A stretch of DNA of 64,000 bases, from positions 1,013,110 through 1,077,109 of the forward strand of contig FP929036.1 of NCBI GenBank assembly GCA_000209815.1. Direction: 5' to 3'. The DNA is from Butyrivibrio fibrisolvens 16/4 (lineage in GTDB: Bacteria; Bacillota; Clostridia; Lachnospirales; Lachnospiraceae). The notes below the pieces were generated by a model. It did not search any database. It worked only from the letters and a program-made list of their open reading frames with translations, and was not told where the DNA came from. This document shows, one piece after another, positions 1-64,000 of this stretch. Made by a program: the position numbers and the translations under genes. Position 1 is the first letter of the stretch. Each line of letters opens with the position of its first letter.

Positions 1-30
1 TCCCCCTAATATTAGGGGGAGTTTTTTTAT
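1..30 (+). terminator. intrinsic terminator of an upstream transcript
   Basis: A perfect inverted repeat (arms TCCCCCTAAT and ATTAGGGGGA) is followed directly by GTTTTTTTATT. It ends a transcript whose gene lies left of the window. Confidence 0.8.
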
Positions 31-73
31 TTAGTGGGCTTTTTTGAACAAGGGTTAAAGTAAATAACAATTT

Positions 74-102
74 TTGACCATAAACAAATCAATTTATAAA
101 TA
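74..102 (+). promoter_or_regulatory. possible promoter of the MATE gene
   Basis: TTGACC at 74-79 is followed by an AT-rich block with TATAAA at 95-100 (15-bp spacer) or TAAATA at 97-102 (17-bp spacer). It is the best sigma-A-like match between the upstream terminator and the gene. Bases 31-162 otherwise show nothing recognisable. Confidence 0.35.
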
Positions 103-162
103 GAATTAATATCTTTTGTGGAATAACATATTTTGAGAAATTTAAGGTATTGAGAGGGCATA

Positions 163-1533
163 ATGAAAAGTACATCAGTTTCAAAAAAGCAGACTATTGA
201 TTTTACAGAAGGGAAGCCAGCTAGTCTGATTCTACAGTTTTTCTGGCCATTACTTATGACCAGTATGTGTCAGCAGTTATACAACTTTGTTGACTCAGTA
301 ATTGTTGGAAGAGGTATCAGTGATAACGCTCTTGCAGCAGTAGGTAATATGGGGTCACTATTCTTTTTGATAGTTGGATTCTCCTTTGGATTGGCAAATG
401 GATTTGGTATCCTGATAGCTCAAAGCTTTGGAGCCAAGGATTTTGATGAATTACATCACAGATTGGCAGGAACAATACAGCTGGGTGTAGTTCTTGCAGT
501 AGTGCTTACTATTTTTAGCGTATTATTCTTACCAAATGCATTAACGTATTTACGAACCGATCCAATCATCTTTCAGGATAGCTTAAAGTATGGCTACATT
601 CTTTTTGGAGGATTGTTTGTAGGAATTTCTTACAATATTTCAGCATCAATATTGCGTTCCCTTGGGGATAGTCAGACACCACTTGTTTCTATTATAGTAT
701 CTTCCGTTACTAACCTTTGCTTAGATAGCTTATTTATCTTTGTATTCAAGATGGGTGTAGAGGGTGCTGCTATTGCAACAATTATCGCTCAGATAGTTTC
801 TGTAGGAATATGCTTAAGAAAGCTGTTTTCTATAGAAATGATTAGATTATCAAGAACAGACTTTGAGAACAACCAAAGAGTATGGTTACTTCTTATTTCA
901 AATGGACTTCCTATGGCTCTGATGAATTCAATCACCGCCATCGGATGTATGGTTGTGCAGTATTTTGTAAATGGATACGGAGTAGTATACACAGCGGCCT
1001 ATGCGGCCTGCAGCAAGTATCTTAATCTGTTTATGAATCCTGCGGCTACAATGTCTAATGCGGTTAGTGCATTTACAAGCCAGAATTACGGAGCTAAGAA
1101 ATACGATAGAATTGTGGATGGAATTAAATTTGGTCTTAAATGCGTATCTGTTTTCTATGTGGTCCTCGGTGGAATAATGATATTCTTGCCAGAGCAATTG
1201 GCAAAGGTATTGCTTACAGGACAAGAACAGATAAAGCTGGTGTGTATATTTATGCCAGCCTGTGGAATAATGCTTATATTCCTTAATATATTGTTTATTG
1301 TTAGGGCTGCAGTTCAGGGAATGGGCAAACCAATGCTTCCTATGGTATCTGGAATCTTGGAAATGGTTCTTCGTACACTTGTTATTTCTATATTAATGAG
1401 CAGAATAGGATTTAGAGCTACAGCCTATGCAGAGATAAGTGCATGGATAGGTGCTCTTCTTGTAAATGCTTATGCATTATATATAACACTGTATCCTTTA
1501 TTTAAACCATACAGACAAGTTAATATTGGGTAA
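163..1533 (+). CDS. MATE family efflux transporter
   Basis: A 456-residue polytopic inner-membrane protein of the usual MATE length. These transporters export drugs, dyes or metabolites by Na+ or H+ antiport; the substrate cannot be read from sequence. The N-terminus (FTEGKPASLILQFFWPLL) and the early QLYNFVDSVIVGR segment are typical of the clostridial MATE branch, and about twelve hydrophobic segments form two repeated halves. A GAGAGGG ribosome site lies 4 bases before the ATG. The gene stands alone between two terminators, so it is probably monocistronic. Confidence 0.88.
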   Translation: MKSTSVSKKQTIDFTEGKPASLILQFFWPLLMTSMCQQLYNFVDSVIVGRGISDNALAAVGNMGSLFFLIVGFSFGLANGFGILIAQSFGAKDFDELHHRLAGTIQLGVVLAVVLTIFSVLFLPNALTYLRTDPIIFQDSLKYGYILFGGLFVGISYNISASILRSLGDSQTPLVSIIVSSVTNLCLDSLFIFVFKMGVEGAAIATIIAQIVSVGICLRKLFSIEMIRLSRTDFENNQRVWLLLISNGLPMALMNSITAIGCMVVQYFVNGYGVVYTAAYAACSKYLNLFMNPAATMSNAVSAFTSQNYGAKKYDRIVDGIKFGLKCVSVFYVVLGGIMIFLPEQLAKVLLTGQEQIKLVCIFMPACGIMLIFLNILFIVRAAVQGMGKPMLPMVSGILEMVLRTLVISILMSRIGFRATAYAEISAWIGALLVNAYALYITLYPLFKPYRQVNIG

Positions 1534-1542
1534 AAAAACAAG

Positions 1543-1578
1543 GTGGTGAAAGCTTTCGGGTTTTCACCACTTTTTTTA
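1543..1578 (+). terminator. intrinsic terminator after MATE gene
   Basis: Stem GTGGTGAAA (1543-1551) with TTTCACCAC (1562-1570), followed by a run of seven T. Confidence 0.85.
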
Positions 1579-1597
1579 TTTTTAAGCAAATAATTTC

Positions 1598-1626
1598 TTG
1601 ACAAGTTAGAGCTTGCTAACTATACT
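1598..1626 (+). promoter_or_regulatory. feo promoter with operator dyad in the spacer
   Basis: TTGACA (1598-1603), a 17-bp spacer, then TATACT (1621-1626) make a near-consensus sigma-A promoter. The spacer holds the dyad GTTAG-AGCTTG-CTAAC (1605-1620), placed where a repressor would block RNA polymerase. The same GTTAG-N6-CTAA(C/T) pattern recurs at 1719-1734 and before the DUF3793-flavodoxin operon (58843-58858). An iron-responsive regulator of the DtxR/IdeR type is my inference; the spacing differs from the classical DtxR box. Confidence 0.7.
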
Positions 1627-1718
1627 TAGTAAAGGATAGTGGAAGTTTACATTAACTAATTGCGATTAGACGCTTTTGGTAAATGTTAACAATAACTAAC
1701 TTTTATTTAGGGCATATG

Positions 1719-1734
1719 GTTAGTTAAATCTAAT
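1719..1734 (+). promoter_or_regulatory. second operator-like dyad in the feo leader
   Basis: GTTAG-TTAAAT-CTAAT matches the dyad in the feo promoter spacer, about 95 bases downstream of the -10 and 27 bases before the first feoA start. A reversed arrangement, CTAAT-TGCG-ATTAG, lies at 1656-1669 between them. The whole 1605-1735 stretch is rich in TTAG/CTAA words. Confidence 0.5.
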
Positions 1735-1760
1735 CAAATTAATATAAAGTGAGGAAATAT

Positions 1761-1972
1761 ATGATGCCATTGATTTATGCAGAACCCGGAGAAACTCAGA
1801 TTATTAAAAAATCGGCGGTAGTCCTGATGTGAAGAAGCATTTGGAGCATTTGGGATTTAACGTTGGTGGAGAAGTCAGTGTAGTTAGTACACTTGGCGAC
1901 AATCTGATAGTAAAGGTTAAAGAGAGCAGGGTGGCAGTCAGCGACGAACTGGCGCGAAAAATCATGATTTAG
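1761..1972 (+). CDS. feoA: FeoA family ferrous iron transport protein (frameshifted)
   Basis: A small SH3-like FeoA protein of about 70 residues, first gene of the feo operon; FeoA proteins are cytoplasmic partners of FeoB. The open frame from ATG 1761 stops early, but adding one A to the six-A run at 1806-1811 restores the family sequence (KKIGGSPDVKKHLEHLGF and on to the TAG at 1970-1972). An AGTGAGG ribosome site lies 6 bases before the ATG. The break is most likely a sequencing error. A second feoA follows 18 bases later, and tandem feoA genes are common in clostridia. Confidence 0.75.
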
Positions 1973-1990
1973 TAAGAGGAGGAATAATCA

Positions 1991-2218
1991 TTGAAAACAT
2001 TGAGAGACGTAAAAATCGGAGAGACAGCTACTGTCGTAAAGTTACACGGCGAGGGAGCTGTTAAGCGCAGACTTATGGACATGGGTATTACAAAGCATAC
2101 TGATGTATTCGTGCGCAAGGTAGCACCACTTGGTGATCCAATTGAGGTTACAGTTAGAAATTATGAATTATCACTTCGCAAGGCTGATGCGGAAATGATA
2201 GAAGTGGAGGAGAATTAA
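1991..2218 (+). CDS. feoA: FeoA family ferrous iron transport protein
   Basis: A 75-residue SH3-like protein and cytoplasmic partner of the FeoB iron channel. It shows the family pattern (LRDVKIGETATVVKLHGEG, RRLMDMGI, VRKVAPLGDPIEVTVRNYELSLR). I take the TTG at 1991 as start because AGAGGAGG lies 8 bases upstream and the protein aligns from its first residues. It ends 2 bases before feoB, implying translational coupling. Iron control is suggested by the GTTAG-N6-CTAA dyads upstream. Confidence 0.9.
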   Translation: MKTLRDVKIGETATVVKLHGEGAVKRRLMDMGITKHTDVFVRKVAPLGDPIEVTVRNYELSLRKADAEMIEVEEN

Positions 2219-2220
2219 TT

Positions 2221-4614
2221 ATGAGTATTACTATTGCGCTTGCAGGTAACCCTAACAGTGGAAAGACTACTTTGTTTAACGCACTTACAGGTTCAAATCA
2301 GTTCGTAGGAAACTGGCCTGGTGTTACAGTTGAGAAAAAGGAAGGAAAGCTTAAAGGTCACGATGATGTAGTTATCACAGACCTTCCTGGTATTTATTCC
2401 CTTTCACCTTATACATTGGAAGAGGTTGTTGCTAGAAATTATCTTATTAATGAACGTCCAGATGCAATCCTAAACATCATCGATGGAACAAATCTTGAGA
2501 GAAATCTTTATCTTACAACTCAGCTTACAGAACTTGGAATTCCAGTAGTAGTTGCAGTTAATATGATGGATATTGTTAGAAAGAACGGTGATCAGATTCA
2601 CATTGATGAATTATCACGTCAGTTAGGCTGCAAGGTAGTAGATATTTCTGCTCTTAAGGGAGACAAGACAGCCGAGGCTGCAGAAGAAGCTATCAAGGCT
2701 GCAAAGAATGGCAAAACAGTTCCTCTTCATACATTCTCAGGTCCAGTTGAGCATGCAATTGCTCATATCGAAGAGGCAGTTGTTCACAATCTTCCAGATG
2801 AGCAGCAGAGATGGTACGCTATCAAAGTATTTGAGCGTGATGATAAGGTTCTCGAGCAGTTAAATATTCCTGCTGACAAGCTTCAGCATATCGAAAAGGA
2901 TATTAACGCTGCTGAAACAGAAATGGATGATGACTCTGAGAGTATCATCACAAATGAGCGTTATATTTACATTGCACAGGTAATCAAGTCTTGCTACAAG
3001 AAGCAGAACGAAGGCGCTCTTTCAGTATCAGATAAGATTGATAAGATCGTAACTAACAGATGGCTTGGTCTTCCTATTTTTGCGGCAGTAATGTTTATAG
3101 TTTACTGGGTAGCAATGGTAGGCGTAGGTGCACCAGCTACTGACTTTACAAATGATTGTATCTTTGGCGATGGCTTCCATCTCTTCGGTATGGATGGCGG
3201 ATATGGCGATATTTCTGAGAACTATGCAGAAGCTTCTGCCATTGTAGATGGCTATGATGTTTATGTAGAAGAAAACGGAAGTGCTCCTGTAGATGAGTTT
3301 ACATACGAGGTTGAGGACGAGGAGACACTTGAGATTTCTGAAGAGACAGCAAGCATTGCTGATTATGAGGCAGCTGTTAAGACACTTGAGGAAATCGGTG
3401 ATGAGCCAGATCCAGCAGAGTATGGTACTTGGGTTCCTGGTATTCCAGCACTTGTAGAATCAGGTCTTGAAGCTATCGGTACAGCTGATTGGCTTAACGG
3501 ACTTATCCTTGATGGTATTGTAGCTGGTGTTGGTGCAGTACTTGGTTTCGTTCCACAGATGCTTGTTCTTTTCCTTATGCTTGCATTCCTTGAGGCTTGT
3601 GGCTATATGGCAAGAATTGCATTCGTACTTGATAGAGTATTTAGAAAGTTCGGTCTTTCTGGAAAGTCATTTATTCCTATGCTTGTAGGTGTAGGTTGCG
3701 GTGTTCCTGGTGTTATGGCCAGCCGTACAATCGAAAACGAGCGTGACAGAAGAATGACAATTATGACTACAACATTTATCCCTTGCGGAGCTAAGGTTCC
3801 ATTCATCGCTATGATTGCTGGTGCAATCTTCGGTGGTTCAGCATGGGTTTCAACATCTGCTTACTTTATTGGTATGGCAGCAATCGTAATTTCAGGTATC
3901 ATGCTTAAGAAGACAAAGATGTTTGCCGGAGATCCAGCACCATTCGTTATGGAGCTTCCAGCATATCATATGCCAACACTTGGCAACGTGTTACGTTCAA
4001 TGTGGGAACGTGGATGGTCATTCATCAAGAAGGCCGGTACAATCATCCTTCTTTCAACTATTATTGTATGGTTTACAAGCTACTTTGGATTTACAGCTGA
4101 TGGTTTCCGTATGCTTGCAGAAGACGAGCTTGAGCTTTCTATTCTTGCAAAGATTGGAAATGCTATCGCTTGGATCTTTATTCCACTTGGATGGGGTAAC
4201 TGGCAGGCAGCTGTTGCTTCTATTACAGGTCTCGTAGCTAAGGAGAACATTGTAGGTACAATGGGTATCCTTTATGGTGGCGGAGAGATGACAGCTTGGC
4301 AAGCACTTTCTATGGCATTTACAGGTATTACAGGATTCTCATTCCTCGTATTCAACCTCCTTTGTGCACCTTGCTTCGCAGCAATTGGTGCTATCAAGAG
4401 AGAGATGAACAACGCAAAGTGGACTTGGTTTGCAATTGCATATCAGTGTGGATTTGCTTATGTTATCGCTCTTATGATTACACAGTTTGGTAATGCACTT
4501 ACAGGAAACGTAAATGTAGTTGGACTTGTTGTTGCCATTGCATTATTATTAGGTATCATTTATATGCTCTTCTTCAAGAAGTATGAAGAGGCATCTAAGC
4601 TTGAAATTGCTTAG
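2221..4614 (+). CDS. feoB: ferrous iron transport protein FeoB
   Basis: A 797-residue inner-membrane Fe(II) transporter with an N-terminal GTPase. G1 is GNPNSGKTT (residues 9-17), G3 DLPG (54-57), G4 NMMD (114-117), followed by a helical region and two Gate/core membrane blocks that include GVGCGVPGVMASRT and CGAKVPFIA. Unusual is a very acidic soluble insertion at about residues 315-400 after the first membrane segment, rich in Asp and Glu, before the membrane region resumes at IPALVESGLEAIG. It lies in the feo operon behind two FeoA genes, with a Cys-rich membrane peptide 22 bases downstream. Confidence 0.96.
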   Translation: MSITIALAGNPNSGKTTLFNALTGSNQFVGNWPGVTVEKKEGKLKGHDDVVITDLPGIYSLSPYTLEEVVARNYLINERPDAILNIIDGTNLERNLYLTTQLTELGIPVVVAVNMMDIVRKNGDQIHIDELSRQLGCKVVDISALKGDKTAEAAEEAIKAAKNGKTVPLHTFSGPVEHAIAHIEEAVVHNLPDEQQRWYAIKVFERDDKVLEQLNIPADKLQHIEKDINAAETEMDDDSESIITNERYIYIAQVIKSCYKKQNEGALSVSDKIDKIVTNRWLGLPIFAAVMFIVYWVAMVGVGAPATDFTNDCIFGDGFHLFGMDGGYGDISENYAEASAIVDGYDVYVEENGSAPVDEFTYEVEDEETLEISEETASIADYEAAVKTLEEIGDEPDPAEYGTWVPGIPALVESGLEAIGTADWLNGLILDGIVAGVGAVLGFVPQMLVLFLMLAFLEACGYMARIAFVLDRVFRKFGLSGKSFIPMLVGVGCGVPGVMASRTIENERDRRMTIMTTTFIPCGAKVPFIAMIAGAIFGGSAWVSTSAYFIGMAAIVISGIMLKKTKMFAGDPAPFVMELPAYHMPTLGNVLRSMWERGWSFIKKAGTIILLSTIIVWFTSYFGFTADGFRMLAEDELELSILAKIGNAIAWIFIPLGWGNWQAAVASITGLVAKENIVGTMGILYGGGEMTAWQALSMAFTGITGFSFLVFNLLCAPCFAAIGAIKREMNNAKWTWFAIAYQCGFAYVIALMITQFGNALTGNVNVVGLVVAIALLLGIIYMLFFKKYEEASKLEIA

Positions 4615-4636
4615 GATTTAGAAAAGAAGGTTTTAT

Positions 4637-4804
4637 ATGATTACATGGATTTTAGCAAATTTAGGAACAATTGTAGTTTCAGCAATTCTTCTTCTAATCG
4701 TAGTAGCCGTTATTGGCTCTATGATTAGAAAGAAAAAGCAGGGTGGCTCTACCTGTGGATGTGGCTGTTCTGGTTGTGATGGATGTTCTTCTTGTCAAAA
4801 ATAG
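4637..4804 (+). CDS. FeoB-associated Cys-rich membrane protein
   Basis: A 55-residue protein. One N-terminal transmembrane helix (residues about 4-30) is followed by a basic RKKK patch and a C-terminal cluster with six Cys (STCGCGCSGCDGCSSCQK). Small proteins of this design often follow feoB in Firmicutes and are annotated as FeoB-associated; a role in handing on iron is inferred, not shown. A GAAGG ribosome site lies 7 bases upstream. It is the last gene of the feo operon. Confidence 0.85.
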   Translation: MITWILANLGTIVVSAILLLIVVAVIGSMIRKKKQGGSTCGCGCSGCDGCSSCQK

Positions 4805-4858
4805 TAAACTTATTGTATTTAGTATGCTACAATGTCAAAAAAGGATAAGGAGTGTAGC

Positions 4859-5722
4859 ATGGATTATAGCCAGTACGAAGTCTATGATTTTGACAATACA
4901 AGTGCGTTTAATCTTTTAAAGGGGGCACATGGAAGAAGCTATAAAAGACACTGGCATTCTTATGGCGAGATAGTGTTAGTTGGTGAAGGTCACCCAAATG
5001 TATTTATGGTTAATCAGAATACATACAATTTGGCACCGGGTGACTTTGTACTGATTTGGCCTAGAGAAATGCATGAGGCGATAGATACTAATTTAGAGGA
5101 TAACACAATCATCCAGTTTAGTAACGCTTTTATGAATTCTTTGTTTGACCTTCAGAGAATAATGCACTTTTACAGAAATCTGCATGTAATCTGTAAAAAT
5201 AACCATCCAGAATTAGTAGCAAAGCTTAAAGCTATTACTCACAGGATGGAAAAGTATTTTTATTCTGATACGCCAAATAAAGAGCTTAAGTGCTGTATGG
5301 TTCTTATGCACTTTATGATGAAGTTGGATGAATATAAAAGCGAGTTTGTATCTGAGCTGAATTCTATGGAGAATAACGGCTTTAGCGAGGATATTACGCG
5401 TAGAATGATATCGGTTACGGACTACATCAAACATAATCTTACTGCTGATGATTTGTCTCAGGCTAAAATGGCTCAGATGGCCGGCATTAGTAAGGATTAC
5501 TTCTCCAGAATATTTAAAAGTATGGTGGGGATGAATTACAGTAAATGGCTTAATATGATAAGAATGGAAAAGGCCACAGAGCTATTGGCAGTAGATGACA
5601 GACCACTTACAGAGATTGCTATGCTTTCAGGTTTTCAGAGCATTCCTAGTTTTAATAGAGTATTTCGTGCAGAAAAGGGAATGTCTCCAGGGGAGTATAG
5701 AGGACTGTTTGTAAAAGACTAA
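4859..5722 (+). CDS. AraC family transcriptional regulator
   Basis: A 287-residue cytoplasmic regulator. The N-terminal half is a cupin-like sensor (HWHSYGEIVLVGEG, LAPGDFVLIWP). The C-terminal hundred residues hold the two AraC helix-turn-helix motifs (MAQMAGISKDYFSRIFKSMVG and EIAMLSGFQSIPSFNRVFRAEKGMSPGEYR). An upstream ATG at 4832 is in frame, but it overlaps a TACAAT box, while AAGGAG sits 6 bases before the ATG at 4859, so I chose the latter. It lies 54 bases after the feo operon. No clear target is visible. Confidence 0.88.
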   Translation: MDYSQYEVYDFDNTSAFNLLKGAHGRSYKRHWHSYGEIVLVGEGHPNVFMVNQNTYNLAPGDFVLIWPREMHEAIDTNLEDNTIIQFSNAFMNSLFDLQRIMHFYRNLHVICKNNHPELVAKLKAITHRMEKYFYSDTPNKELKCCMVLMHFMMKLDEYKSEFVSELNSMENNGFSEDITRRMISVTDYIKHNLTADDLSQAKMAQMAGISKDYFSRIFKSMVGMNYSKWLNMIRMEKATELLAVDDRPLTEIAMLSGFQSIPSFNRVFRAEKGMSPGEYRGLFVKD

Positions 5723-5749
5723 AACTTAACTTATTAATAATTGCTTTAG

Positions 5750-5791
5750 AACTTCTCATTTTTTGACATGACAAAAAATGAGAAGTTTTTT
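5750..5791 (+). terminator. intrinsic terminator after AraC gene
   Basis: A 16-bp perfect stem (5750-5765 with 5772-5787, loop ACATGA) is followed by TTTT. Confidence 0.85.
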
Positions 5792-5825
5792 GCGTATATT
5801 AATAAGTATATACGAAAAGATGAAA

Positions 5826-5948
5826 CTATAATTACACTATAAGTCGATATTAATGCGACGTTAAATTGATTACATCGAAGGTGTAATTCCCTACACAAAT
5901 ATTAGTTTTTAGTAAAAGAAGTTTGGTTGCCCCCCAAGCTTCTTTTGC
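5826..5948 (+). other. structured intergenic stretch of unknown role
   Basis: Nested inverted repeats: AATTACAC (about 5829-5836) can pair with GTGTAATT (about 5880-5888), enclosing GTCG/CGAC. A second hairpin pairs AAAAGAAG (5914-5921) and TTGG with CCAA and CTTCTTTT (5939-5946). No long U-run follows. I recognise no riboswitch or RNA family. Bases 5949-6084 hold nothing I can name. Confidence 0.3.
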
Positions 5949-6084
5949 TGTTTAGGCGCAAAAAATAAGAATTCGTAGGTTTTTCAAAAATCGGTAGCAG
6001 GAATCAAATTGTGAACATTTTGTGAATAGTGTACAAAATGGATAAACTTAAATTAACGAAAAAGTCGAATTTGTCTATAAGGTC

Positions 6085-6111
6085 TTTACAACCCCTAGGA
6101 TAACTTGTAAA
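6085..6111 (+). promoter_or_regulatory. possible operator upstream of licT
   Basis: Dyad TTTACAA (6085-6091) and TTGTAAA (6105-6111), with TATACA just downstream (6113-6118). It lies 25 bases before the RAT site, so it may be part of the promoter region of the β-glucoside operon. No well-spaced -35/-10 pair was found. Confidence 0.3.
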
Positions 6112-6135
6112 GTATACACATAAACAAACAAGTTC

Positions 6136-6167
6136 GGATTGTTACTGTAAGGCAGGCAAGACTGAAT
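6136..6167 (+). promoter_or_regulatory. ribonucleic antiterminator (RAT) site for LicT/BglG
   Basis: The stretch starts GGATTGTTACTG and continues GGCAGGCAAGACTGAAT, a close match to the RAT consensus bound by BglG/LicT/SacT proteins. Its 3' end overlaps the 5' arm of the terminator at 6160-6232, so protein binding and termination exclude each other. Confidence 0.9.
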
Positions 6168-6232
6168 CGCCCAAGATATTTATCCAGGTGGATGAATATG
6201 TTATTATACATGGGTTGATTCGGTCATTTTTT
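6160..6232 (+). terminator. conditional terminator overlapping the RAT
   Basis: GACTGAATCGCCCA (from 6160) pairs with TGGGTTGATTCGGTC (6211-6225), then ATTTTTT. It would stop transcription before licT unless LicT stabilises the RAT hairpin. Confidence 0.85.
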
Positions 6233-6265
6233 ATTTTAAATTTTGTGAAGTGAAACAATTATAGT

Positions 6266-7146
6266 ATGAAGATTAAAAAGATTTTAAATAATAATGCAGC
6301 CTTGGCAATAGATGACAAGGGGAACGAAATAGTTTGTACTGGTTGTGGCCTTTGTTTTCAAAAGAAAACGGAGACGACATGGATGAAAGCAAGATTGAGA
6401 AGACTTTCGTTATGGAAAAGCCCAGCGAACAGTTTAAACAATTGGTTGCCGAAATGCCTTATGAACAGATTCAGGTGGCAGATGAAATTATTTCCTATGC
6501 AGGTAATGTTTTAAATAAACGTCTTTGCAACAATATTTACATCACTCTTACAGATTACTTAGGATATGCAATAGAGCGTGCAAAGACAGGAACATTTCTT
6601 AGGAATAAGCTACTTTGGGAAATCAAGAATTTCTACAAAGTGGAGTACAGCATTGGATGCCACGCACTTACAATCATTAAGGAAAAACTTGGAACGCAGC
6701 TTCCTGAAGATGAGGCAGGGTTCTTTGCACTTCATATCGTAAATGCGGAACTAGACGGCAATATGCATCACACCTTAGAAACCTCAGAGGTTATTAGTGA
6801 TATTGTCAGCATTGTAAAGTTTACTTTCAATTCAGAGCTTGATGAAAACACTCTTTCCTACGAAAGATTCATCACTCATTTAAAATACTTTTTACAACGT
6901 GCCGAAAAACAGGAGTATTATCCATCAGATAATACAGAAATGTTTGGTATGATGAAAAACAAATTTCCAGATGCTTACAAATGTGCTACACGCATTAAAA
7001 GCTATATGGAATCAAAATATCCAGATAATGAAATTACCGACGAGGAGATGCTCTATTTGGTAGTGCATATTTCTCGAATTACAGATAGAAAAAGAAGTAG
7101 CTATAGGATAGTTACGGCGTTAGAGTCGGCTAAACCTGTACACTAA
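6266..7146 (+). CDS. licT: BglG/LicT family transcriptional antiterminator (frameshifted)
   Basis: An RNA-binding antiterminator of about 293 residues when repaired. The N-terminal CAT domain (MKIKKILNNNAALAIDDKG) binds the RAT 100 bases upstream. Two PTS-regulation domains follow; conserved His residues (for example in CHALTIIKEKLG and ALHIVNAEL) would be phosphorylated by HPr or the PTS permease. The frame breaks at the four-A run 6365-6368; one more A gives FQKKNGDDMDESKIEKTFV, the usual family join. It is the first gene of the β-glucoside operon and so controls its own synthesis. Sequencing error is the likely cause of the break. Confidence 0.85.
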
Positions 7147-7191
7147 TCTTAGAGTCCTATTGTGGCTCTAGGTGTGTGTGCAGGTTTTTTT
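7133..7191 (+). terminator. terminator at the end of licT
   Basis: AACCTGTACAC, overlapping the licT stop, pairs with GTGTGTGTGCAGGTT, with AGAG/CTCT inside the stem, followed by a T-run (7185-7191). No second RAT is visible here, so it probably reduces read-through from licT into the PTS gene. Confidence 0.65.
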
Positions 7192-7265
7192 ATTAGAATT
7201 TTGCAGGTCAGTGCGCAGGACCTGGAGAAGATATATATATTTATAGGGATAAAAGAGAGGAATAA

Positions 7266-9197
<1,932 letters not shown>

Positions 9198-9202
9198 TAC
9201 CC

Positions 9203-9222
9203 GTGGGGTCTTAGGACCCCAC
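9203..9222 (+). other. intercistronic hairpin without U-run
   Basis: GTGGGGTC and GACCCCAC around a TTAG loop, between the PTS gene and the glucosidase gene. The following sequence is AAATAACT, so it is not a standard terminator; an mRNA-processing or stabilising hairpin is more likely. Confidence 0.5.
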
Positions 9223-9232
9223 AAATAACTAA

Positions 9233-10703
<1,471 letters not shown>

Positions 10704-10711
10704 AAATTAAG

Positions 10712-10738
10712 GCCGCGACTGAATGTCGCGGCTTTTTT
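10712..10738 (+). terminator. terminator between convergent bgl operon and sensor kinase
   Basis: GCCGCGAC, loop TGAAT, GTCGCGGC, then TTTTTT. The kinase gene on the other strand ends at 10737, and this hairpin with its opposite AT-rich flank may serve both strands. Confidence 0.9.
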
Positions 10739-12099
10739 AATATATAGGGAATTTTAATTCTATAGTGAATTTGTCCTTTGATGTGACAGTCTTGCTGGCT
10801 CCGGCTTGTCTTTTCATAAGACTTGATATACTGATAAGGCCTATCTTGGCACTTTCGTTTTTACGGGGTTCTTTTCTAATCTTGTTTGATATAGATAAAA
10901 CTGCATTTTCGTTGTCATGGTAAATACGAATTTTAACAGGCTCAGATTCATCAGCGTATTTGTCTATATTCGTAAATACGTTGTTAAAGACTCTTAGTAT
11001 GTCATTCATATTTACGTGAATTAAAAAGCTGTCCATAGGGTCTTCGATTTCAAAGCTAAGACCTTTTGATTCTAATGGAAGAGAGAGCTCTGAAATAAGC
11101 TGTATAAAAAGCTCTACACCATCAAATTCTTCTAAGGCTTCCGCTGGTCGCTCTGGATGAGGGTCAAATGCAAGGAAGTATTCAAATAGCCTATCAGACA
11201 TTTCCTTTATCTGATGGCAGGTATCCAAAGCTGTGTTTATATACTTATCCATTTCCTCAGGAGAGTTGTAGTGATGCTCTTTTAGGATTTCCAAATATCC
11301 CATCTGTGTAGTAAGAGGGGTACGTAAATCGTGGGACAAAGCAGTTACAAGGCTGTTGTTGGCCTGTATGGCTTTTGTCTCATTTTTCATCTGCTGGTCC
11401 AAAGCCACTCGCATGGAATTAAGACTGGTGGCTACCTGGGTCAGCTCGTCATTGCCTTTTACGGGAATTTGATAATTGAGATTACCTCCCTCTAAGATGT
11501 TGATTCCATAGGTTACATCCTTAATATAGTGTATTTTACGGCGCACGAAGGCTATTAGGATAAGTATGGTAATTAAACCGGAAATGGCAATACTTATATC
11601 GTGCAAGGTGTTGTATATGCCGTATTGAAAATCTGCCAGAATATAGATTTTGGCCTTTGTGTCTATCAGTCTTATGTCGTGGGCCCGCCTTTTAGGAAAG
11701 AATGCCTGAAAGTCGTTTAGTGCATCGGTAAATTCGCTGTCATCTGCATCGAATTTTGGAATTTCCCCATTTTTATCTGGGTTCATAAAGGAATTGTAAA
11801 GTATGGTATCTCCATCTGTGATATAAAAGAATACGTTTTTATCCTTTTCCCACCAGTCTGTAAGTGGAGCAGTGTTAGTAGTGCTTATCTGTTCTTTGTA
11901 TATGTAGGTTTGAAGATTATCCAAATAGACAGATATTTTGTAGTCGGTGTAGGAGGTGTAGGCCCATTTAGAGTAGGCTATAGATTCCGCTCCCATACTA
12001 AGCAAAAAATAAAAAGCAGAGCCTACCAAAAAGAAAAATTACCGAGACAGTAAGCTCTATATAAAGGGATTGAAAAATAGTGTTAATTATTTTTTTCAT
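10737..12099 (-). CDS. sensor histidine kinase (frameshifted)
   Basis: A membrane kinase of about 453 residues when repaired. Two transmembrane helices flank an extracytoplasmic domain of about 120 residues. A HAMP region follows, then the dimerisation motif LVTALSHDLRTPL (phospho-His at about residue 256) and a C-terminal ATPase domain. The ATG at 12099-12097 overlaps the TGA of the response regulator (ATGA). The frame breaks at the five-A run 12034-12038; removing one base joins SVIFF to LVGSAFYFLL. It forms a two-component system with the upstream regulator and lies divergent from an efflux operon, which is its likely target. Confidence 0.85.
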
Positions 12100-12806
12100 T
12101 GAAGCTTATAACCCTTTCCCCATACGGTAAGAAGATGTCTTGGATTTGATGGATCTTCCTCAATTTTAGTGCGAAGATTACGGATATGAACCATTATTGT
12201 GGCATTTGAGCTGTAAAAATATGGTTCGTTCCAAATACTTTCATATATAAGCTGAGCAGGGAAAATCCGACCTGGAGAGCTAATAAGAAGCTTGAAAATC
12301 TGATATTCAAGCTCGGATAAATCTAATGGGCATTCTTCACCGGTGGATGAGGTAGAGTAGACCTCGTTTCTATCCTTTGCTACCTTAAATACATCGTAGG
12401 TGATGAAATTGTCGTCGGCAGGAGCTTCCTTCCCTTTATATACATAGTAGCGTCTAAGGAGGGATTTTACCCTTGCAGTAAGCTCTGCATGTGAAAAAGG
12501 CTTTGAAAGATAATCATCTCCACCAATTAAAAGTCCTAAAGATTTGTCGGAATCGGTACCCTTTGCAGTGAGGAACAGGATTGGCATCTGATATTTTTCT
12601 CTTATTATTTTACAAACATCAAGTCCAGATTTGCCTGGCATCATAATGTCCAAAATAATAAGGTCTATAGAGTCGTCAACCATTGAAAGGGCAGCTTCAC
12701 CATCGCAGGCTTCTAACACTTCGTAGCCTTCACTTTCCAATAATATCTTTATAATATTTCGGATTTCCTCGTTATCATCTACTGTTAAAATCTTTTGTTT
12801 ACTCAT
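12096..12806 (-). CDS. OmpR/PhoB family response regulator
   Basis: A 236-residue cytoplasmic regulator. The receiver domain has the phospho-acceptor Asp53 in LIILDIMMPGKSG, acidic DD at residues 10-11 and Lys in YLSKPF. The C-terminal winged helix shows LDLSELEYQIFKLLISSPGRIF and IMVHIRNLRTKIE. It overlaps the kinase gene by 4 bases, so the two are made together. The intergenic region before it carries three CTTWAGR repeats at 11-12 bp steps, a pattern suited to OmpR-type binding. Confidence 0.92.
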   Translation of the reverse strand: MSKQKILTVDDNEEIRNIIKILLESEGYEVLEACDGEAALSMVDDSIDLIILDIMMPGKSGLDVCKIIREKYQMPILFLTAKGTDSDKSLGLLIGGDDYLSKPFSHAELTARVKSLLRRYYVYKGKEAPADDNFITYDVFKVAKDRNEVYSTSSTGEECPLDLSELEYQIFKLLISSPGRIFPAQLIYESIWNEPYFYSSNATIMVHIRNLRTKIEEDPSNPRHLLTVWGKGYKLQ

Positions 12807-12901
12807 AATTCATTCCTGTTTTTAAACTTATCAACATAAATCTAACTGTATAGTAGCATAAAAAAAGTGTTTAATCTTTGAAATGCCCATATTTTAGATT
12901 T

Positions 12902-12931
12902 CTTAAGGTTTACTTTAGGGTTTTCTTAAGA
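12902..12931 (+). promoter_or_regulatory. candidate response-regulator operator
   Basis: CTTAAGG (12902), CTTTAGG (12913) and CTTAAGA (12925) recur about every helical turn, inside a larger inverted repeat (TTTAGATT on the left, AATCTAAA on the right). It lies between the divergent two-component genes and the MacAB-like operon. A TATCAT box follows at 12941-12946 without a good -35, as expected for an activated promoter. Confidence 0.5.
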
Positions 12932-12985
12932 ATCTAAATGTATCATCGTCTTTGTAAGTAAAAAATGCTTCGGAGGACATCATAA

Positions 12986-14554
12986 ATGAAGTTGAAAGAT
13001 ATGAAATTAATTAAGAAATTAAATAAAAAGGTGGTAGCAGCAATGGTTGTTGCCGCTATCCTTATTTCTTCAGTTGTCGGGTTCGTCAGTTATAAAAAGT
13101 AAGTGCAAAAACAAATGAGGAAGTAGAGACAATCACTATTCCAGCTGCAAAGCAGGATATTGAAAAACATTGTCAGCTACAGGAACTATTATTTCTGCAG
13201 AGGAAAGCACAGAGTTTGCCACAACAGGTGGTTCATATCCAGTTGAGGAAGTGTATGTAAAGGTTGGGGATGTTGTAAAGAAGGGGGATCCTCTTTACAA
13301 GCTTGATATGACATCTATGGAACAGCAGTTAAGCTATCAGCAGCAGGCTCTCAGCATCCAGAATCAGCAGAATCAGCTAGCAGCACAGACTGCAGAGGCA
13401 GCTTTAAAAAATGCTCAGGATACAGGAGCAGTCAGTGTGAACGATGCAAATAGAAGTCTTGAAGAGGCAAAGCAGGGAAAGACAACAGCAGACCGAAATG
13501 TAAAAAGTGCAGATGATGCTTTAGGGGATGCAAGAAGAGCAGAGGACAGTGCACAAAGAGAATACAATGATGCAAGGAATGCACTGGCTAAGTTAGAAAA
13601 AGACCCTGAAAGCACTGCAGAGGAAAAGGAAGCGGCAGCAGCTAAGGTAAGCTCTGCGAAGAGTAATTACGATGGGGCTGTTGCAAACAGAAAGTCAGCA
13701 GAGACATCTCTTGCAGCAGCTAAGGATGCAGCAATTACTGCTGGTAGATCACTTGATGGGGCATCACAGGCAGCAGGCAAGGCTCAGACAGATGCAAATG
13801 CTTCTATTATTAATCAGGCTCAGTCTGTTAAATCTGGAGAGCTTTCAGCAAAGGCCAGTGTTATTTCAAGCCAGCAGGAAATTGCAAAATCCAAAGAAGA
13901 GCTTGGAAAAGCTACAGTTTATGCTTCTCAGGATGGAACTGTAACCAATGTAAATATAAAGGCTGGCCAGACCTACAGCGGAACAGATGCTATTGTTATC
14001 GATAATGTTACAAGCCTTAAGGCTACAGCAGATATTGATGAGGCTCAGATTCCAAACATCGAGCTTGGACAGAAGGTTCAGATAAAGACAGACGCTACAG
14101 GAGATGATGTACTAGAAGGTACAGTTACTTTCGTATCACCCACAGCGACAAAAACAGTACAAAATCTACAGATAGCGAATCGTCAACAGCCTCTGTTTCT
14201 AAGAGCCGTGCAACATATCGTGTAGACGTAACTCTTAATGGTACAAATGAGCGTCTTAGACTTGGCATGACAGCAAAGATGACATTTATTATCGCAAATG
14301 CGAAGAATGCTCTGGCTGTCCCATCAGCTGATATTCAGACAGATTTTGACGGAAGCAAATATGTAGTAGTACTGAAGAAGGATGGTACTACAGAAAATGT
14401 TACTGTAACAACTGGTATTTCTGATGATTTCTACACAGAGATTAAGGATGGAAAGCTTAAAGAAGGCGCAGAAATCGTTGAGAATTCATCTGAAGGCGGA
14501 ATAGATGCAACTTTAGATGATATGGGAGCTGATGGAGGTATTTATTTTGAGTAA
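12986..14554 (+). CDS. HlyD/MacA-like efflux periplasmic adaptor subunit (three frameshifts)
   Basis: A membrane-fusion adaptor of about 523 residues when repaired. It has an N-terminal membrane anchor (residues about 18-36, VVAAMVVAAILISSVVGFV) and a lipoyl half (TGTIISAEESTEFATTGG). A long Ala/Gln/Lys-rich coiled coil follows (about residues 110-280), then a second lipoyl half (ATVYASQDGTVTNV) and a β-barrel. Three five-A runs (13094-13098, 13163-13167, 14150-14154) each appear to lack one A; restoring them gives one continuous frame. It overlaps the ABC ATPase gene by 8 bases and would link the MacB-like transporter to the outside. Confidence 0.82.
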
Positions 14555-15296
14555 CAATGAAGAGATCCTGTTGAAGGCTCGCAACATTAGAAAAAGCTAC
14601 TACATAGGTACACCAAACGAGCTGGAAATTTTACATGGAATAGATTTGGATATTCGTAAAGGCGAATTTGTTTCAATAGTAGGTCAGTCGGGCTCTGGAA
14701 AAAGTACTTTGATGAATATTCTTGGCATCTTGGATAGACAAACAGTGGGAGAATATTCACTTAATGGAATCGATATTTCAAATGCTCCAGCAAAGGAGCT
14801 GGCAAAGCTTAGAAACAGACATATCGGATTTGTATTTCAAACCTACAATCTTATTGCAAGAACTGATGCTTTATCAAATGTAGAAATGCCTATGCTTTAT
14901 GCTGGTCTTTCACCAAAGGAGCGAAGAGCAAGAGCGGAGGAGCTTCTTGAAATGGTAGGCATGACTGAGCGTATGCACCACACACCTGATGAGCTTTCAG
15001 GTGGACAAAAGCAAAGAGTGGCCATCGCAAGAGCTATGGCAAATAATCCTGATATTATACTTGCTGACGAGCCTACAGGAGCCCTTGATTCTGGTACAGG
15101 AAGAATGGTTATGGACATTTTCCACGACCTTCATGAAAAGCAGGGCAAGACAATAGTGCTCATCACTCATTCAAATGAGCTTGCAGCAGAGACTCCTAGA
15201 ATCATCACAATAAGTGATGGAAACATAATCTCAGAAAAGACTCAGGAGATAAAAATAATCAGACCAGCAACAGAGGAGAGGAAGGAAATATGTTAG
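14547..15296 (+). CDS. ABC transporter ATP-binding protein, MacB/LolD type
   Basis: A 249-residue cytoplasmic ATPase. Walker A GQSGSGKST, Q-loop FQTYNL, signature LSGGQKQRVAIARAM, Walker B IILADEPTGALDS and the switch His in VLITHS. An in-frame ATG lies at 14517 inside the adaptor gene, but GGAGG at 14534-14538 fits the TTG at 14547 and the family N-terminus, so I chose TTG. Its 3' end overlaps the permease ATG. Together these genes form a tripartite-like exporter for peptides, drugs or lipids. Confidence 0.9.
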   Translation: MSNNEEILLKARNIRKSYYIGTPNELEILHGIDLDIRKGEFVSIVGQSGSGKSTLMNILGILDRQTVGEYSLNGIDISNAPAKELAKLRNRHIGFVFQTYNLIARTDALSNVEMPMLYAGLSPKERRARAEELLEMVGMTERMHHTPDELSGGQKQRVAIARAMANNPDIILADEPTGALDSGTGRMVMDIFHDLHEKQGKTIVLITHSNELAAETPRIITISDGNIISEKTQEIKIIRPATEERKEIC

Positions 15297-16530
15297 TAGA
15301 AAATTGTAAGCTTGCCATTATAAGCATAAAGGCTAACAAAATGCGTGCCTTTCTTACTATGCTTGGTATCATCATAGGTGTTGCGGCAGTTATTGCCATT
15401 ATGACTGTGGGTAACTCTATGACAAAGGGGATACAAAAGCAGTTAGAAAGTTATGGTGTGCAAAACATTGATGTATATATTACACCAATAGATTATGACG
15501 CAGAGCTTTCTGATGCTGATATAGAAAATATGGAGTTAAAGCCAGAGGTGCTTCATAAATTTAGTGATAATTTCAAGGACAAGGTTAGTGCAATTTCTGT
15601 GGAATCAGGTGTTGGAAATGGTGTAATTCTTAAAAATGACAAGAAGGCTACGGTAGATGTGACTGGCGTTAGCGCAGGATATTTCAAGGCTAACAATCTT
15701 AAGCTTAAGGAAGGAATCTACTTTGATTCTTCTGCATACGAGCTTGGCACAAATGTAGCTATAGTTTCAGATTTATTTGCAAAGCAGTTATTTGGAGAAA
15801 ACTACAGTGCTGAGACAATCCTTGGAAATGATTTCGAGGTGAATATCAATGATGAGTATATAAATATTACTCCTGTTGGTATATACGAATTCAAGGTACA
15901 GGGTGGTGGCAAACAAAAACATCACCAATGTATATGCCCCTCAAATCGGCTTGGAATTTAAATCACGATCAGTCTATTTATTATATGACAGTGGTTGCAT
16001 CGGAAGGACAGGATGCTGTTAAGGTTTCAGAGGATATAAAAAAATATTTCATAGATTCTCTTGCTAACCAGCTTGGAGACAAGTTTACAGTAGAGGTATA
16101 CAGCAACCAGTCTATGATTAAAGAAAATACAGATATGATGAGTAAAATCACCATGGCTATTTCACTTATTGCAGCAATCGCCCTGATTGTAGGTGGAATA
16201 GGTGTTATGAATATTATGACTGTATCAATTACTGAGCGTACTCGTGAGATAGGAACCAGAAAGGCTCTTGGCGCAGAAGATTCAATGATTATGCTCCAGT
16301 TTATAAGCGAGGCTATTATACTTTGCCTCATTGGCGGACTCATAGGAATGATAATAGGTGTGACTATCGGAGATGTTGCATCAAAGCTTATGGGCTACGC
16401 CCCTACAATTTCATTTGCTAGTATCTATATTTCCGTAGGATTCTCAATGGCTATAGGCGTGTTTTTCGGCTACTCCCCTGCAAAACACGCAGCCAAGATG
16501 AATCCAATAGATGCCTTGAGATATGAATAA
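15290..16530 (+). CDS. MacB-like ABC transporter permease (frameshifted)
   Basis: A permease of about 413 residues when repaired. One N-terminal membrane helix (residues about 20-42, after ISIKANKMRAFLTMLGIIIGVAAVIAI) precedes a large extracytoplasmic MacB-type domain, followed by three C-terminal helices with GGIGVMNIMTVSITERTREIGTRKALGA, the FtsX/MacB signature. The frame breaks at 15911-15913; one more A gives GGGKTKTSPMYMPL. It is the last gene of the efflux operon, under the divergent two-component system. Confidence 0.87.
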
Positions 16531-16539
16531 TATAGAAAG

Positions 16540-16570
16540 ACTCGCCTCATGATTGGAGGCGAGTTTTTTA
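16540..16570 (+). terminator. terminator after efflux operon
   Basis: ACTCGCCTC, loop ATGATTG, GAGGCGAGT, then TTTTTT. The LacI-type gene on the other strand ends at 16568, so the hairpin lies between convergent genes. Confidence 0.9.
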
Positions 16571-17367
16571 TATACATAGATTATGATTTTCAATATGGAT
16601 GCGCTCAGCAGCTTGTTCGTATGCCTTATATAATAATTCAAGCTTGTCAGCGGTTATGTCTGGTTCGTAGCATACATTGTATTTATCAGGGATGAAATCC
16701 AGTAAAATTTCGTTGGAAATAAGAAGGTTTTCAATGGATACCTTTTCCAGATCGGAAGGTTTATCCACATAAAGTACGCTGTCGAAGGTGTTATTGGTGA
16801 ACTCCTTTTTTTCGGTGTTAGCTGTGTCCAACATCACATATTGATACGATTTCCCATTAAATTTCTTTTCTGCCGCAGCCTTAAGGCGTTCCAAGTTTGT
16901 ATTAATCTGGAAAAACAGAGAGTCGTTAATGTAGCAATCCAATGCTAAAAGTGGAGCAAAGTTACAATCGCCTAAGGAAGCAAAGGTCTTTTTATCAAGA
17001 TCGTAGCAGATAAGGGCATCGGCCTGACCATAGTTTTCGAAACGTGATGGAGGAATTAAGAATACATCATAGTTTTTATCTCCCATAAATTGGGCTACAG
17101 TTTTCATGACATGCATCTGGTCTGCTGTTTTTAAAACAGATTTGGTTTCAGATATGGCAAAGCCTACCTGATTTTTCTTTTTGATGCAAGAGCCTTTGCA
17201 GCCTGATTAGGAGAGTAATTTAGAAGATTGATTACCTGTAAAACCCTTTTCCTGGTCTCATCAGATATCTTTAAATCGGTTCTTCCGTTGACCACATATG
17301 AAACTGTTGCTACTGATACACCAGCCTCTCTTGCAACGTCTTTTATGGTGACTTTTTTGCCTGCCAT
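16568..17367 (-). CDS. LacI family transcriptional regulator, short form (frameshifted)
   Basis: A DNA-binding repressor of about 266 residues when repaired. The N-terminal HTH and hinge are classical ([23 protein letters not shown] to [15 protein letters not shown]). The sensor half is only about 200 residues, against about 270 in most LacI proteins, and has diverged. One T is missing from the T5 run 17172-17176; restoring it gives [17 protein letters not shown]. It is divergent from the maltodextrin operon, whose promoter carries two TTTAAACG-type dyads, its likely operators. Confidence 0.8.
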
Positions 17368-17398
17368 TTTTCTCCTCCGAAATATTTTTTATTCTCTA

Positions 17399-17427
17399 TT
17401 GACATCGAAAAATAAAAATTATACTAT
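17399..17427 (+). promoter_or_regulatory. promoter of the maltodextrin operon
   Basis: TTGACA (17399-17404), 17-bp spacer, TACTAT (17422-17427). The first operator dyad starts 7 bases after the -10, at the expected transcription start. Confidence 0.75.
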
Positions 17428-17434
17428 GAAGATA

Positions 17435-17450
17435 GTTTAAACGATTAAAC
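17435..17450 (+). promoter_or_regulatory. LacI-type operator 1
   Basis: GTTTAA-ACGA-TTAAAC, with perfect 6-bp arms and a central CG step typical of LacI-family sites. It is repeated 54 bp downstream. Confidence 0.75.
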
Positions 17451-17488
17451 AAGCGATATCAAGGGCTTGTTTATATTTTTAAAAATTA

Positions 17489-17504
17489 ATTTAAACGGTT
17501 AAAT
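17489..17504 (+). promoter_or_regulatory. LacI-type operator 2
   Basis: ATTTAA-ACGG-TTAAAT, the same design as operator 1, centre to centre 54 bp (about five helical turns), which would suit looping by a tetramer or cooperative binding. Confidence 0.7.
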
Positions 17505-17522
17505 AGGATGGAGGGTTTTGCT

Positions 17523-18317
17523 ATGAAAAAAAGAATTGTTATGAGCTTATTACTTGGTTGCTTAGTGGTTAATTCTGTTTGTCTGACAGGCTGTGGAAGC
17601 AGTAAGGAAATGTCTACAACAGAAATTACTGCATCTACTCAGGTAGATAATAATGAGCACACTGTGACATTTTATGATTCGGATGGTTCTACAGTGCTTA
17701 AGACTGAGACAGTAGGCCATAAGGAAAATGTGGAAAGCTATGTGCCACAAAAAGAGGGATATACTTTCGTTGGTTGGTTTGCCACACCAAAGCTTACAAG
17801 AGAGTTTGATTTTGACAGAGCTATTACTGAGGATACTCCTTTGTATGCAGGTTTTGTCAGCTATACTGAGGACACCAGAGAGTTTTATATTGTAGGCTCA
17901 GGTACTTCAGATGTGTTATCAGAGTCTGACTGGGGAAAGGTTGTTAGTGACAACCAGAAGTTCACAAAAGAAGATGTGGAAAATGAAAACGTATATACGA
18001 TAACTCTTGAGCTTAACGAGGGAGATCAGTTCCAGTTTGCAACTGATTCTAATTGGTCTGATCAGAGAGGCTATGGTTATCTTGAGTCAAATCAGGCGGA
18101 TGGTAAAACATGTTTTAAAAATGCAGGTGGACTTGGTGATACTCCAGCTGAGAAATCAAATATTGAGGTTGCAGTAGCAGGTACATATAAATTCACACTT
18201 ACAACTTATCCTGGCGAAGATGTATATGATGAAAAGGACCCATATTACACAGAGGAGACAAGAGAGAATTTTAATTCAAACCCATACGATAGAATCACAT
18301 GGGAGATTGTAGAATAA
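17523..18317 (+). CDS. lipoprotein with InlB-type repeat and starch-binding-like domain
   Basis: A 264-residue surface lipoprotein. The signal peptide ends in the lipobox LTGC (Cys about residue 29). One Listeria-Bacteroides/InlB B-type repeat (residues about 50-105, VTFYDSDGSTVLKTETVG to GYTFVGWF) is followed by a β-rich domain (FYIVGSGTSD, ESDWGK, LNEGDQFQFATDSNW). That domain recalls SusE/CBM starch-binding modules; this is an inference from pattern. Start at 17523 fits GGAGGG 7 bases upstream. First gene of the maltodextrin operon, so it may hold starch or maltodextrin at the cell surface. Confidence 0.7.
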   Translation: MKKRIVMSLLLGCLVVNSVCLTGCGSSKEMSTTEITASTQVDNNEHTVTFYDSDGSTVLKTETVGHKENVESYVPQKEGYTFVGWFATPKLTREFDFDRAITEDTPLYAGFVSYTEDTREFYIVGSGTSDVLSESDWGKVVSDNQKFTKEDVENENVYTITLELNEGDQFQFATDSNWSDQRGYGYLESNQADGKTCFKNAGGLGDTPAEKSNIEVAVAGTYKFTLTTYPGEDVYDEKDPYYTEETRENFNSNPYDRITWEIVE

Positions 18318-18327
18318 GGAGATTTTA

Positions 18328-19958
18328 ATGAATAAGCACGCACTATTACATATACCAGAATCGAGATTTTGCTTTCCATTATCAAAGGAGGAGGTAGTCA
18401 TCAGACTCAGAACTGCGCGAGAAGATGCAGAGGCTGGTCTGAAGGTAAAAATTATTTACGGCGTTAAATATGACTATCAACAGGAGCGATTTACAGCAGA
18501 GGTTCCACTTAAGTATGAGGATGAGCTTTACGCATTTTATGAAGTGAAGCTACATATTAGTGATGTTCGACTGGTATATATCTTTGAGCTTGAAGAAAAA
18601 GGAAAGAAATATTATTTCAGCGAGGACGGTCTCACAAAGGACTACAACTATGAAGAATGCTTCTACAATTTCTTCCAGCTTCCATACATCAATGAAAATG
18701 ATGTTATGCCTATGGTGGACTGGATGCCGGGCACAGTGTTCTATCAGATATTTGTGGATAGATTCTGCATTGGAGATGAGAACAAGGACATGTCCTACAT
18801 TGATATGAAATGGGGAGATAAGCCTACCCCTAAGAACCATGCTGGTGGAGACTTAAAGGGCATTATAAAGCGTCTGGATTATCTTAAGGATTTGGGCATT
18901 TCAGGAATATACCTTACACCGATTTTTGAATCTGAATCAAATCATAAATATAACATTGTAGATTACAAGAAAATTGACCCACAGTTTGGTACTACAGAGG
19001 ATTTGGTAAAGCTTGTAGATGAGGCTCACAAGCGAGGAATTAAGATTGTTTTAGATGCAGTATTTAACCATTGCAGTGACAAGATGGCAGAGTTTAAGGA
19101 TGTGGTAAAGAAGGGAAAGGACTCTGAGTTTTATGACTGGTTTATCGTAGATGGAGATAAGCTGGACATGAAAAAGAGAAATTATGAATGCTTTGCACAT
19201 TGTGAGTACATGCCTAAGCTTAATACAGCAAATGCAGGGGTACAGAAATTTTTGCTTGATATCGCTACTTATTGGATTGATGTTGCTGATATTGATGGCT
19301 GGAGACTTGATGTGGCAGATGAGGTTTCACATGATTTTTGGCGTATGTTTAGAAAGGCTGTTAAGGCTAAAAAGAGTGATGCGGTAATTATCGGTGAAAA
19401 CTGGCATGATGCATATCCATCGCTTATGGGAGAGCAGCAGGATAGCATTATGAATTACGCATATACGAAGGTGTGCCTTGATTATTTTGCAAAAGAAAGA
19501 TGTGATGAGAAAAAGACAGTATGGCATCTGAATTCTATCTTAATGCGTAATATGGAGCAGGTAAATTATATGATGCTTAATTTGCTTGATAGCCATGATA
19601 CACTTCGCTTTTTCACTGAGATAGGTAAGGATAAGAAAAAACTTGAGACAGCTATAGCTCTTACCATGTTTTTCCCTGGCGCACCATGTATGTACTATGG
19701 CACTGAAATCGCTATGGAAGGGGCATATGATCCTGATTGCAGACGTTGCTTTGACTGGGATAAGAGCAATTGGGATATGGCTCTTATGGATCAAATCAAG
19801 GAGCTTTTGGCTCTTAAGAAGAACCCAGTTTTACAGTGGGGAGATGTATCAATAAAAGAAGTAAACGGTGCAATCAGAATTGTTAGAAGCTATGAAGGAA
19901 AAATGCGGTTCTTACAATTAATAGTCCTACCGCATATACGATAGAGATGGATGCATAG
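18328..19958 (+). CDS. GH13 α-amylase/neopullulanase-type enzyme (frameshifted at the C-terminus)
   Basis: A cytoplasmic glucanase of about 543 residues. A CBM34-like N-domain (about 1-120) precedes the catalytic barrel. GH13 regions: DAVFNHCS, nucleophile Asp328 in DGWRLDVADE, acid/base Glu357 in IIGENWH and Asp424 in LLDSHDT. No signal peptide is seen, so it probably cuts maltodextrins after import, like neopullulanases or maltogenic amylases. The A5 run 19899-19903 lacks one A; the repaired end reads SYEGKNAVLTINSPTAYTIE and stops at 19958, 11 bases before the binding-protein gene. Confidence 0.9.
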
Positions 19959-19969
19959 GGAGAATAAAA

Positions 19970-21427
19970 ATGAAACGAAAAATAGCAATGCTGCTTGTAG
20001 CAGCTATGACCCTTGGTTTGTTAAATGGTTGTGGAAATGATGCTAAAAAAGCTGACTCAGCCAGTGAAGGTTCAACGGCAAACGGTATTTTCAGCGGAGA
20101 ACTTGAAGAAAATGTTACTATTCAGGTTTTGGAAAATGACACTGCCATTTCAAAGGGATATTTTAGTCAGCTTATAGAGGCTTTTAACAAGGAATATGAG
20201 CAGTATGGAATAACAGCTGTTGATGCCAATATGGATCAGTATTTGGATTTGGCAAATGATGGCCCTTATGGTTATGGCCCAGATGTTTTGTATCAGGCAA
20301 ATGACGTGATTATGCAGTATGCGCAAGGCAAACATATTTTGCCACTTCCAGTGGAGGAGTTGGATTGTTATTCTCAGATTCCAGAAACAGCATGGCAGGC
20401 ATATAAAGTTTCTGTTGATGGAAACACATATACCTGCGGAGTTCCTGTAAATGTTCAGGCACCAATGCTTTATTACCGAAAGGATTTGCTTCCTGAGAAT
20501 TGGAAAGACGACTGGGATTCTAATTCAAATGATGTTCCAGATATGATTGAGGACTGGAATGATATGTATGATTTTTCGGTTCAGCGTCATCAGGAAAATC
20601 CTAATAAGTATGGATACATGAAATCCTTATATGATGTGTATTTCTCCAGTGGTTTTCTGTTTTCATATGGTGGATATATCTTTGGAGAGAACAATACAAA
20701 TCCAGAGGACATCGGTTTTGCTGCAGGAGATTCTGCAAAAGGTGCTATGGTGCTCAGCCAGCTTGCCAGCACAATGAATGAAGATTGTATTGATGATACT
20801 ATAACTACTAACGCTTACAGCAAGCTTGCTGATGGTACATATTTTGCAACACTTTCTACTCCTGATACATACTCAACCTTTTATGATGAATTGGTAAATG
20901 AATATGTAGGTCAGGGATTAGCTCAGGCAGAAGCAGAGGAGAAGGCTAAGGAGAATCTTGTTATGACAGGGCTTCCTAAGCTTCCTGAAAGTGGAAATCT
21001 TACAGAGGAAAACCCTAAGCTTGTGGATAGTAAAACAATGGGAGGCGTTAATGGATATGCCATTAGCTCTTATACAAAGTATCCAAATGCATGCCTTGCT
21101 TTCGTAAATTTTGCCACCAGCTATGAGATGATTATGCTAAGAAACGAGACTCTTGGAATAGCTCCAGCAAGAGAGGACGCAGCTACCGATTTAGGTGGTC
21201 TTTCAAATACAATGTTTGAGGAGCTTGATAAAGGAAATATTGTGCTTATGCCATCAATTAAAGAGGTGAGCCAGATTTGGACACCAGGGCAGACCTTCTT
21301 TACTGACTTGGCTAAGGATGCATTCAGAAGTGAATCTGAAAAGAAGTACAAAGACTTAGATTCTATGAAGACTGGTCTGGAAGATATGTGCAGCCAGATT
21401 CATGATGCAATTTACACCTTGGAATAG
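19970..21427 (+). CDS. ABC transporter sugar-binding lipoprotein (maltodextrin type)
   Basis: A 485-residue extracellular solute-binding protein of the CUT1 family. The signal peptide ends in the lipobox LNGC (Cys about residue 21). The mature part has the MalE-like two-lobed pattern (PVNVQAPMLYYRKDLLPE, GGVNGYAISSYTKYPNACLAFVNF). With the MalF/MalG-like permeases 11 bases downstream it should take up maltodextrins released by extracellular starch breakdown; the GH13 gene upstream supports this substrate. Confidence 0.88.
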   Translation: MKRKIAMLLVAAMTLGLLNGCGNDAKKADSASEGSTANGIFSGELEENVTIQVLENDTAISKGYFSQLIEAFNKEYEQYGITAVDANMDQYLDLANDGPYGYGPDVLYQANDVIMQYAQGKHILPLPVEELDCYSQIPETAWQAYKVSVDGNTYTCGVPVNVQAPMLYYRKDLLPENWKDDWDSNSNDVPDMIEDWNDMYDFSVQRHQENPNKYGYMKSLYDVYFSSGFLFSYGGYIFGENNTNPEDIGFAAGDSAKGAMVLSQLASTMNEDCIDDTITTNAYSKLADGTYFATLSTPDTYSTFYDELVNEYVGQGLAQAEAEEKAKENLVMTGLPKLPESGNLTEENPKLVDSKTMGGVNGYAISSYTKYPNACLAFVNFATSYEMIMLRNETLGIAPAREDAATDLGGLSNTMFEELDKGNIVLMPSIKEVSQIWTPGQTFFTDLAKDAFRSESEKKYKDLDSMKTGLEDMCSQIHDAIYTLE

Positions 21428-21438
21428 AGGAAGAGATA

Positions 21439-22758
21439 ATGTTAGAAGGACTTAAAAATCACATAGGAGTTTTTAAAAGCAGCTCATGGCGAGTGAAGTT
21501 ATCGGCGCTGGTGATGGGTAGCGGTCAGATTTTTTATGGATGCATTGCCAAAGGTATTATTTTCCTGCTTTTGGAAATTGGATTTATATCATATATGGTT
21601 TCAAGAGGCTGTGAGGATATAGAGGGATTTTTTACTTTGGGAACTCAAAAGGCTGACGCCTGGCTTGGTATAGCAGGAGATAATTCTGTTGTTATGCTTC
21701 TGATGGGTATCTTTGCCTGGATAATAGTGGCTCTTTTTATTGGAATATATATCACAAATATTAAGGACGTCATTAATATCGAAAATACGATAATTTCAGG
21801 AAAGCGTCCAAAGGGATTTATTGATGAGCTAAAGGGATTAGTAGATAGAAAATTCTATGTGACTGTATTGGTTTTACCTGTGATTGGAGTATGCATTTTT
21901 AATATTCTTCCAATTATATTTATGATACTTATATCATTTACTAATTATGGTGGAAGCGTAGTTCCGCCCGAGCTGGTAGACTGGGTTGGGGTGGACAATT
22001 TTAAAAAGATACTTACACTCTCAAAGTTTGCGCCCACCTTTATTAGAATACTGGGCTGGAATATTTTATGGGCAGTGGTTTCTACAACACTTAATTATTT
22101 TGCAGGAATAGGTCTGGCCCTTTTATTAAATAAAGACTGTGTAAAAGGAAAAGCATTTTTTAGAGCTTTCCCAATTCTGGCTTATGCCATCCCTGGATTT
22201 ATCACACTTTTGGCCTTTAAGTTTATGTTTTCATATGGTGGACCTATAAATCATATGATCAAAGGTGCAGGCGGTGTGCCAATTGGATTTTTAGATTTGG
22301 ATGCCAAGTGGATAGCAAGACTGATAGGTCTTTTGGTTAATTGTTGGATAAGTGTTCCATCCATTATGCTGTTGGCCACAGGCCATTTATCAAACAGAGA
22401 TATGTCTTTATACGAGGCGGCAAAAATAGATGGTGCCACGCCTTTTGAGCAGTTTAAAAAGCTGACTTTACCATTTATGCTTTTTGCTACCATGCCAGTA
22501 TTGCTGGGACAGTTCATTGGAAATTTCAATAATTTTGGAATCTTCTATTTCCTTAGAGGCGGATTATATCTGGATGGATATTTCCTGGCAAGTGATACAG
22601 ACTTGTTAATAAACTGGCTTTATAATCTTTCAATTGATAACAACTATTACTGCATAGGTGCAGCAATAAGCTTGATAATTTTCATTATCACTTCTGTGAT
22701 TTCACTTTTGGTTTATGTGAATTCACCATCATTTAAAGAGGAGGATACGTTCCAATGA
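21439..22758 (+). CDS. MalF-like sugar ABC transporter permease
   Basis: A 439-residue inner-membrane protein. The N-terminal third carries extra membrane helices, as in MalF. The permease core ends with the EAA loop (YEAAKIDGATPFEQFKKLTLPFM) that docks the ATPase. It overlaps the next permease gene by 4 bases. No ATPase gene is in this operon, so a shared MsmK/MsmX-type ATPase encoded elsewhere is expected. Confidence 0.9.
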   Translation: MLEGLKNHIGVFKSSSWRVKLSALVMGSGQIFYGCIAKGIIFLLLEIGFISYMVSRGCEDIEGFFTLGTQKADAWLGIAGDNSVVMLLMGIFAWIIVALFIGIYITNIKDVINIENTIISGKRPKGFIDELKGLVDRKFYVTVLVLPVIGVCIFNILPIIFMILISFTNYGGSVVPPELVDWVGVDNFKKILTLSKFAPTFIRILGWNILWAVVSTTLNYFAGIGLALLLNKDCVKGKAFFRAFPILAYAIPGFITLLAFKFMFSYGGPINHMIKGAGGVPIGFLDLDAKWIARLIGLLVNCWISVPSIMLLATGHLSNRDMSLYEAAKIDGATPFEQFKKLTLPFMLFATMPVLLGQFIGNFNNFGIFYFLRGGLYLDGYFLASDTDLLINWLYNLSIDNNYYCIGAAISLIIFIITSVISLLVYVNSPSFKEEDTFQ

Positions 22759-23594
22759 TAAAAAAGCATAACGTTGCCAAAGTGGTAGATGCAGTATGGA
22801 CATATGCTCTTCTTATAGTTGTGGGATTTTTATTTTTCTTCCCATGCCTTTGGATTGTATTAGCGTCATTTTCTAAATCAGGAAGTATCTACTCCTTTGA
22901 AGGGTTCTTTCCAAGAACCTACAGCATAGATACTTTCAAAAAATTATTTACCGACACTACAATGTACAATTACCCAAGATGGTTTTTTAATACCTTGTTT
23001 GTGGCAGCAGGAAGTTGTATTCTGGGAACATTTCTCACAATTCTTACAGCATATACCATGTCGAGATTTGAGTTTAAAGCAAGAAAACCAATGATGAAAA
23101 CTACCATGGTTCTTGGTATGTTTCCATCCTTTATGGGAATGACAGCAGTGTATATTTTGATGACACAGTTTGGTTTGATTAATCAGATTTGGGGGCTTAT
23201 CTTAATCTATGCAGCTGGCGCACCTATGGGATATCTGACACAAAAAGGATTCTTTGACACCATCCCAAAGGCCATAGATGAGGCGGCAAAAATAGATGGA
23301 GCAAATTCTGCTCAGATATTTTGGAAGATTAATCTACCATTGTCAAAACCGATTATCGTATATACGGCATTAACTTCCTTTACCTGGCCATGGTCGGATT
23401 TTATCTTGCCTAAGCTTTTACTTAAAGAAAAGGATTTATACACCGTTGCCGTTGGTTTAATGAGTCTTGACGAAACAGAGTTTGCCAGGTTTGCAGCAGG
23501 CAGTGTGTTTATTGCTGTTCCTATCGTAATTTTGTATTTTGCCCTAGTGAAAAACATGGTTAATGGCATAGCTGAAGGAGCTGTAAAAGGCTAA
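22755..23594 (+). CDS. MalG-like sugar ABC transporter permease
   Basis: A 279-residue inner-membrane protein with six helices and the EAA loop IDEAAKIDGANSAQIFWKINLPLSKPIIVYTALTSF (residues about 175-210). It ends in the usual MalG-type tail (KNMVNGIAEGAVKG). Last gene of the maltodextrin operon; it starts inside the preceding stop (ATGA). Confidence 0.92.
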   Translation: MIKKHNVAKVVDAVWTYALLIVVGFLFFFPCLWIVLASFSKSGSIYSFEGFFPRTYSIDTFKKLFTDTTMYNYPRWFFNTLFVAAGSCILGTFLTILTAYTMSRFEFKARKPMMKTTMVLGMFPSFMGMTAVYILMTQFGLINQIWGLILIYAAGAPMGYLTQKGFFDTIPKAIDEAAKIDGANSAQIFWKINLPLSKPIIVYTALTSFTWPWSDFILPKLLLKEKDLYTVAVGLMSLDETEFARFAAGSVFIAVPIVILYFALVKNMVNGIAEGAVKG

Positions 23595-23623
23595 GGCATA
23601 TTAACTGACTTTGGAACGTCTAG

Positions 23624-23635
23624 TAAAACGTTTTA
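23624..23635 (+). promoter_or_regulatory. LacI-type operator before the second LacI gene
   Basis: TAAAACGTTTTA is a perfect 12-bp palindrome with a central CG, just upstream of the -35 of the second LacI gene. A longer version of the same motif lies at 24843-24863, before the galactan operon. Confidence 0.65.
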
Positions 23636-23648
23636 TCTCCCTTGAATA

Positions 23649-23676
23649 TTTACAATTGCTAACTTTATGTTAGAAT
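23649..23676 (+). promoter_or_regulatory. promoter of the second LacI gene
   Basis: TTTACA (23649-23654), 16-bp spacer, TAGAAT (23671-23676). Confidence 0.5.
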
Positions 23677-23718
23677 CATAAATAAAAAGGTAAAGTTTTA
23701 CTTAGGGGGAAGTATAAA

Positions 23719-24783
23719 ATGCCTAGAAAAGCTACAGAGAGTTCTATAACCATTAAGGATATAGCTGCCCTTTGCGGTGTATCTATATCTACTGTATCTA
23801 ATGTGTTGAACGGAAGAACTAATAAGGTTAGCACGGAAGTATACGAAAAAGTAATGAAAGTGGTGAGGGAGACAGGCTACAAGCCTAATTACCTTGCCAA
23901 GAATCTTAGAGCCACATCTACAAAAACAATTGGTGTTATTGTGGAGGATTTGATTATCTTTTCTACTGCACCTATTGTGGAAGGCCTCATGAAAAAGGCT
24001 GAGGAGCTGGGATACAGTGTTGTCATTGAAAACATGAGACTGTTTGGCAGATGGAACGACGGCTGGATGAATGACAAAGCTATGCTTCAGGCATCACTGG
24101 CACCAGCCATTAGTAAAATGGAAGCCATAAACGTAGATGGAATAGTCTATATAGCAGGATATGAGCATGTGGTGGACATTGACAGAAGACCAGACAATAT
24201 ACCATTTGTTATTGTTTATGCAAATTCCTCAGATGCCAGCATTCCTTCCTTTAAACTGGACGATGAAAAAGGCGGCTATATATCCTATAAATACCTGTAT
24301 TCTATGGGACACAGAAAGATAGGTATAATTGCGGGAGAACCATCCAGTTCTCATACCGTCAATAGATTGCGTGGTATTCAGCATGCTATGTTTGAGGTAG
24401 GGGAGCTTTTTAATCCGGCTATGGTTATGTACCAGACCTGGAATAAGGAGGGTGGGTACAACGGAATGAAACAGCTGGAGGGCTTGGATATTACCGCTGT
24501 GCTGTGCTTGTCAGATCTGATTGCATCAGGGGTTTACCAATATCTACAGGAGAGAAACAAGAAACCTGGAAAGGATTTGTCTGTTATTGGTTATGATAAT
24601 CATGAGGTTTCATGGCTTTTATATCCAACTCTTACAACAGTTCCTCTGGCACTACCGGAGCTTGGGGATGCTGCCACCACCTGGATTATTAATAAGTGTG
24701 AGAATAAAGAGGAAGACAGCAAGGATATACCTTTTAGCATTGCTGGAGAATTGATAGAACGAGAATCAGTTCAAAGAATTTAA
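23719..24783 (+). CDS. LacI family transcriptional regulator
   Basis: A 354-residue full-length LacI/GalR repressor. HTH at residues 9-30 (TIKDIAALCGVSISTVSNVLNGR), hinge helix YKPNYLAKNLRA, then a periplasmic-binding-protein-like sensor (TIGVIVEDL, GHRKIGIIAGE, SVIGYDNHEVSWLLYPTLTTV). An AGGGGGAAG ribosome site precedes the ATG. It has its own promoter and terminator. The shared AAACGTTT-type palindromes before this gene and before the following ABC operon suggest it controls both itself and that operon. Confidence 0.92.
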   Translation: MPRKATESSITIKDIAALCGVSISTVSNVLNGRTNKVSTEVYEKVMKVVRETGYKPNYLAKNLRATSTKTIGVIVEDLIIFSTAPIVEGLMKKAEELGYSVVIENMRLFGRWNDGWMNDKAMLQASLAPAISKMEAINVDGIVYIAGYEHVVDIDRRPDNIPFVIVYANSSDASIPSFKLDDEKGGYISYKYLYSMGHRKIGIIAGEPSSSHTVNRLRGIQHAMFEVGELFNPAMVMYQTWNKEGGYNGMKQLEGLDITAVLCLSDLIASGVYQYLQERNKKPGKDLSVIGYDNHEVSWLLYPTLTTVPLALPELGDAATTWIINKCENKEEDSKDIPFSIAGELIERESVQRI

Positions 24784-24802
24784 TAACCAATTATAATCTA
24801 AG

Positions 24803-24837
24803 GAGTTTGCCTAAGACAAAGGGCAAGCTCTTTTTTA
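24803..24837 (+). terminator. terminator after second LacI gene
   Basis: GAGTTTGCC (24803-24811) pairs with GGCAAGCTC (24822-24830), then TTTTTT. Confidence 0.88.
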
Positions 24838-24842
24838 TGTTT

Positions 24843-24863
24843 TTAGTGAAACGTTTTTACTAA
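24843..24863 (+). promoter_or_regulatory. LacI-type operator before the LplA-type ABC operon
   Basis: TTAGTGAAAC-G-TTTTTACTAA, a 21-bp imperfect palindrome with half-site TTAGTRAAAC, related to the 23624 site. A looser copy, GGTAAAACGATACACC, lies at 24965-24980 just after the transcription start. A CcpA-type cre reading is also possible because the motif resembles TGAAANCG. Confidence 0.6.
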
Positions 24864-24925
24864 TTTGCGAATATTTTGTGAAAACAATACAAATTATTGT
24901 TCAACTTAACGGTAAAATACACAAT

Positions 24926-24954
24926 TGACTATAATGATTTCGAAAAATATAATA
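24926..24954 (+). promoter_or_regulatory. promoter of the LplA-type ABC operon
   Basis: TTGACT (24926-24931), 17-bp spacer, TATAAT (24949-24954). Confidence 0.8.
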
Positions 24955-25050
24955 ATTTACATAAGGTAAAACGATACACCTAATTAAAAAGAGTGTATCT
25001 TGGGGGGATATAATCTTAATAAAATTCAGACACGAATGGAGGAGAAGGTA

Positions 25051-26666
25051 ATGGGATTAAAAAAACGCTTTATGTCTGCGATGCTTGCAGCATCCATGAC
25101 AGCAACACTTTTTGGCTGTGGAAGTTCAGGGGACAGTGATTCAGCTACAGAAAGTGCACAGGTTGCAGAGGAGGCTAAGGCAAATGGTGCAGATGTTGCA
25201 CAGGCAGTCATTGATGCCAGAAAAGCTAAGGCAGAGGAAACAGGAGAGTATCAGAAGGTTGTAGTTTCTTTCTTTGATTGGACTGGGGCTCCTGCTGGTA
25301 TCGACAGAATTAATGAGGCGATTAGTGAACATACTCGCGAGACACTTGGACTTGATGTGGAATTATTAATCATTGATTCCGCTGCTTATAGCGATGATAT
25401 TAAGCTGATGCTTTCATCAGGAGAGCAGGTTGATCTTTTTCAACTTGTGGACCAGGATATATGACCTGTGTTAACAATGGTTATACACTTGATCTTGAGG
25501 AAGATGATTTACTTGCTACCTACGGTTCGGAGCTTAACAATCTAATCAGAGCAGATTATTTAGATGCCTGCCGTGTAGGTGGTGTTTTATATGGTGTTCC
25601 ACCTATCAAGGATTATGCTATTCAGACAGCAACAATTCTCGTTGGAACAGAGTATCTTGAGGGGGCTGGATATGATGTTTCAAAATTTGAAAAGGATGAG
25701 CTGGGATATTACAAAGCAACCTGGGATGATGTAGATGAAATTTTTGCAGCTATCCACAAAGCATTCCCAGATAAAACAGTTTTTTCTACACAGGATAATC
25801 TCTTAACTCAGGGAAGCTGTGTTGATAATGTAGCTGGTGATTATTATGGAACACTTCTTGATCCAGCTAATAGCCTTAAGATTGAAAACGTATACGAGTC
25901 AGATTTATTTAAAGAGTGGGCAAAGAGAGCTTATGCTTGGAATCAGGCTGGTTACATTTCAGGTGATGCAATGAGTGATAAGACTGGTGCGTCAGCAAGA
26001 ATTAAATCAGGCTCATTCATGGCTATGATGTCGCAGAGCAAACCTGCATATCAGAACCAGATTAATGGTGAGTGCGGCAGAGATATGACAATCTTTGATG
26101 TTGGTGAAGCATTTATGTCATCTTCAGCAGTTTCATCATTCCCATGGTGCATCAATCAGTCTACTGAGGATCCAATTGCCGCAATGCAGGTATTAACAGC
26201 TCTTTATACTGATCCAGTAGTTGCTAACCTTGTTTGCTGGGGCCAGGAAGGTGTTGAGTATAAGGTAAATTCTGACACAACAATCAACTGGGCAGATGGA
26301 GTTAACGCAGACAACTCTGAGTATTATCCAAACGTACTTTGGATGATGCCAAACCAGTATGCAGCACATGTTTGGGAGGGAGATCCAATTGATGTAGGTC
26401 AGCAGACAGCAGACTTTAATGATAATTGCGCTGTTAAGTCTAAGGCTCTTGGATTTACCTGGGATAACACAGAATATTCTGCTGAGTTCACTGCACTTAA
26501 GAATGCATATGAAGAGTTCAGCGGACAGGTTGTATATGGATTTGTTGATCCAGAGACTGGATTAAAGGAACTTAATGATGCCTTATATGCTGCAGGACTT
26601 CAGGATTATATGGATGCTAAGCAGGCAGCACTTGATAAATGGGCAGAGGAGAACGGTATTAAATAA
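25051..26666 (+). CDS. ABC transporter substrate-binding lipoprotein, LplA/YtcQ type (frameshifted)
   Basis: An extracellular sugar-binding lipoprotein of about 538 residues when repaired. The lipobox is LFGC (Cys about residue 23). It belongs to the large CUT1 binding proteins that pair with LplB/YtcP permeases. One T is missing from the T5 run 25436-25440; the repaired join reads DLFSTCGPGYMTCVNNGYTLD. The start at 25051 has GGAGGAG upstream. With the galactanase after the permeases, galacto-oligosaccharides are a reasonable guess for the ligand. Confidence 0.85.
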
Positions 26667-26675
26667 AGATATTTC

Positions 26676-26699
26676 GAGCCGGCTGAATTTAGCCGGCTC
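26676..26699 (+). other. intercistronic hairpin without U-run
   Basis: GAGCCGGCT, loop GAATTT, AGCCGGCTC, followed by TGTTATTAG. Its place between binding-protein and permease genes fits a processing or partial-termination element that keeps binding protein in excess. Confidence 0.6.
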
Positions 26700-26724
26700 T
26701 GTTATTAGAAAAGATGGTGAGTGC

Positions 26725-27667
26725 ATGAGTACGAAGACAAAAATGAAACAGAAAAGAAGAGTTTAAAGAGGCGCATAAAAAGTATTTACCTATATATATT
26801 ATGGCGCTTCCAGGATTAGTTTATCTATTTATAAATAACTATATGCCATTACCGGGATTGGTTTTGGCCTTTAAGAAATATAATGCCAGAAAGGGCATAT
26901 TTGGTTCGGACTTTGTAGGCTTTAAAAATTTTAAATATTTATTTGCAACAAGAGATGCCTTTGTAATTACAAGAAATACAATATGCTATAATCTGGCATT
27001 TATCATCGTAAATACGATACTTGCAGTGTTTGTTGCTATATTAATTGCAGAGATGACATCAAAATGGAAGAAGGTATATCAGTGCCTTATTCTTCTTCCA
27101 TATATGGTTTCAATGGTTATCGTAAGCTATTTGGTATATGGATTTTTATCTAATGATAATGGATTTATTAATAACACAGTACTGCCACTGTTTGGAGCAG
27201 ATCCAGTTCAGTGGTATATGGAAAAGAAATACTGGCCATTCTTCCTTACATTTGTAAATGCCTGGAAGGTAATTGGATACAATTCAATCATTTATATTTC
27301 TACAATACTTGGAATAGATAGAGGAATATACGAATCTGCTGCTATAGATGGTGCCAGTAAATGGATGCAGATAAAGAAGATTACAATTCCTTTGCTCAAG
27401 CCTACAGTAATAATGATGACACTGCTTGCTGTTGGAAGAATTTTCTATTCAGACTTTGGACTATTTTACCAGGTTCCACAGAATCAAGGCTCCCTATTTG
27501 CCGTAACAAATACTATAGATACCTACGTCTATAGAGGTTTGTTGGAGCTTGGTGATATGTCCATGTCAGCAGCAGCTGGTTTATATCAGTCCATTGTTGG
27601 TTTTATTTTAATTTTAGCGGCCAATTATTCAGTTAGAAGAATTGATCCGGACAGTGCATTATTCTAA
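26725..27667 (+). CDS. LplB-type sugar ABC transporter permease (frameshifted)
   Basis: An inner-membrane permease of about 313 residues when repaired. Six helices, an early YMPLPGLVLAFKKYNARKGIFGS segment and the EAA loop YESAAIDGASKWMQIKKITIPLLKP. The frame breaks at the A4 run 26752-26755, where one base is in excess; the repaired N-terminus reads MKQKEEFKEAHKKYLPIYIMALPG. It follows its binding protein and precedes the partner permease by 17 bases. No ATPase is encoded nearby. Confidence 0.87.
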
Positions 27668-27684
27668 GGGAGGAGAGAAGACAA

Positions 27685-28575
27685 ATGAAAGACGAGAAGA
27701 AATTTCAGATTTTTGCCCACGTGATTCTTATCATATTATCGTTACTTGCTATACTCCCTATGATTTTAATGCTTATGAGTTCTTTTACAGATAACGATAT
27801 TTTGATAGCAGAAGGATACAAGTTTATACCAAGTAAATTTTCAACATATGCCTATGAGTACATTTTTAACACAGGTAATTCTGTAATACATGCCTATGGA
27901 GTATCGGTGGTACTTACCGCTGTTGGAACAACTCTTTCTTTGGCAATTACAACAATGCTAGCCTATGCAATCTCCATAAAGGATTTGCCTGGAAAGAAGT
28001 GGATTACATTTGCCATTGTGTTTTCTATGTTATTTAATGGCGGTCTTGTTCCAACATATATGGTATATACGAATATTTTTAACTTGAAAAATACTTTTTT
28101 TGCCTTGCTGTTCCCGGGGCTAATGATGAATGCTTTTAATATTATGCTTATGAAATCCTATTTTGTATCAAGCATTCCATCGGAGATTATAGATGCTGCG
28201 TATATTGATGGGGCATCTCAGACCATGACATTTTTCAAAATAGTGGTTCCTTTGTCAAAACCTATTATGGCTACAGTGGCATTGTTTGCAGGTATTGGTT
28301 ATTGGAATGACTGGATGAATGGCTATATTTACATAACCAAAAGAACAGAACTATATTCTGTACAGAATCTTCTTAATAGAATGATGCAAAATATTCAGTT
28401 CTTGTCTCAGTCCAGCTCAAATGTGCAAAATGCAAATGCGGGTTTGTCGGCTATTCCACTTGCTTCCGTAAGAATGGCAATGGCTACAGTGGGGATTTTA
28501 CCTATTATCATAATGTATCCTTTTGTCCAGAAGCATTTTGTAAAGGGAATAACCCTTGGAGGTGTAAAGGGCTAA
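27685..28575 (+). CDS. YtcP-type sugar ABC transporter permease
   Basis: A 296-residue inner-membrane permease with six helices. The EAA loop is IIDAAYIDGASQTMTFFKIVVPLSKP, and the C-terminus is FVQKHFVKGITLGGVKG, the usual LplC/YtcP ending. GGAGGAG lies 9 bases upstream of the ATG. Partner of the LplB-type protein; it needs a shared ATPase. Confidence 0.92.
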   Translation: MKDEKKFQIFAHVILIILSLLAILPMILMLMSSFTDNDILIAEGYKFIPSKFSTYAYEYIFNTGNSVIHAYGVSVVLTAVGTTLSLAITTMLAYAISIKDLPGKKWITFAIVFSMLFNGGLVPTYMVYTNIFNLKNTFFALLFPGLMMNAFNIMLMKSYFVSSIPSEIIDAAYIDGASQTMTFFKIVVPLSKPIMATVALFAGIGYWNDWMNGYIYITKRTELYSVQNLLNRMMQNIQFLSQSSSNVQNANAGLSAIPLASVRMAMATVGILPIIIMYPFVQKHFVKGITLGGVKG

Positions 28576-28643
28576 GACGAGAAGATTTTAATGGTATGCT
28601 GAAAAATATAAAAGCATCAGGTAGATAGCAGATTTTTTATTAG

Positions 28644-28671
28644 TAGCGCAACCGGGGGTTGCGCTATTTTT
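28644..28671 (+). terminator. terminator after the LplA-type ABC operon
   Basis: TAGCGCAACC, loop GGG, GGTTGCGCTA, then TTTTT. Confidence 0.9.
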
Positions 28672-28777
28672 GCGTTTAAGATAGTAGAATTTGCAAGAAA
28701 TAAAATGGGAACTATGCGGTTTGGAAAACAGCCTTTGCTAAAATAAAAATAGATGACAAATAAATAACAGGAGGTAA

Positions 28778-31606
<2,829 letters not shown>

Positions 31607-31617
31607 AAGTATTATTT

Positions 31618-31646
31618 GGGGCTTCCAGTAAGGGAGCCCCTTTTTT
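31618..31646 (+). terminator. terminator after galactanase gene
   Basis: GGGGCTTCC (31618-31626) pairs with GGGAGCCCC (31632-31640), then TTTTTT. Confidence 0.88.
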
Positions 31647-31741
31647 AGAAATGTTTTCAGAAATTTAACCATTTATACATATATTTGTCCTATAATCCCC
31701 TTAATAGTAGGTTTTTTCTTCTATTTGTAAAGGAGAGAAGT

Positions 31742-33784
31742 ATGGGAAATAACAGCAAGGTTGCAAAACCTAAAAGCAATCAAGGAATTAATCCTAAGGA
31801 CAGTGTAAAGACTAAGCTTATATGTATTATGGCTTTACTTGTGGCTGTTCCTTTGCTAGTAGCTATTGTTATTAGTTACAGAACATCTTCTAGCAAAGCT
31901 ATGAATGATGCCTTGGATTTGCTTAATACCAGAGCTAGATATGTTGAAACTAAGTATTCTGAGATAATCAGTGAAAATGTAGATTGTTTGCAGATGCTTG
32001 CGGCGTCACAAAACACAATTGATTATCTAAAGCGCTATGGCACTGATGATCCTGGCAGTGATTCAGATATGCTAGCTTTTATGTCAGAAATTAACACAAT
32101 CATCAATGATGGGAATAACAGTGTAGTTTTATCTATTCCTTCCGGACAGATGATTCTAAGAACTGATGGTGCAGAGTGCGCTAATATCGGGGAAAGAGAT
32201 TATTTCCAGGCTGTAGTAAATACTGGAGCACCAGTAGTATCAGGTGTCATAGTTAGTAAATCAACAAATACAAGAATCGCCAATATTTGCGTTCCTATCA
32301 AGGATAATGGCGGCGCCTTAATTGGTGTTATTCATAGAAGTATAGATTTAAATAATCTCCATGAATTTATGGCATCTAACGTTAGCGATGGTTATATTCT
32401 TGATGCGAATGGAATTATGGCTGCACATGCTCAATTTGAGATAGGCATTGAAGACGAATATGATATGAGCTCCGGTGAATATATGACTTCTTCAGAAAGC
32501 AGCGGTCTTTTTGAGCAGAAATTTAGCGGAAATAATACCTTTAACTCGTGGGTTAAGGAGCCTGTAACAGGTTATACTGTAGTAATTGCTGAGCAGGAAA
32601 AAGCTATTACTGCAGAGGCTAATAAGGCTGCAACCACAGTAGTAGTTATTGGAATTATTCTTTTGGTAGCTGCTGTAGTTATTTCTCTTTTCATGGCAAC
32701 CAGCTTTACAAAGCCACTTATTGCAGTTACAGGTACAATCACTGAACTTGCAGATGGTCGTTTTAAGAAGATTGATGGATATACAGGCAGAAAGGATGAA
32801 TTTGGCGAGATAGTTCGTAGTACAAATTCCGTTATTGATAAGTTAGATAATATTGTTACCGCTATAAAACAGTCTGCTACTACAGTAACTACTTCATCTG
32901 AGGATTTAGCAGATATGGCAAACCAGATTGCTGCCACAACAGATACTGTTGCAAATGCGGTACAGGAAATTGCCACAGGTGCTGTTCAGCAGGCTGAGGA
33001 AATCCAGCAAGCAGCTGAGAATGTTGGTAAGATTACTGATGCTGTAACAGGCGTTCAGTCATCTACAGATAATATGGAAACTCTTGCAGGAAAGATGAAG
33101 GAAGCTTCTCAGAATTCCAGCAAGTCACTGCTTAATCTTCAGGATTCTAGTAGCGATATGACTGCTAAGATTGAGGAAATCGCAAGAACAATATCTGCTA
33201 CTAAGGATGCTGTTACAAGCATCAATGAAAGTGTAGAAGGTATTTCTGGAATTGCATCACAGACAAATCTTCTTTCACTTAATGCTTCTATAGAGGCTGC
33301 TCGTGCTGGTGAGGCAGGTAAGGGCTTCGCAGTAGTTGCTGAGGAAATCAGAAAGCTTGCTGATGATTCAGATAGCATGGCACAGGATATTAGAACCCAG
33401 ATGGATATTCTGTTAAAGCAGTCTGAGGCAGCAGTTGCAGCAGCTAATCTTGTAAAGCAGGGCAACTTAGAGCAGCAGGAGGCTATTGGTGGAACACTTG
33501 AATCTGTAAACGGTATGCTTGAGGATATCAATGGAACAGTTGATGGTGTAAAGGAAATCGCTGGTGGTGCTGAGACTTGTGTATCTTCAAATGATATAGT
33601 TTCTGATGCAATGTCATCACTTTCTGCTATTTCAGAAGAGAATGCTGCATCTTCAGAGACAACAGGAGCTTCTGTTCAGGAGCTTTCAGCTACAGTTTCA
33701 AGTCTTGCAAATTCTGCAGATGATTTGAAGGAAATCGCTGTTAAGCTTAATGAAGAGATTTCATTCTTCAAAGATGATAATTAA
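31742..33784 (+). CDS. methyl-accepting chemotaxis protein, Cache sensor
   Basis: A 680-residue membrane chemoreceptor. First membrane helix about residues 26-48 ([16 protein letters not shown]), extracellular double-Cache domain (about 50-290, [15 protein letters not shown]), second helix about 298-322, HAMP, then the cytoplasmic signalling rod (about 400-680) with the hairpin tip [34 protein letters not shown]. The start at 31742 fits AAAGGAGAG. Its signalling half is almost identical to that of the receptor at 53901, while the ligand domain differs. It probably senses a small solute; no che genes are in the window. Confidence 0.93.
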
Positions 33785-33894
33785 ATATATTTAGTAAAAA
33801 CTTAGGAATTTATCAATCTTTATATACTACAAGGCATAATTATCTGCTACAATGATGCATGGGTATTGATAATTGTAGGGGGTAGTAAGGGCTC

Positions 33895-36174
33895 TTGGGA
33901 AGAAAAGTATTTAAAAAAACAATAGGAATAATTATGGGCTTTGCAATTTTAATATTACAAAGCCCTGTTTTTGTGTCTGCAAATAGCCATGTTCAGAAAA
34001 CTATTCGCGTGGGCTACTATGAAAACGAAATCTTTCAAGAAGGTGCTGGAGCCGGACAAGTTAAATCAGGATATGCTTATGAATTCTATATGAAGCTTTC
34101 TGAGTACACTGGCTGGAGATATGAATATGTTTATGGCTCTTACAATGATTTGTATGAGAAGCTGGTAGCCGGGGACATAGATGTCCTTGCTGGAATTGCC
34201 TACAGAGAGGATCGAAAGGAAGAGATAGCTTATCCTGATTTACCTATGGGAACAGAGTCTTATGTTCTGGTAAAACATGATTTTGATGATGATATAACTG
34301 CAGATCCAACTACTCTTAAAGGGCATACCATTGGTGTTTTAGATAGTAATATGTCCTTCACACTGGATAAATATTTGAATGAGCACGAAATAGATGCAAA
34401 TGTGGTTTTATTTGATAATACAGCAAAGCTTCTAGCATCCTTCGATTCTGATGAGATAGATATCCTAGCTGCAGAAAGTGATGGAACTAATATCAGACAG
34501 CATGCTGAGGTTCTATTAGCCTATGCTACTACTGATTACTATATATGTGTTGACAAGGAGGATTCTCTTTTATTAAAAGAGTTAAACGAAGCTCTAAACA
34601 GTTTATTTATTGACGAACCTTATTATTTAAGCTCATTAAATTCAAAATATTTTTCATCAAGTCTTTCAGTACAGACATTTTCCGACAGGGAAAGAAAATG
34701 GCTTGATGCTCACGATTCCTTAGTTATCGGATATCTAAACAATTATTTGCCATACAGCGACACAGACGAAAATGGCAAGGTGACAGGTATAGTTAAGGAT
34801 ATTGTTCCAAAGATAATTAATTCCCTAAAAATCGATAGCCTGAAAATATCCTATGTAGGATTTGATAATTACGATGATATGGTGGCGGCTGTGGATTCAG
34901 AGGAGGTAGACATCGCATTCCCTGTAGCTGGTGGATATTATTACTCCGAAGAAAATGGCATTTTCCAGACAAATACAATTTTGTCATCAACCACAGATTT
35001 AATTTACAAGGATGTTGTTATTAATCCTGATTTAGCTACAATCGCAGTAAATAGCAACAATAAGATGCAATACTATTATGTGAAATCCAATTATCCAAAT
35101 GCTAACATAGTTTTCTATGATGGTATTGAAGAGTGCTTAAAAGCTGTATTGGATGGCAAGGCGGATTGCACAACCTTAAATGGTTTGAGGGCAAATACAA
35201 TATTAAGAAATAGAGAGTACAGAGATTTATCCCTTAGACAGTTGTCCTATACTGATGACAGATGTATGGGCATCAAAATAGGAAATGAGGGGCTACTTAG
35301 AATATTCAATCGTGGAATCCACATATTAGGTAGAGAATATGCTGAAAATCAGGCATATAAATATGTGGATGGGCTTTATACAGATGTCAGAAGATTTAAT
35401 ATTTTAGACTATGTCTATATAGTGGCAATTGTTCTGATACTTCTACTATGTACTTTTATTGCATTATTGGTCTTACGAATAAAGAAATACAGTCTTCTTA
35501 TTGAAAAAGTTAGGAGTGACTATACTTCTAAAACTGAATTTATTGATAATATGGCAGTAAATATCAGGCAGCCAATTGCAGAAATAGCAGAAGAAACCGA
35601 AAGTACCACAGCTAACAGATTGCTTTCTACAGTAGATAATATTATAGATCTCAATCTTTTTGAGACTGGTAAGGTCACTTTAAAGGAAGATACTATTAAT
35701 ATTATTAATCTGCTTAAAAACGTTGAAAATAACGTTAGAAACAGCTGCGAAAAGAAGGATATTAACATAGAATTTGGCACTAGCGGAGTTACAAATAAAT
35801 TAATAATTGCGGACGAGCAAAGGCTGACACAGATTTTAACAGCAATACTTTCAAATGCTGTAAAGTATTCATCAAAGGGTAGTCACGTTAGCTGTGAGAT
35901 AGAGGAGCTTCGTTGCAATAATCCTAGTATTACAAATATGGTATTTACCATAACTGATAGTGGAAAGGGCTTTAGTCAGGAATTCCAAAAACATATATTT
36001 GAAGCATACGCTAAGGAGGATTCACAAGGAAATAGTGGAGCTGGTCTGGGCCTCACCCTAGCTAAACAAATTGTTGATTTGATGGGAGGAGAAATTGACG
36101 TTACTTCCGTAAAGGATAAAGGAAGCAAGTTTGTAGTGAAAGTCCCTGTGAAAATATACTTTGGAATAAGATAG
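33895..36174 (+). CDS. tandem periplasmic-binding sensor protein with ATPase domain, lacking the phospho-His
   Basis: A 759-residue membrane protein of BvgS-like design. After a signal helix, two SBP_bac_3 domains (about 30-245 and 260-490) lie outside, then one membrane helix (about 505-527) and a cytoplasmic kinase-like part. The DHp region reads KTEFIDNMAVNIRQPIAEIA where active kinases have NMSHDIRTP: Val555 replaces the phospho-acceptor His. The ATPase domain keeps its N box (AILSNAVKYS), G1 (DSGKGF) and G2 (GAGLGLTLAKQI). It starts at TTG 33895, since a TAA lies in frame 6 bases upstream. It stands between a chemoreceptor and fucO. It may modulate another kinase; no receiver domain is present. 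Confidence 0.85.
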   Translation: MGRKVFKKTIGIIMGFAILILQSPVFVSANSHVQKTIRVGYYENEIFQEGAGAGQVKSGYAYEFYMKLSEYTGWRYEYVYGSYNDLYEKLVAGDIDVLAGIAYREDRKEEIAYPDLPMGTESYVLVKHDFDDDITADPTTLKGHTIGVLDSNMSFTLDKYLNEHEIDANVVLFDNTAKLLASFDSDEIDILAAESDGTNIRQHAEVLLAYATTDYYICVDKEDSLLLKELNEALNSLFIDEPYYLSSLNSKYFSSSLSVQTFSDRERKWLDAHDSLVIGYLNNYLPYSDTDENGKVTGIVKDIVPKIINSLKIDSLKISYVGFDNYDDMVAAVDSEEVDIAFPVAGGYYYSEENGIFQTNTILSSTTDLIYKDVVINPDLATIAVNSNNKMQYYYVKSNYPNANIVFYDGIEECLKAVLDGKADCTTLNGLRANTILRNREYRDLSLRQLSYTDDRCMGIKIGNEGLLRIFNRGIHILGREYAENQAYKYVDGLYTDVRRFNILDYVYIVAIVLILLLCTFIALLVLRIKKYSLLIEKVRSDYTSKTEFIDNMAVNIRQPIAEIAEETESTTANRLLSTVDNIIDLNLFETGKVTLKEDTINIINLLKNVENNVRNSCEKKDINIEFGTSGVTNKLIIADEQRLTQILTAILSNAVKYSSKGSHVSCEIEELRCNNPSITNMVFTITDSGKGFSQEFQKHIFEAYAKEDSQGNSGAGLGLTLAKQIVDLMGGEIDVTSVKDKGSKFVVKVPVKIYFGIR

Positions 36175-36177
36175 AAA

Positions 36178-36210
36178 ATGGGATGGTCATTTGACCATCC
36201 CATAGTTTTT
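36178..36210 (+). terminator. terminator between convergent genes
   Basis: ATGGGATGGTCA pairs perfectly with TGACCATCCCAT (loop TT), followed by AGTTTTTATTT; the left flank is AGAAA, so it can also stop fucO transcripts from the other side. Confidence 0.85.
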
Positions 36211-36219
36211 ATTTATGGA

Positions 36220-37367
36220 TTATGCCATAAGCATACGGAACATCTCGATTACCTGCTCCTTTGTAGCCTCACGTGGGTTACCTGGATAGCATGCATCGTT
36301 AAGTGCATCTGTTGCAAGTGTATCAAGGTCTTCTTCTTTAATCTTATCAAGAGTTGTAGGGATTCCTACATCCTCTGAAAGTTTCTTAACTGCAGCGATT
36401 GCGGCATCACGATATTCTTCCTGTGTCATGTTATCAACACCTTCTACGCCCATTGCTCTAGCTACTTCGCGAAGTCGCTCTCCTGTATATTCGCGGTTGA
36501 ATTCCATAGAAATTGGAAGGAACATAGCACAGGCTACACCGTGTGGTGTGTCATAGTGAGCTGAAAGTGTATGAGCCATAGCGTGGTCAATACCAAGACC
36601 TACGTTTGAGAATCCCATACCAGCAATGTACTGACCAAGAGCCATTCCTTCACGACCAGACTTTTTATTCTCTACAGCGTCGCGTAAGTTCTGAGAGATA
36701 AGACGGATAGCTTCAAGATGGAACATATCTGTCATTTCCCAAGCTGCACGAGTTGTATATCCCTCGATAGCGTGTGTAAGTGCATCCATTCCTGTTGCAG
36801 CTGTAAGACCCTTAGGCATTGAAGACATCATTTCAGGATCAACAATAGCAACGATTGGCATATCGTGTGTGTCAACACATACGAACTTTCTTTCCTTCTC
36901 AACGTCTGTGATTACGTAGTTGATTGTAACCTCAGCAGCTGTACCAGCTGTAGTTGGAACAGCGATGATAGGTACGCAAGGATTCTTTGTAGGAGCAACG
37001 CCCTCAAGTGAACGAACATCTTCAAACTCAGGGTTTGTGATGATGATACCGATAGCCTTTGAGGTATCCATTGAAGAACCGCCACCGATTGCAACGATGC
37101 AGTCAGCACCTGATTTCTTGAACGCTTCAACACCATTCTTTACGTTTTCGATTGTTGGGTTTGGCTTGATGTCAGAGTAGATTTCATAAGGAATCTTTGC
37201 TGCATCAAGAAGGTCTGTAACCTTTGCTGTAACACCAAACTTAATAAGATCTGGATCTGATGCTACGAATGCTTTTTAAAACCGTTATTGTTAATTTCTG
37301 TCACTACCTCGTTGATTGCGCCAGCACCATGGTATGATGTGGCATTGAGTGAAATTCTGTTTGCCAT
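36220..37367 (-). CDS. fucO: iron-containing alcohol dehydrogenase, lactaldehyde reductase type (frameshifted)
   Basis: A cytoplasmic oxidoreductase of 382 residues when repaired, the FucO length. It would reduce L-lactaldehyde from deoxy-sugar cleavage to 1,2-propanediol with NADH. Nucleotide site GGGSSMDT; metal-binding residues in TGMDALTHAIEGY and GIDHAMAHTLSAHYDTPHG. The T5 run 37273-37277 (A5 on the coding strand) lacks one base; repaired, the N-terminus reads NNNGFKKAFVASDPDLIKFGV. AAGGAG lies 9 bases before the ATG. The rhaB/isomerase/rhaD operon across the AraC and TetR genes makes lactaldehyde, fitting this role. Confidence 0.87.
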
Positions 37368-37490
37368 TTCTCTATTCTCCTTTTTAAGTAAAACTTAATT
37401 GTGTTAATTTTTTAACACATCCCTTCAATAATAATTCTAGCATTCTGCGGGTGGAGAATATAAGTTACAGATGTTCAGTTGTGTAACATG

Positions 37491-38036
37491 CTAGAGAATA
37501 TGAATTTCTTTAAATAGTTCATGCAGCTTCGGTGGCATGGCATCTATCATCAGGTCTGCCAAGGCTTCTTCTGGCTCCTTCATTCCCTTCATCAGCCACT
37601 GTACAGTCATGTAAATAGAAGACCAACAGTACATTTCTAGCAGTTTTCTGGTTTTAGTGTCAGGTGGGGTGCCAGTTTTCTCGCGAATGATAGCACAGTA
37701 GAATTCATAAATCATAATGAAATCGTGCTCTTTTAGATTATTTTGATTGTCACCCTTGAAACCGGCGGTGAAGAACAGTTTCTCCTGCTTAATGTACTGG
37801 AATTTCTTGATGAGGCCTTCTCGAATAGTTTCTCCTTTACCCATTTCCCTGAAGGATTGCTCAAGCAGGCGGTCGAAGTACCAGTTTACCAAATCATATT
37901 TATCTATGAAGTTTCTGTAGAAGCTTTGTCTTGAACAGCCTGCTGTTTCTACAATCTGTTTTACTGTTATATTTTCCACTGAGGTGGTGCGCATGCAGGT
38001 TTTCATTGCTTCTGCCAATTTATACTTAATATCCAT
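37491..38036 (-). CDS. TetR family transcriptional regulator
   Basis: A 181-residue regulator. The N-terminal HTH (about 10-50, ENITVKQIVETAGCSRQSFYRNFIDKYDLVNWYF) is clear. The C-terminal part resembles the TetR_C_8/DhaS-like all-helical domain. It lies upstream of fucO on the same strand with a 123-base gap and may regulate it; this is inference from position. Confidence 0.83.
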   Translation of the reverse strand: MDIKYKLAEAMKTCMRTTSVENITVKQIVETAGCSRQSFYRNFIDKYDLVNWYFDRLLEQSFREMGKGETIREGLIKKFQYIKQEKLFFTAGFKGDNQNNLKEHDFIMIYEFYCAIIREKTGTPPDTKTRKLLEMYCWSSIYMTVQWLMKGMKEPEEALADLMIDAMPPKLHELFKEIHIL

Positions 38037-38114
38037 AATTTCATATACCTAATATTTTAGTCTGATGTTGTTGCGGTAGTAATATTGTGATTACATTGGA
38101 AAATGAGTGATACC

Positions 38115-39110
38115 TTAGTTGGCTAATCTATAATCTCTAGGAGACATGCCATAGGCTTCCTTGAATTTGCGGTAGAAGTAACTACTGTTATCGTACCCAA
38201 TGTAAGTATAAATATCTTCAATGGTAAGAGTGGTGTGGCTGAGAAGATAGGCCGCCTGTTGAAGACGACGTGTCATCAATTGTTCTTTAAAATTTTTACC
38301 AGTGTGCTTTTTAAGCAGTCTACTTATGTAATAGGTAGGCTGCTTTGTTTGTTCAGCAATTGCTTCAAGGGTGCCATGCTTATAGTGAGCATCAATATAT
38401 TTCAAAACAGTAAGTAAAAGGTTTTGTTCATACTGAGATGGTGTACCTTGGTTAACCAAAGAAACATATACTGAAAGGGTCTGTAATAGTAGACCCATTG
38501 TGGTCTTATTTATATTATTGATAATTGTTTCTGAATCCTGTTTTAGCATAGTGAAAATCATATTTTCCATAAGATTTTGCACAGGAAGAATATCTGCAGT
38601 AGGAAAGTGCAGATAAGTAAGGAAGGATGATTCTGGAGACAGTGTGGAAATCAAAAAGTCTCTAAGTAAGTCTCCTTCTGGAATCATTTGTAATGCTTCA
38701 TCAAAAAACTCAGGAAGCAGGATAAAGTTAATTGCAACATCACCCTCTGATGCTGGAAGAATTTCCTGAGTAGCATTTTGGTTCAAGAATAAAAGTTCAC
38801 CGGCTTTTAGTGTGATTTCATCAGTTCCATTTAAAATATGATGAGTTTCCCCTGAAACCATATAAACGAATTCAACATAGTTATGGGTGTGCTTTGGAAA
38901 GTGCACAAAACGAGTATGAGGACGTATCTCTATGAGACGTCCTTTTTTTAATAGCTTCTCGCTGTCGATGACAAAACTGTTGCCGCTGGAGTACCTATTT
39001 TTGTCAATGACACCGCCCTTTAAAATTTCTTGTTCTTCCTCTGTCAGCTGTGATAGCTGCTGTAATAAACTCTTTTCCATAGATAAATTATAGAATGAAT
39101 CTAGCTGCAA
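38115..39110 (-). CDS. AraC family regulator of the rhamnose-type operon
   Basis: A 331-residue regulator. The cupin sensor sits at about 75-150 (FVHFPKHTHNYVEFVYMVSGETHHILNG), and the C-terminal double HTH includes IAEQTKQPTYYISRLLKKHTGKNF and IEDIYTYIGYDNSSYFYRKFKEAYGMSPRDYR. It is divergent from rhaB across 83 bases; the rhaB promoter has a good -10 (TATACT, 39165-39170) but a poor -35, as expected when an AraC protein activates. It is likely the sugar-sensing activator of rhaB and the genes behind it. Confidence 0.87.
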   Translation of the reverse strand: MQLDSFYNLSMEKSLLQQLSQLTEEEQEILKGGVIDKNRYSSGNSFVIDSEKLLKKGRLIEIRPHTRFVHFPKHTHNYVEFVYMVSGETHHILNGTDEITLKAGELLFLNQNATQEILPASEGDVAINFILLPEFFDEALQMIPEGDLLRDFLISTLSPESSFLTYLHFPTADILPVQNLMENMIFTMLKQDSETIINNINKTTMGLLLQTLSVYVSLVNQGTPSQYEQNLLLTVLKYIDAHYKHGTLEAIAEQTKQPTYYISRLLKKHTGKNFKEQLMTRRLQQAAYLLSHTTLTIEDIYTYIGYDNSSYFYRKFKEAYGMSPRDYRLAN

Positions 39111-39164
39111 ATAAAGTCCTATTTTTGATTATTTTACGACCTTAAAAGTCAGCTTATCAGGATA

Positions 39165-39170
39165 TATACT
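39165..39170 (+). promoter_or_regulatory. -10 box of the rhaB operon
   Basis: TATACT, with only TTAAAA at 39142-39147 in the -35 place. A GAGGTG ribosome site follows at 39183-39188. Confidence 0.4.
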
Positions 39171-39193
39171 CATATCATAAACGAGGTGAAACT

Positions 39194-40594
39194 ATGAGTA
39201 ACTATTATTTGGCAGTAGACATTGGGGCCTCAAGTGGCCGTCATATGCTATTTACAATTGAAGACGGTAAGATTCAGATGGAAGAAATCTACCGTTTCGA
39301 AAATGCCATGACAAATGTAGGGGGAAAGCTTCTTTGGGATACAAAAAAGCTTTTTAACGAAATCAAAAATGGCATGAAGGAATGCAAAAGACTTGGTAAG
39401 ATTCCATGTTCTATGTCCATTGATACTTGGGGCGTTGATTACGTGCTCCTAAATGAAGAGGGACAGGTTCTTGGTGATACATACGGTTATCGTGATCACA
39501 GAACTGATGGAATGGATGAGGAAGTTTATAAAATTATTTCCGAGGAAGAATTGTATAAGAGAGTTGGAATTCAAAAAGCAATTTTCAACACCATATATCA
39601 ATTGACAGCAGATAAGCTTCAAAGACCAGAGGTATTAAAAGAAGCAAAGACTTTGCTTATGATTCCGGATTATCTAAATTTCCTTCTTACAGGTGTTAGA
39701 GCTTCAGAGTATACCAACGCCACAACAACAGGTCTTGTTAATCCTCACACCAAGCAGTGGGATTATCAGTTAATAGAAATGCTTGGTCTTCCAGGAGAAA
39801 TCTTCTTAGAGCTTAAGCTTCCTGGTAATGAAGTGGGTAATCTAAGAGATGAAATCAAAGAGGAAGTAGGCTTTGATTTAAAGGTGCTTCAGTGTGCAAG
39901 TCATGATACAGCTTCTGCTGTAATGGCAATGCCTCATTTAGGCAACGAGGGGCTTTACATCAGCTCTGGCACCTGGTCACTTATGGGTGTGGAAAATACA
40001 GAAGCTCTTACCCGCGATTGCGACAGAAAGAGTAATTTCACAAATGAAGGTGGATACGATTATAGATACAGATATTTGAAAAATATCATGGGTCTTTGGA
40101 TGATTCAGCAGGTTAGACATGAGGCAAACGATGCTCTCAGCTTTGCAGAATATGCAGATTTGGCATCTCGCGCTAAAGGCTTTCCATCACTTGTTGATGC
40201 AAATGACGAAAGATTCTTATCACCAAAGAATATGACTGAGGAAATAAAGAAGGCCTGTGAGGAGTCCAGACAGCTAGTTCCAAACACATCCGGTGAGCTT
40301 GCAGCAGTTATTTATAAGAGCTTGGCTGTTTGCTACGGAAATACGATAAAAGAGATTTGTGCAAACACAGGAAAAGAATACGAAGCACTTCATGTTATTG
40401 GTGGTGGTTGTAAAAACAGGTATTTAAATCAGCTTACAGCAGATGCCACAGGACTTACAGTTCTGGCGGGGCCATCAGAGGCAACAGCCATCGGAAATGC
40501 AATGGTGCAGATGATAGAAGCAGGCGAGCTTAAGGATTTGGTAGCAGCTCGTGAGGCGGTACATAGGTCGTTTGAAATAGAAATTTTTAATTGA
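39194..40594 (+). CDS. rhaB: rhamnulokinase
   Basis: A 466-residue FGGY-family sugar kinase. It phosphorylates L-rhamnulose (or L-fuculose) with ATP to the 1-phosphate. Family marks: AVDIGASSGRHMLF at the N-terminus, MSIDTWGVDYVLL, DTASAVMAMP, the SSGTWSLMGVE phosphate-binding region and HVIGGGCKNRYLNQLTADAT near the C-terminus, all typical of RhaB. First gene of the operon with the isomerase and the aldolase. Confidence 0.93.
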   Translation: MSNYYLAVDIGASSGRHMLFTIEDGKIQMEEIYRFENAMTNVGGKLLWDTKKLFNEIKNGMKECKRLGKIPCSMSIDTWGVDYVLLNEEGQVLGDTYGYRDHRTDGMDEEVYKIISEEELYKRVGIQKAIFNTIYQLTADKLQRPEVLKEAKTLLMIPDYLNFLLTGVRASEYTNATTTGLVNPHTKQWDYQLIEMLGLPGEIFLELKLPGNEVGNLRDEIKEEVGFDLKVLQCASHDTASAVMAMPHLGNEGLYISSGTWSLMGVENTEALTRDCDRKSNFTNEGGYDYRYRYLKNIMGLWMIQQVRHEANDALSFAEYADLASRAKGFPSLVDANDERFLSPKNMTEEIKKACEESRQLVPNTSGELAAVIYKSLAVCYGNTIKEICANTGKEYEALHVIGGGCKNRYLNQLTADATGLTVLAGPSEATAIGNAMVQMIEAGELKDLVAAREAVHRSFEIEIFN

Positions 40595-40627
40595 GAGCAT
40601 AACATTCGGATTAGGAGGTTAGATTAA

Positions 40628-42049
40628 ATGTTAGTAAATACTAAAGCTAAGGTGGGAGTTTTTTCTATTGCACTTGGAGCATACCTTCCACAGTTTCCAA
40701 GCTTAGTTCCAGAGTTTAATAAGCAGTTCGAGGATTTTAAAGCATCAATCCCTGATACTGTAGAAATTATAGATGGTGGTGTAGTTACCACAAAGGAGCA
40801 GTCACAGGCTGCAGGAGATTTGTTCAGAGCAGCAGATGTTGATTTAGTATTCATGCAGCTTCTTACTTATGCTACATCCTACAACATGCTTCCCGCAGTA
40901 AAGGATTTAGATGTACCAGTTGTACTTGTAAATCTTCAGAAGCTTAAGGCTCTTGATTACGATACAGCAGGCACAGCAGAGTGGCTTGGTGAAGCATATG
41001 CATGTGGTGCCGTTGGTGAGATGGTAGCTGACTTAAATCGTTACGGAAAGCGCTCAGCTGTTATCACAGGTGTAGTAGAAGGCGGTGATGCAGCTGTTGC
41101 AAAGGAAATTGATCAGTGGTGCCGTGCAGCACAGTGTCGTAGAAGATTTAGAGAGACAAACCTTGCTCAGATTGGTCGTCCATATCCTGGCATGATGGAC
41201 CTCTACATCGATGAATCAAATCTTTACAGAAGAATGCACGTATATACAAAGCAGTTTGACTGGGAAAAGATTTGGGCTATTGCAGATGATATTACAGATG
41301 AGGCTGTTATCAAGGCTAAGGCTGAGGATATCTTAGATACTTTTGAAATCGTTGGCGGTGTTGATGAAGAGAAGCTTCATGAGATGGCTAAGTATGTAGT
41401 TGCATTTGAGCAGTGGGTTAAGGATGAAAAGCTTGGCTTTGTAGCATCTCACTATGATGGCTTTGCAAAGGGACAGGCAGGAGTTGTTGATAGTCTTCTC
41501 ATTCCAGCTTTCTCAATGTTAATAAAGCAAGGTACAGCTTGTGCTGTAGAAGGCGATATCAAGGTTGCCATGGCAATGAGTATCCTTAAGACAATCGCAG
41601 GTTCTGGCCAGCTTTCAGAAATGTACACAATCGATTTCAACGATGGAGTAACTCTCATCGGACACAGCGGTTCTGGTGACGCAGATTTCTCTCAGGCTAA
41701 GAAGCCTACTATGAAGATTGTAGATGTATTCCACGGCAAGACAGGTGGTGGATATCTTACACAGTTTTATCCACCAGAGGGAGATATTACATATCTTGCA
41801 ATTACTCAGGATGGTGAAGGTCACTTCAAGTTCGTTTGTGCTGAGGGTGTAAATGTACCAGGAAAGATTCTTCAGAATGGTGACACAATGATGCGTACAG
41901 AATTTGCAATTTCACCAGCTGAGTTCGTAACAAAGTGGAGCGAAGCAGGTCCTACGCATCACTTTGCAGCGGCAATCGGTCGTCACATCGATGTAATTGA
42001 AAAGGTAGCAAAGATTTTTGATGTACTAGTGGAAATCATCACAAGATAA
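40628..42049 (+). CDS. L-fucose/L-arabinose isomerase family protein
   Basis: A 473-residue cytoplasmic aldose-ketose isomerase of the FucI/AraA fold. It shows the early VDLVFMQLLTYATSYNMLPAV region, the middle GGVDEEKLHEMAKYV part and a C-terminal HHFAAAIGRHIDVIEKVAKI segment. It sits between rhamnulokinase and rhamnulose-1-phosphate aldolase, where RhaA would be expected, so it probably turns L-rhamnose (or L-fucose) into the ketose. It is not RhaA by sequence. Substrate assignment is by context. AGGAGG lies 11 bases upstream. Confidence 0.8.
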   Translation: MLVNTKAKVGVFSIALGAYLPQFPSLVPEFNKQFEDFKASIPDTVEIIDGGVVTTKEQSQAAGDLFRAADVDLVFMQLLTYATSYNMLPAVKDLDVPVVLVNLQKLKALDYDTAGTAEWLGEAYACGAVGEMVADLNRYGKRSAVITGVVEGGDAAVAKEIDQWCRAAQCRRRFRETNLAQIGRPYPGMMDLYIDESNLYRRMHVYTKQFDWEKIWAIADDITDEAVIKAKAEDILDTFEIVGGVDEEKLHEMAKYVVAFEQWVKDEKLGFVASHYDGFAKGQAGVVDSLLIPAFSMLIKQGTACAVEGDIKVAMAMSILKTIAGSGQLSEMYTIDFNDGVTLIGHSGSGDADFSQAKKPTMKIVDVFHGKTGGGYLTQFYPPEGDITYLAITQDGEGHFKFVCAEGVNVPGKILQNGDTMMRTEFAISPAEFVTKWSEAGPTHHFAAAIGRHIDVIEKVAKIFDVLVEIITR

Positions 42050-42061
42050 GGAGATATAGAA

Positions 42062-42889
42062 ATGAAGATAACAGAAGTAAAGTTTGTTGAAGGTTTTATT
42101 AGAATGGCAAATGATGGATGGGAGCAGGGCTGGCATGAGCGTAACGGCGGTAACCTCTCATATAGAATGAAGGATGAGGATGTTGCAGCTGTTAAGGAAT
42201 TCCTTTCAGAAGATGGCCAGTGGAAGGAAATCGGCACAGAGGTTCCAGGTCTTGCAAATGAGTACTTCATGGTAACAGGTAGTGGGAAGTATTTCCGTAA
42301 CGTTATCATAGATCCAGAGGATTCTATCGGTATCATCAAGGTAGATGAGACTGGTACAAAGTATCAGATTCAGTGGGGCTTCGTAAATGGTGGAAGACCA
42401 ACATCAGAGCTTCCTTCACACCTTATGAATCTTGAAGTAAAGAAGCGTGTTACAAATGGTAAGTACAGAGTTGTTTACCACGCTCACACTACAAATACAA
42501 TCGCTCTTACATTTGTACTTCCTCTTAAGGACGAAGTATTTACAAGAGAGCTTTGGGAGATGGCTACAGAGTGTCCTGTAGTATTTCCTTCAGGTATTGG
42601 CGTTGTAGACTGGATGGTTCCAGGCGGAAAGGATATTGCAGTTGCAACCTCTAAGCTTATGGAACAATATGATGTAGCTATTTGGGCACATCACGGTATG
42701 TTTGCGTCAGGTGAAGATTTTGATCTTACATTTGGTCTTATGCACACTGTAGAAAAGGCTGCAGAGATTCTTGTAAAGGTTCTTTCAATTACACCTAAGA
42801 AGCTTCAGACAATCACACCAGATCAGTTTAGACACCTTGCAAATGATTTTAAGGTTGAGCTTCCTGAGAAGTTCTTATATGAGAAGTAG
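42062..42889 (+). CDS. rhaD: rhamnulose-1-phosphate aldolase
   Basis: A 275-residue class II aldolase of the RhaD length. It splits L-rhamnulose-1-phosphate into dihydroxyacetone phosphate and L-lactaldehyde. It starts with the RhaD-like FVEGFIRMANDGWEQGWHERNGGNLSYRM. Zinc ligands lie in VYHAHTTNTIAL and AIWAHHGMFASG, with an acidic catalytic region nearby (SELPSHLMNLE). Last gene of the operon; the lactaldehyde would go to FucO. No clean terminator follows (only a weak CGAGTT/AACTCG repeat). Confidence 0.93.
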   Translation: MKITEVKFVEGFIRMANDGWEQGWHERNGGNLSYRMKDEDVAAVKEFLSEDGQWKEIGTEVPGLANEYFMVTGSGKYFRNVIIDPEDSIGIIKVDETGTKYQIQWGFVNGGRPTSELPSHLMNLEVKKRVTNGKYRVVYHAHTTNTIALTFVLPLKDEVFTRELWEMATECPVVFPSGIGVVDWMVPGGKDIAVATSKLMEQYDVAIWAHHGMFASGEDFDLTFGLMHTVEKAAEILVKVLSITPKKLQTITPDQFRHLANDFKVELPEKFLYEK

Positions 42890-42959
42890 AACTGTCCCGA
42901 GTTAGACGTTAATTTTCAGTAATTGATAAAAACTCGCAATAAGCATATTTTTGAGAATC

Positions 42960-42993
42960 ACCTATTGACGCGATAGGTGATTTCTTTTATATT
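42960..42993 (+). promoter_or_regulatory. nifS promoter with Rrf2-type dyad
   Basis: TTGACG (42965-42970), 17-bp spacer, TATATT (42988-42993). The -35 is embedded in ACCTA-N9-TAGGT (42960-42978), extended to AATCACCTAT/ATAGGTGATT. The same ACCTA-N9-TAGGT overlaps the -35 of the promoter at 50079. The hairpin could be mistaken for a terminator, but the promoter fit and the repeat at 50074 favour an operator. Confidence 0.7.
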
Positions 42994-43011
42994 AATCGCA
43001 GACTAAAGCAC

Positions 43012-43028
43012 TAGGTAAATAGGCAATA
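43012..43028 (+). promoter_or_regulatory. TAGGT-N3-TAGG repeat in the nifS leader
   Basis: TAGGTAAATAGGCAATA agrees at 15 of 17 positions with TAGGTTAGTAGGCAATA before the Rrf2 gene (49989-50005). A third, TAGGTAGATAGG, is at 50088. Candidate Rrf2 binding site. Confidence 0.6.
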
Positions 43029-43051
43029 TATATAAAGAAAGGTAAAAGGAT

Positions 43052-44257
43052 ATGTTCGTATACGCAGATAATGCAGCAACTACAGTTGTCTCACCTAAGG
43101 TGGTTGAGGCAATGCTTCCATATTTTACAGAGGTTTATGGAAATCCATCCAGCCTCTATTCAGTAGGACAGAAGGCAAAGGAGGAGCTTGAAGAAGCAAG
43201 AGAAAGAATTGCTAAGCTTCTTGGCGCAGCTCCACGTGAAATTTATTTCACTTCTGGCGGTAGCGAGGCAGATAATCAGGCTATCATCTCAGCAGCCAGA
43301 ATCGGAGAGAAGAAGGGAAAGAAGCACATCATTTCTACAAAGTTCGAGCATCATGCAGTGCTTCATACTTTGCAGGCACTTGAGAAGGAAGGCTTCGAAA
43401 TAGAGCTTCTTGATGTACATTCAAATGGTGTTGTTACAGCTGAACAGGTAGCTGATGCAATCAGAGAGGATACAGCTCTTGTTACTATTATGTATGCTAA
43501 TAATGAGATTGGAACAATTCAGCCAATCGCTGAGATAGGTGCAATCTGTAAGGAAAGAGGAGTTCTTTTCCACACAGATGCAGTTCAGGCAGTTAGCCAC
43601 CTTCATATTAATGTGAAGGAGCAGAATATTGATATGCTTTCTATTTCAGCTCACAAGTTCCACGGACCTAAGGGCGTTGGTGTGCTTTATGCAAGAGGCG
43701 GAATCGTGCTTACTAACGTGATCAACGGTGGCGCTCAGGAAAGAGGAAAGCGTGCAGGTACAGAAAATCTTGCAGGTATCGTAGGCATGACAGTTGCACT
43801 TGAAGAGGCAGTTGCTCATATTGATGAGAACAATGAAAAGCTTGCTAAGCTTCAGGATAGATTAATTGAAGGTCTTTCTAAGATTCCTTATTCAGAGCTA
43901 AACGGAGACAGAGTGCAAAGAGTAAAGTCAAACGTAAACTTCTGCTTCGAAGGAATCGAGGGCGAATCACTTCTATTATTACTTGATGACAAGGGGGTAG
44001 CAGTATCATCTGGTTCAGCTTGTACATCAGGTTCGCTTGACCCAAGCCATGTTCTTCTTGCAATTGGTAGACCACACGAGGTGGCGCACGGTTCACTTAG
44101 AGTTTCTCTTGGTGAGGATGCAACAGAAGAGCAGGTTGACTATATCGTAAAAGCGGTAACAGAAGTTGTTGAATATCTTCGTGGATTTTCACCTTTCTGG
44201 GGCGATTTAGTAAGTGGCAAGCGTCCACACGTATTTGCAGAGCACACAGTGGCTTAA
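43052..44257 (+). CDS. nifS: cysteine desulfurase, NifS/IscS type
   Basis: A 401-residue PLP enzyme. It takes sulfur from L-cysteine as an enzyme persulfide for Fe-S cluster assembly and tRNA thiolation. PLP-binding Lys202 is in SAHKFHGPKG, the catalytic Cys324 in SSGSACTSGS, and the N-terminus (YADNAATTVVSPKVVEAM) is classical. The last thirty or so residues are longer than the core family. It lies 32 bases before nifU. The upstream dyad suggests control by the Rrf2 protein encoded at 49555. Confidence 0.95.
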   Translation: MFVYADNAATTVVSPKVVEAMLPYFTEVYGNPSSLYSVGQKAKEELEEARERIAKLLGAAPREIYFTSGGSEADNQAIISAARIGEKKGKKHIISTKFEHHAVLHTLQALEKEGFEIELLDVHSNGVVTAEQVADAIREDTALVTIMYANNEIGTIQPIAEIGAICKERGVLFHTDAVQAVSHLHINVKEQNIDMLSISAHKFHGPKGVGVLYARGGIVLTNVINGGAQERGKRAGTENLAGIVGMTVALEEAVAHIDENNEKLAKLQDRLIEGLSKIPYSELNGDRVQRVKSNVNFCFEGIEGESLLLLLDDKGVAVSSGSACTSGSLDPSHVLLAIGRPHEVAHGSLRVSLGEDATEEQVDYIVKAVTEVVEYLRGFSPFWGDLVSGKRPHVFAEHTVA

Positions 44258-44289
44258 TTAATAGACAGAAGTAATTGGAGGAATAAAAA

Positions 44290-44724
44290 ATGGCATTATA
44301 TAGTGAAAAGGTAATGGATCACTTCAGAAACCCAAGAAATGTAGGAGTGATTGAGAATGCAGATGGTGTAGGCGAAGTTGGTAATCCAGTCTGTGGCGAC
44401 ATTATGAAAATCTATCTTAAGATAAATGATGAGCAGATTATTGAGGATGTAAAGTTTGAGACTTTCGGATGCGGCAGCGCTATTGCTTCATCTTCAATGG
44501 CAACAGAGCTTATTATGGGAAAGCCTGTATCTGAGGCACTTCAGCTTACAAACAAGGCTGTTACAGAGGCACTTGATGGACTGCCAGCTCACAAGCTTCA
44601 CTGTTCAGTTCTTGCAGAGGAGGCAATCAAGTCTGCTGTAAAGAATTACTACGATAATAATGGCATTGAATATGATCCAAAGGATTTCCCAGATCCAGAG
44701 GTTGAGTCTTGCCACATGCATTAA
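44290..44724 (+). CDS. nifU: Fe-S cluster assembly scaffold NifU/IscU type
   Basis: A 144-residue scaffold on which [2Fe-2S]/[4Fe-4S] clusters are built from NifS-derived sulfur. Three conserved Cys are present: Cys35 (NPVCGDIM), Cys61 (GCGSAIASSS) and Cys105 (HKLHCSVLAE). It consists of the U-type N-domain only, with a short C-terminal extension ending in a CHMH motif. Second gene of the nifSU operon. Confidence 0.95.
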   Translation: MALYSEKVMDHFRNPRNVGVIENADGVGEVGNPVCGDIMKIYLKINDEQIIEDVKFETFGCGSAIASSSMATELIMGKPVSEALQLTNKAVTEALDGLPAHKLHCSVLAEEAIKSAVKNYYDNNGIEYDPKDFPDPEVESCHMH

Positions 44725-44820
44725 TAATAGGAAGGAATGTGTTGAGGGGTTAATATTGCATTACTGTGTTTAAATCAGTAAAATATTTCTTATCTTATTT
44801 GTTAAATGGAGAAATAATAT

Positions 44821-46132
44821 TTGATGAGTGATTTAAAACAGCATCCAACCCCAAATGCTAAGGCACTTCTTCCTATAGCATTATTTTTGATTTTATATCT
44901 TGGTAATGGAATCTATTTCCAATACATTTCACCAATTGAAGGGCAGATGGGATTCTACGTAGTCTCAGTAGTTCTGTCCTTCACTTTTGCGTTAATTCTT
45001 GCTTTTTGCCAGAATCGAGGCAAAAGCTTTGAAGAAAAAATACATATATGTGCGGAAGGCATAGGAGATGACAATATTGTCACTATGCTTTTCATTTTTA
45101 TATTGGCAGGTGCTTTCAGTGGCGTAGCGGGAGAAGCCGGTGGTGCATCATACACTGCAAATCTTCTACTTAGCGTCATCCCTGGTAGATTTGCTATACC
45201 AGGGCTTTTTATTATAGCCTGCCTTATTTCTATGGCTATGGGTACCAGTGTAGGAACAATATCAGTTCTAGCACCAATAGCCTGTGCAGTATCAGAAAAT
45301 GGAAATATTAATCTGGCCTTTTGCGTAGGTGTAGTTGTAGGTGGTGCAATGTTTGGAGATAATCTTTCATTTATCTCAGACACCACTATTGCCGCTACTA
45401 AAACTCAGGGAATAGAGATGAAGGAAAAATTTCAGGCGAATTTAAGGCTGGCTCTTCCTTCGGCAATTATCACACTTATCATTCTTATAGTATGTTCATT
45501 CAAAACAGGTGTGACTGCAATTGGAACATTTGATTACAATCTTTTGCAGGCATTGCCATATTTTATTGTACTTATACTTTCTGTACTTAGCATAAATGTA
45601 TTTAAAGTGCTTTTGATTGGATGCTTTATGTTTATAGTTGTGGGAATGTATACAGGCTCACTTACTTATGTTTCAGGACTTTCTTCTATGGGAACCGGAA
45701 TAGCAGGAATGTTTGAGACCATGATAGTAACTATTCTAGTTGCATCTGTAGCATCCCTTATTAGGGAACACGGTGGTTTTGAGGCTATTTTGGAGCTAAT
45801 CAGAAGAAAAGCCGGAAACAAAAGGGGGAATGCTTGGAATTGCATTTCTTACCATGTTTATGGATATTGCTACAGCAAACAATACTGTTGCAATTGTAAT
45901 AGCGGCACCAATAGCAAAGCACATTAGTGACGAGTACGGCGTAGAGCCAAAGAAGACTGCATCACTTCTTGATACCTGCTCTTGTATTATGCAGGGAATC
46001 ATTCCTTATGGTGCTCAGCTTCTTGTGGCAGCAAATATTGCAAAGATTGCCAGCTTTTCACTGATTCCATGGTTGATTTATCCATTTGTGCTGATAATAT
46101 TTGTAGGAATTTCAATTATAAAAGAGAAATAA
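44821..46132 (+). CDS. NhaC-type Na+/H+ antiporter family protein (frameshifted)
   Basis: An inner-membrane transporter of about 436 residues when repaired, with some eleven helices. The motif GGAMFGDNLSFISDTTIAAT is characteristic of the NhaC branch; members exchange Na+ for H+ or organic ions, and I cannot set the substrate. The G5 run 45824-45828 has one base too many; repaired, the join reads NKRGMLGIAFLTMFMDIATAN. Start is TTG 44821 or ATG 44824, with GGAGA upstream. It ends 9 bases before larE, so it may be part of the sulfur-handling transcript. Confidence 0.83.
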
Positions 46133-46141
46133 TCAAACAAC

Positions 46142-46951
46142 ATGAATCTAAAAGAAAAGTATCAAAATCTAATTGAATACATAAAAAAGTTAGATAGAGT
46201 GGCTGTGGCTTTTTCTAGCGGTGTTGACTCTACATTTTTGCTTTATGCAGCAAGGCAGGCGTTGGGAGATGATGCTATAGCAATTACTGCTATTTCAGAT
46301 TTGATTCCAAAGAGAGAACAGGATGAGGCATCCCAGTTTTGTAACGAGCGAGGTATTAAGCAGATAGTTTATAAAGCTAATCCTTTCGAAGAGGATGGTT
46401 TTTCGGGGAATCCATCCAACCGCTGTTACATATGCAAGAAGTATTTATATTCTCATATGAAGGCTTTAGCCTTAGGATATGATATTCAACATGTCTTAGA
46501 GGGCTCTAATTTGGATGATGAAGGAGACTATCGTCCAGGAATGCAGGCTATAGCTGAGCTCGGCATTCTTAGTCCACTTCGAGTTATCGGTTTTACGAAG
46601 CAGGAAATTAGAGATTTATCTGCCCAGTTTGGGCTTCCTACAGCCAACAAGCCATCATTTGCCTGTTTGGCCAGCAGAATTCCTTACGAGGAGACCATTA
46701 CAGAAAATAAGCTATTTATGGTTGAAAAGGCAGAGGAACTTCTTTTTAATGAGGGCTTCAAACAATTTAGAGTTAGAATTCATGGCGACGATTTAGCCAG
46801 AATAGAAGTGCTTCCTGAAGACTATAATAGATTTATGGATGAGGAATTCAGAATTCGCATATACGATATTTTAAAGGTCTATGGTTTTAATTATGTATCA
46901 CTGGATTTAAAAGGATACAGAACTGGAAGTATGAATGAGGTATTGAAATAA
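46142..46951 (+). CDS. larE: ATP-dependent sacrificial sulfur transferase LarE
   Basis: A 269-residue PP-loop protein. LarE adenylates pyridinium dicarboxylate intermediates and gives up Cys sulfur to build the nickel-pincer cofactor of lactate racemase-type enzymes. PP-loop FSSGVDST (24-31); Cys175 in KPSFACLASRI lies at the position of the sacrificial Cys. Cys95 and Cys98 (NRCYICKK) are extra. larA, larB and larC are not in the window. The stop overlaps the tcdA start by one base, so it is co-expressed with sulfur/tRNA genes. Confidence 0.9.
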   Translation: MNLKEKYQNLIEYIKKLDRVAVAFSSGVDSTFLLYAARQALGDDAIAITAISDLIPKREQDEASQFCNERGIKQIVYKANPFEEDGFSGNPSNRCYICKKYLYSHMKALALGYDIQHVLEGSNLDDEGDYRPGMQAIAELGILSPLRVIGFTKQEIRDLSAQFGLPTANKPSFACLASRIPYEETITENKLFMVEKAEELLFNEGFKQFRVRIHGDDLARIEVLPEDYNRFMDEEFRIRIYDILKVYGFNYVSLDLKGYRTGSMNEVLK

Positions 46952-47666
46952 TGAATCAATTTTCAAGGACAGAGCTTTTGATAGGAAAAACCTCTGTTGA
47001 GAAATTAAATAACAAAAGGGTAGCCATCTTTGGAATAGGCGGTGTTGGTGGCTATGTGTGCGAGGCTTTGGTCAGAAGTGGCGTAGGTCATTTTGATTTA
47101 ATTGATAATGATGACGTGAGCCTCACAAATATTAATAGACAGATTATCGCTACACATTCTACAGTAGGAAGAGATAAGGTTGAGGTAATGAAGGAGCGTA
47201 TGCTTGATATTAATCCTCAGGTAGATGTGACAGTTCACAAATGCTTTTTCTTGCCAGATAATGCAGACACCTTTGATTTCAGCTGCTATGATTATGTTGT
47301 AGATGCTGTGGACACTGTTACAGCAAAGCTTTCTCTTATAATGAAGTGCAAAGAAAGTGGCACACCAATCATTAGCAGTATGGGTACAGGCAATAAGATG
47401 GACCCTAGCAGATTTAGGATAGCTGATATTAATGAAACTACTATGTGTCCTCTAGCAAAAGTAATGAGGAAAGAACTGAAAAACGTGGGGTTGATTCTCT
47501 TAAAGTAGTTTTCTCAGACGAAAAACCACTTGAGCCATCCACAGATGTAGAAGATGTAGAGGAACCTGCAGATGGAAGAAGAGCTGTACCAGGTTCATCA
47601 GCTTTTTGCCCTCCTGTGGCAGGACTTATAATAGCCAGTGAAGTAGTAAAGGATTTGATTAAGTAA
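46951..47666 (+). CDS. tcdA: tRNA threonylcarbamoyladenosine dehydratase, ThiF/TcdA family (frameshifted)
   Basis: An E1-like protein of about 238 residues when repaired. It activates t6A37 in tRNA with ATP and closes it to the cyclic form. Rossmann motif FGIGGVGGYVCEAL, NINRQI, and the DAVDTVTAK region are typical. One A is missing from A5 at 47479-47483; the repaired part reads MRKELKKRGVDSLKVVFSDE, and the C-terminus keeps SSAFCPPVAGLIIASEVV. It sits between larE and a TtcA-like gene. Confidence 0.88.
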
Positions 47667-47669
47667 TCT

Positions 47670-48559
47670 ATGAGTGATAATACAAATATTGATAATATGG
47701 AATTAGATAATGATGCCAGAAGGGCTGAGATAGAAAAAAGTATCAGAAAGAAATTTCACAAGCCACTTTTTCTCCATTTGCCCGAGCTTGCAAGCAGTAC
47801 GAACTTATAAAAGAAGGAGATCACATTTGTGTGTGCATCTCAGGTGGCAAAGACTCTATGCTTATGGCGAAGCTTTTTCAGGAAATTCAGCGTCACCAGA
47901 AGGTTCATTTTGAACTATCCTTTCTGGTAATGGACCCTGGATATAGCAAGGCCAACAGAGAACTTATTGAAAGCAACGCCAAGCTGATGGGTATTCCAAT
48001 CGAAATATACGAGAGTGATATTTTCGATTCGGTGGATAATATAGAAAAGAATCCTTGCTATCTTTGTGCTAGAATGCGTCGAGGTCATCTCTATGCCAAG
48101 GCCAAAGAGATGGGATGTAATAAAATAGCACTTGGTCATCACTATGATGATGTTATAGAGACTATACTTATGGGAATGCTTTACGGGGCTCAGGTACAGA
48201 CTATGATGCCTAAGCTCCATTCCACAAACTTCGAAGGAATGGAGTTGATTCGTCCTCTTTATTTGATTCGTCAGGATGATATCATCGCTTGGGTAAAATA
48301 TAATAATCTTAGATTTTTGCAATGTGCATGCCATTTTACAGAAAGAAATGCAAACTATTCACCAGACGATATAGTAGAATCAAAACGAATAGAAACAAGA
48401 AGACTTATTGCAGAGTTAAAGAAGGTTAATCCTTACGTAGAATCTAATATTTTCCGTAGCGTAGAAAATGTTAATCTGGCTACAGTTATTGCTTACAAGC
48501 AGGATGGGGTAAAGCATCACTTTTTAGATTCCTATGATGAGGCAAAGGGAGAAGAATAA
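47670..48559 (+). CDS. TtcA-like tRNA 2-thiolation protein (frameshifted)
   Basis: A PP-loop ATPase of about 296 residues when repaired. TtcA-type enzymes thiolate cytidine 32 of tRNA, using a [4Fe-4S] cluster. PP-loop ISGGKDS, CYLCARMRRG (CxxC), LGHHYDDVIETILM and a later CACHF Cys pair are the marks. One T is missing from T5 at 47767-47771; the repaired join reads KPLFSPFARACKQYELIKEGD. It lies 3 bases after tcdA and 2 bases before the LysR gene. Whether the target is C32 or another base is open. Confidence 0.85.
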
Positions 48560-48561
48560 TA

Positions 48562-49506
48562 ATGACATTACAACAGGTTTTATACGCACTTACTATTCAG
48601 GAATATGGCTCTATGAACAAGGCTGCAGAAAAGCTTTATATTGTTCAGCCTACACTTACAAGCGCCATTCAGGAGCTTGAAAACGAAGTTGGAATCACAA
48701 TCTTTATGCGTACCAACAAAGGTGTTATTGTTACACCTGAGGGCGAGGAATTCTTAAACGACATTAGAGGCTTTTATCGTCAATACGATATGGTTATGCA
48801 GAAGTACAGCGGTGAAGGCACCTACAAAAGAAAGTTTGGTGTTTCTACTCAGCATTATACCTTTGCAGTTCGCGCATTCGTTGATATGGCAAAACAGTAC
48901 GATATGAACGATTTCGATTTCGCTCTCCGTGAGACTACCACAATGGACATTATCAAGGATGTCAGCTCACTTAAGAGTGAGATAGGTATTCTTTATATTA
49001 ACGAGCTTAATCGTAAAGGATTAAATCGTCTTTTCACAGAGCACAGTCTGGAGTTTCATTCACTGATTAAGTGTAAAGCCTTTGTATATTTATGGCACGA
49101 GCATCCACTTGCAAAGATGGAATCTATCGGCATAGAGGATTTGCAGGATTATCCATGTATGTTTTTCGAGCAGGGTGATAACAGCGAATATCTTGCTGAG
49201 GAAATCCTCAGTGAAAACTTCTACCCAAAGATGCTTCGTGTAACAGACCGTTCCACAATGCTTAATCTGGTCCGTGCACTTAACGGATATACGTTATGTT
49301 CAGGTATCGTATGGGGCGATCTTAACGGAGATGGCTATATTGTTGTACCATTCCGTGGAGATGAGGAAAACCCAAACAGTGTTATGGATATTGGCTATAT
49401 CACCAAGAAAAATACTGTTATGTCAAAGATGGGGCAGCAGTTTTTGGAAGAGGTAGATAAGGCCTTAGAGCAGATTGATAAGTCTGTTATTTATGAAGAG
49501 GAATAA
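48562..49506 (+). CDS. LysR family transcriptional regulator
   Basis: A 314-residue regulator. N-terminal winged HTH (about 3-60, GSMNKAAEKLYIVQPTLTSAIQELENEVG), then the two-lobed effector domain (about 90-300). It is the last gene of the larE-tcdA-ttcA-like run, 2 bases after the preceding stop. LysR proteins such as CysB/CmbR govern sulfur metabolism in other bacteria, so a sulfur role fits the setting, but it is not shown by the sequence. Confidence 0.88.
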   Translation: MTLQQVLYALTIQEYGSMNKAAEKLYIVQPTLTSAIQELENEVGITIFMRTNKGVIVTPEGEEFLNDIRGFYRQYDMVMQKYSGEGTYKRKFGVSTQHYTFAVRAFVDMAKQYDMNDFDFALRETTTMDIIKDVSSLKSEIGILYINELNRKGLNRLFTEHSLEFHSLIKCKAFVYLWHEHPLAKMESIGIEDLQDYPCMFFEQGDNSEYLAEEILSENFYPKMLRVTDRSTMLNLVRALNGYTLCSGIVWGDLNGDGYIVVPFRGDEENPNSVMDIGYITKKNTVMSKMGQQFLEEVDKALEQIDKSVIYEEE

Positions 49507-49516
49507 AATAGTAAAA

Positions 49517-49547
49517 AAAACTCAGGGCTACATAAACCCTGAGTTTT
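49517..49547 (+). terminator. bidirectional terminator between LysR and Rrf2 genes
   Basis: AAAACTCAGGG pairs with CCCTGAGTTTT (loop CTACATAAA). A-run on the left and T-rich right flank let it work on both strands between convergent genes. Confidence 0.88.
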
Positions 49548-49554
49548 ATTTTAT

Positions 49555-49956
49555 TTATGAATTTACCAAATCACTGAGCTTCTTGCCATAGAAGAAGTCT
49601 CTTTCAAGCATATAGAACTCTGTCCACATAGGAAGAGTTTTGCAGATTCCCTCCCTAGGGCATTCCATATTTTCGTCTGCCAGGCAGGCTACAGGAGATA
49701 GGCTGCCTTCCATAAGCTCGATGATTTCTCCAACGGAATATTCTTCGGGCTTTCTAGTGAGCTGGTAGCCGCCACCTTTTCCGCTGACGCCCTTTACGAA
49801 ACCACCGTGAACTAATTCTTTTACTATAATCTCTAAGTATTTCTTTGAAATATCCTGACGCTCTGCAATATCCTTTAATGGAATATATTCCTCGGGATTC
49901 TGTTGCGATAAATCTATCATAACACGTAAAGCATATCTGCCTTTTGTACTGAACAT
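49555..49956 (-). CDS. Rrf2 family transcriptional regulator, IscR-like
   Basis: A 133-residue regulator. The N-terminal winged helix (MFSTKGRYALRVMIDLS, LKDIAERQDISKKYLEIIVKEL, GFVKGVSGKGGGYQL) is typical. Cys91, Cys99 and Cys105 (VACLADENMECPREGICKTL) are placed almost exactly like the cluster ligands of IscR (92, 98, 104), so it probably carries an Fe-S cluster and senses cluster supply or cysteine. It is divergent from the SGNH/amino-acid ABC operon. Related candidate binding sites lie in its own promoter, before nifS and before that operon. Confidence 0.92.
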   Translation of the reverse strand: MFSTKGRYALRVMIDLSQQNPEEYIPLKDIAERQDISKKYLEIIVKELVHGGFVKGVSGKGGGYQLTRKPEEYSVGEIIELMEGSLSPVACLADENMECPREGICKTLPMWTEFYMLERDFFYGKKLSDLVNS

Positions 49957-49979
49957 ATTTATGTCCTCCTTTTCACACT

Positions 49980-50008
49980 ATTATACGATAGGTTAGTAGG
50001 CAATACAA
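49980..50008 (-). promoter_or_regulatory. promoter of the Rrf2 gene with TAGGT-N3-TAGG site
   Basis: On the minus strand TTGTAT (50008-50003), 17-bp spacer, TATAAT (49985-49980). The spacer is filled by TAGGTTAGTAGGCAATA (read on +, 49989-50005), which recurs with two changes in the nifS leader. This suggests autoregulation. Confidence 0.65.
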
Positions 50009-50073
50009 CAAAAGCAAATAGGTCTGGCTATAAAGGGAATTGATAGCGGTATATAAATTTTGTCGATTGTAAA

Positions 50074-50107
50074 ACCTATTGACTTGGTAGGTAGATAGGT
50101 TTATTAT
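50074..50107 (+). promoter_or_regulatory. promoter/operator of the SGNH-amino-acid ABC operon
   Basis: TTGACT (50079-50084), 17-bp spacer, TATTAT (50102-50107). ACCTA-N9-TAGGT (50074-50092) covers the -35, and TAGGTAGATAGG (50088-50099) fills the spacer. Both elements occur at nifS as well. Confidence 0.7.
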
Positions 50108-50141
50108 ATCGCCATAACAACGAGAAAGGAGACCACTTGAA

Positions 50142-50762
50142 ATGAAAAGTGTACTTTGTTTTGGCGATTCAAACACATACGGATTGAAGCCAGATGGTAC
50201 TGGAAGATACGAGAAGAATGAAAGATGGACAGGTATACTTTCAGATTTGCTCAAAAATAAAGACTACGAAGTAATAGAAGAAGGACTTGTTGGACGCACT
50301 ACTGTTTTTGAAGACAACACCAGAATAGGCCGAAATGGTTCAAAGCTTCTTCCTGTATTACTAGAGAGTCACGGCCCAGTGGACATAGTGGTTTTGATGC
50401 TAGGCACAAATGATTGTAAGACGGTATATAATGCATCACCTACACTTATAGCCAGGGGCACAGAAATCCTTCTTAAGCAAATAAGAGCAAATAATAATCA
50501 GGCAAAGATTTTGCTCCTTTCTCCGATTTATCTTGGTGAGCAGGTTTGGAAGCAGGAATATGATCCTGAGTTTGATGAAAAATCTGTTGTTGTTTCCAAA
50601 GAGCTTAAGGCAGTATTTGCAAAGCTTGCAGAGGAATTTGACTGTATGTTTTTGGCAGCATCTGATGTGGCGAAGCCTTCAGAAACGGATCAGGAACATA
50701 TGGATAAAGAAAGTCATAGATTCCTTGCAGAGGCTGTATATAAAAAATTGATAGCAGCTTAG
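50142..50762 (+). CDS. SGNH/GDSL hydrolase family protein
   Basis: A 206-residue hydrolase without signal peptide, like arylesterase-type SGNH enzymes. Block I CFGDSNTYG (Ser nucleophile about residue 10), Gly in EEGLVGRTT, block III LMLGTNDCK (Asn), and a C-terminal DKESH segment with the catalytic Asp/His pair. It is the first gene before an amino-acid ABC transporter, under the Rrf2-type operator. It might deacylate an imported compound, which is a guess. Confidence 0.85.
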   Translation: MKSVLCFGDSNTYGLKPDGTGRYEKNERWTGILSDLLKNKDYEVIEEGLVGRTTVFEDNTRIGRNGSKLLPVLLESHGPVDIVVLMLGTNDCKTVYNASPTLIARGTEILLKQIRANNNQAKILLLSPIYLGEQVWKQEYDPEFDEKSVVVSKELKAVFAKLAEEFDCMFLAASDVAKPSETDQEHMDKESHRFLAEAVYKKLIAA

Positions 50763-50791
50763 TATTAACATAAAGAAAAGAGGACGAAAAA

Positions 50792-51688
50792 ATGAAAAAG
50801 AATTTTATCAACAAAGTAACAGGATTAACTTTAGTGGGAGCACTTGCAGTTTCGGGATTTACAGCTTGCGGAGCTAGCGCTTCTTCTAGTGATGTAGCTG
50901 GTACAGATGAGGCAACAGTAGAGTCTGCATCAAGTGCAGCAGGATATAGAACATTAGATGAAATCAAGGAAAGCGGAACAATCAACATCGGTGTATTTTC
51001 TGATAAGAGTCCATTTGGTTTCGTTGATGAAAATGGTGAGTACGCTGGATACGATGTATATTTTGCAGAGCGTATCGGTGAAGACCTTGGTGTAAAAATC
51101 AATTATGTTTCTACAGAGGCAGCAAATAGAATTGAATATCTTCAGACAGGAAAGGTGGATATTATCTTAGCTAACTTTACAGTTACTGAGGAGCGTGCTC
51201 AGGAGGTTGATTTTGCACTTCCTTATATGAACGTAGCACTTGGTGTTGTTTCACCAGATTCAGCAGTTGTAGAAAGCCTTGATGACCTTGGTGCAGATGA
51301 TCAGATTATTGTAATCTCAGGTACAACAGCAGAGACTTATCTTACAAAGAACTATCCAGATATCAAGCTTCAGAAGTATGATGCTTACGCAGAGGCAAAG
51401 ACAGCATTTGAAAACGGCACCGGCGTAGCTTGGGCTAATGATAATACAGAAGTTATCGCATTCTCTCTTGAGAACGAAGGCTATACAGTAGGTATTCCAT
51501 CACTTGGAGATCAGGATACAATCGCACCTGCTGTAACAAAGGGAAATGACACACTTCTCAAGTGGCTCAACGAGGAAATCGAGACACTTGGTACAGAGAA
51601 CTTCTTCCATGCAGATTATGAGGCAACACTTCTAGATACTTATGGTGCAGATTATGAAGATACACTTGTATTAGAAGGTGGAAAGTAA
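50792..51688 (+). CDS. polar amino-acid ABC transporter binding lipoprotein
   Basis: A 298-residue SBP_bac_3 protein. Lipobox TACG context (Cys about 26, GFTACGAS). Typical lobes: SGTINIGVFSDKSPFGFVDENGEYAGYDVYFAERIG and ILANFTVTEERAQEVDFALPYM, with ligand-carboxylate Arg in TEERAQ. The sulfur-related neighbours and Rrf2-type operator make cystine or a related sulfur amino acid the best guess. Two permeases and an ATPase follow. Confidence 0.88.
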   Translation: MKKNFINKVTGLTLVGALAVSGFTACGASASSSDVAGTDEATVESASSAAGYRTLDEIKESGTINIGVFSDKSPFGFVDENGEYAGYDVYFAERIGEDLGVKINYVSTEAANRIEYLQTGKVDIILANFTVTEERAQEVDFALPYMNVALGVVSPDSAVVESLDDLGADDQIIVISGTTAETYLTKNYPDIKLQKYDAYAEAKTAFENGTGVAWANDNTEVIAFSLENEGYTVGIPSLGDQDTIAPAVTKGNDTLLKWLNEEIETLGTENFFHADYEATLLDTYGADYEDTLVLEGGK

Positions 51689-51739
51689 AATTTTTATAAT
51701 TCGTGTTTACGATATGAAAGGAACAGTTAACCTGAAGTA

Positions 51740-52398
51740 ATGGATAAGGATATTCTTATTGGATATCTCCCACTATACAAGGAAGCACTCATATTAACAC
51801 TAAAGATTGGATGGCAGGGCATTTTACTAGCGTTTGTGATAGGACTAATAGGCTCTGCCATCGTACATTTTAGGGTGCGAGTGCTAAAAAGCATATTGGG
51901 AGTATATATTGAAATTTTTAGAAACACACCACTTTTGGTGCAGTTATTTTTATTTATTTTGCCTTGCCAAAGGTGGGCATACAAATCACAGCAGAAACCT
52001 GTGGTGTACTGGGACTTGGTCTTTTAGGTGGAGCCTACATGATTGAAACTTTTAGAAGTGGTGTAGAGGCTATTCCTAATATTCAGACAGAGAGTGCAGC
52101 AAGTCTTGGGATGAGTAAATTTCAGATTTTGTGGCACATAATATTGCCTCAGGCAATCACCATAAGTGTGCCAGGACTTCTTGCAAATGTAATCTTCCTT
52201 TTAAAGGAGACCTCAGTATTTTCTACAATCAGCCTTATGGATTTAATGTTTACCGCAAAGGATTTGATTGGTATGTATGCAAAGACTATAGAATGCCTTT
52301 TCCTTTTGGTGGTGTTCTACCTGATAATGCTTCTTCCTATTTCTATCATAGGAGCAATAGTAGAAAGGAGGATGCGTTATGGCCAGTTTGGGAATTGA
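51740..52398 (+). CDS. amino-acid ABC transporter permease (frameshifted)
   Basis: A His/Glu/Gln-type permease of about 219 residues when repaired, with four to five helices and the EAA-like loop SAASLGMSKFQILWHIILPQAI. The frame breaks in the T-rich stretch 51946-51960, where one T appears to be missing; repaired, it reads LFLFYFALPKVGIQITAETCG. It overlaps the next permease gene by 20 bases. Confidence 0.85.
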
Positions 52399-53053
52399 TG
52401 TTTTGTTTAAAGGTACAAACTTTCTTAGACTTCTCCAGGGATTATGGGTATCTATTGAAATCAGCTTGATATCAGTAGTGCTTAGTATTTTCCTTGGACT
52501 GGTGGTAGGAGTTTTGATGACAGTAAATAATAAGATCTTACACGCATTTCTTAAGGTTTATCTTGAAACTGTAAGAATCATGCCACAGATGGTTTTATTG
52601 TTTATTGTATATTTTGGAACCACAAGAGTTTTTGGCTGGGACATGTCGGCTGAATCATCAGCGATTTTCGTATTTACGTTTTGGGGAACAGCAGAGATGG
52701 GAGATTTGGTTAGAGGTTCTATAAAAAGTATCCCAATCATACAGTTTGAATCAGCTTGGGCGCTAGGAATGGATAAACTACAGACATATTTTTATATTAT
52801 CCTTCCACAGACAGTTAGACGTTTGATTCCACTATCTATAAATCTTATTACTAGAATGATTAAGACAACATCCCTTGTAATGATGATTGGTATTGTGGAA
52901 GTTCTGAAGGTGGCTCAACAGATTATAGAAGCAAATAGAAAGACTTCGCCAAATGCGGCATTTGGAGTTTTTCTGGTGGTGTTTTTACTATATTTCATTG
53001 TGTGCTGGCCTATTAGCAGGCTTGCCGCTTACTTGGAAAAAAGGTGGGCATAA
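52379..53053 (+). CDS. amino-acid ABC transporter permease
   Basis: A 224-residue inner-membrane permease of the HisM/GlnP family. The helical core contains the EAA loop FESAWALGMDKLQTYFYIILPQTVRRLIP. AGGAGG lies about 9 bases upstream inside the preceding gene. Pairs with the upstream permease to form a heterodimeric channel. Confidence 0.92.
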   Translation: MASLGIDVLFKGTNFLRLLQGLWVSIEISLISVVLSIFLGLVVGVLMTVNNKILHAFLKVYLETVRIMPQMVLLFIVYFGTTRVFGWDMSAESSAIFVFTFWGTAEMGDLVRGSIKSIPIIQFESAWALGMDKLQTYFYIILPQTVRRLIPLSINLITRMIKTTSLVMMIGIVEVLKVAQQIIEANRKTSPNAAFGVFLVVFLLYFIVCWPISRLAAYLEKRWA

Positions 53054-53794
53054 ATGAGCGAATTATTGAAAGTAACACATTTACATAAAGAGTTTGGACC
53101 AAACGTGGTTTTAAAGGATATTAATTTGTCTGTAAAAAAGGGAGAGGTAGTAGTAATTATTGGCCCTTCCGGCTGCGGAAAAAGTACATTCCTTAGATGC
53201 TTAAATGGATTAGAGGAAATACAAAGTGGAGTAATAACTGTGGATGGCCTTCCAGTGGAGGCTGGAAAGCGTGATATTACAAAGCTTCGACAGAAGATAG
53301 GAATGGTATTCCAGTCTTACGAGCTATTTCCTCACAAGACGGTTTTGGAAAATATTATACTGGCTCCTACAAAGGTGCAGAAAAGAACAAGAGAGGATGC
53401 TGTTAAAGAAGCGTTAGAGCTGCTGGATAAGGTGGATTTGGTAGATAAAAAGGATTATTATCCTCGTCAGCTTTCCGGTGGACAAAAGCAGAGAGTGGCA
53501 ATAGTACGAGCACTTCTTATGCATCCAGAGGTAATATTATTTGATGAGGTTACAGCAGCTCTTGATCCTGAGATGGTTCACGAGGTTTTAGAGACTATGC
53601 TGGCATTGGCAAAGGCTGGTTCTACTATGCTTATTGTCACCCATGAAATGGAATTCGCAAAAGCGATAGCGGATAGAATTATTTTTTTAGACAAGGGTGA
53701 TATCGTAGAGGAAACAGAGGATGTTAAGGGGTTCTTTGCAGAGCCGGAAACAGAGCGAGCTAAGAAGTTTTTAAAGACCTTTGCTTATGAATAA
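53054..53794 (+). CDS. amino-acid ABC transporter ATP-binding protein, GlnQ type
   Basis: A 246-residue ATPase that starts immediately after the permease stop. Walker A GPSGCGKST, Q-loop FQSYELFPHKT, signature LSGGQKQRVAIVRAL, Walker B VILFDEVTAALDPE and switch His in IVTHEM. It completes the importer with the two permeases and the binding lipoprotein. Confidence 0.95.
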   Translation: MSELLKVTHLHKEFGPNVVLKDINLSVKKGEVVVIIGPSGCGKSTFLRCLNGLEEIQSGVITVDGLPVEAGKRDITKLRQKIGMVFQSYELFPHKTVLENIILAPTKVQKRTREDAVKEALELLDKVDLVDKKDYYPRQLSGGQKQRVAIVRALLMHPEVILFDEVTAALDPEMVHEVLETMLALAKAGSTMLIVTHEMEFAKAIADRIIFLDKGDIVEETEDVKGFFAEPETERAKKFLKTFAYE

Positions 53795-53900
53795 AACATA
53801 AATTTTTAAAATCTAATTAACTATTTTTTCATATTTGCAAATTATAATCCAAGTTGGGTGGATACGTATATACGATAGCTATTTTATAAGGAGTTATACT

Positions 53901-55961
53901 ATGGCAAAGGAAAAGAAAGTTAAGAAAACACAGGCACAGGCTGGCAATATCAAGTTAATGGATAGTGTAAAGACAAAGCTTATTCTTATTATGGCTTTGT
54001 TGGTAGCTGTGCCTCTTTTAGTTGCGATTATTATCAGTTATCAAAGTTCAACATCAAAGGCTCATGCGGATGCTCTAGAGTTGCTTTCAGCTACAGGTAA
54101 GATGGTAGAGACAGAGTTCTCCGAGATTGTTGGGAAAAATACAGCGGCGTTAGCTACATTTGCATCTGCTCCTAGTACAATTAACTATCTGGAGTCCCAG
54201 GCTCTTCCTGAAGAAGAGCGGTCAATTCCAGATGATGTTATGATGGCACATTTGGATGCAATCAATGATTATATGGCAGATGGTAACATAAATGTTATTT
54301 TATCACTTCCAAATGGTCAGCAGCTTCTTCGTGCAGATAGAAAAGAGCTTGCAAATATTGCTGATAGAGAATATTTCCAGGCTGCTATTAATTCTGGAGA
54401 ACCAGCAGTATCAAATATCGTAGTTAGTAAATCTGTGGGTAATAGAATTACAATTATCTGCGTGCCTATTTATAGTGAAGATCATTCAAGGATTATCGGT
54501 ACAGTTCAAAGAAGCTTTGATTTAAATAATATTCATCAGTTCCTTGCAGAGAATATCGCTGATGGATATATCGCTGATAGAACAGGTATGATGGCAGCAC
54601 ATGCCCAATTTGAAATCAGTCCAGAGGAAGAGTACGATCTTAGTGCTTTTGGATTTGTAGATTCAGAAGAGTCAAGTGGAGTTATCGAGGCTACTTTTGA
54701 TGCAGGTCTTACATATATGTCCTGGACCAGAGAGCCTGCGACTGGATATTATGTAGTAGTTTCTAAAACAAATGCAGAGATTATGTCCTCTGCAATCCGT
54801 TCAGCAATGCTAATAGTAATTGTCGGTTTGATCCTTTTGATTGTAGCTATTGTTATTTCATTGATTATGGCAACCAGTTTTACAAAGCCAATCATTGCTG
54901 TTACAGGTTCCATCACACAACTTGCTGATGGTAGATTTAAGAGAATCGATGGATATACAAAACGTAAAGACGAATTTGGTGAAATTGTCCGCAGTACAAA
55001 CTCCGTTATTGATAGGTTAGGTTCAATAGTAGCATCTATTAAACATTCTGCAGCCACTGTTACAACATCCTCTGAGGATTTGGCAGATATGGCTAATCAG
55101 ATTGCAGCTACCACAGATACCGTAGCAACAGCAGTCCAGGAGATTGCAACAGGTGCTGTTCAGCAGGCGGAAGAAATACAGGAAGCAGCAGAGAATGTAG
55201 GTAAGATTACTGATGCTGTATCAGGCGTACAGGCATCTACAGACAATATGGAAGGCCTTGCAGGAAGGATGAAGGAAGCATCTCAGGCATCTAGTAAATC
55301 ACTTCTTAACCTACAGGATTCTAGTAGTGATATGACAGCTAAGATAGAAGAAATCGCCAGAACGATTTCTGCTACAAAGGATGCTGTTACAAGTATTAAT
55401 GAAAGCGTAGAGGGTATTTCGGGAATCGCTTCACAGACAAACCTCCTTTCACTGAATGCTTCGATTGAGGCAGCCCGTGCTGGTGAGGCAGGTAAGGGCT
55501 TTGCAGTTGTGGCAGAGGAAATCAGAAAACTTGCTGATGATTCAGATAGCATGGCTCAGGATATTAGAACCCAGATGGATGTACTTCTGAAGCAATCTGA
55601 GGCAGCTGTTGCAGCAGCTAATCTTGTAAAGCAGGGCAACCTAGAGCAGCAGGAAGCAATCGGTGGAACCCTTGAATCTGTTAATGGTATGCTTGAGGAT
55701 ATCAATGGTACTGTTGATGGCGTAAGAGAGATTGCCGGTGGGGCAGAAACCTGTGTATCTTCAAACGATATAGTTTCCGATACAATGTCATCACTTTCTG
55801 CTATTTCAGAAGAGAATGCAGCATCTTCAGAAACTACAGGAGCTTCTGTTCAAGAGCTTTCAGCTACAGTTTCTAGTCTTGCAAACTCTGCAGACGATTT
55901 GAAAGATATTGCTGTTAAGCTTAATGAAGAGATTTCATTCTTTAAGGATGATACAGAATAA
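53901..55961 (+). CDS. methyl-accepting chemotaxis protein, Cache sensor (paralogue)
   Basis: A 686-residue chemoreceptor built like the one at 31742: first helix about residues 30-50 ([16 protein letters not shown]), Cache domain (about 52-295, [21 protein letters not shown]), second helix about 300-322, HAMP, signalling rod. The last 290 residues differ from the other receptor at only a few positions, whereas the Cache domains have diverged. AAGGAG precedes the ATG at 53901. Position after the amino-acid ABC operon may hint at an amino-acid ligand. Confidence 0.93.
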
Positions 55962-55974
55962 TTGGTAAATTACT

Positions 55975-56017
55975 AATAGCTAGTTATCAATTTGGTTGAT
56001 AACTAGCTATTATTTTT
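55975..56017 (+). terminator. terminator after chemoreceptor gene
   Basis: A 16-bp perfect stem (55975-55990 with 55996-56011, loop TTTGG), then ATTTTT. Confidence 0.88.
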
Positions 56018-56034
56018 GCCTAGAATTGGCCCTA

Positions 56035-56063
56035 TTGAACCTTGGAGCGATAAAGAATATTAT
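56035..56063 (+). promoter_or_regulatory. promoter of the metNIQ leader
   Basis: TTGAAC (56035-56040), 17-bp spacer, TATTAT (56058-56063). The transcript would begin around 56070 and carry the leader peptide. Confidence 0.7.
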
Positions 56064-56094
56064 AATCATATCTTAAGAGAAAGGAGCAAGATAA

Positions 56095-56214
56095 ATGAAA
56101 AAGATGATGCAGACAACTATGATGCACATGTGCATGCGTCGAATGCTTATCTCCCAGGCAGTTAATGATGGCCCTGGCGCGATGGCTTTTTGTCTTGCGC
56201 CTATTACGGATTAA
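56095..56214 (+). CDS. Met-rich leader peptide of the metNIQ operon
   Basis: A 39-codon open frame, too short for usual gene calls. AAGGAG (56081-56086) lies 8 bases before the ATG. Nine of 39 residues are Met (positions 1, 4, 5, 9, 10, 12, 14, 17, 30), eight of them in the first 17 codons: MKKMMQTTMMHMCMRRML. The antiterminator 5' arm (56151-56172) lies inside the second half of the frame. I infer that ribosome stalling at Met codons in methionine shortage sets the RNA fold ahead of metN. It is unlikely to have another function as a protein. Confidence 0.82.
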   Translation: MKKMMQTTMMHMCMRRMLISQAVNDGPGAMAFCLAPITD

Positions 56215-56271
56215 ATCACCTAGATTTGATTAGCCATTGCCTGGGAGTTAAAAACCTGGCAATGGTTTTTT
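56151..56271 (+). promoter_or_regulatory. transcription attenuator ahead of metNIQ
   Basis: Terminator: CCATTGCC (56234-56241, plus GG) pairs with GGCAATGG (56258-56265, preceded by CC), then TTTTTT. Antiterminator: CTCCCAGGCA (56151-56160) is fully complementary to TGCCTGGGAG (56238-56247), and ATGGC (56168-56172) to GCCAT (56233-56237) with a 7-base bulge. The two folds share 56233-56247, so they exclude each other. There is no S-box, SAM-II/III or T-box signature. Confidence 0.8.
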
Positions 56272-56303
56272 ATTGCCCAAACTGATATGAGGAGATATTT
56301 AGA

Positions 56304-57101
56304 ATGCGCGAAATAGAAATAAAAAGTCTTTGTAAAAGCTTCGTAGATAAGGATACAAAGGTAGATGCTCTTAGAGATATTAATCTTACTGTTGATAAGG
56401 GAGATATCTTTGGAATCATAGGAATGTCTGGAGCTGGCAAAAGTACACTGATTCGATGTTTGAACTACTTAGAGAAACCAACAAGTGGTCAGGTAATCGT
56501 AGAAGGCAAGGAATTAGGACAGCTTAATGAAAAGGAGCTTAGGGAAAAGCGCCAGGATATAGCAATGATATTCCAGCACTTTAATTTGCTTCAGCAGAAG
56601 AATGTTATAGATAACATTATTTTCCCACTTAGCCTTCAGGGAGTTAAGAAAAAGGATGCAAGAGCAAAGGCCTTTGAGCTTCTTTCAAAGGTTGGTTTGG
56701 AGGATAAAGCTAATTCTTATCCTTCACAGCTTTCAGGAGGACAGCAGCAGAGAGTTGCCATCGCAAGAGCTCTTGCTGCAGATCCAAAGATTCTACTATG
56801 CGATGAAGCTACAAGCGCCCTAGATCCACAGACTACAGCATCAATACTTTCATTGCTAAAGGAGATTAATCAGGAATACGGAATTACGATAGTTCTTATC
56901 ACTCATCAGATGTCAGTTGTAAAGGCTATATGTAATAAGGTGGCAGTCCTTGAGGAAGGACAGCTTGTGGAAAGTGGAAGACTTGAAGAGGTTAATCTTC
57001 CAGAGGACAAGTTTTTTTGGCTGAATAAGGAAAATGAGCTAAAGAATAAAGAGTTCGCTAAGAACAATTACAGCAAGGAGGTAAGAAACTATGTGGGATA
57101 G
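56304..57101 (+). CDS. metN: methionine ABC transporter ATP-binding protein, short form
   Basis: A 265-residue ATPase for D/L-methionine import. Walker A GMSGAGKST, Q-loop FQHFNLLQQK, signature LSGGQQQRVAIARAL, Walker B ILLCDEATSALDP, switch His in LITHQM. Typical MetN has about 340 residues with a C-terminal NIL/ACT domain that binds methionine and shuts transport off; here only a short tail of about 40 residues follows the ATPase core. Feedback at protein level is thus probably absent. It overlaps metI by 11 bases. Confidence 0.92.
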   Translation: MREIEIKSLCKSFVDKDTKVDALRDINLTVDKGDIFGIIGMSGAGKSTLIRCLNYLEKPTSGQVIVEGKELGQLNEKELREKRQDIAMIFQHFNLLQQKNVIDNIIFPLSLQGVKKKDARAKAFELLSKVGLEDKANSYPSQLSGGQQQRVAIARALAADPKILLCDEATSALDPQTTASILSLLKEINQEYGITIVLITHQMSVVKAICNKVAVLEEGQLVESGRLEEVNLPEDKFFWLNKENELKNKEFAKNNYSKEVRNYVG

Positions 57102-57750
57102 CACAACAATTAACATGATATTAGAGGGAATTGTTGGAACAGTATACATGAGTATAGTTTCTACATTCTTTGGATATGTACTGGGACTTCCAATGGGAGT
57201 ATTACTTACTATTTCAGACAAAGACGGTCTTAGACCAAATCGTGCATTATATAAGGTTTTAGATGCAACATCAAATGTTGTTCGAAGCATTCCGTTTGTT
57301 ATTTTGCTGATACTTCTTATTCCATTTACAAGACTTGTAGTTGGAAAGAGCTATGGTACATCAGCTACAATCGTTCCACTTGTTATTTGTGCAGCACCAT
57401 ATATTGCTAGAATGGTGGAGTCATCATTAAAGGAAGTGGACGATGGCGTTATCGAAGCGGCAAAGGCAATGGGAGCGTCAAATATTCAGATAGTTTTCAA
57501 GGTGCTTCTGGTAGAAGCCAGAACTTCTCTTATCACCAACGCGACAATAGCACTTGGAACAGTTCTTGGATATTCAGCAATGGCTGGTACTGTTGGCGGT
57601 GGCGGACTTGGAGATATTGCAGTTCGCTACGGATATTACAGATACCAGCTAGACATAATGATTGTCACAGTAATTTTACTAATTGTACTGTTTCAGATTT
57701 TCCAGAATACTGGAATGTTTATAGCAAGAAAGCTTAATCATAAGATATAA
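57091..57750 (+). CDS. metI: methionine ABC transporter permease
   Basis: A 219-residue inner-membrane permease, the MetI length, with five helices. Family marks: VRSIPFVILLILLIPFTR, EAAKAMGASNIQIVFKVLLVEA (ATPase-docking loop) and AGTVGGGGLGDIAVRYGY. It starts inside metN, so it is translated with it. Confidence 0.95.
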   Translation: MWDSTTINMILEGIVGTVYMSIVSTFFGYVLGLPMGVLLTISDKDGLRPNRALYKVLDATSNVVRSIPFVILLILLIPFTRLVVGKSYGTSATIVPLVICAAPYIARMVESSLKEVDDGVIEAAKAMGASNIQIVFKVLLVEARTSLITNATIALGTVLGYSAMAGTVGGGGLGDIAVRYGYYRYQLDIMIVTVILLIVLFQIFQNTGMFIARKLNHKI

Positions 57751-57813
57751 AAACTACAAACAAGAAAAATTAAGGACACAATAAAAATTTACACAATAAA
57801 GGAGAAAAGAACT

Positions 57814-58695
57814 ATGAAAAAGAAAATTTTAGCAGGATTATTAACAACAACATTTACAGTAGCAGCTCTTACAGGATGTGGCAGCGCAGCAAATACTAAC
57901 ACAGCTGCAACTGAAGAGGCTACAGGGGAAGCAGAGGAGACCGTAGAGGCAGCAAGCGGCGAGCTTACTACAATTAAGGTGGCAGCATCTGCTACACCAC
58001 ACGCAGAAATTTTAGAGTTTGCTGCACCACTTCTTGAGGCAAAGGGCTACAAGCTTGATGTAACAGTATTCGATGATTATGTTCAGCCAAACCTCGTAGT
58101 AGAATCTGGTGAGTTTGATGCAAACTATTTCCAGCATGTACCATATCTTGACAGCTTCAATGAGGAGCAGGGCACACACCTTGTAGATGCTGGAGATATT
58201 CACTATGAGCCATTTGGAATTTACCCAGGTACAAAGGCATCTCTTGATGAGGTAGCAGATGGTGATGTAATCGCTATTCCTAATGACACAACAAACGAGG
58301 CTAGAGCACTCCTTCTTCTTCAGGACAATGGACTTCTTACACTTAAGAAAGGTGCTGGTCTTACAGCTACAATCAATGACATTGTAGAGAATCCAAAGAA
58401 CATTGAGTTCCAGGAGCTTGAGGCAGCACAGGTTGCTCGCGTAAAAGATGAGGTAGCATTTGTGGTACTTAATGGTAACTATGCTCTTGAGGCAGGTTTT
58501 TCAGTAGCAAAGGATTCTATCGCTTATGAGGCTACAGATTCAGAGGCTGCAAAGACATACGTTAATATCATTGCTGTAGAGGAAGGCAACGAGAACAATG
58601 AAGCCATCAAAGCATTAGTAGATGTTCTTAAGTCCGATGATGTTAAGAAGTTTATTGCTGATAACTATGATGGCGCTGTAGTAGCATTTGAATAA
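57814..58695 (+). CDS. metQ: methionine-binding lipoprotein, NlpA family
   Basis: A 293-residue surface lipoprotein. Lipobox LTGC (Cys about residue 22), then an acidic linker and the NlpA domain (TIKVAASATPHAEILEFAAPLLEAKGYKLDVTVFDDYVQPN, FDANYFQHVPYLDSFN). It catches methionine for MetNI. GGAG lies 9 bases upstream. Third gene of the operon, closed by a strong terminator. Confidence 0.95.
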   Translation: MKKKILAGLLTTTFTVAALTGCGSAANTNTAATEEATGEAEETVEAASGELTTIKVAASATPHAEILEFAAPLLEAKGYKLDVTVFDDYVQPNLVVESGEFDANYFQHVPYLDSFNEEQGTHLVDAGDIHYEPFGIYPGTKASLDEVADGDVIAIPNDTTNEARALLLLQDNGLLTLKKGAGLTATINDIVENPKNIEFQELEAAQVARVKDEVAFVVLNGNYALEAGFSVAKDSIAYEATDSEAAKTYVNIIAVEEGNENNEAIKALVDVLKSDDVKKFIADNYDGAVVAFE

Positions 58696-58712
58696 TTATA
58701 TCTTAGGGGACC

Positions 58713-58745
58713 GGGTGTCGCAGTTTTGCTGCGGCGCCCTTTTTT
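58713..58745 (+). terminator. terminator after metQ
   Basis: GGGTGTCGCAG pairs with CTGCGGCGCCC (loop TTTTG), then TTTTTT. Confidence 0.9.
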
Positions 58746-58806
58746 AGTGGACAATTGTGGTCTAATTGATAGCATTTCTCAAAAAGAAAAATATGAAAAA
58801 TAAGTG

Positions 58807-58858
58807 TTGACTTCATAAAGTGATTAGTATAATATAACCACAGTTAGAGATAACTAAT
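58807..58858 (+). promoter_or_regulatory. promoter and operator of DUF3793-flavodoxin operon
   Basis: TTGACT (58807-58812), then TAATAT (58830-58835, 17-bp spacer) or TATAAT (58828-58833). GTTAG-AGATAA-CTAAT (58843-58858) sits at the expected transcription start and matches the two feo dyads. Flavodoxin often replaces ferredoxin in iron shortage, which fits shared iron control. Confidence 0.65.
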
Positions 58859-58880
58859 ATAAAAGAGAGAGACTGCTGGG

Positions 58881-59489
58881 ATGAGCGAAGAAGTTTTTTA
58901 CTTATTACAGACTATGGACAGAAAAAGAATTGAATTACAGATTGTCTTACAATGCGCACCAACAATCGCAGGTTTAAAGGCATCAAATTTTTTGATTGTT
59001 CCTAAGGATCAAGAAGAAAAGGTGAGACTTGTAATGAGATACACCGGATTGTTTTGTTACCGACTAGTGTACGACAGACATCGTGTTATCTTTTTGGTCT
59101 TTAATAAGCAGATGCTTTTAGATTATTTATCTCAGGAAGAGGTCAAAACATTTTTAAGAGATTACGGATACGGAGATGAATCTCTGGGATATTCATTAAA
59201 GAATTTCCAGGAAAGATATTCCAGATTCGTAAAGACCAGAGAAGATTTCCCACACGAAGCGGGTATCTTCTTAGGATATCCTCTATGTGATGTAGAGGGC
59301 TTCATCTCTAAAGGTGGAGAGGGGTTTAGAGCTTCAGGCTATTGGAAGGTATATGGGGATACTGAGAATACAATGAAGCTTTTTGAAAAATTTGATGATG
59401 TTAAAGATGAAATGGTTTGTATGCTTTCAGATGGAAGCTCCTTAAAGGAGATCATTCAATGTCAATGTAATTACAAGAAAGCAGTATGA
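58881..59489 (+). CDS. DUF3793 family protein
   Basis: A 202-residue protein of a clostridial family with no assigned function. Seen: an N-terminal ELQIVLQCAPTIAGLKASNFLIV segment, a central VYDRHRVIFLVFNKQMLLDYL, PHEAGIFLGYPLCDVEGFI, and a C-terminal Cys pair (QCQCNYKK). No signal or membrane helix. It lies 38 bases before flavodoxin, a pairing common in the Lachnospiraceae. A link to iron or heme handling is suggested only by neighbours and the operator. Confidence 0.82.
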   Translation: MSEEVFYLLQTMDRKRIELQIVLQCAPTIAGLKASNFLIVPKDQEEKVRLVMRYTGLFCYRLVYDRHRVIFLVFNKQMLLDYLSQEEVKTFLRDYGYGDESLGYSLKNFQERYSRFVKTREDFPHEAGIFLGYPLCDVEGFISKGGEGFRASGYWKVYGDTENTMKLFEKFDDVKDEMVCMLSDGSSLKEIIQCQCNYKKAV

Positions 59490-59527
59490 CAAACGATTTC
59501 AAAAATTCAAAGAAGGAGAGAATAGGC

Positions 59528-59959
59528 ATGAGTAAAGTTAATGTTGTATTCTGGTCACAGTCAGGCAACACAGAAGCTATGGCAAATGCTGTAGGTGAAG
59601 GTGTAAAGGCCGCAGGTGGCGAGGCAAATGTTGTTTATGTCAGCGACGCCTCTTTAGATGAATTAAAGAGTGCGAAAGCTTTTGCTCTCGGTTGTCCAGC
59701 AATGGGCGCTGAGGTTTTAGAAGAAGGTGAGATGGAGCCTTTTGTAACAGATTTAGAGGGCTTTGTTTCAGGTAAGACTATCGGTCTTTTCGGCTCATAT
59801 GGCTGGGGCGATGGTCAGTGGATGCGCGATTGGGTTGATCGTATGACAGCCGCAGGCGCAACAGTTGTAGATGGCGAAGGTGTTATCTGTCAGGATGCTC
59901 CTGATGGTGCAGCTACAGAAGCTTGTAAAGAGCTTGGCAAAGCACTTGCAGCTATCTAA
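59528..59959 (+). CDS. flavodoxin
   Basis: A 143-residue FMN electron carrier. Phosphate-binding loop WSQSGNTEAMANAV (residues about 8-21), and flavin-stacking regions ALGCPAMGAEVLE and GSYGWGDGQWMRDW. GAAGGAGAG precedes the ATG at 59528; an earlier in-frame ATG at 59486 overlaps the DUF3793 stop and lacks a good site. It probably stands in for ferredoxin when iron is short. Confidence 0.93.
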   Translation: MSKVNVVFWSQSGNTEAMANAVGEGVKAAGGEANVVYVSDASLDELKSAKAFALGCPAMGAEVLEEGEMEPFVTDLEGFVSGKTIGLFGSYGWGDGQWMRDWVDRMTAAGATVVDGEGVICQDAPDGAATEACKELGKALAAI

Positions 59960-60037
59960 AAATTAAATTTTGGTTATTTCTTATTTTCCCAAGTTTCGAA
60001 CCGGGTTTCTTGGGAAGTTATTAGACTCCTTTTACAG

Positions 60038-60071
60038 CCTCCAGGTATGCCAGTGCCTGGGGGTATTTTTT
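60038..60071 (+). terminator. terminator after flavodoxin
   Basis: CCTCCAGG pairs with CCTGGGGG (one G-U), then TATTTTTT. A second stem, TTCCCAAG with CTTGGGAA (about 59986-60017), lies just before it. Confidence 0.75.
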
Positions 60072-60096
60072 ATGCATTTGCTTATATTTTTTTAGT
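60064..60096 (+). promoter_or_regulatory. promoter covered by a perfect 30-bp palindrome
   Basis: Bases 60067-60096 are a perfect palindrome centred on GGAATTCC (half-site ACAAGTATAACGGAA). TTGACA (60064-60069) overlaps its left edge and TATACT (60088-60093) its right arm, so a bound dimer would occlude the promoter. It stands 121 bases before the XRE gene, whose product is the likely ligand. Confidence 0.75.
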
Positions 60097-60216
60097 AATC
60101 CCAGGATGGGCGGCGGGGCCTGCAGGGCATGCAAGAAAATAAACACTATAGGCTGTGAATGAATTGACAAGTATAACGGAATTCCGTTATACTTGTTTTA
60201 GATTGGAGGGATAATT

Positions 60217-60954
60217 ATGCTTAGCAATCTTTTGGAAAATAAGAATATTACTGCATATGCTCTTTCTAAAAAGTCTGGTGTTCCATATTCTACTATTGCT
60301 GATATTGTTAATGGAAAAACTGACATAGCAAATGTTTCAGCTAGGGTGCTTTATAACATATCAAAAGCGCTTAATATAACAATGGAGCAACTGTATTTGG
60401 CAAATGAAATGTTTAATACCATATATTTGTACAACAAGGGTAGGGATGTATTTCTTGTGTTAAATAATCATAAATACAGGTATATGGGACCTAAGAATCT
60501 TGTGGGATTTAGGAATATTAATGCAGTTAAGTCGAATACGATATATGTGGATACTTTTTTTAAAGATAAAGAAAAGAAAATCTATGTAGAAGAAGATTAT
60601 ATAGATTTAGCAGATGTTTTCGAGGACGATAGGGATTTATTAAACAACGTTTATACGGTTCAGTTGGGGCAACCTAATGAAAGCAAATCAAAGCATCTAT
60701 TAGATAATGCCTTATTGGTATCAGACAATATGTGCATTTTAGAAAGTGACTTACAGGTAGAAGATTTGACTATTGAAGTCACAAATATAAAAAGAAATAA
60801 ATCTAAGGCAGTTGTTCGACTCATGGACTATGCAATTCTTTATTCAAATATGTCAAAGAAAATGCAGGAACGTGCGATTGATGCTGTTAAAAGAAATGAA
60901 GAACAAATAAAGGAAGAAATCGAGGAAAGAAAACATGCCAAAGTACACAAATGA
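60217..60954 (+). CDS. XRE family DNA-binding protein with unknown C-terminal domain
   Basis: A 245-residue protein. The N-terminal 62 residues form an XRE helix-turn-helix (ITAYALSKKSGVPYSTIADIVNGKTDIANVSARVLYNISKALNI). The rest (about 65-245) matches no family I know; it is β-rich to about 190 and ends in a charged helix (NEEQIKEEIEERKHAKVHK). GGAGGG lies 7 bases before the ATG. It overlaps the DUF4160 gene by 20 bases and sits behind a perfect palindrome, the layout of an autoregulated toxin-antitoxin-like pair. Function is inferred from layout only. Confidence 0.78.
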   Translation: MLSNLLENKNITAYALSKKSGVPYSTIADIVNGKTDIANVSARVLYNISKALNITMEQLYLANEMFNTIYLYNKGRDVFLVLNNHKYRYMGPKNLVGFRNINAVKSNTIYVDTFFKDKEKKIYVEEDYIDLADVFEDDRDLLNNVYTVQLGQPNESKSKHLLDNALLVSDNMCILESDLQVEDLTIEVTNIKRNKSKAVVRLMDYAILYSNMSKKMQERAIDAVKRNEEQIKEEIEERKHAKVHK

Positions 60955-61216
60955 TATGGTTGCGGGCTACATTTTATATTTCACATCAAAATGTACTATT
61001 GAGGCAATGCATGTTCATGCAAGTGATAAGGATCTCACTGAGATTGGTTCAGCGAAGCTCTTTGTATATGATAATGGTGACACAAAGATTGAGCGTTGGG
61101 GAACTGTTAATGAGAGTGATATGAAAAAGATTCAAAAATATGTAAAGAATAATTATATGCAGATGTATGAGAAATGGTCTAACTATAGTGATAATGGATT
61201 CTATAGTAAAAGATAA
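60935..61216 (+). CDS. small DUF4160-like protein
   Basis: A 93-residue protein. The pattern YFTSKCTIEAMHVHAS, then AKLFVYDNGDTKIERWGTVNESDMKKIQKYVKNNYMQMYEKW is close to the DUF4160 family (HVH motif near the N-terminus, helical EKW end). DUF4160 proteins are often coded beside HTH proteins and are suspected toxin or partner components; no activity is known to me. The gene starts within the XRE gene. Confidence 0.72.
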   Translation: MPKYTNDMVAGYILYFTSKCTIEAMHVHASDKDLTEIGSAKLFVYDNGDTKIERWGTVNESDMKKIQKYVKNNYMQMYEKWSNYSDNGFYSKR

Positions 61217-61235
61217 TGAGGAAAAGACATATATT

Positions 61236-61367
61236 ATGAACTATCTTAAAGATTTAAGAAAAGTACTAGGTCAAGAGATGCTCATGACTGTAGGCTGTGG
61301 TTGCTTATTAGAAAATGAAAATCGAGTGATTCATTACCCTAATGGAGATATTGTGTATTTTTTATGA
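61236..61367 (+). pseudogene. NUDIX hydrolase remnant without the Nudix box
   Basis: An open frame of 43 codons: MNYLKDLRKVLGQEM and MTVGCGCLLENENR match the N-terminus of clostridial NUDIX hydrolases. It then jumps to [13 protein letters not shown], which belongs near the family's C-terminal half. About 80 residues including the GX5EX7REUXEEXGU box are missing. An internal deletion has thus removed the active site. No proper ribosome site is close to the ATG. It overlaps the next gene start by 4 bases. Confidence 0.6.
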
Positions 61368-62256
61368 AAGCTTACTATCACCTTCCAGGTTTATTTGAGT
61401 TTTATGAATTGTATAAAGTGTTTTTACCGCTTTACTGCCACCATAGAGAATATTTTTACGATTGGTGTGAAATAGGTTCCATCTATGGAGCACCTGCAGA
61501 TTGTATTTGGGGTGGAGGTCGTGTTGGCTTTGGTGATGAGTCACCTGAGGGTGTAGCTGATTTGATGAAGGAATATGGAATTTCTGCGCGTCTCACTTTC
61601 AGTAATTCACTGCTTCGGGAAGAGCATCTCACGGACAAACGCTGTAATCATCTGTGTGAACTTTTTGAAAAAGGTTTCAAAGTGGATAATGGAATAATTG
61701 TTCACTCGGACTTGTTATTAAATTATTTAAAAGAGCACTATCCAAATTATTATTTTGTATCTTCCACCACCAAGGTCATGACGGATTTTGATGAGCTTGA
61801 GAAAGAGCTAAATCGTGATGACTTTCGATTTGTAGTTCCAGATTTCAGATTGAATAAGGAATTTGAAAAGCTTACTGCTCTAACATCACAGCAGAAGGAA
61901 AAGGTGGAATTCTTATGTAATGAATGCTGTTGGTATGATTGCTATGATAGAAAACGCTGCTATGAAAATGTCAGCAGAAAAACCTAGGAGAAGATTGCCC
62001 TGACCACCAGTGTGTTTCACCTAATGCAAGCATTGGATACAGATTTTCTGAGGCTATGAATAATCCAGGGTTCATAGGGCTTGATGATATTCAAAAGGTG
62101 TATATTCCTGCTGGATTTTCAAATTTTAAAATAGAGGGACGAAGTTTGGGAAGTGCGATAATCTTAGAATTTCTACTGTATTACATGACAAAGCCAGAAT
62201 ACCAGTTAAAAGTTCGCGAGGAAATTTATTTAGATAGTATGTTAGATTTGTTTTAA
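61364..62256 (+). CDS. conserved Cys-rich protein of unknown function, U32-like (frameshifted)
   Basis: A protein of about 297 residues when repaired. Seen: [70 protein letters not shown], then a Cys cluster ([25 protein letters not shown] and a later DCPDHQC). The Cys pattern and barrel-like strands recall U32/UbiU-type Fe-S proteins, so a cluster is possible; I do not know its role. One A is missing from A5 at 61978-61982; the rest ([14 protein letters not shown] to LDSMLDLF) follows in frame after repair. Confidence 0.65.
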
Positions 62257-62444
62257 TGGCTAATACAAATGATGTGGTGGTAGAAGATGGTGAGACAGAG
62301 GATACAACAATTGCAGATCTTGCTGTAGCTCTTAATACTTGCCAGATTAAGACAGGTGCACCTTCTAGAACTGAGTATGTTTTCGTAATAGAATATTCAC
62401 AAAGGAAGGATATAATACCCCTATATGGTTGGGAGACAGTGTAG
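62256..62444 (+). pseudogene. orphan enolase C-terminal fragment
   Basis: The frame of 62 codons contains [19 protein letters not shown] and [11 protein letters not shown] (62286-62375), the C-terminal signature of enolase around [18 protein letters not shown]. Before it there is unrelated sequence ([10 protein letters not shown]) and after it the frame runs into [10 protein letters not shown], so the catalytic His and the last residues (RVAKYNQLLRIE) are absent. It starts on the stop of the gene before. A remnant of a duplicated or recombined eno gene is the simplest reading. Confidence 0.65.
62411..62424 (+). promoter_or_regulatory. possible CsoR-like half site before the FNT gene
   Basis: TATAATACCCCTAT ahead of a GGTTGGGAG stretch weakly resembles the copper-repressor box at 63958. 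No -35 fits. Low confidence. Confidence 0.2.
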
Positions 62445-62457
62445 GGGGATTTTTGTT

Positions 62458-63073
62458 ATGAATTTTAAGAAAACTCTTTTGACTTCAATTCTTGCAGGTT
62501 TTTCTATTGGATTAGGTGGATTCATTTTCCTCTCAGTTGATAATAAAATAATTGGCTCAGCCCTGTTTAGTATAGGGTTGTTCCTTGTGCTGACTATGGG
62601 ATTTAGTCTATTTACAGGGAAAGTCTGTTATGTATTAGAAGGAAAGCTAAAAATAATCTTATTAATATAGCTCTTATCTGGTGTGGTAATTTTATAGGCT
62701 CCTTTATTCTTTCATTTATTATCAGAAACACCAGGCAAGGAGCTGGGATTATCGAAAAGGCGAATTTGCTTTGCCAGACTAAAAATCAGGATTCGTTTAT
62801 AAGCTTATTTTTGCTTGGAATTATATGTAATATTTTATTTTCATCGGCGTGGATGAGTACAAGAAAAATGAGCATATTTTAGGGAAATATCTGGCCATTA
62901 TTTTATGTGTTATGGGCTTTATACTGGTGGGGTCGGAGCACTGTGTAGCAGATATGTTTTACTATAATATGGCAGGTGTTTATTCGCTGGATATTTTTGT
63001 GAGACTATTAGTAATTACAGCAGGAAATGCTGTGGGTGGTATATTATCTAATCATTTTGTTAGTAAGTGTTAA
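62458..63073 (+). CDS. formate/nitrite transporter (FNT) family channel, short (two frameshifts)
   Basis: A membrane channel of about 205 residues when repaired; FNT proteins carry formate, nitrite or hydrosulfide and usually have about 260. Seen: SILAGFSIGLGGFIFLSV, GFSLFTGKVCYVLE, WCGNFIGSF, GIICNILF, GFILVGSEHCVADMFYYNMAG and the end AGNAVGGIL. A5 62649-62653 and T4 62838-62841 each lack one base; adding them yields one frame. AGGGGG precedes the ATG. It lies 22 bases before the ZIP gene. Which anion it carries is open. Confidence 0.75.
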
Positions 63074-63095
63074 AACAATGGAGCGAGCTTGAGTT

Positions 63096-63875
63096 ATGGT
63101 AGCAAGTGTATTTCAGGGAATAATGATACCGTTTTTAGGAACCAGCCTGGGGGCGGCAATGGTATTTCTTCTAAACGGTCAAATATCAGAAAAACTTCAG
63201 AAGATACTTACAGGTTTTGCAGCAGGTGTTATGGTGGCAGCTTCATTTTGGAGTTTACTTCAACCAGCCCTGGATAGTTCATCTGATTTGGGAAAGCTTT
63301 CATTTATTCCTGCTGCTGTAGGATTTTTAATAGGTATAGGTTTTTTGCTCTGCCTGGATATGGTTACTCCACATATGCATATGGATAATCAGGAGGAGGG
63401 TCCTAGAACTGGATTCAAAAGGACTACTAAGTTGATACTTGCAGTTACCCTTCATAATATTCCAGAGGGAATGGCTGTTGGAGTAGTATATGCAGGATGG
63501 GCTTCAGGTCACGTTAGTGTCAGCAAAGCTACAGCTTTAGCGTTAGCTCTTGGTATTGCTATTCAGAACTTTCCTGAAGGAGCCATTGTTTCAATGCCAC
63601 TTCGGGCAGAAGGAATGTCTAAGCCTAAAACTTTCTTATATGGAGTACTTTCAGGGGCAGTAGAGCCAGTGGCATCGGTGCTTACAATTATAGCAACAAG
63701 CTTGGTTTTACCAGTTCTGCCTTATTTTTTGGCATTCGCAGCTGGAGCCATGATGTACGTAGTAGTGGAGGAATTGATTCCTGAAATGTCAGAGGGCAAG
63801 CACTCTAATATAGGTACTATTGCATTTTCACTTGGATTTGTAGTAATGATGATATTGGATGTGGCATTAGGATAA
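63096..63875 (+). CDS. ZIP family metal transporter
   Basis: A 259-residue inner-membrane transporter for Zn2+, Fe2+ or Mn2+, close to ZupT in length. Eight helices; helix IV HNIPEG and helix V QNFPEG carry the metal-site His, Asn and Glu. A His-rich loop (DMVTPHMHMDNQEE) lies before helix IV, as usual. It follows the FNT gene by 22 bases and is closed by a terminator. Confidence 0.93.
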   Translation: MVASVFQGIMIPFLGTSLGAAMVFLLNGQISEKLQKILTGFAAGVMVAASFWSLLQPALDSSSDLGKLSFIPAAVGFLIGIGFLLCLDMVTPHMHMDNQEEGPRTGFKRTTKLILAVTLHNIPEGMAVGVVYAGWASGHVSVSKATALALALGIAIQNFPEGAIVSMPLRAEGMSKPKTFLYGVLSGAVEPVASVLTIIATSLVLPVLPYFLAFAAGAMMYVVVEELIPEMSEGKHSNIGTIAFSLGFVVMMILDVALG

Positions 63876-63882
63876 AATATAC

Positions 63883-63914
63883 ACCCCAAGGGTTAAGGCC
63901 CTTGGGGTATTTTT
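63883..63914 (+). terminator. terminator after ZIP gene
   Basis: ACCCCAAGGG pairs perfectly with CCCTTGGGGT (loop TTAAGG), then ATTTTT. Confidence 0.9.
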
Positions 63915-63950
63915 ATGTCATTATATCAAAATGAATTGAGCACAATGTAG

Positions 63951-63979
63951 TTGACAAATACCCTAAGGGGGTATATATT
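63951..63979 (+). promoter_or_regulatory. CsoR-type copper-responsive promoter at window edge
   Basis: TTGACA (63951-63956), 17-bp spacer, TATATT (63974-63979). The spacer is ATACCC-TAAG-GGGGTAT (63958-63974), almost the same as the known CsoR box of the Bacillus copZA promoter. The gene it drives, probably csoR, copZ or copA, lies beyond the right edge. Confidence 0.75.
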
Positions 63980-64000
63980 TATATCAGTAAGATACCCCGA

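Follow-up and report, generated by a model that had tools for sequence, protein, structure and literature searches.

A methionine-rich leader upstream of metNIQ in Butyrivibrio fibrisolvens 16/4 looks like a member of a Cys/Met leader-attenuator family of Clostridia

The trp, his, leu, and ilv leaders are the classical attenuators, and the ribosome-binding site of trpL forms a self-limiting pairing. In many Firmicutes, the kinds of genes considered here are controlled by the S-box and the Met T-box, which use an aptamer for SAM or uncharged tRNA and have no leader frame, unlike the leader upstream of the metNIQ genes in Butyrivibrio fibrisolvens 16/4. This leader resembles the trp, his, leu, and ilv attenuators in its control-codon peptide, its mutually exclusive antiterminator and terminator, and its predicted termination by default when it is not translated. 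It differs from them in that the control codons would be those for Met and Cys and that the antiterminator would be excluded by the leader's own ribosome-binding site together with the 3′ end of the frame.

Cys leader peptides precede the cys operons of Mycobacterium and its relatives (Actinobacteria), likewise placing Cys codons ahead of sulfur genes; their runs of Cys codons lie close to the stop, and a conserved terminator hairpin is absent (PMC1262725). The clostridial family described below fails this pattern, as its core lies 14 to 16 codons after the start (70 of 91 leaders, with starts chosen by Shine-Dalgarno strength) and mostly 20 to 27 codons before the stop, and a terminator is present. 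In Rhodobacterales, uORFC-8-2 before cysS has tandem Cys codons at positions 14 and 15 and a terminator, and attenuation by uncharged tRNA-Cys is presumed (PMC8632094). It shares the Cys-codon leader and the terminator with the clostridial family and differs in its host (Alphaproteobacteria), its target (a synthetase gene), and the location of the Cys codons in the first stem; the accessible part of the report does not mention a ribosome-binding-site helix (PMC8632094). The accessible parts of two further reports describe a histidine leader peptide before hisS/hisZ in Bacilli (PMC2965389) and a Leu-rich attenuator of ilv in S. aureus (PMC5794164), which are also Firmicute leader-peptide attenuators, for other amino acids and genes. 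A search of open-access papers for Met- or Cys-coded leader attenuators in Firmicutes turned up no such control of sulfur amino acid genes and nothing recognised as this family. The kind of control is known; the present case departs from the known ones in its amino acids and its lineage, in the ribosome-binding-site helix, and in what looks like retuning of the control codons.

The window (the whole stretch analyzed, 64,000 nucleotides) belongs to a genome of 3.16 Mb in one contig (G000), which has 28 relatives of the same genus in the collection. The leader and the genes behind it comprise the following features.

55974-56017, + strand: intrinsic terminator of the upstream transcription unit, an 18-bp stem followed by a T-run
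56035-56063, + strand: promoter-like TTGAAC-17-TATTAT, a weak call from a consensus scan only (3 found versus 1.6 expected)
56095-56214, + strand: Met-rich leader peptide frame, ATG start and TAA stop, 39 codons with nine Met
56119-56145, + strand: putative sensing codons 9 to 17 (MMHMCMRRM), with five Met and one Cys in the 10-codon zone from −8 to +1 around CGA
56304-57101, + strand: metN, ABC ATPase without NIL domain (TIGR02314, 328 bits, below the cut-off of 499.7)
57091-57750, + strand: metI, permease (NF008049, 232.6 bits, above the cut-off of 212)
57814-58695, + strand: metQ, NlpA-type lipoprotein (PF03180, 283 bits)

The leader frame encodes MKKMMQTTMMHMCMRRMLISQAVNDGPGAMAFCLAPITD and is preceded by a Shine-Dalgarno sequence, AAGGAG, at 56081-56086. 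This frame, with its good ribosome site and with eight of its nine Met in the first 17 codons, is present as the preliminary description had reported it. At 2.5 to 3% Met, the binomial chance of at least seven Met in the 16 post-start codons is 6e-8 to 2e-7, an estimate uncorrected for the cluster having been picked by eye. The 269-nt leader region folds at −77 kcal/mol (z = −3.92), and none of 200 shuffles was equally stable. A scan of the window with 4,227 Rfam models, among which we count the T-box, retrieved no element of any family at gathering scores, S-box (RF00162) included, and at E values up to 1, the sole match was a miRNA family on the upstream terminator. MetN aligns to TIGR02314 over positions 2 to 228 of 343, and a Pfam search found no NIL domain in it, so that the earlier remark on its absence holds. 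Relative to the NCBIfam methionine-transport cut-offs, MetN and MetQ score below theirs and MetI above its own.

A second transporter lies upstream of metNIQ (window 50792-53794), with a solute-binding protein (GVFSDKSPFGFVDENGEYAGYDVYFAERIG), permease frames, and an ATPase. The solute-binding protein resembles those that are preceded by the leader in other genera; the gap between its gene and the previous frame is 30 bases, which leaves no room for a leader. The first permease (window 51740-52398) is split into overlapping frames at 51740-52027 and 51964-52398, which reflects either a sequence error or a broken gene.

All 29 genomes of the genus are covered by the 30 MetI-type loci that were read. 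The leader precedes metN at nine of these loci, in nine genomes (L031-L036 and L039-L041), each time with a Shine-Dalgarno sequence, a start, an open frame, the core MCMxRMLxSQ, and the tail MAxCxAP. No metNIQ leader was found in the other 20 genomes: four loci (L037, L038, L042, and L043) have a close MetN yet no leader, and none was seen at the remaining 17 MetI-type loci. This patchy occurrence, including the four cases with a close MetN, counts against the proposed function. A search for the core pattern with up to three mismatches retrieved 11 of the 29 genomes, and the reversed control retrieved none. Six genomes (G000, G008, G011, G020, G022, and G023) have a Cys/Met-rich sister leader ahead of a DUF2292-type gene and metK, the small gene between leader and metK in G000 being DUF2292. 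G012 is probably a seventh, its contig stopping just before the metK start.

Several other elements occupy the metK region. Five other genomes (G004, G019, G021, G025, and G027; loci L086, L087, L088, L091, and L097) carry, where the window-type leader would lie, a different Cys-rich leader (for example, MRTTISTAMMNTCMCKACCQTSICCTCKTVC) and a terminator-like hairpin, followed by a tRNA-like element and metK. In 12 genomes of the genus, a tRNA-like cloverleaf, which we take to resemble tRNA-Cys, lies between the terminator of the metK leader and the DUF2292-type gene. It is located at L081 1412-1484 in G000, about 3.3 kb past the end of the window, and also occurs in L079, L085-L088, L090, L091, L097-L099, and L104 (11 of 28 metK loci examined, plus L079). 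Its anticodon arm in G000 has a 5-bp stem and a GGCA tetraloop and no 7-nt anticodon loop; the Rfam tRNA model gives 38 to 39 bits in two loci, and ARAGORN calls none. A hairpin with a T-run lies between the DUF2292-type gene and metK (L081 1690-1740, GAGGTTCAAAATCA...GGTTTTGAGCCTC in G000), recurs in L092, L093, L095, L096, and L100, and could be a second terminator.

The RNA structure of the leader was compared in an alignment (A1) of 16 leaders, nine from metN and seven from metK, and involves the following elements of the window.

56083-56094, + strand: 5′ strand of helix P1, the leader ribosome-binding site GGAGCAAGATAA, pairing with 56189-56201
56151-56160, + strand: arm A, the antiterminator 5′ arm inside the leader frame (CTCCCAGGCA), pairing with 56238-56247 and covarying
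56176-56201, + strand: candidate small hairpin GGCGC/GCGCC, a rival of P1 for its 3′ strand, found by eye
56182-56187, + strand: candidate inner antiterminator strand AUGGCU, pairing with 56232-56237
56189-56201, + strand: 3′ strand of P1, around the CLAP codons, with P1 covariation
56232-56247, + strand: arm C, the antiterminator 3′ arm and terminator 5′ arm, from sequence and covariation
56233-56271, + strand: intrinsic terminator (C:D) with T-run

Without prompting, RNAalifold returned a long-range helix, P1, between the ribosome-binding site GGAGCAAGACAA and UUGUCUUGCGCC, the CLAP codons. Paired bases fill 98.9% of the cells of P1, 92.9% of those of the antiterminator A:C, and 96.6% of those of the terminator, with three pairs changed on both sides in P1 and four in the terminator. 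P1 and the antiterminator are mutually exclusive, and P1, overlooked in the preliminary description, is the best-supported extra helix. The conserved end of the peptide, CLAP, is explained by P1, and SQ (TCC CAG) is explained by arm A. By eye, the small GGCGC/GCGCC hairpin has 5 bp in 12 of the 16 leaders and 4 bp in three, with one mismatch in the metK leader of G020.

The preliminary description had proposed an attenuator in which a terminator and a 10-bp antiterminator (56151-56160/56238-56247) share an arm, and both are present in the sequence. The comparison with relatives that it suggested gave Met codons and paired arms that are kept in the nine leader-bearing genomes of the genus, with substitutions beyond the genus, and arms that covary. 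Its inner 5-bp antiterminator arm (56168-56172) did not survive: it pairs in only 73.8% of cells and is probably wrong, AUGGCU pairing better (88.5% of cells, without covariation). The attenuator reading itself is supported by the codons and by the conserved, covarying arms, with P1 as the predicted off state.

Leaders with the core CRMLxS(R/Q) also occur beyond the genus, in Clostridia where the genes behind them are mostly metY and those of cystine-type ABC transporters. With an E-value limit of 0.01, a covariance model built from the 16 leaders matched 28 of the 397 family genomes. Of the resulting loci, 26 lie outside the genus; in 20 of these, the leader is Met/Cys-rich or a close variant, with no ATG start in one (L121), and the other six (L130-L133, L136, and L138) were dropped because they resemble false matches, either to a terminator alone or of another type. 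Because L129 has no core, it was excluded from the statistics, which therefore used 19 of the 26 loci. There, msrA (TIGR00401, above cut-off) follows a Met-rich leader (MMMSMMCMCMHIHGSFVVP) with a terminator-like hairpin, which may be a Met attenuator of its own. The gene behind the leader at L122, L126, L127, and L140 is glutathione-S-transferase-like (by PF13410 at L126 and by eye at the other three), which suggests a sulfur-linked role for that enzyme.

Scanning a collection of 84,980 genomes with TGYCGAATGCTNNNCTCCCRGG gave at least 118 stretches, 80 of them readable; by estimate, fewer than 10 are chance matches. The titles among the matches listed include Lachnospiraceae, Saccharofermentans, Ruminococcaceae, Christensenella, and unclassified Clostridia, as well as one Streptomyces, which looks like chance, and one metagenome-assembled genome called Eggerthellaceae. 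Among these listed matches, the first downstream gene was assigned in 72 of the 80 loci: 34 are metY-like, 28 encode a solute-binding protein, five an amino-acid ABC permease, one a cysteine synthase fragment (cysK), and four are others, so that four gene clusters cover 68 of the 72. At 16 of the 34 metY loci listed, metY is followed by a cysK-like gene. Representative proteins, one of each type, exceeded the cut-offs of TIGR01326 (O-acetylhomoserine sulfhydrylase) and TIGR01139 (cysteine synthase A). A single solute-binding protein was scanned; it fuses an SBP_bac_3 domain to a MetQ/NlpA domain and scores below the cystine and Met transport cut-offs, and the label "cystine-type" therefore expresses homology only. 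Pattern matches were found in 24 of 397 genomes sampled across the family (control, 2) and, counted without reading the loci, in 8 of 391 sampled across the class (two in the genus and six from three other families; reversed control, 1). The metNIQ element looks like a Met-rich member of this clostridial family of Cys/Met leader attenuators, which seems not to have been described before.

A wide set was assembled from 115 loci (16 from the genus, the 19 of 26 family loci, and 80 from the database), of which 103 were read and 91 are nonredundant. Twelve loci were dropped: five metK leaders (L084, L098, L099, L104, and L079) and L140 failed the filter for a contiguous A:C pairing, no start was accepted in L137, L156, and L200, L196 and L206 are cut off, and L158 (Streptomyces) looks like a chance match. 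The failure of five of the seven metK leaders at this filter counts against the proposed attenuator. In the 91 sequences, the duplex energies of cognate partners were −14.44 kcal/mol for P1 (−10.95 when permuted), −21.46 for A:C (−19.36), and −15.97 for C:D (−14.58), and each beat all 5,000 permutations. A control pairing of the Shine-Dalgarno sequence with arm A gave no signal in the same 91 sequences, as 1,570 of 5,000 permutations reached the cognate value.

P1 and A:C also hold in three smaller sets. The wide set includes one leader with a wrong start and a wrong C arm (L085), which also enters the Shine-Dalgarno count, the codon means, and the start distances and folding models given for that set; without it (90 sequences), P1 and A:C still lie above all 5,000 permutations; they also beat every permutation in the 24 genus and family leaders that were not pattern-selected. 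Both pairings hold as well in 47 of 53 strict sequences, L085 absent, whose anchor was not chosen by complementarity: P1 beats all 5,000 permutations, and two control pairings gave nothing (1,882 and 3,813 of 5,000). Single positions covary in these 47 sequences, with 41 GC and 6 AU at A+6, all paired, and 42 GC and 3 AU at A+8; A+12 gave no signal of cochange there. The predicted P1 takes in at least two of the four Shine-Dalgarno bases in 70 of the 91 leaders.

The codons of the leaders differ with the genes that they precede. In the 10-codon zone, the metNIQ leaders have four to five Met and one Cys (three Cys in G017), and the seven metK leaders have two to four Met and four to five Cys. 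All five genomes with both leaders aligned (G000, G011, G012, G020, and G022) show this difference, with five Met and one Cys before metN versus two to four Met and four to five Cys before metK. Eight of the nine metNIQ leaders carry Arg or Phe at the codon immediately before CGA (−1), and all nine keep at least one Cys codon, at −3. Among leaders for which the search did not require it, Cys stands before CGA in 15 of the 17 from the family and in 3 of the 8 from the genus; the overall value of 92% is inflated, because the search pattern required this Cys in 66 of the 91 leaders. Mean Met/Cys counts, over rows that are partly pattern-selected, are 4.89/1.22 for metNIQ (9 leaders), 2.80/2.90 for cystine-type ABC transporters (41), and 2.06/1.89 for metY (35), and the seven cystine-type rows that were not pattern-selected have means of 3.4 Met and 3.7 Cys. 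The Mann-Whitney P value of 3e-7 treats related, partly pattern-selected leaders as independent and is not to be taken at face value.

The control codons fit the pathway of the downstream genes, with one exception that counts against this pattern: L128, the sole locus of the wide set with metQ first (metQ assigned by eye), is not skewed to Met, with three Met and three Cys. The metNIQ leaders look as if a cysteine-type sensor had been retuned for methionine before a methionine importer, with one Cys codon left. This retuning would be a single event, because the metNIQ leaders form one lineage, in one genus; the change would have run from Cys to Met. The earlier claim that the leader is coded for Met stands for the Met-rich metNIQ group and has to be widened for the family, which is coded by Cys as well as by Met and most members of which have Cys at the critical codon.

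The leader, three covarying helices, the gene associations, and the codon differences are all read from the sequences, and together they make it very probable that the element is a ribosome-mediated transcription attenuator of metNIQ that responds to how much charged Met-tRNA is available and, to a minor extent, to Cys. Leader translation, stalling, the direction of the response, and the need for a second ribosome are what we infer in the following mechanism. When the leader is untranslated or the ribosomes have already passed through, the ribosome-binding site and the 3′ end of the leader frame would pair as P1; because P1 crosses the antiterminator, arm C would then fold into the terminator. 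When Met is short, a ribosome would stall at about codons 12 to 15, just upstream of arm A, leaving A free. A following ribosome on the start codon would keep P1 open, and A would pair with C, with readthrough into metNIQ. A ribosome that moves on would cover arm A, and the terminator would form.

The models of this switch use nested equilibrium folding with assumed ribosome footprints and ignore kinetics and pseudoknots. Averaged over the nine metNIQ leaders with the 14/14 footprint, the RNA without ribosomes gives probabilities of 0.80 for P1, 0.04 for A:C, and 0.51 for the terminator (ceiling, about 0.53). With one ribosome stalled at −4 to −1 and a second on the start codon, A:C rises to 0.68 to 0.84 and the terminator falls to 0.10 to 0.16. 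The 12/12 footprint gives 0.66 to 0.86 for A:C in this two-ribosome state, and the largest one, 16/17, gives weaker values (0.70 at −2, 0.48 at −1, and 0.00 at 0). A ribosome over arm A abolishes A:C (0.00), and one at the stop codon gives A:C of 0.32, 0.28, and 0.17 versus terminator values of 0.34, 0.39, and 0.34. A lone stalled ribosome hardly shifts the nine-leader average (A:C at most 0.32 across three footprint sizes), which counts against the mechanism. The leader of the window flips more easily than this average in the model, a single ribosome sufficing: with the A site at −2 or −1, A:C is 0.59 or 0.84, versus 0.08 in the free RNA, and at −5 to −3, only 0.01 to 0.07. In the wide set, A:C is already favored in the bare RNA (0.58 against 0.31), so that P1 as the off state is clear only in the metNIQ group; A:C there reaches 0.77 with a start-codon ribosome, 0.82 to 0.84 with stall and start-codon ribosome, and 0.00 with a ribosome on A.

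The 14 to 16 codons between start and core leave room for one more ribosome. It is conceivable, though rather doubtful, that the element works as a two-ribosome AND gate, in which readthrough requires a stall some 13 to 14 codons in as well as a second ribosome on the start codon, and in which the signal swaps between Cys and Met by the codons of the zone while the RNA switch stays fixed. Met shortage should deplete the initiator tRNA too and lower initiation at the leader, which counts against Met sensing; under an AND gate, the expected response to Met is bell-shaped, as extreme lack of Met would starve the initiator tRNA as well.

It is improbable that the metNIQ leader has remained chiefly a sensor of cysteine, in which stalling at codon 13, the conserved Cys, would be decisive and the Met codons would play a secondary part. 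The family does look Cys-coded, given the Cys before CGA in 15 of 17 leaders found without requiring it, and a stall at the Cys retained at −3 in all nine metNIQ leaders, together with a start-codon ribosome, brings A:C to 0.84 in the model. The Arg or Phe at −1 in eight of the nine and the four to five Met in the zone, set against the two to four Met and four to five Cys of the metK leaders in the same genus, speak for Met as the main signal. A still smaller chance is given to a nascent-chain arrest peptide, in which the conserved (C)RMLxS(Q/R) would itself stall the ribosome in response to Cys, Met, SAM, or another small molecule. A strongly conserved stretch, CGA-ATG-CT, has no pairing partner that we could find, and the Met after CGA is kept in 24 of 25 leaders that were not pattern-selected; codon stalling alone leaves this ATG unexplained, because a modeled stall at it (+1) gives termination. 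Arm A, however, accounts for TCC CAG GC and P1 for CLAP, the residues ahead of the zone vary freely, and CGAATGCT is invariant in the 80 database loci because the search pattern demanded it. A metabolite-binding riboswitch of a new SAM or methionine class, with the reading frame incidental, would fit the strong conservation, the terminator and antiterminator, and the gene context like that of SAM riboswitches, but it is highly improbable and was rejected for lack of any Rfam match at gathering scores or, save for the miRNA family on the upstream terminator, at E values up to 1, and because each of the nine leaders has a Shine-Dalgarno sequence, a start, and a frame, the Met/Cys content varies with the gene, and P1 pairs the Shine-Dalgarno sequence with coding sequence.

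The proposed attenuator of metNIQ occurs in a genus in which the S-box (RF00162) was found in none of 29 genomes, compared with 310 of 397 sampled genomes of the family. The view that such control of methionine uptake would be unusual in Firmicutes holds in the light of these counts and of the window without Rfam elements. A general mutual exclusion of S-box and leader was considered and rejected, since family genomes with the leader pattern can keep the S-box (G032, G065, and G217 have both). The idea that the leader replaced the S-box at the same gene was likewise abandoned: the S-box-linked metK at L264 is nearer to the second metK of the genus (76 to 78%) than to the leader-controlled one (68%), and for this reason, only the absence of the S-box is claimed.

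For this genus, in which the S-box was not found, the leader offers a regulatory explanation, and the leader shared with other downstream genes hints at sulfur-linked roles for these. Attenuation by Met would be a testable case of a signal amino acid that initiation itself requires. The homologous Cys-rich and Met-rich members of the family would constitute a natural experiment on an attenuator changing its amino acid.
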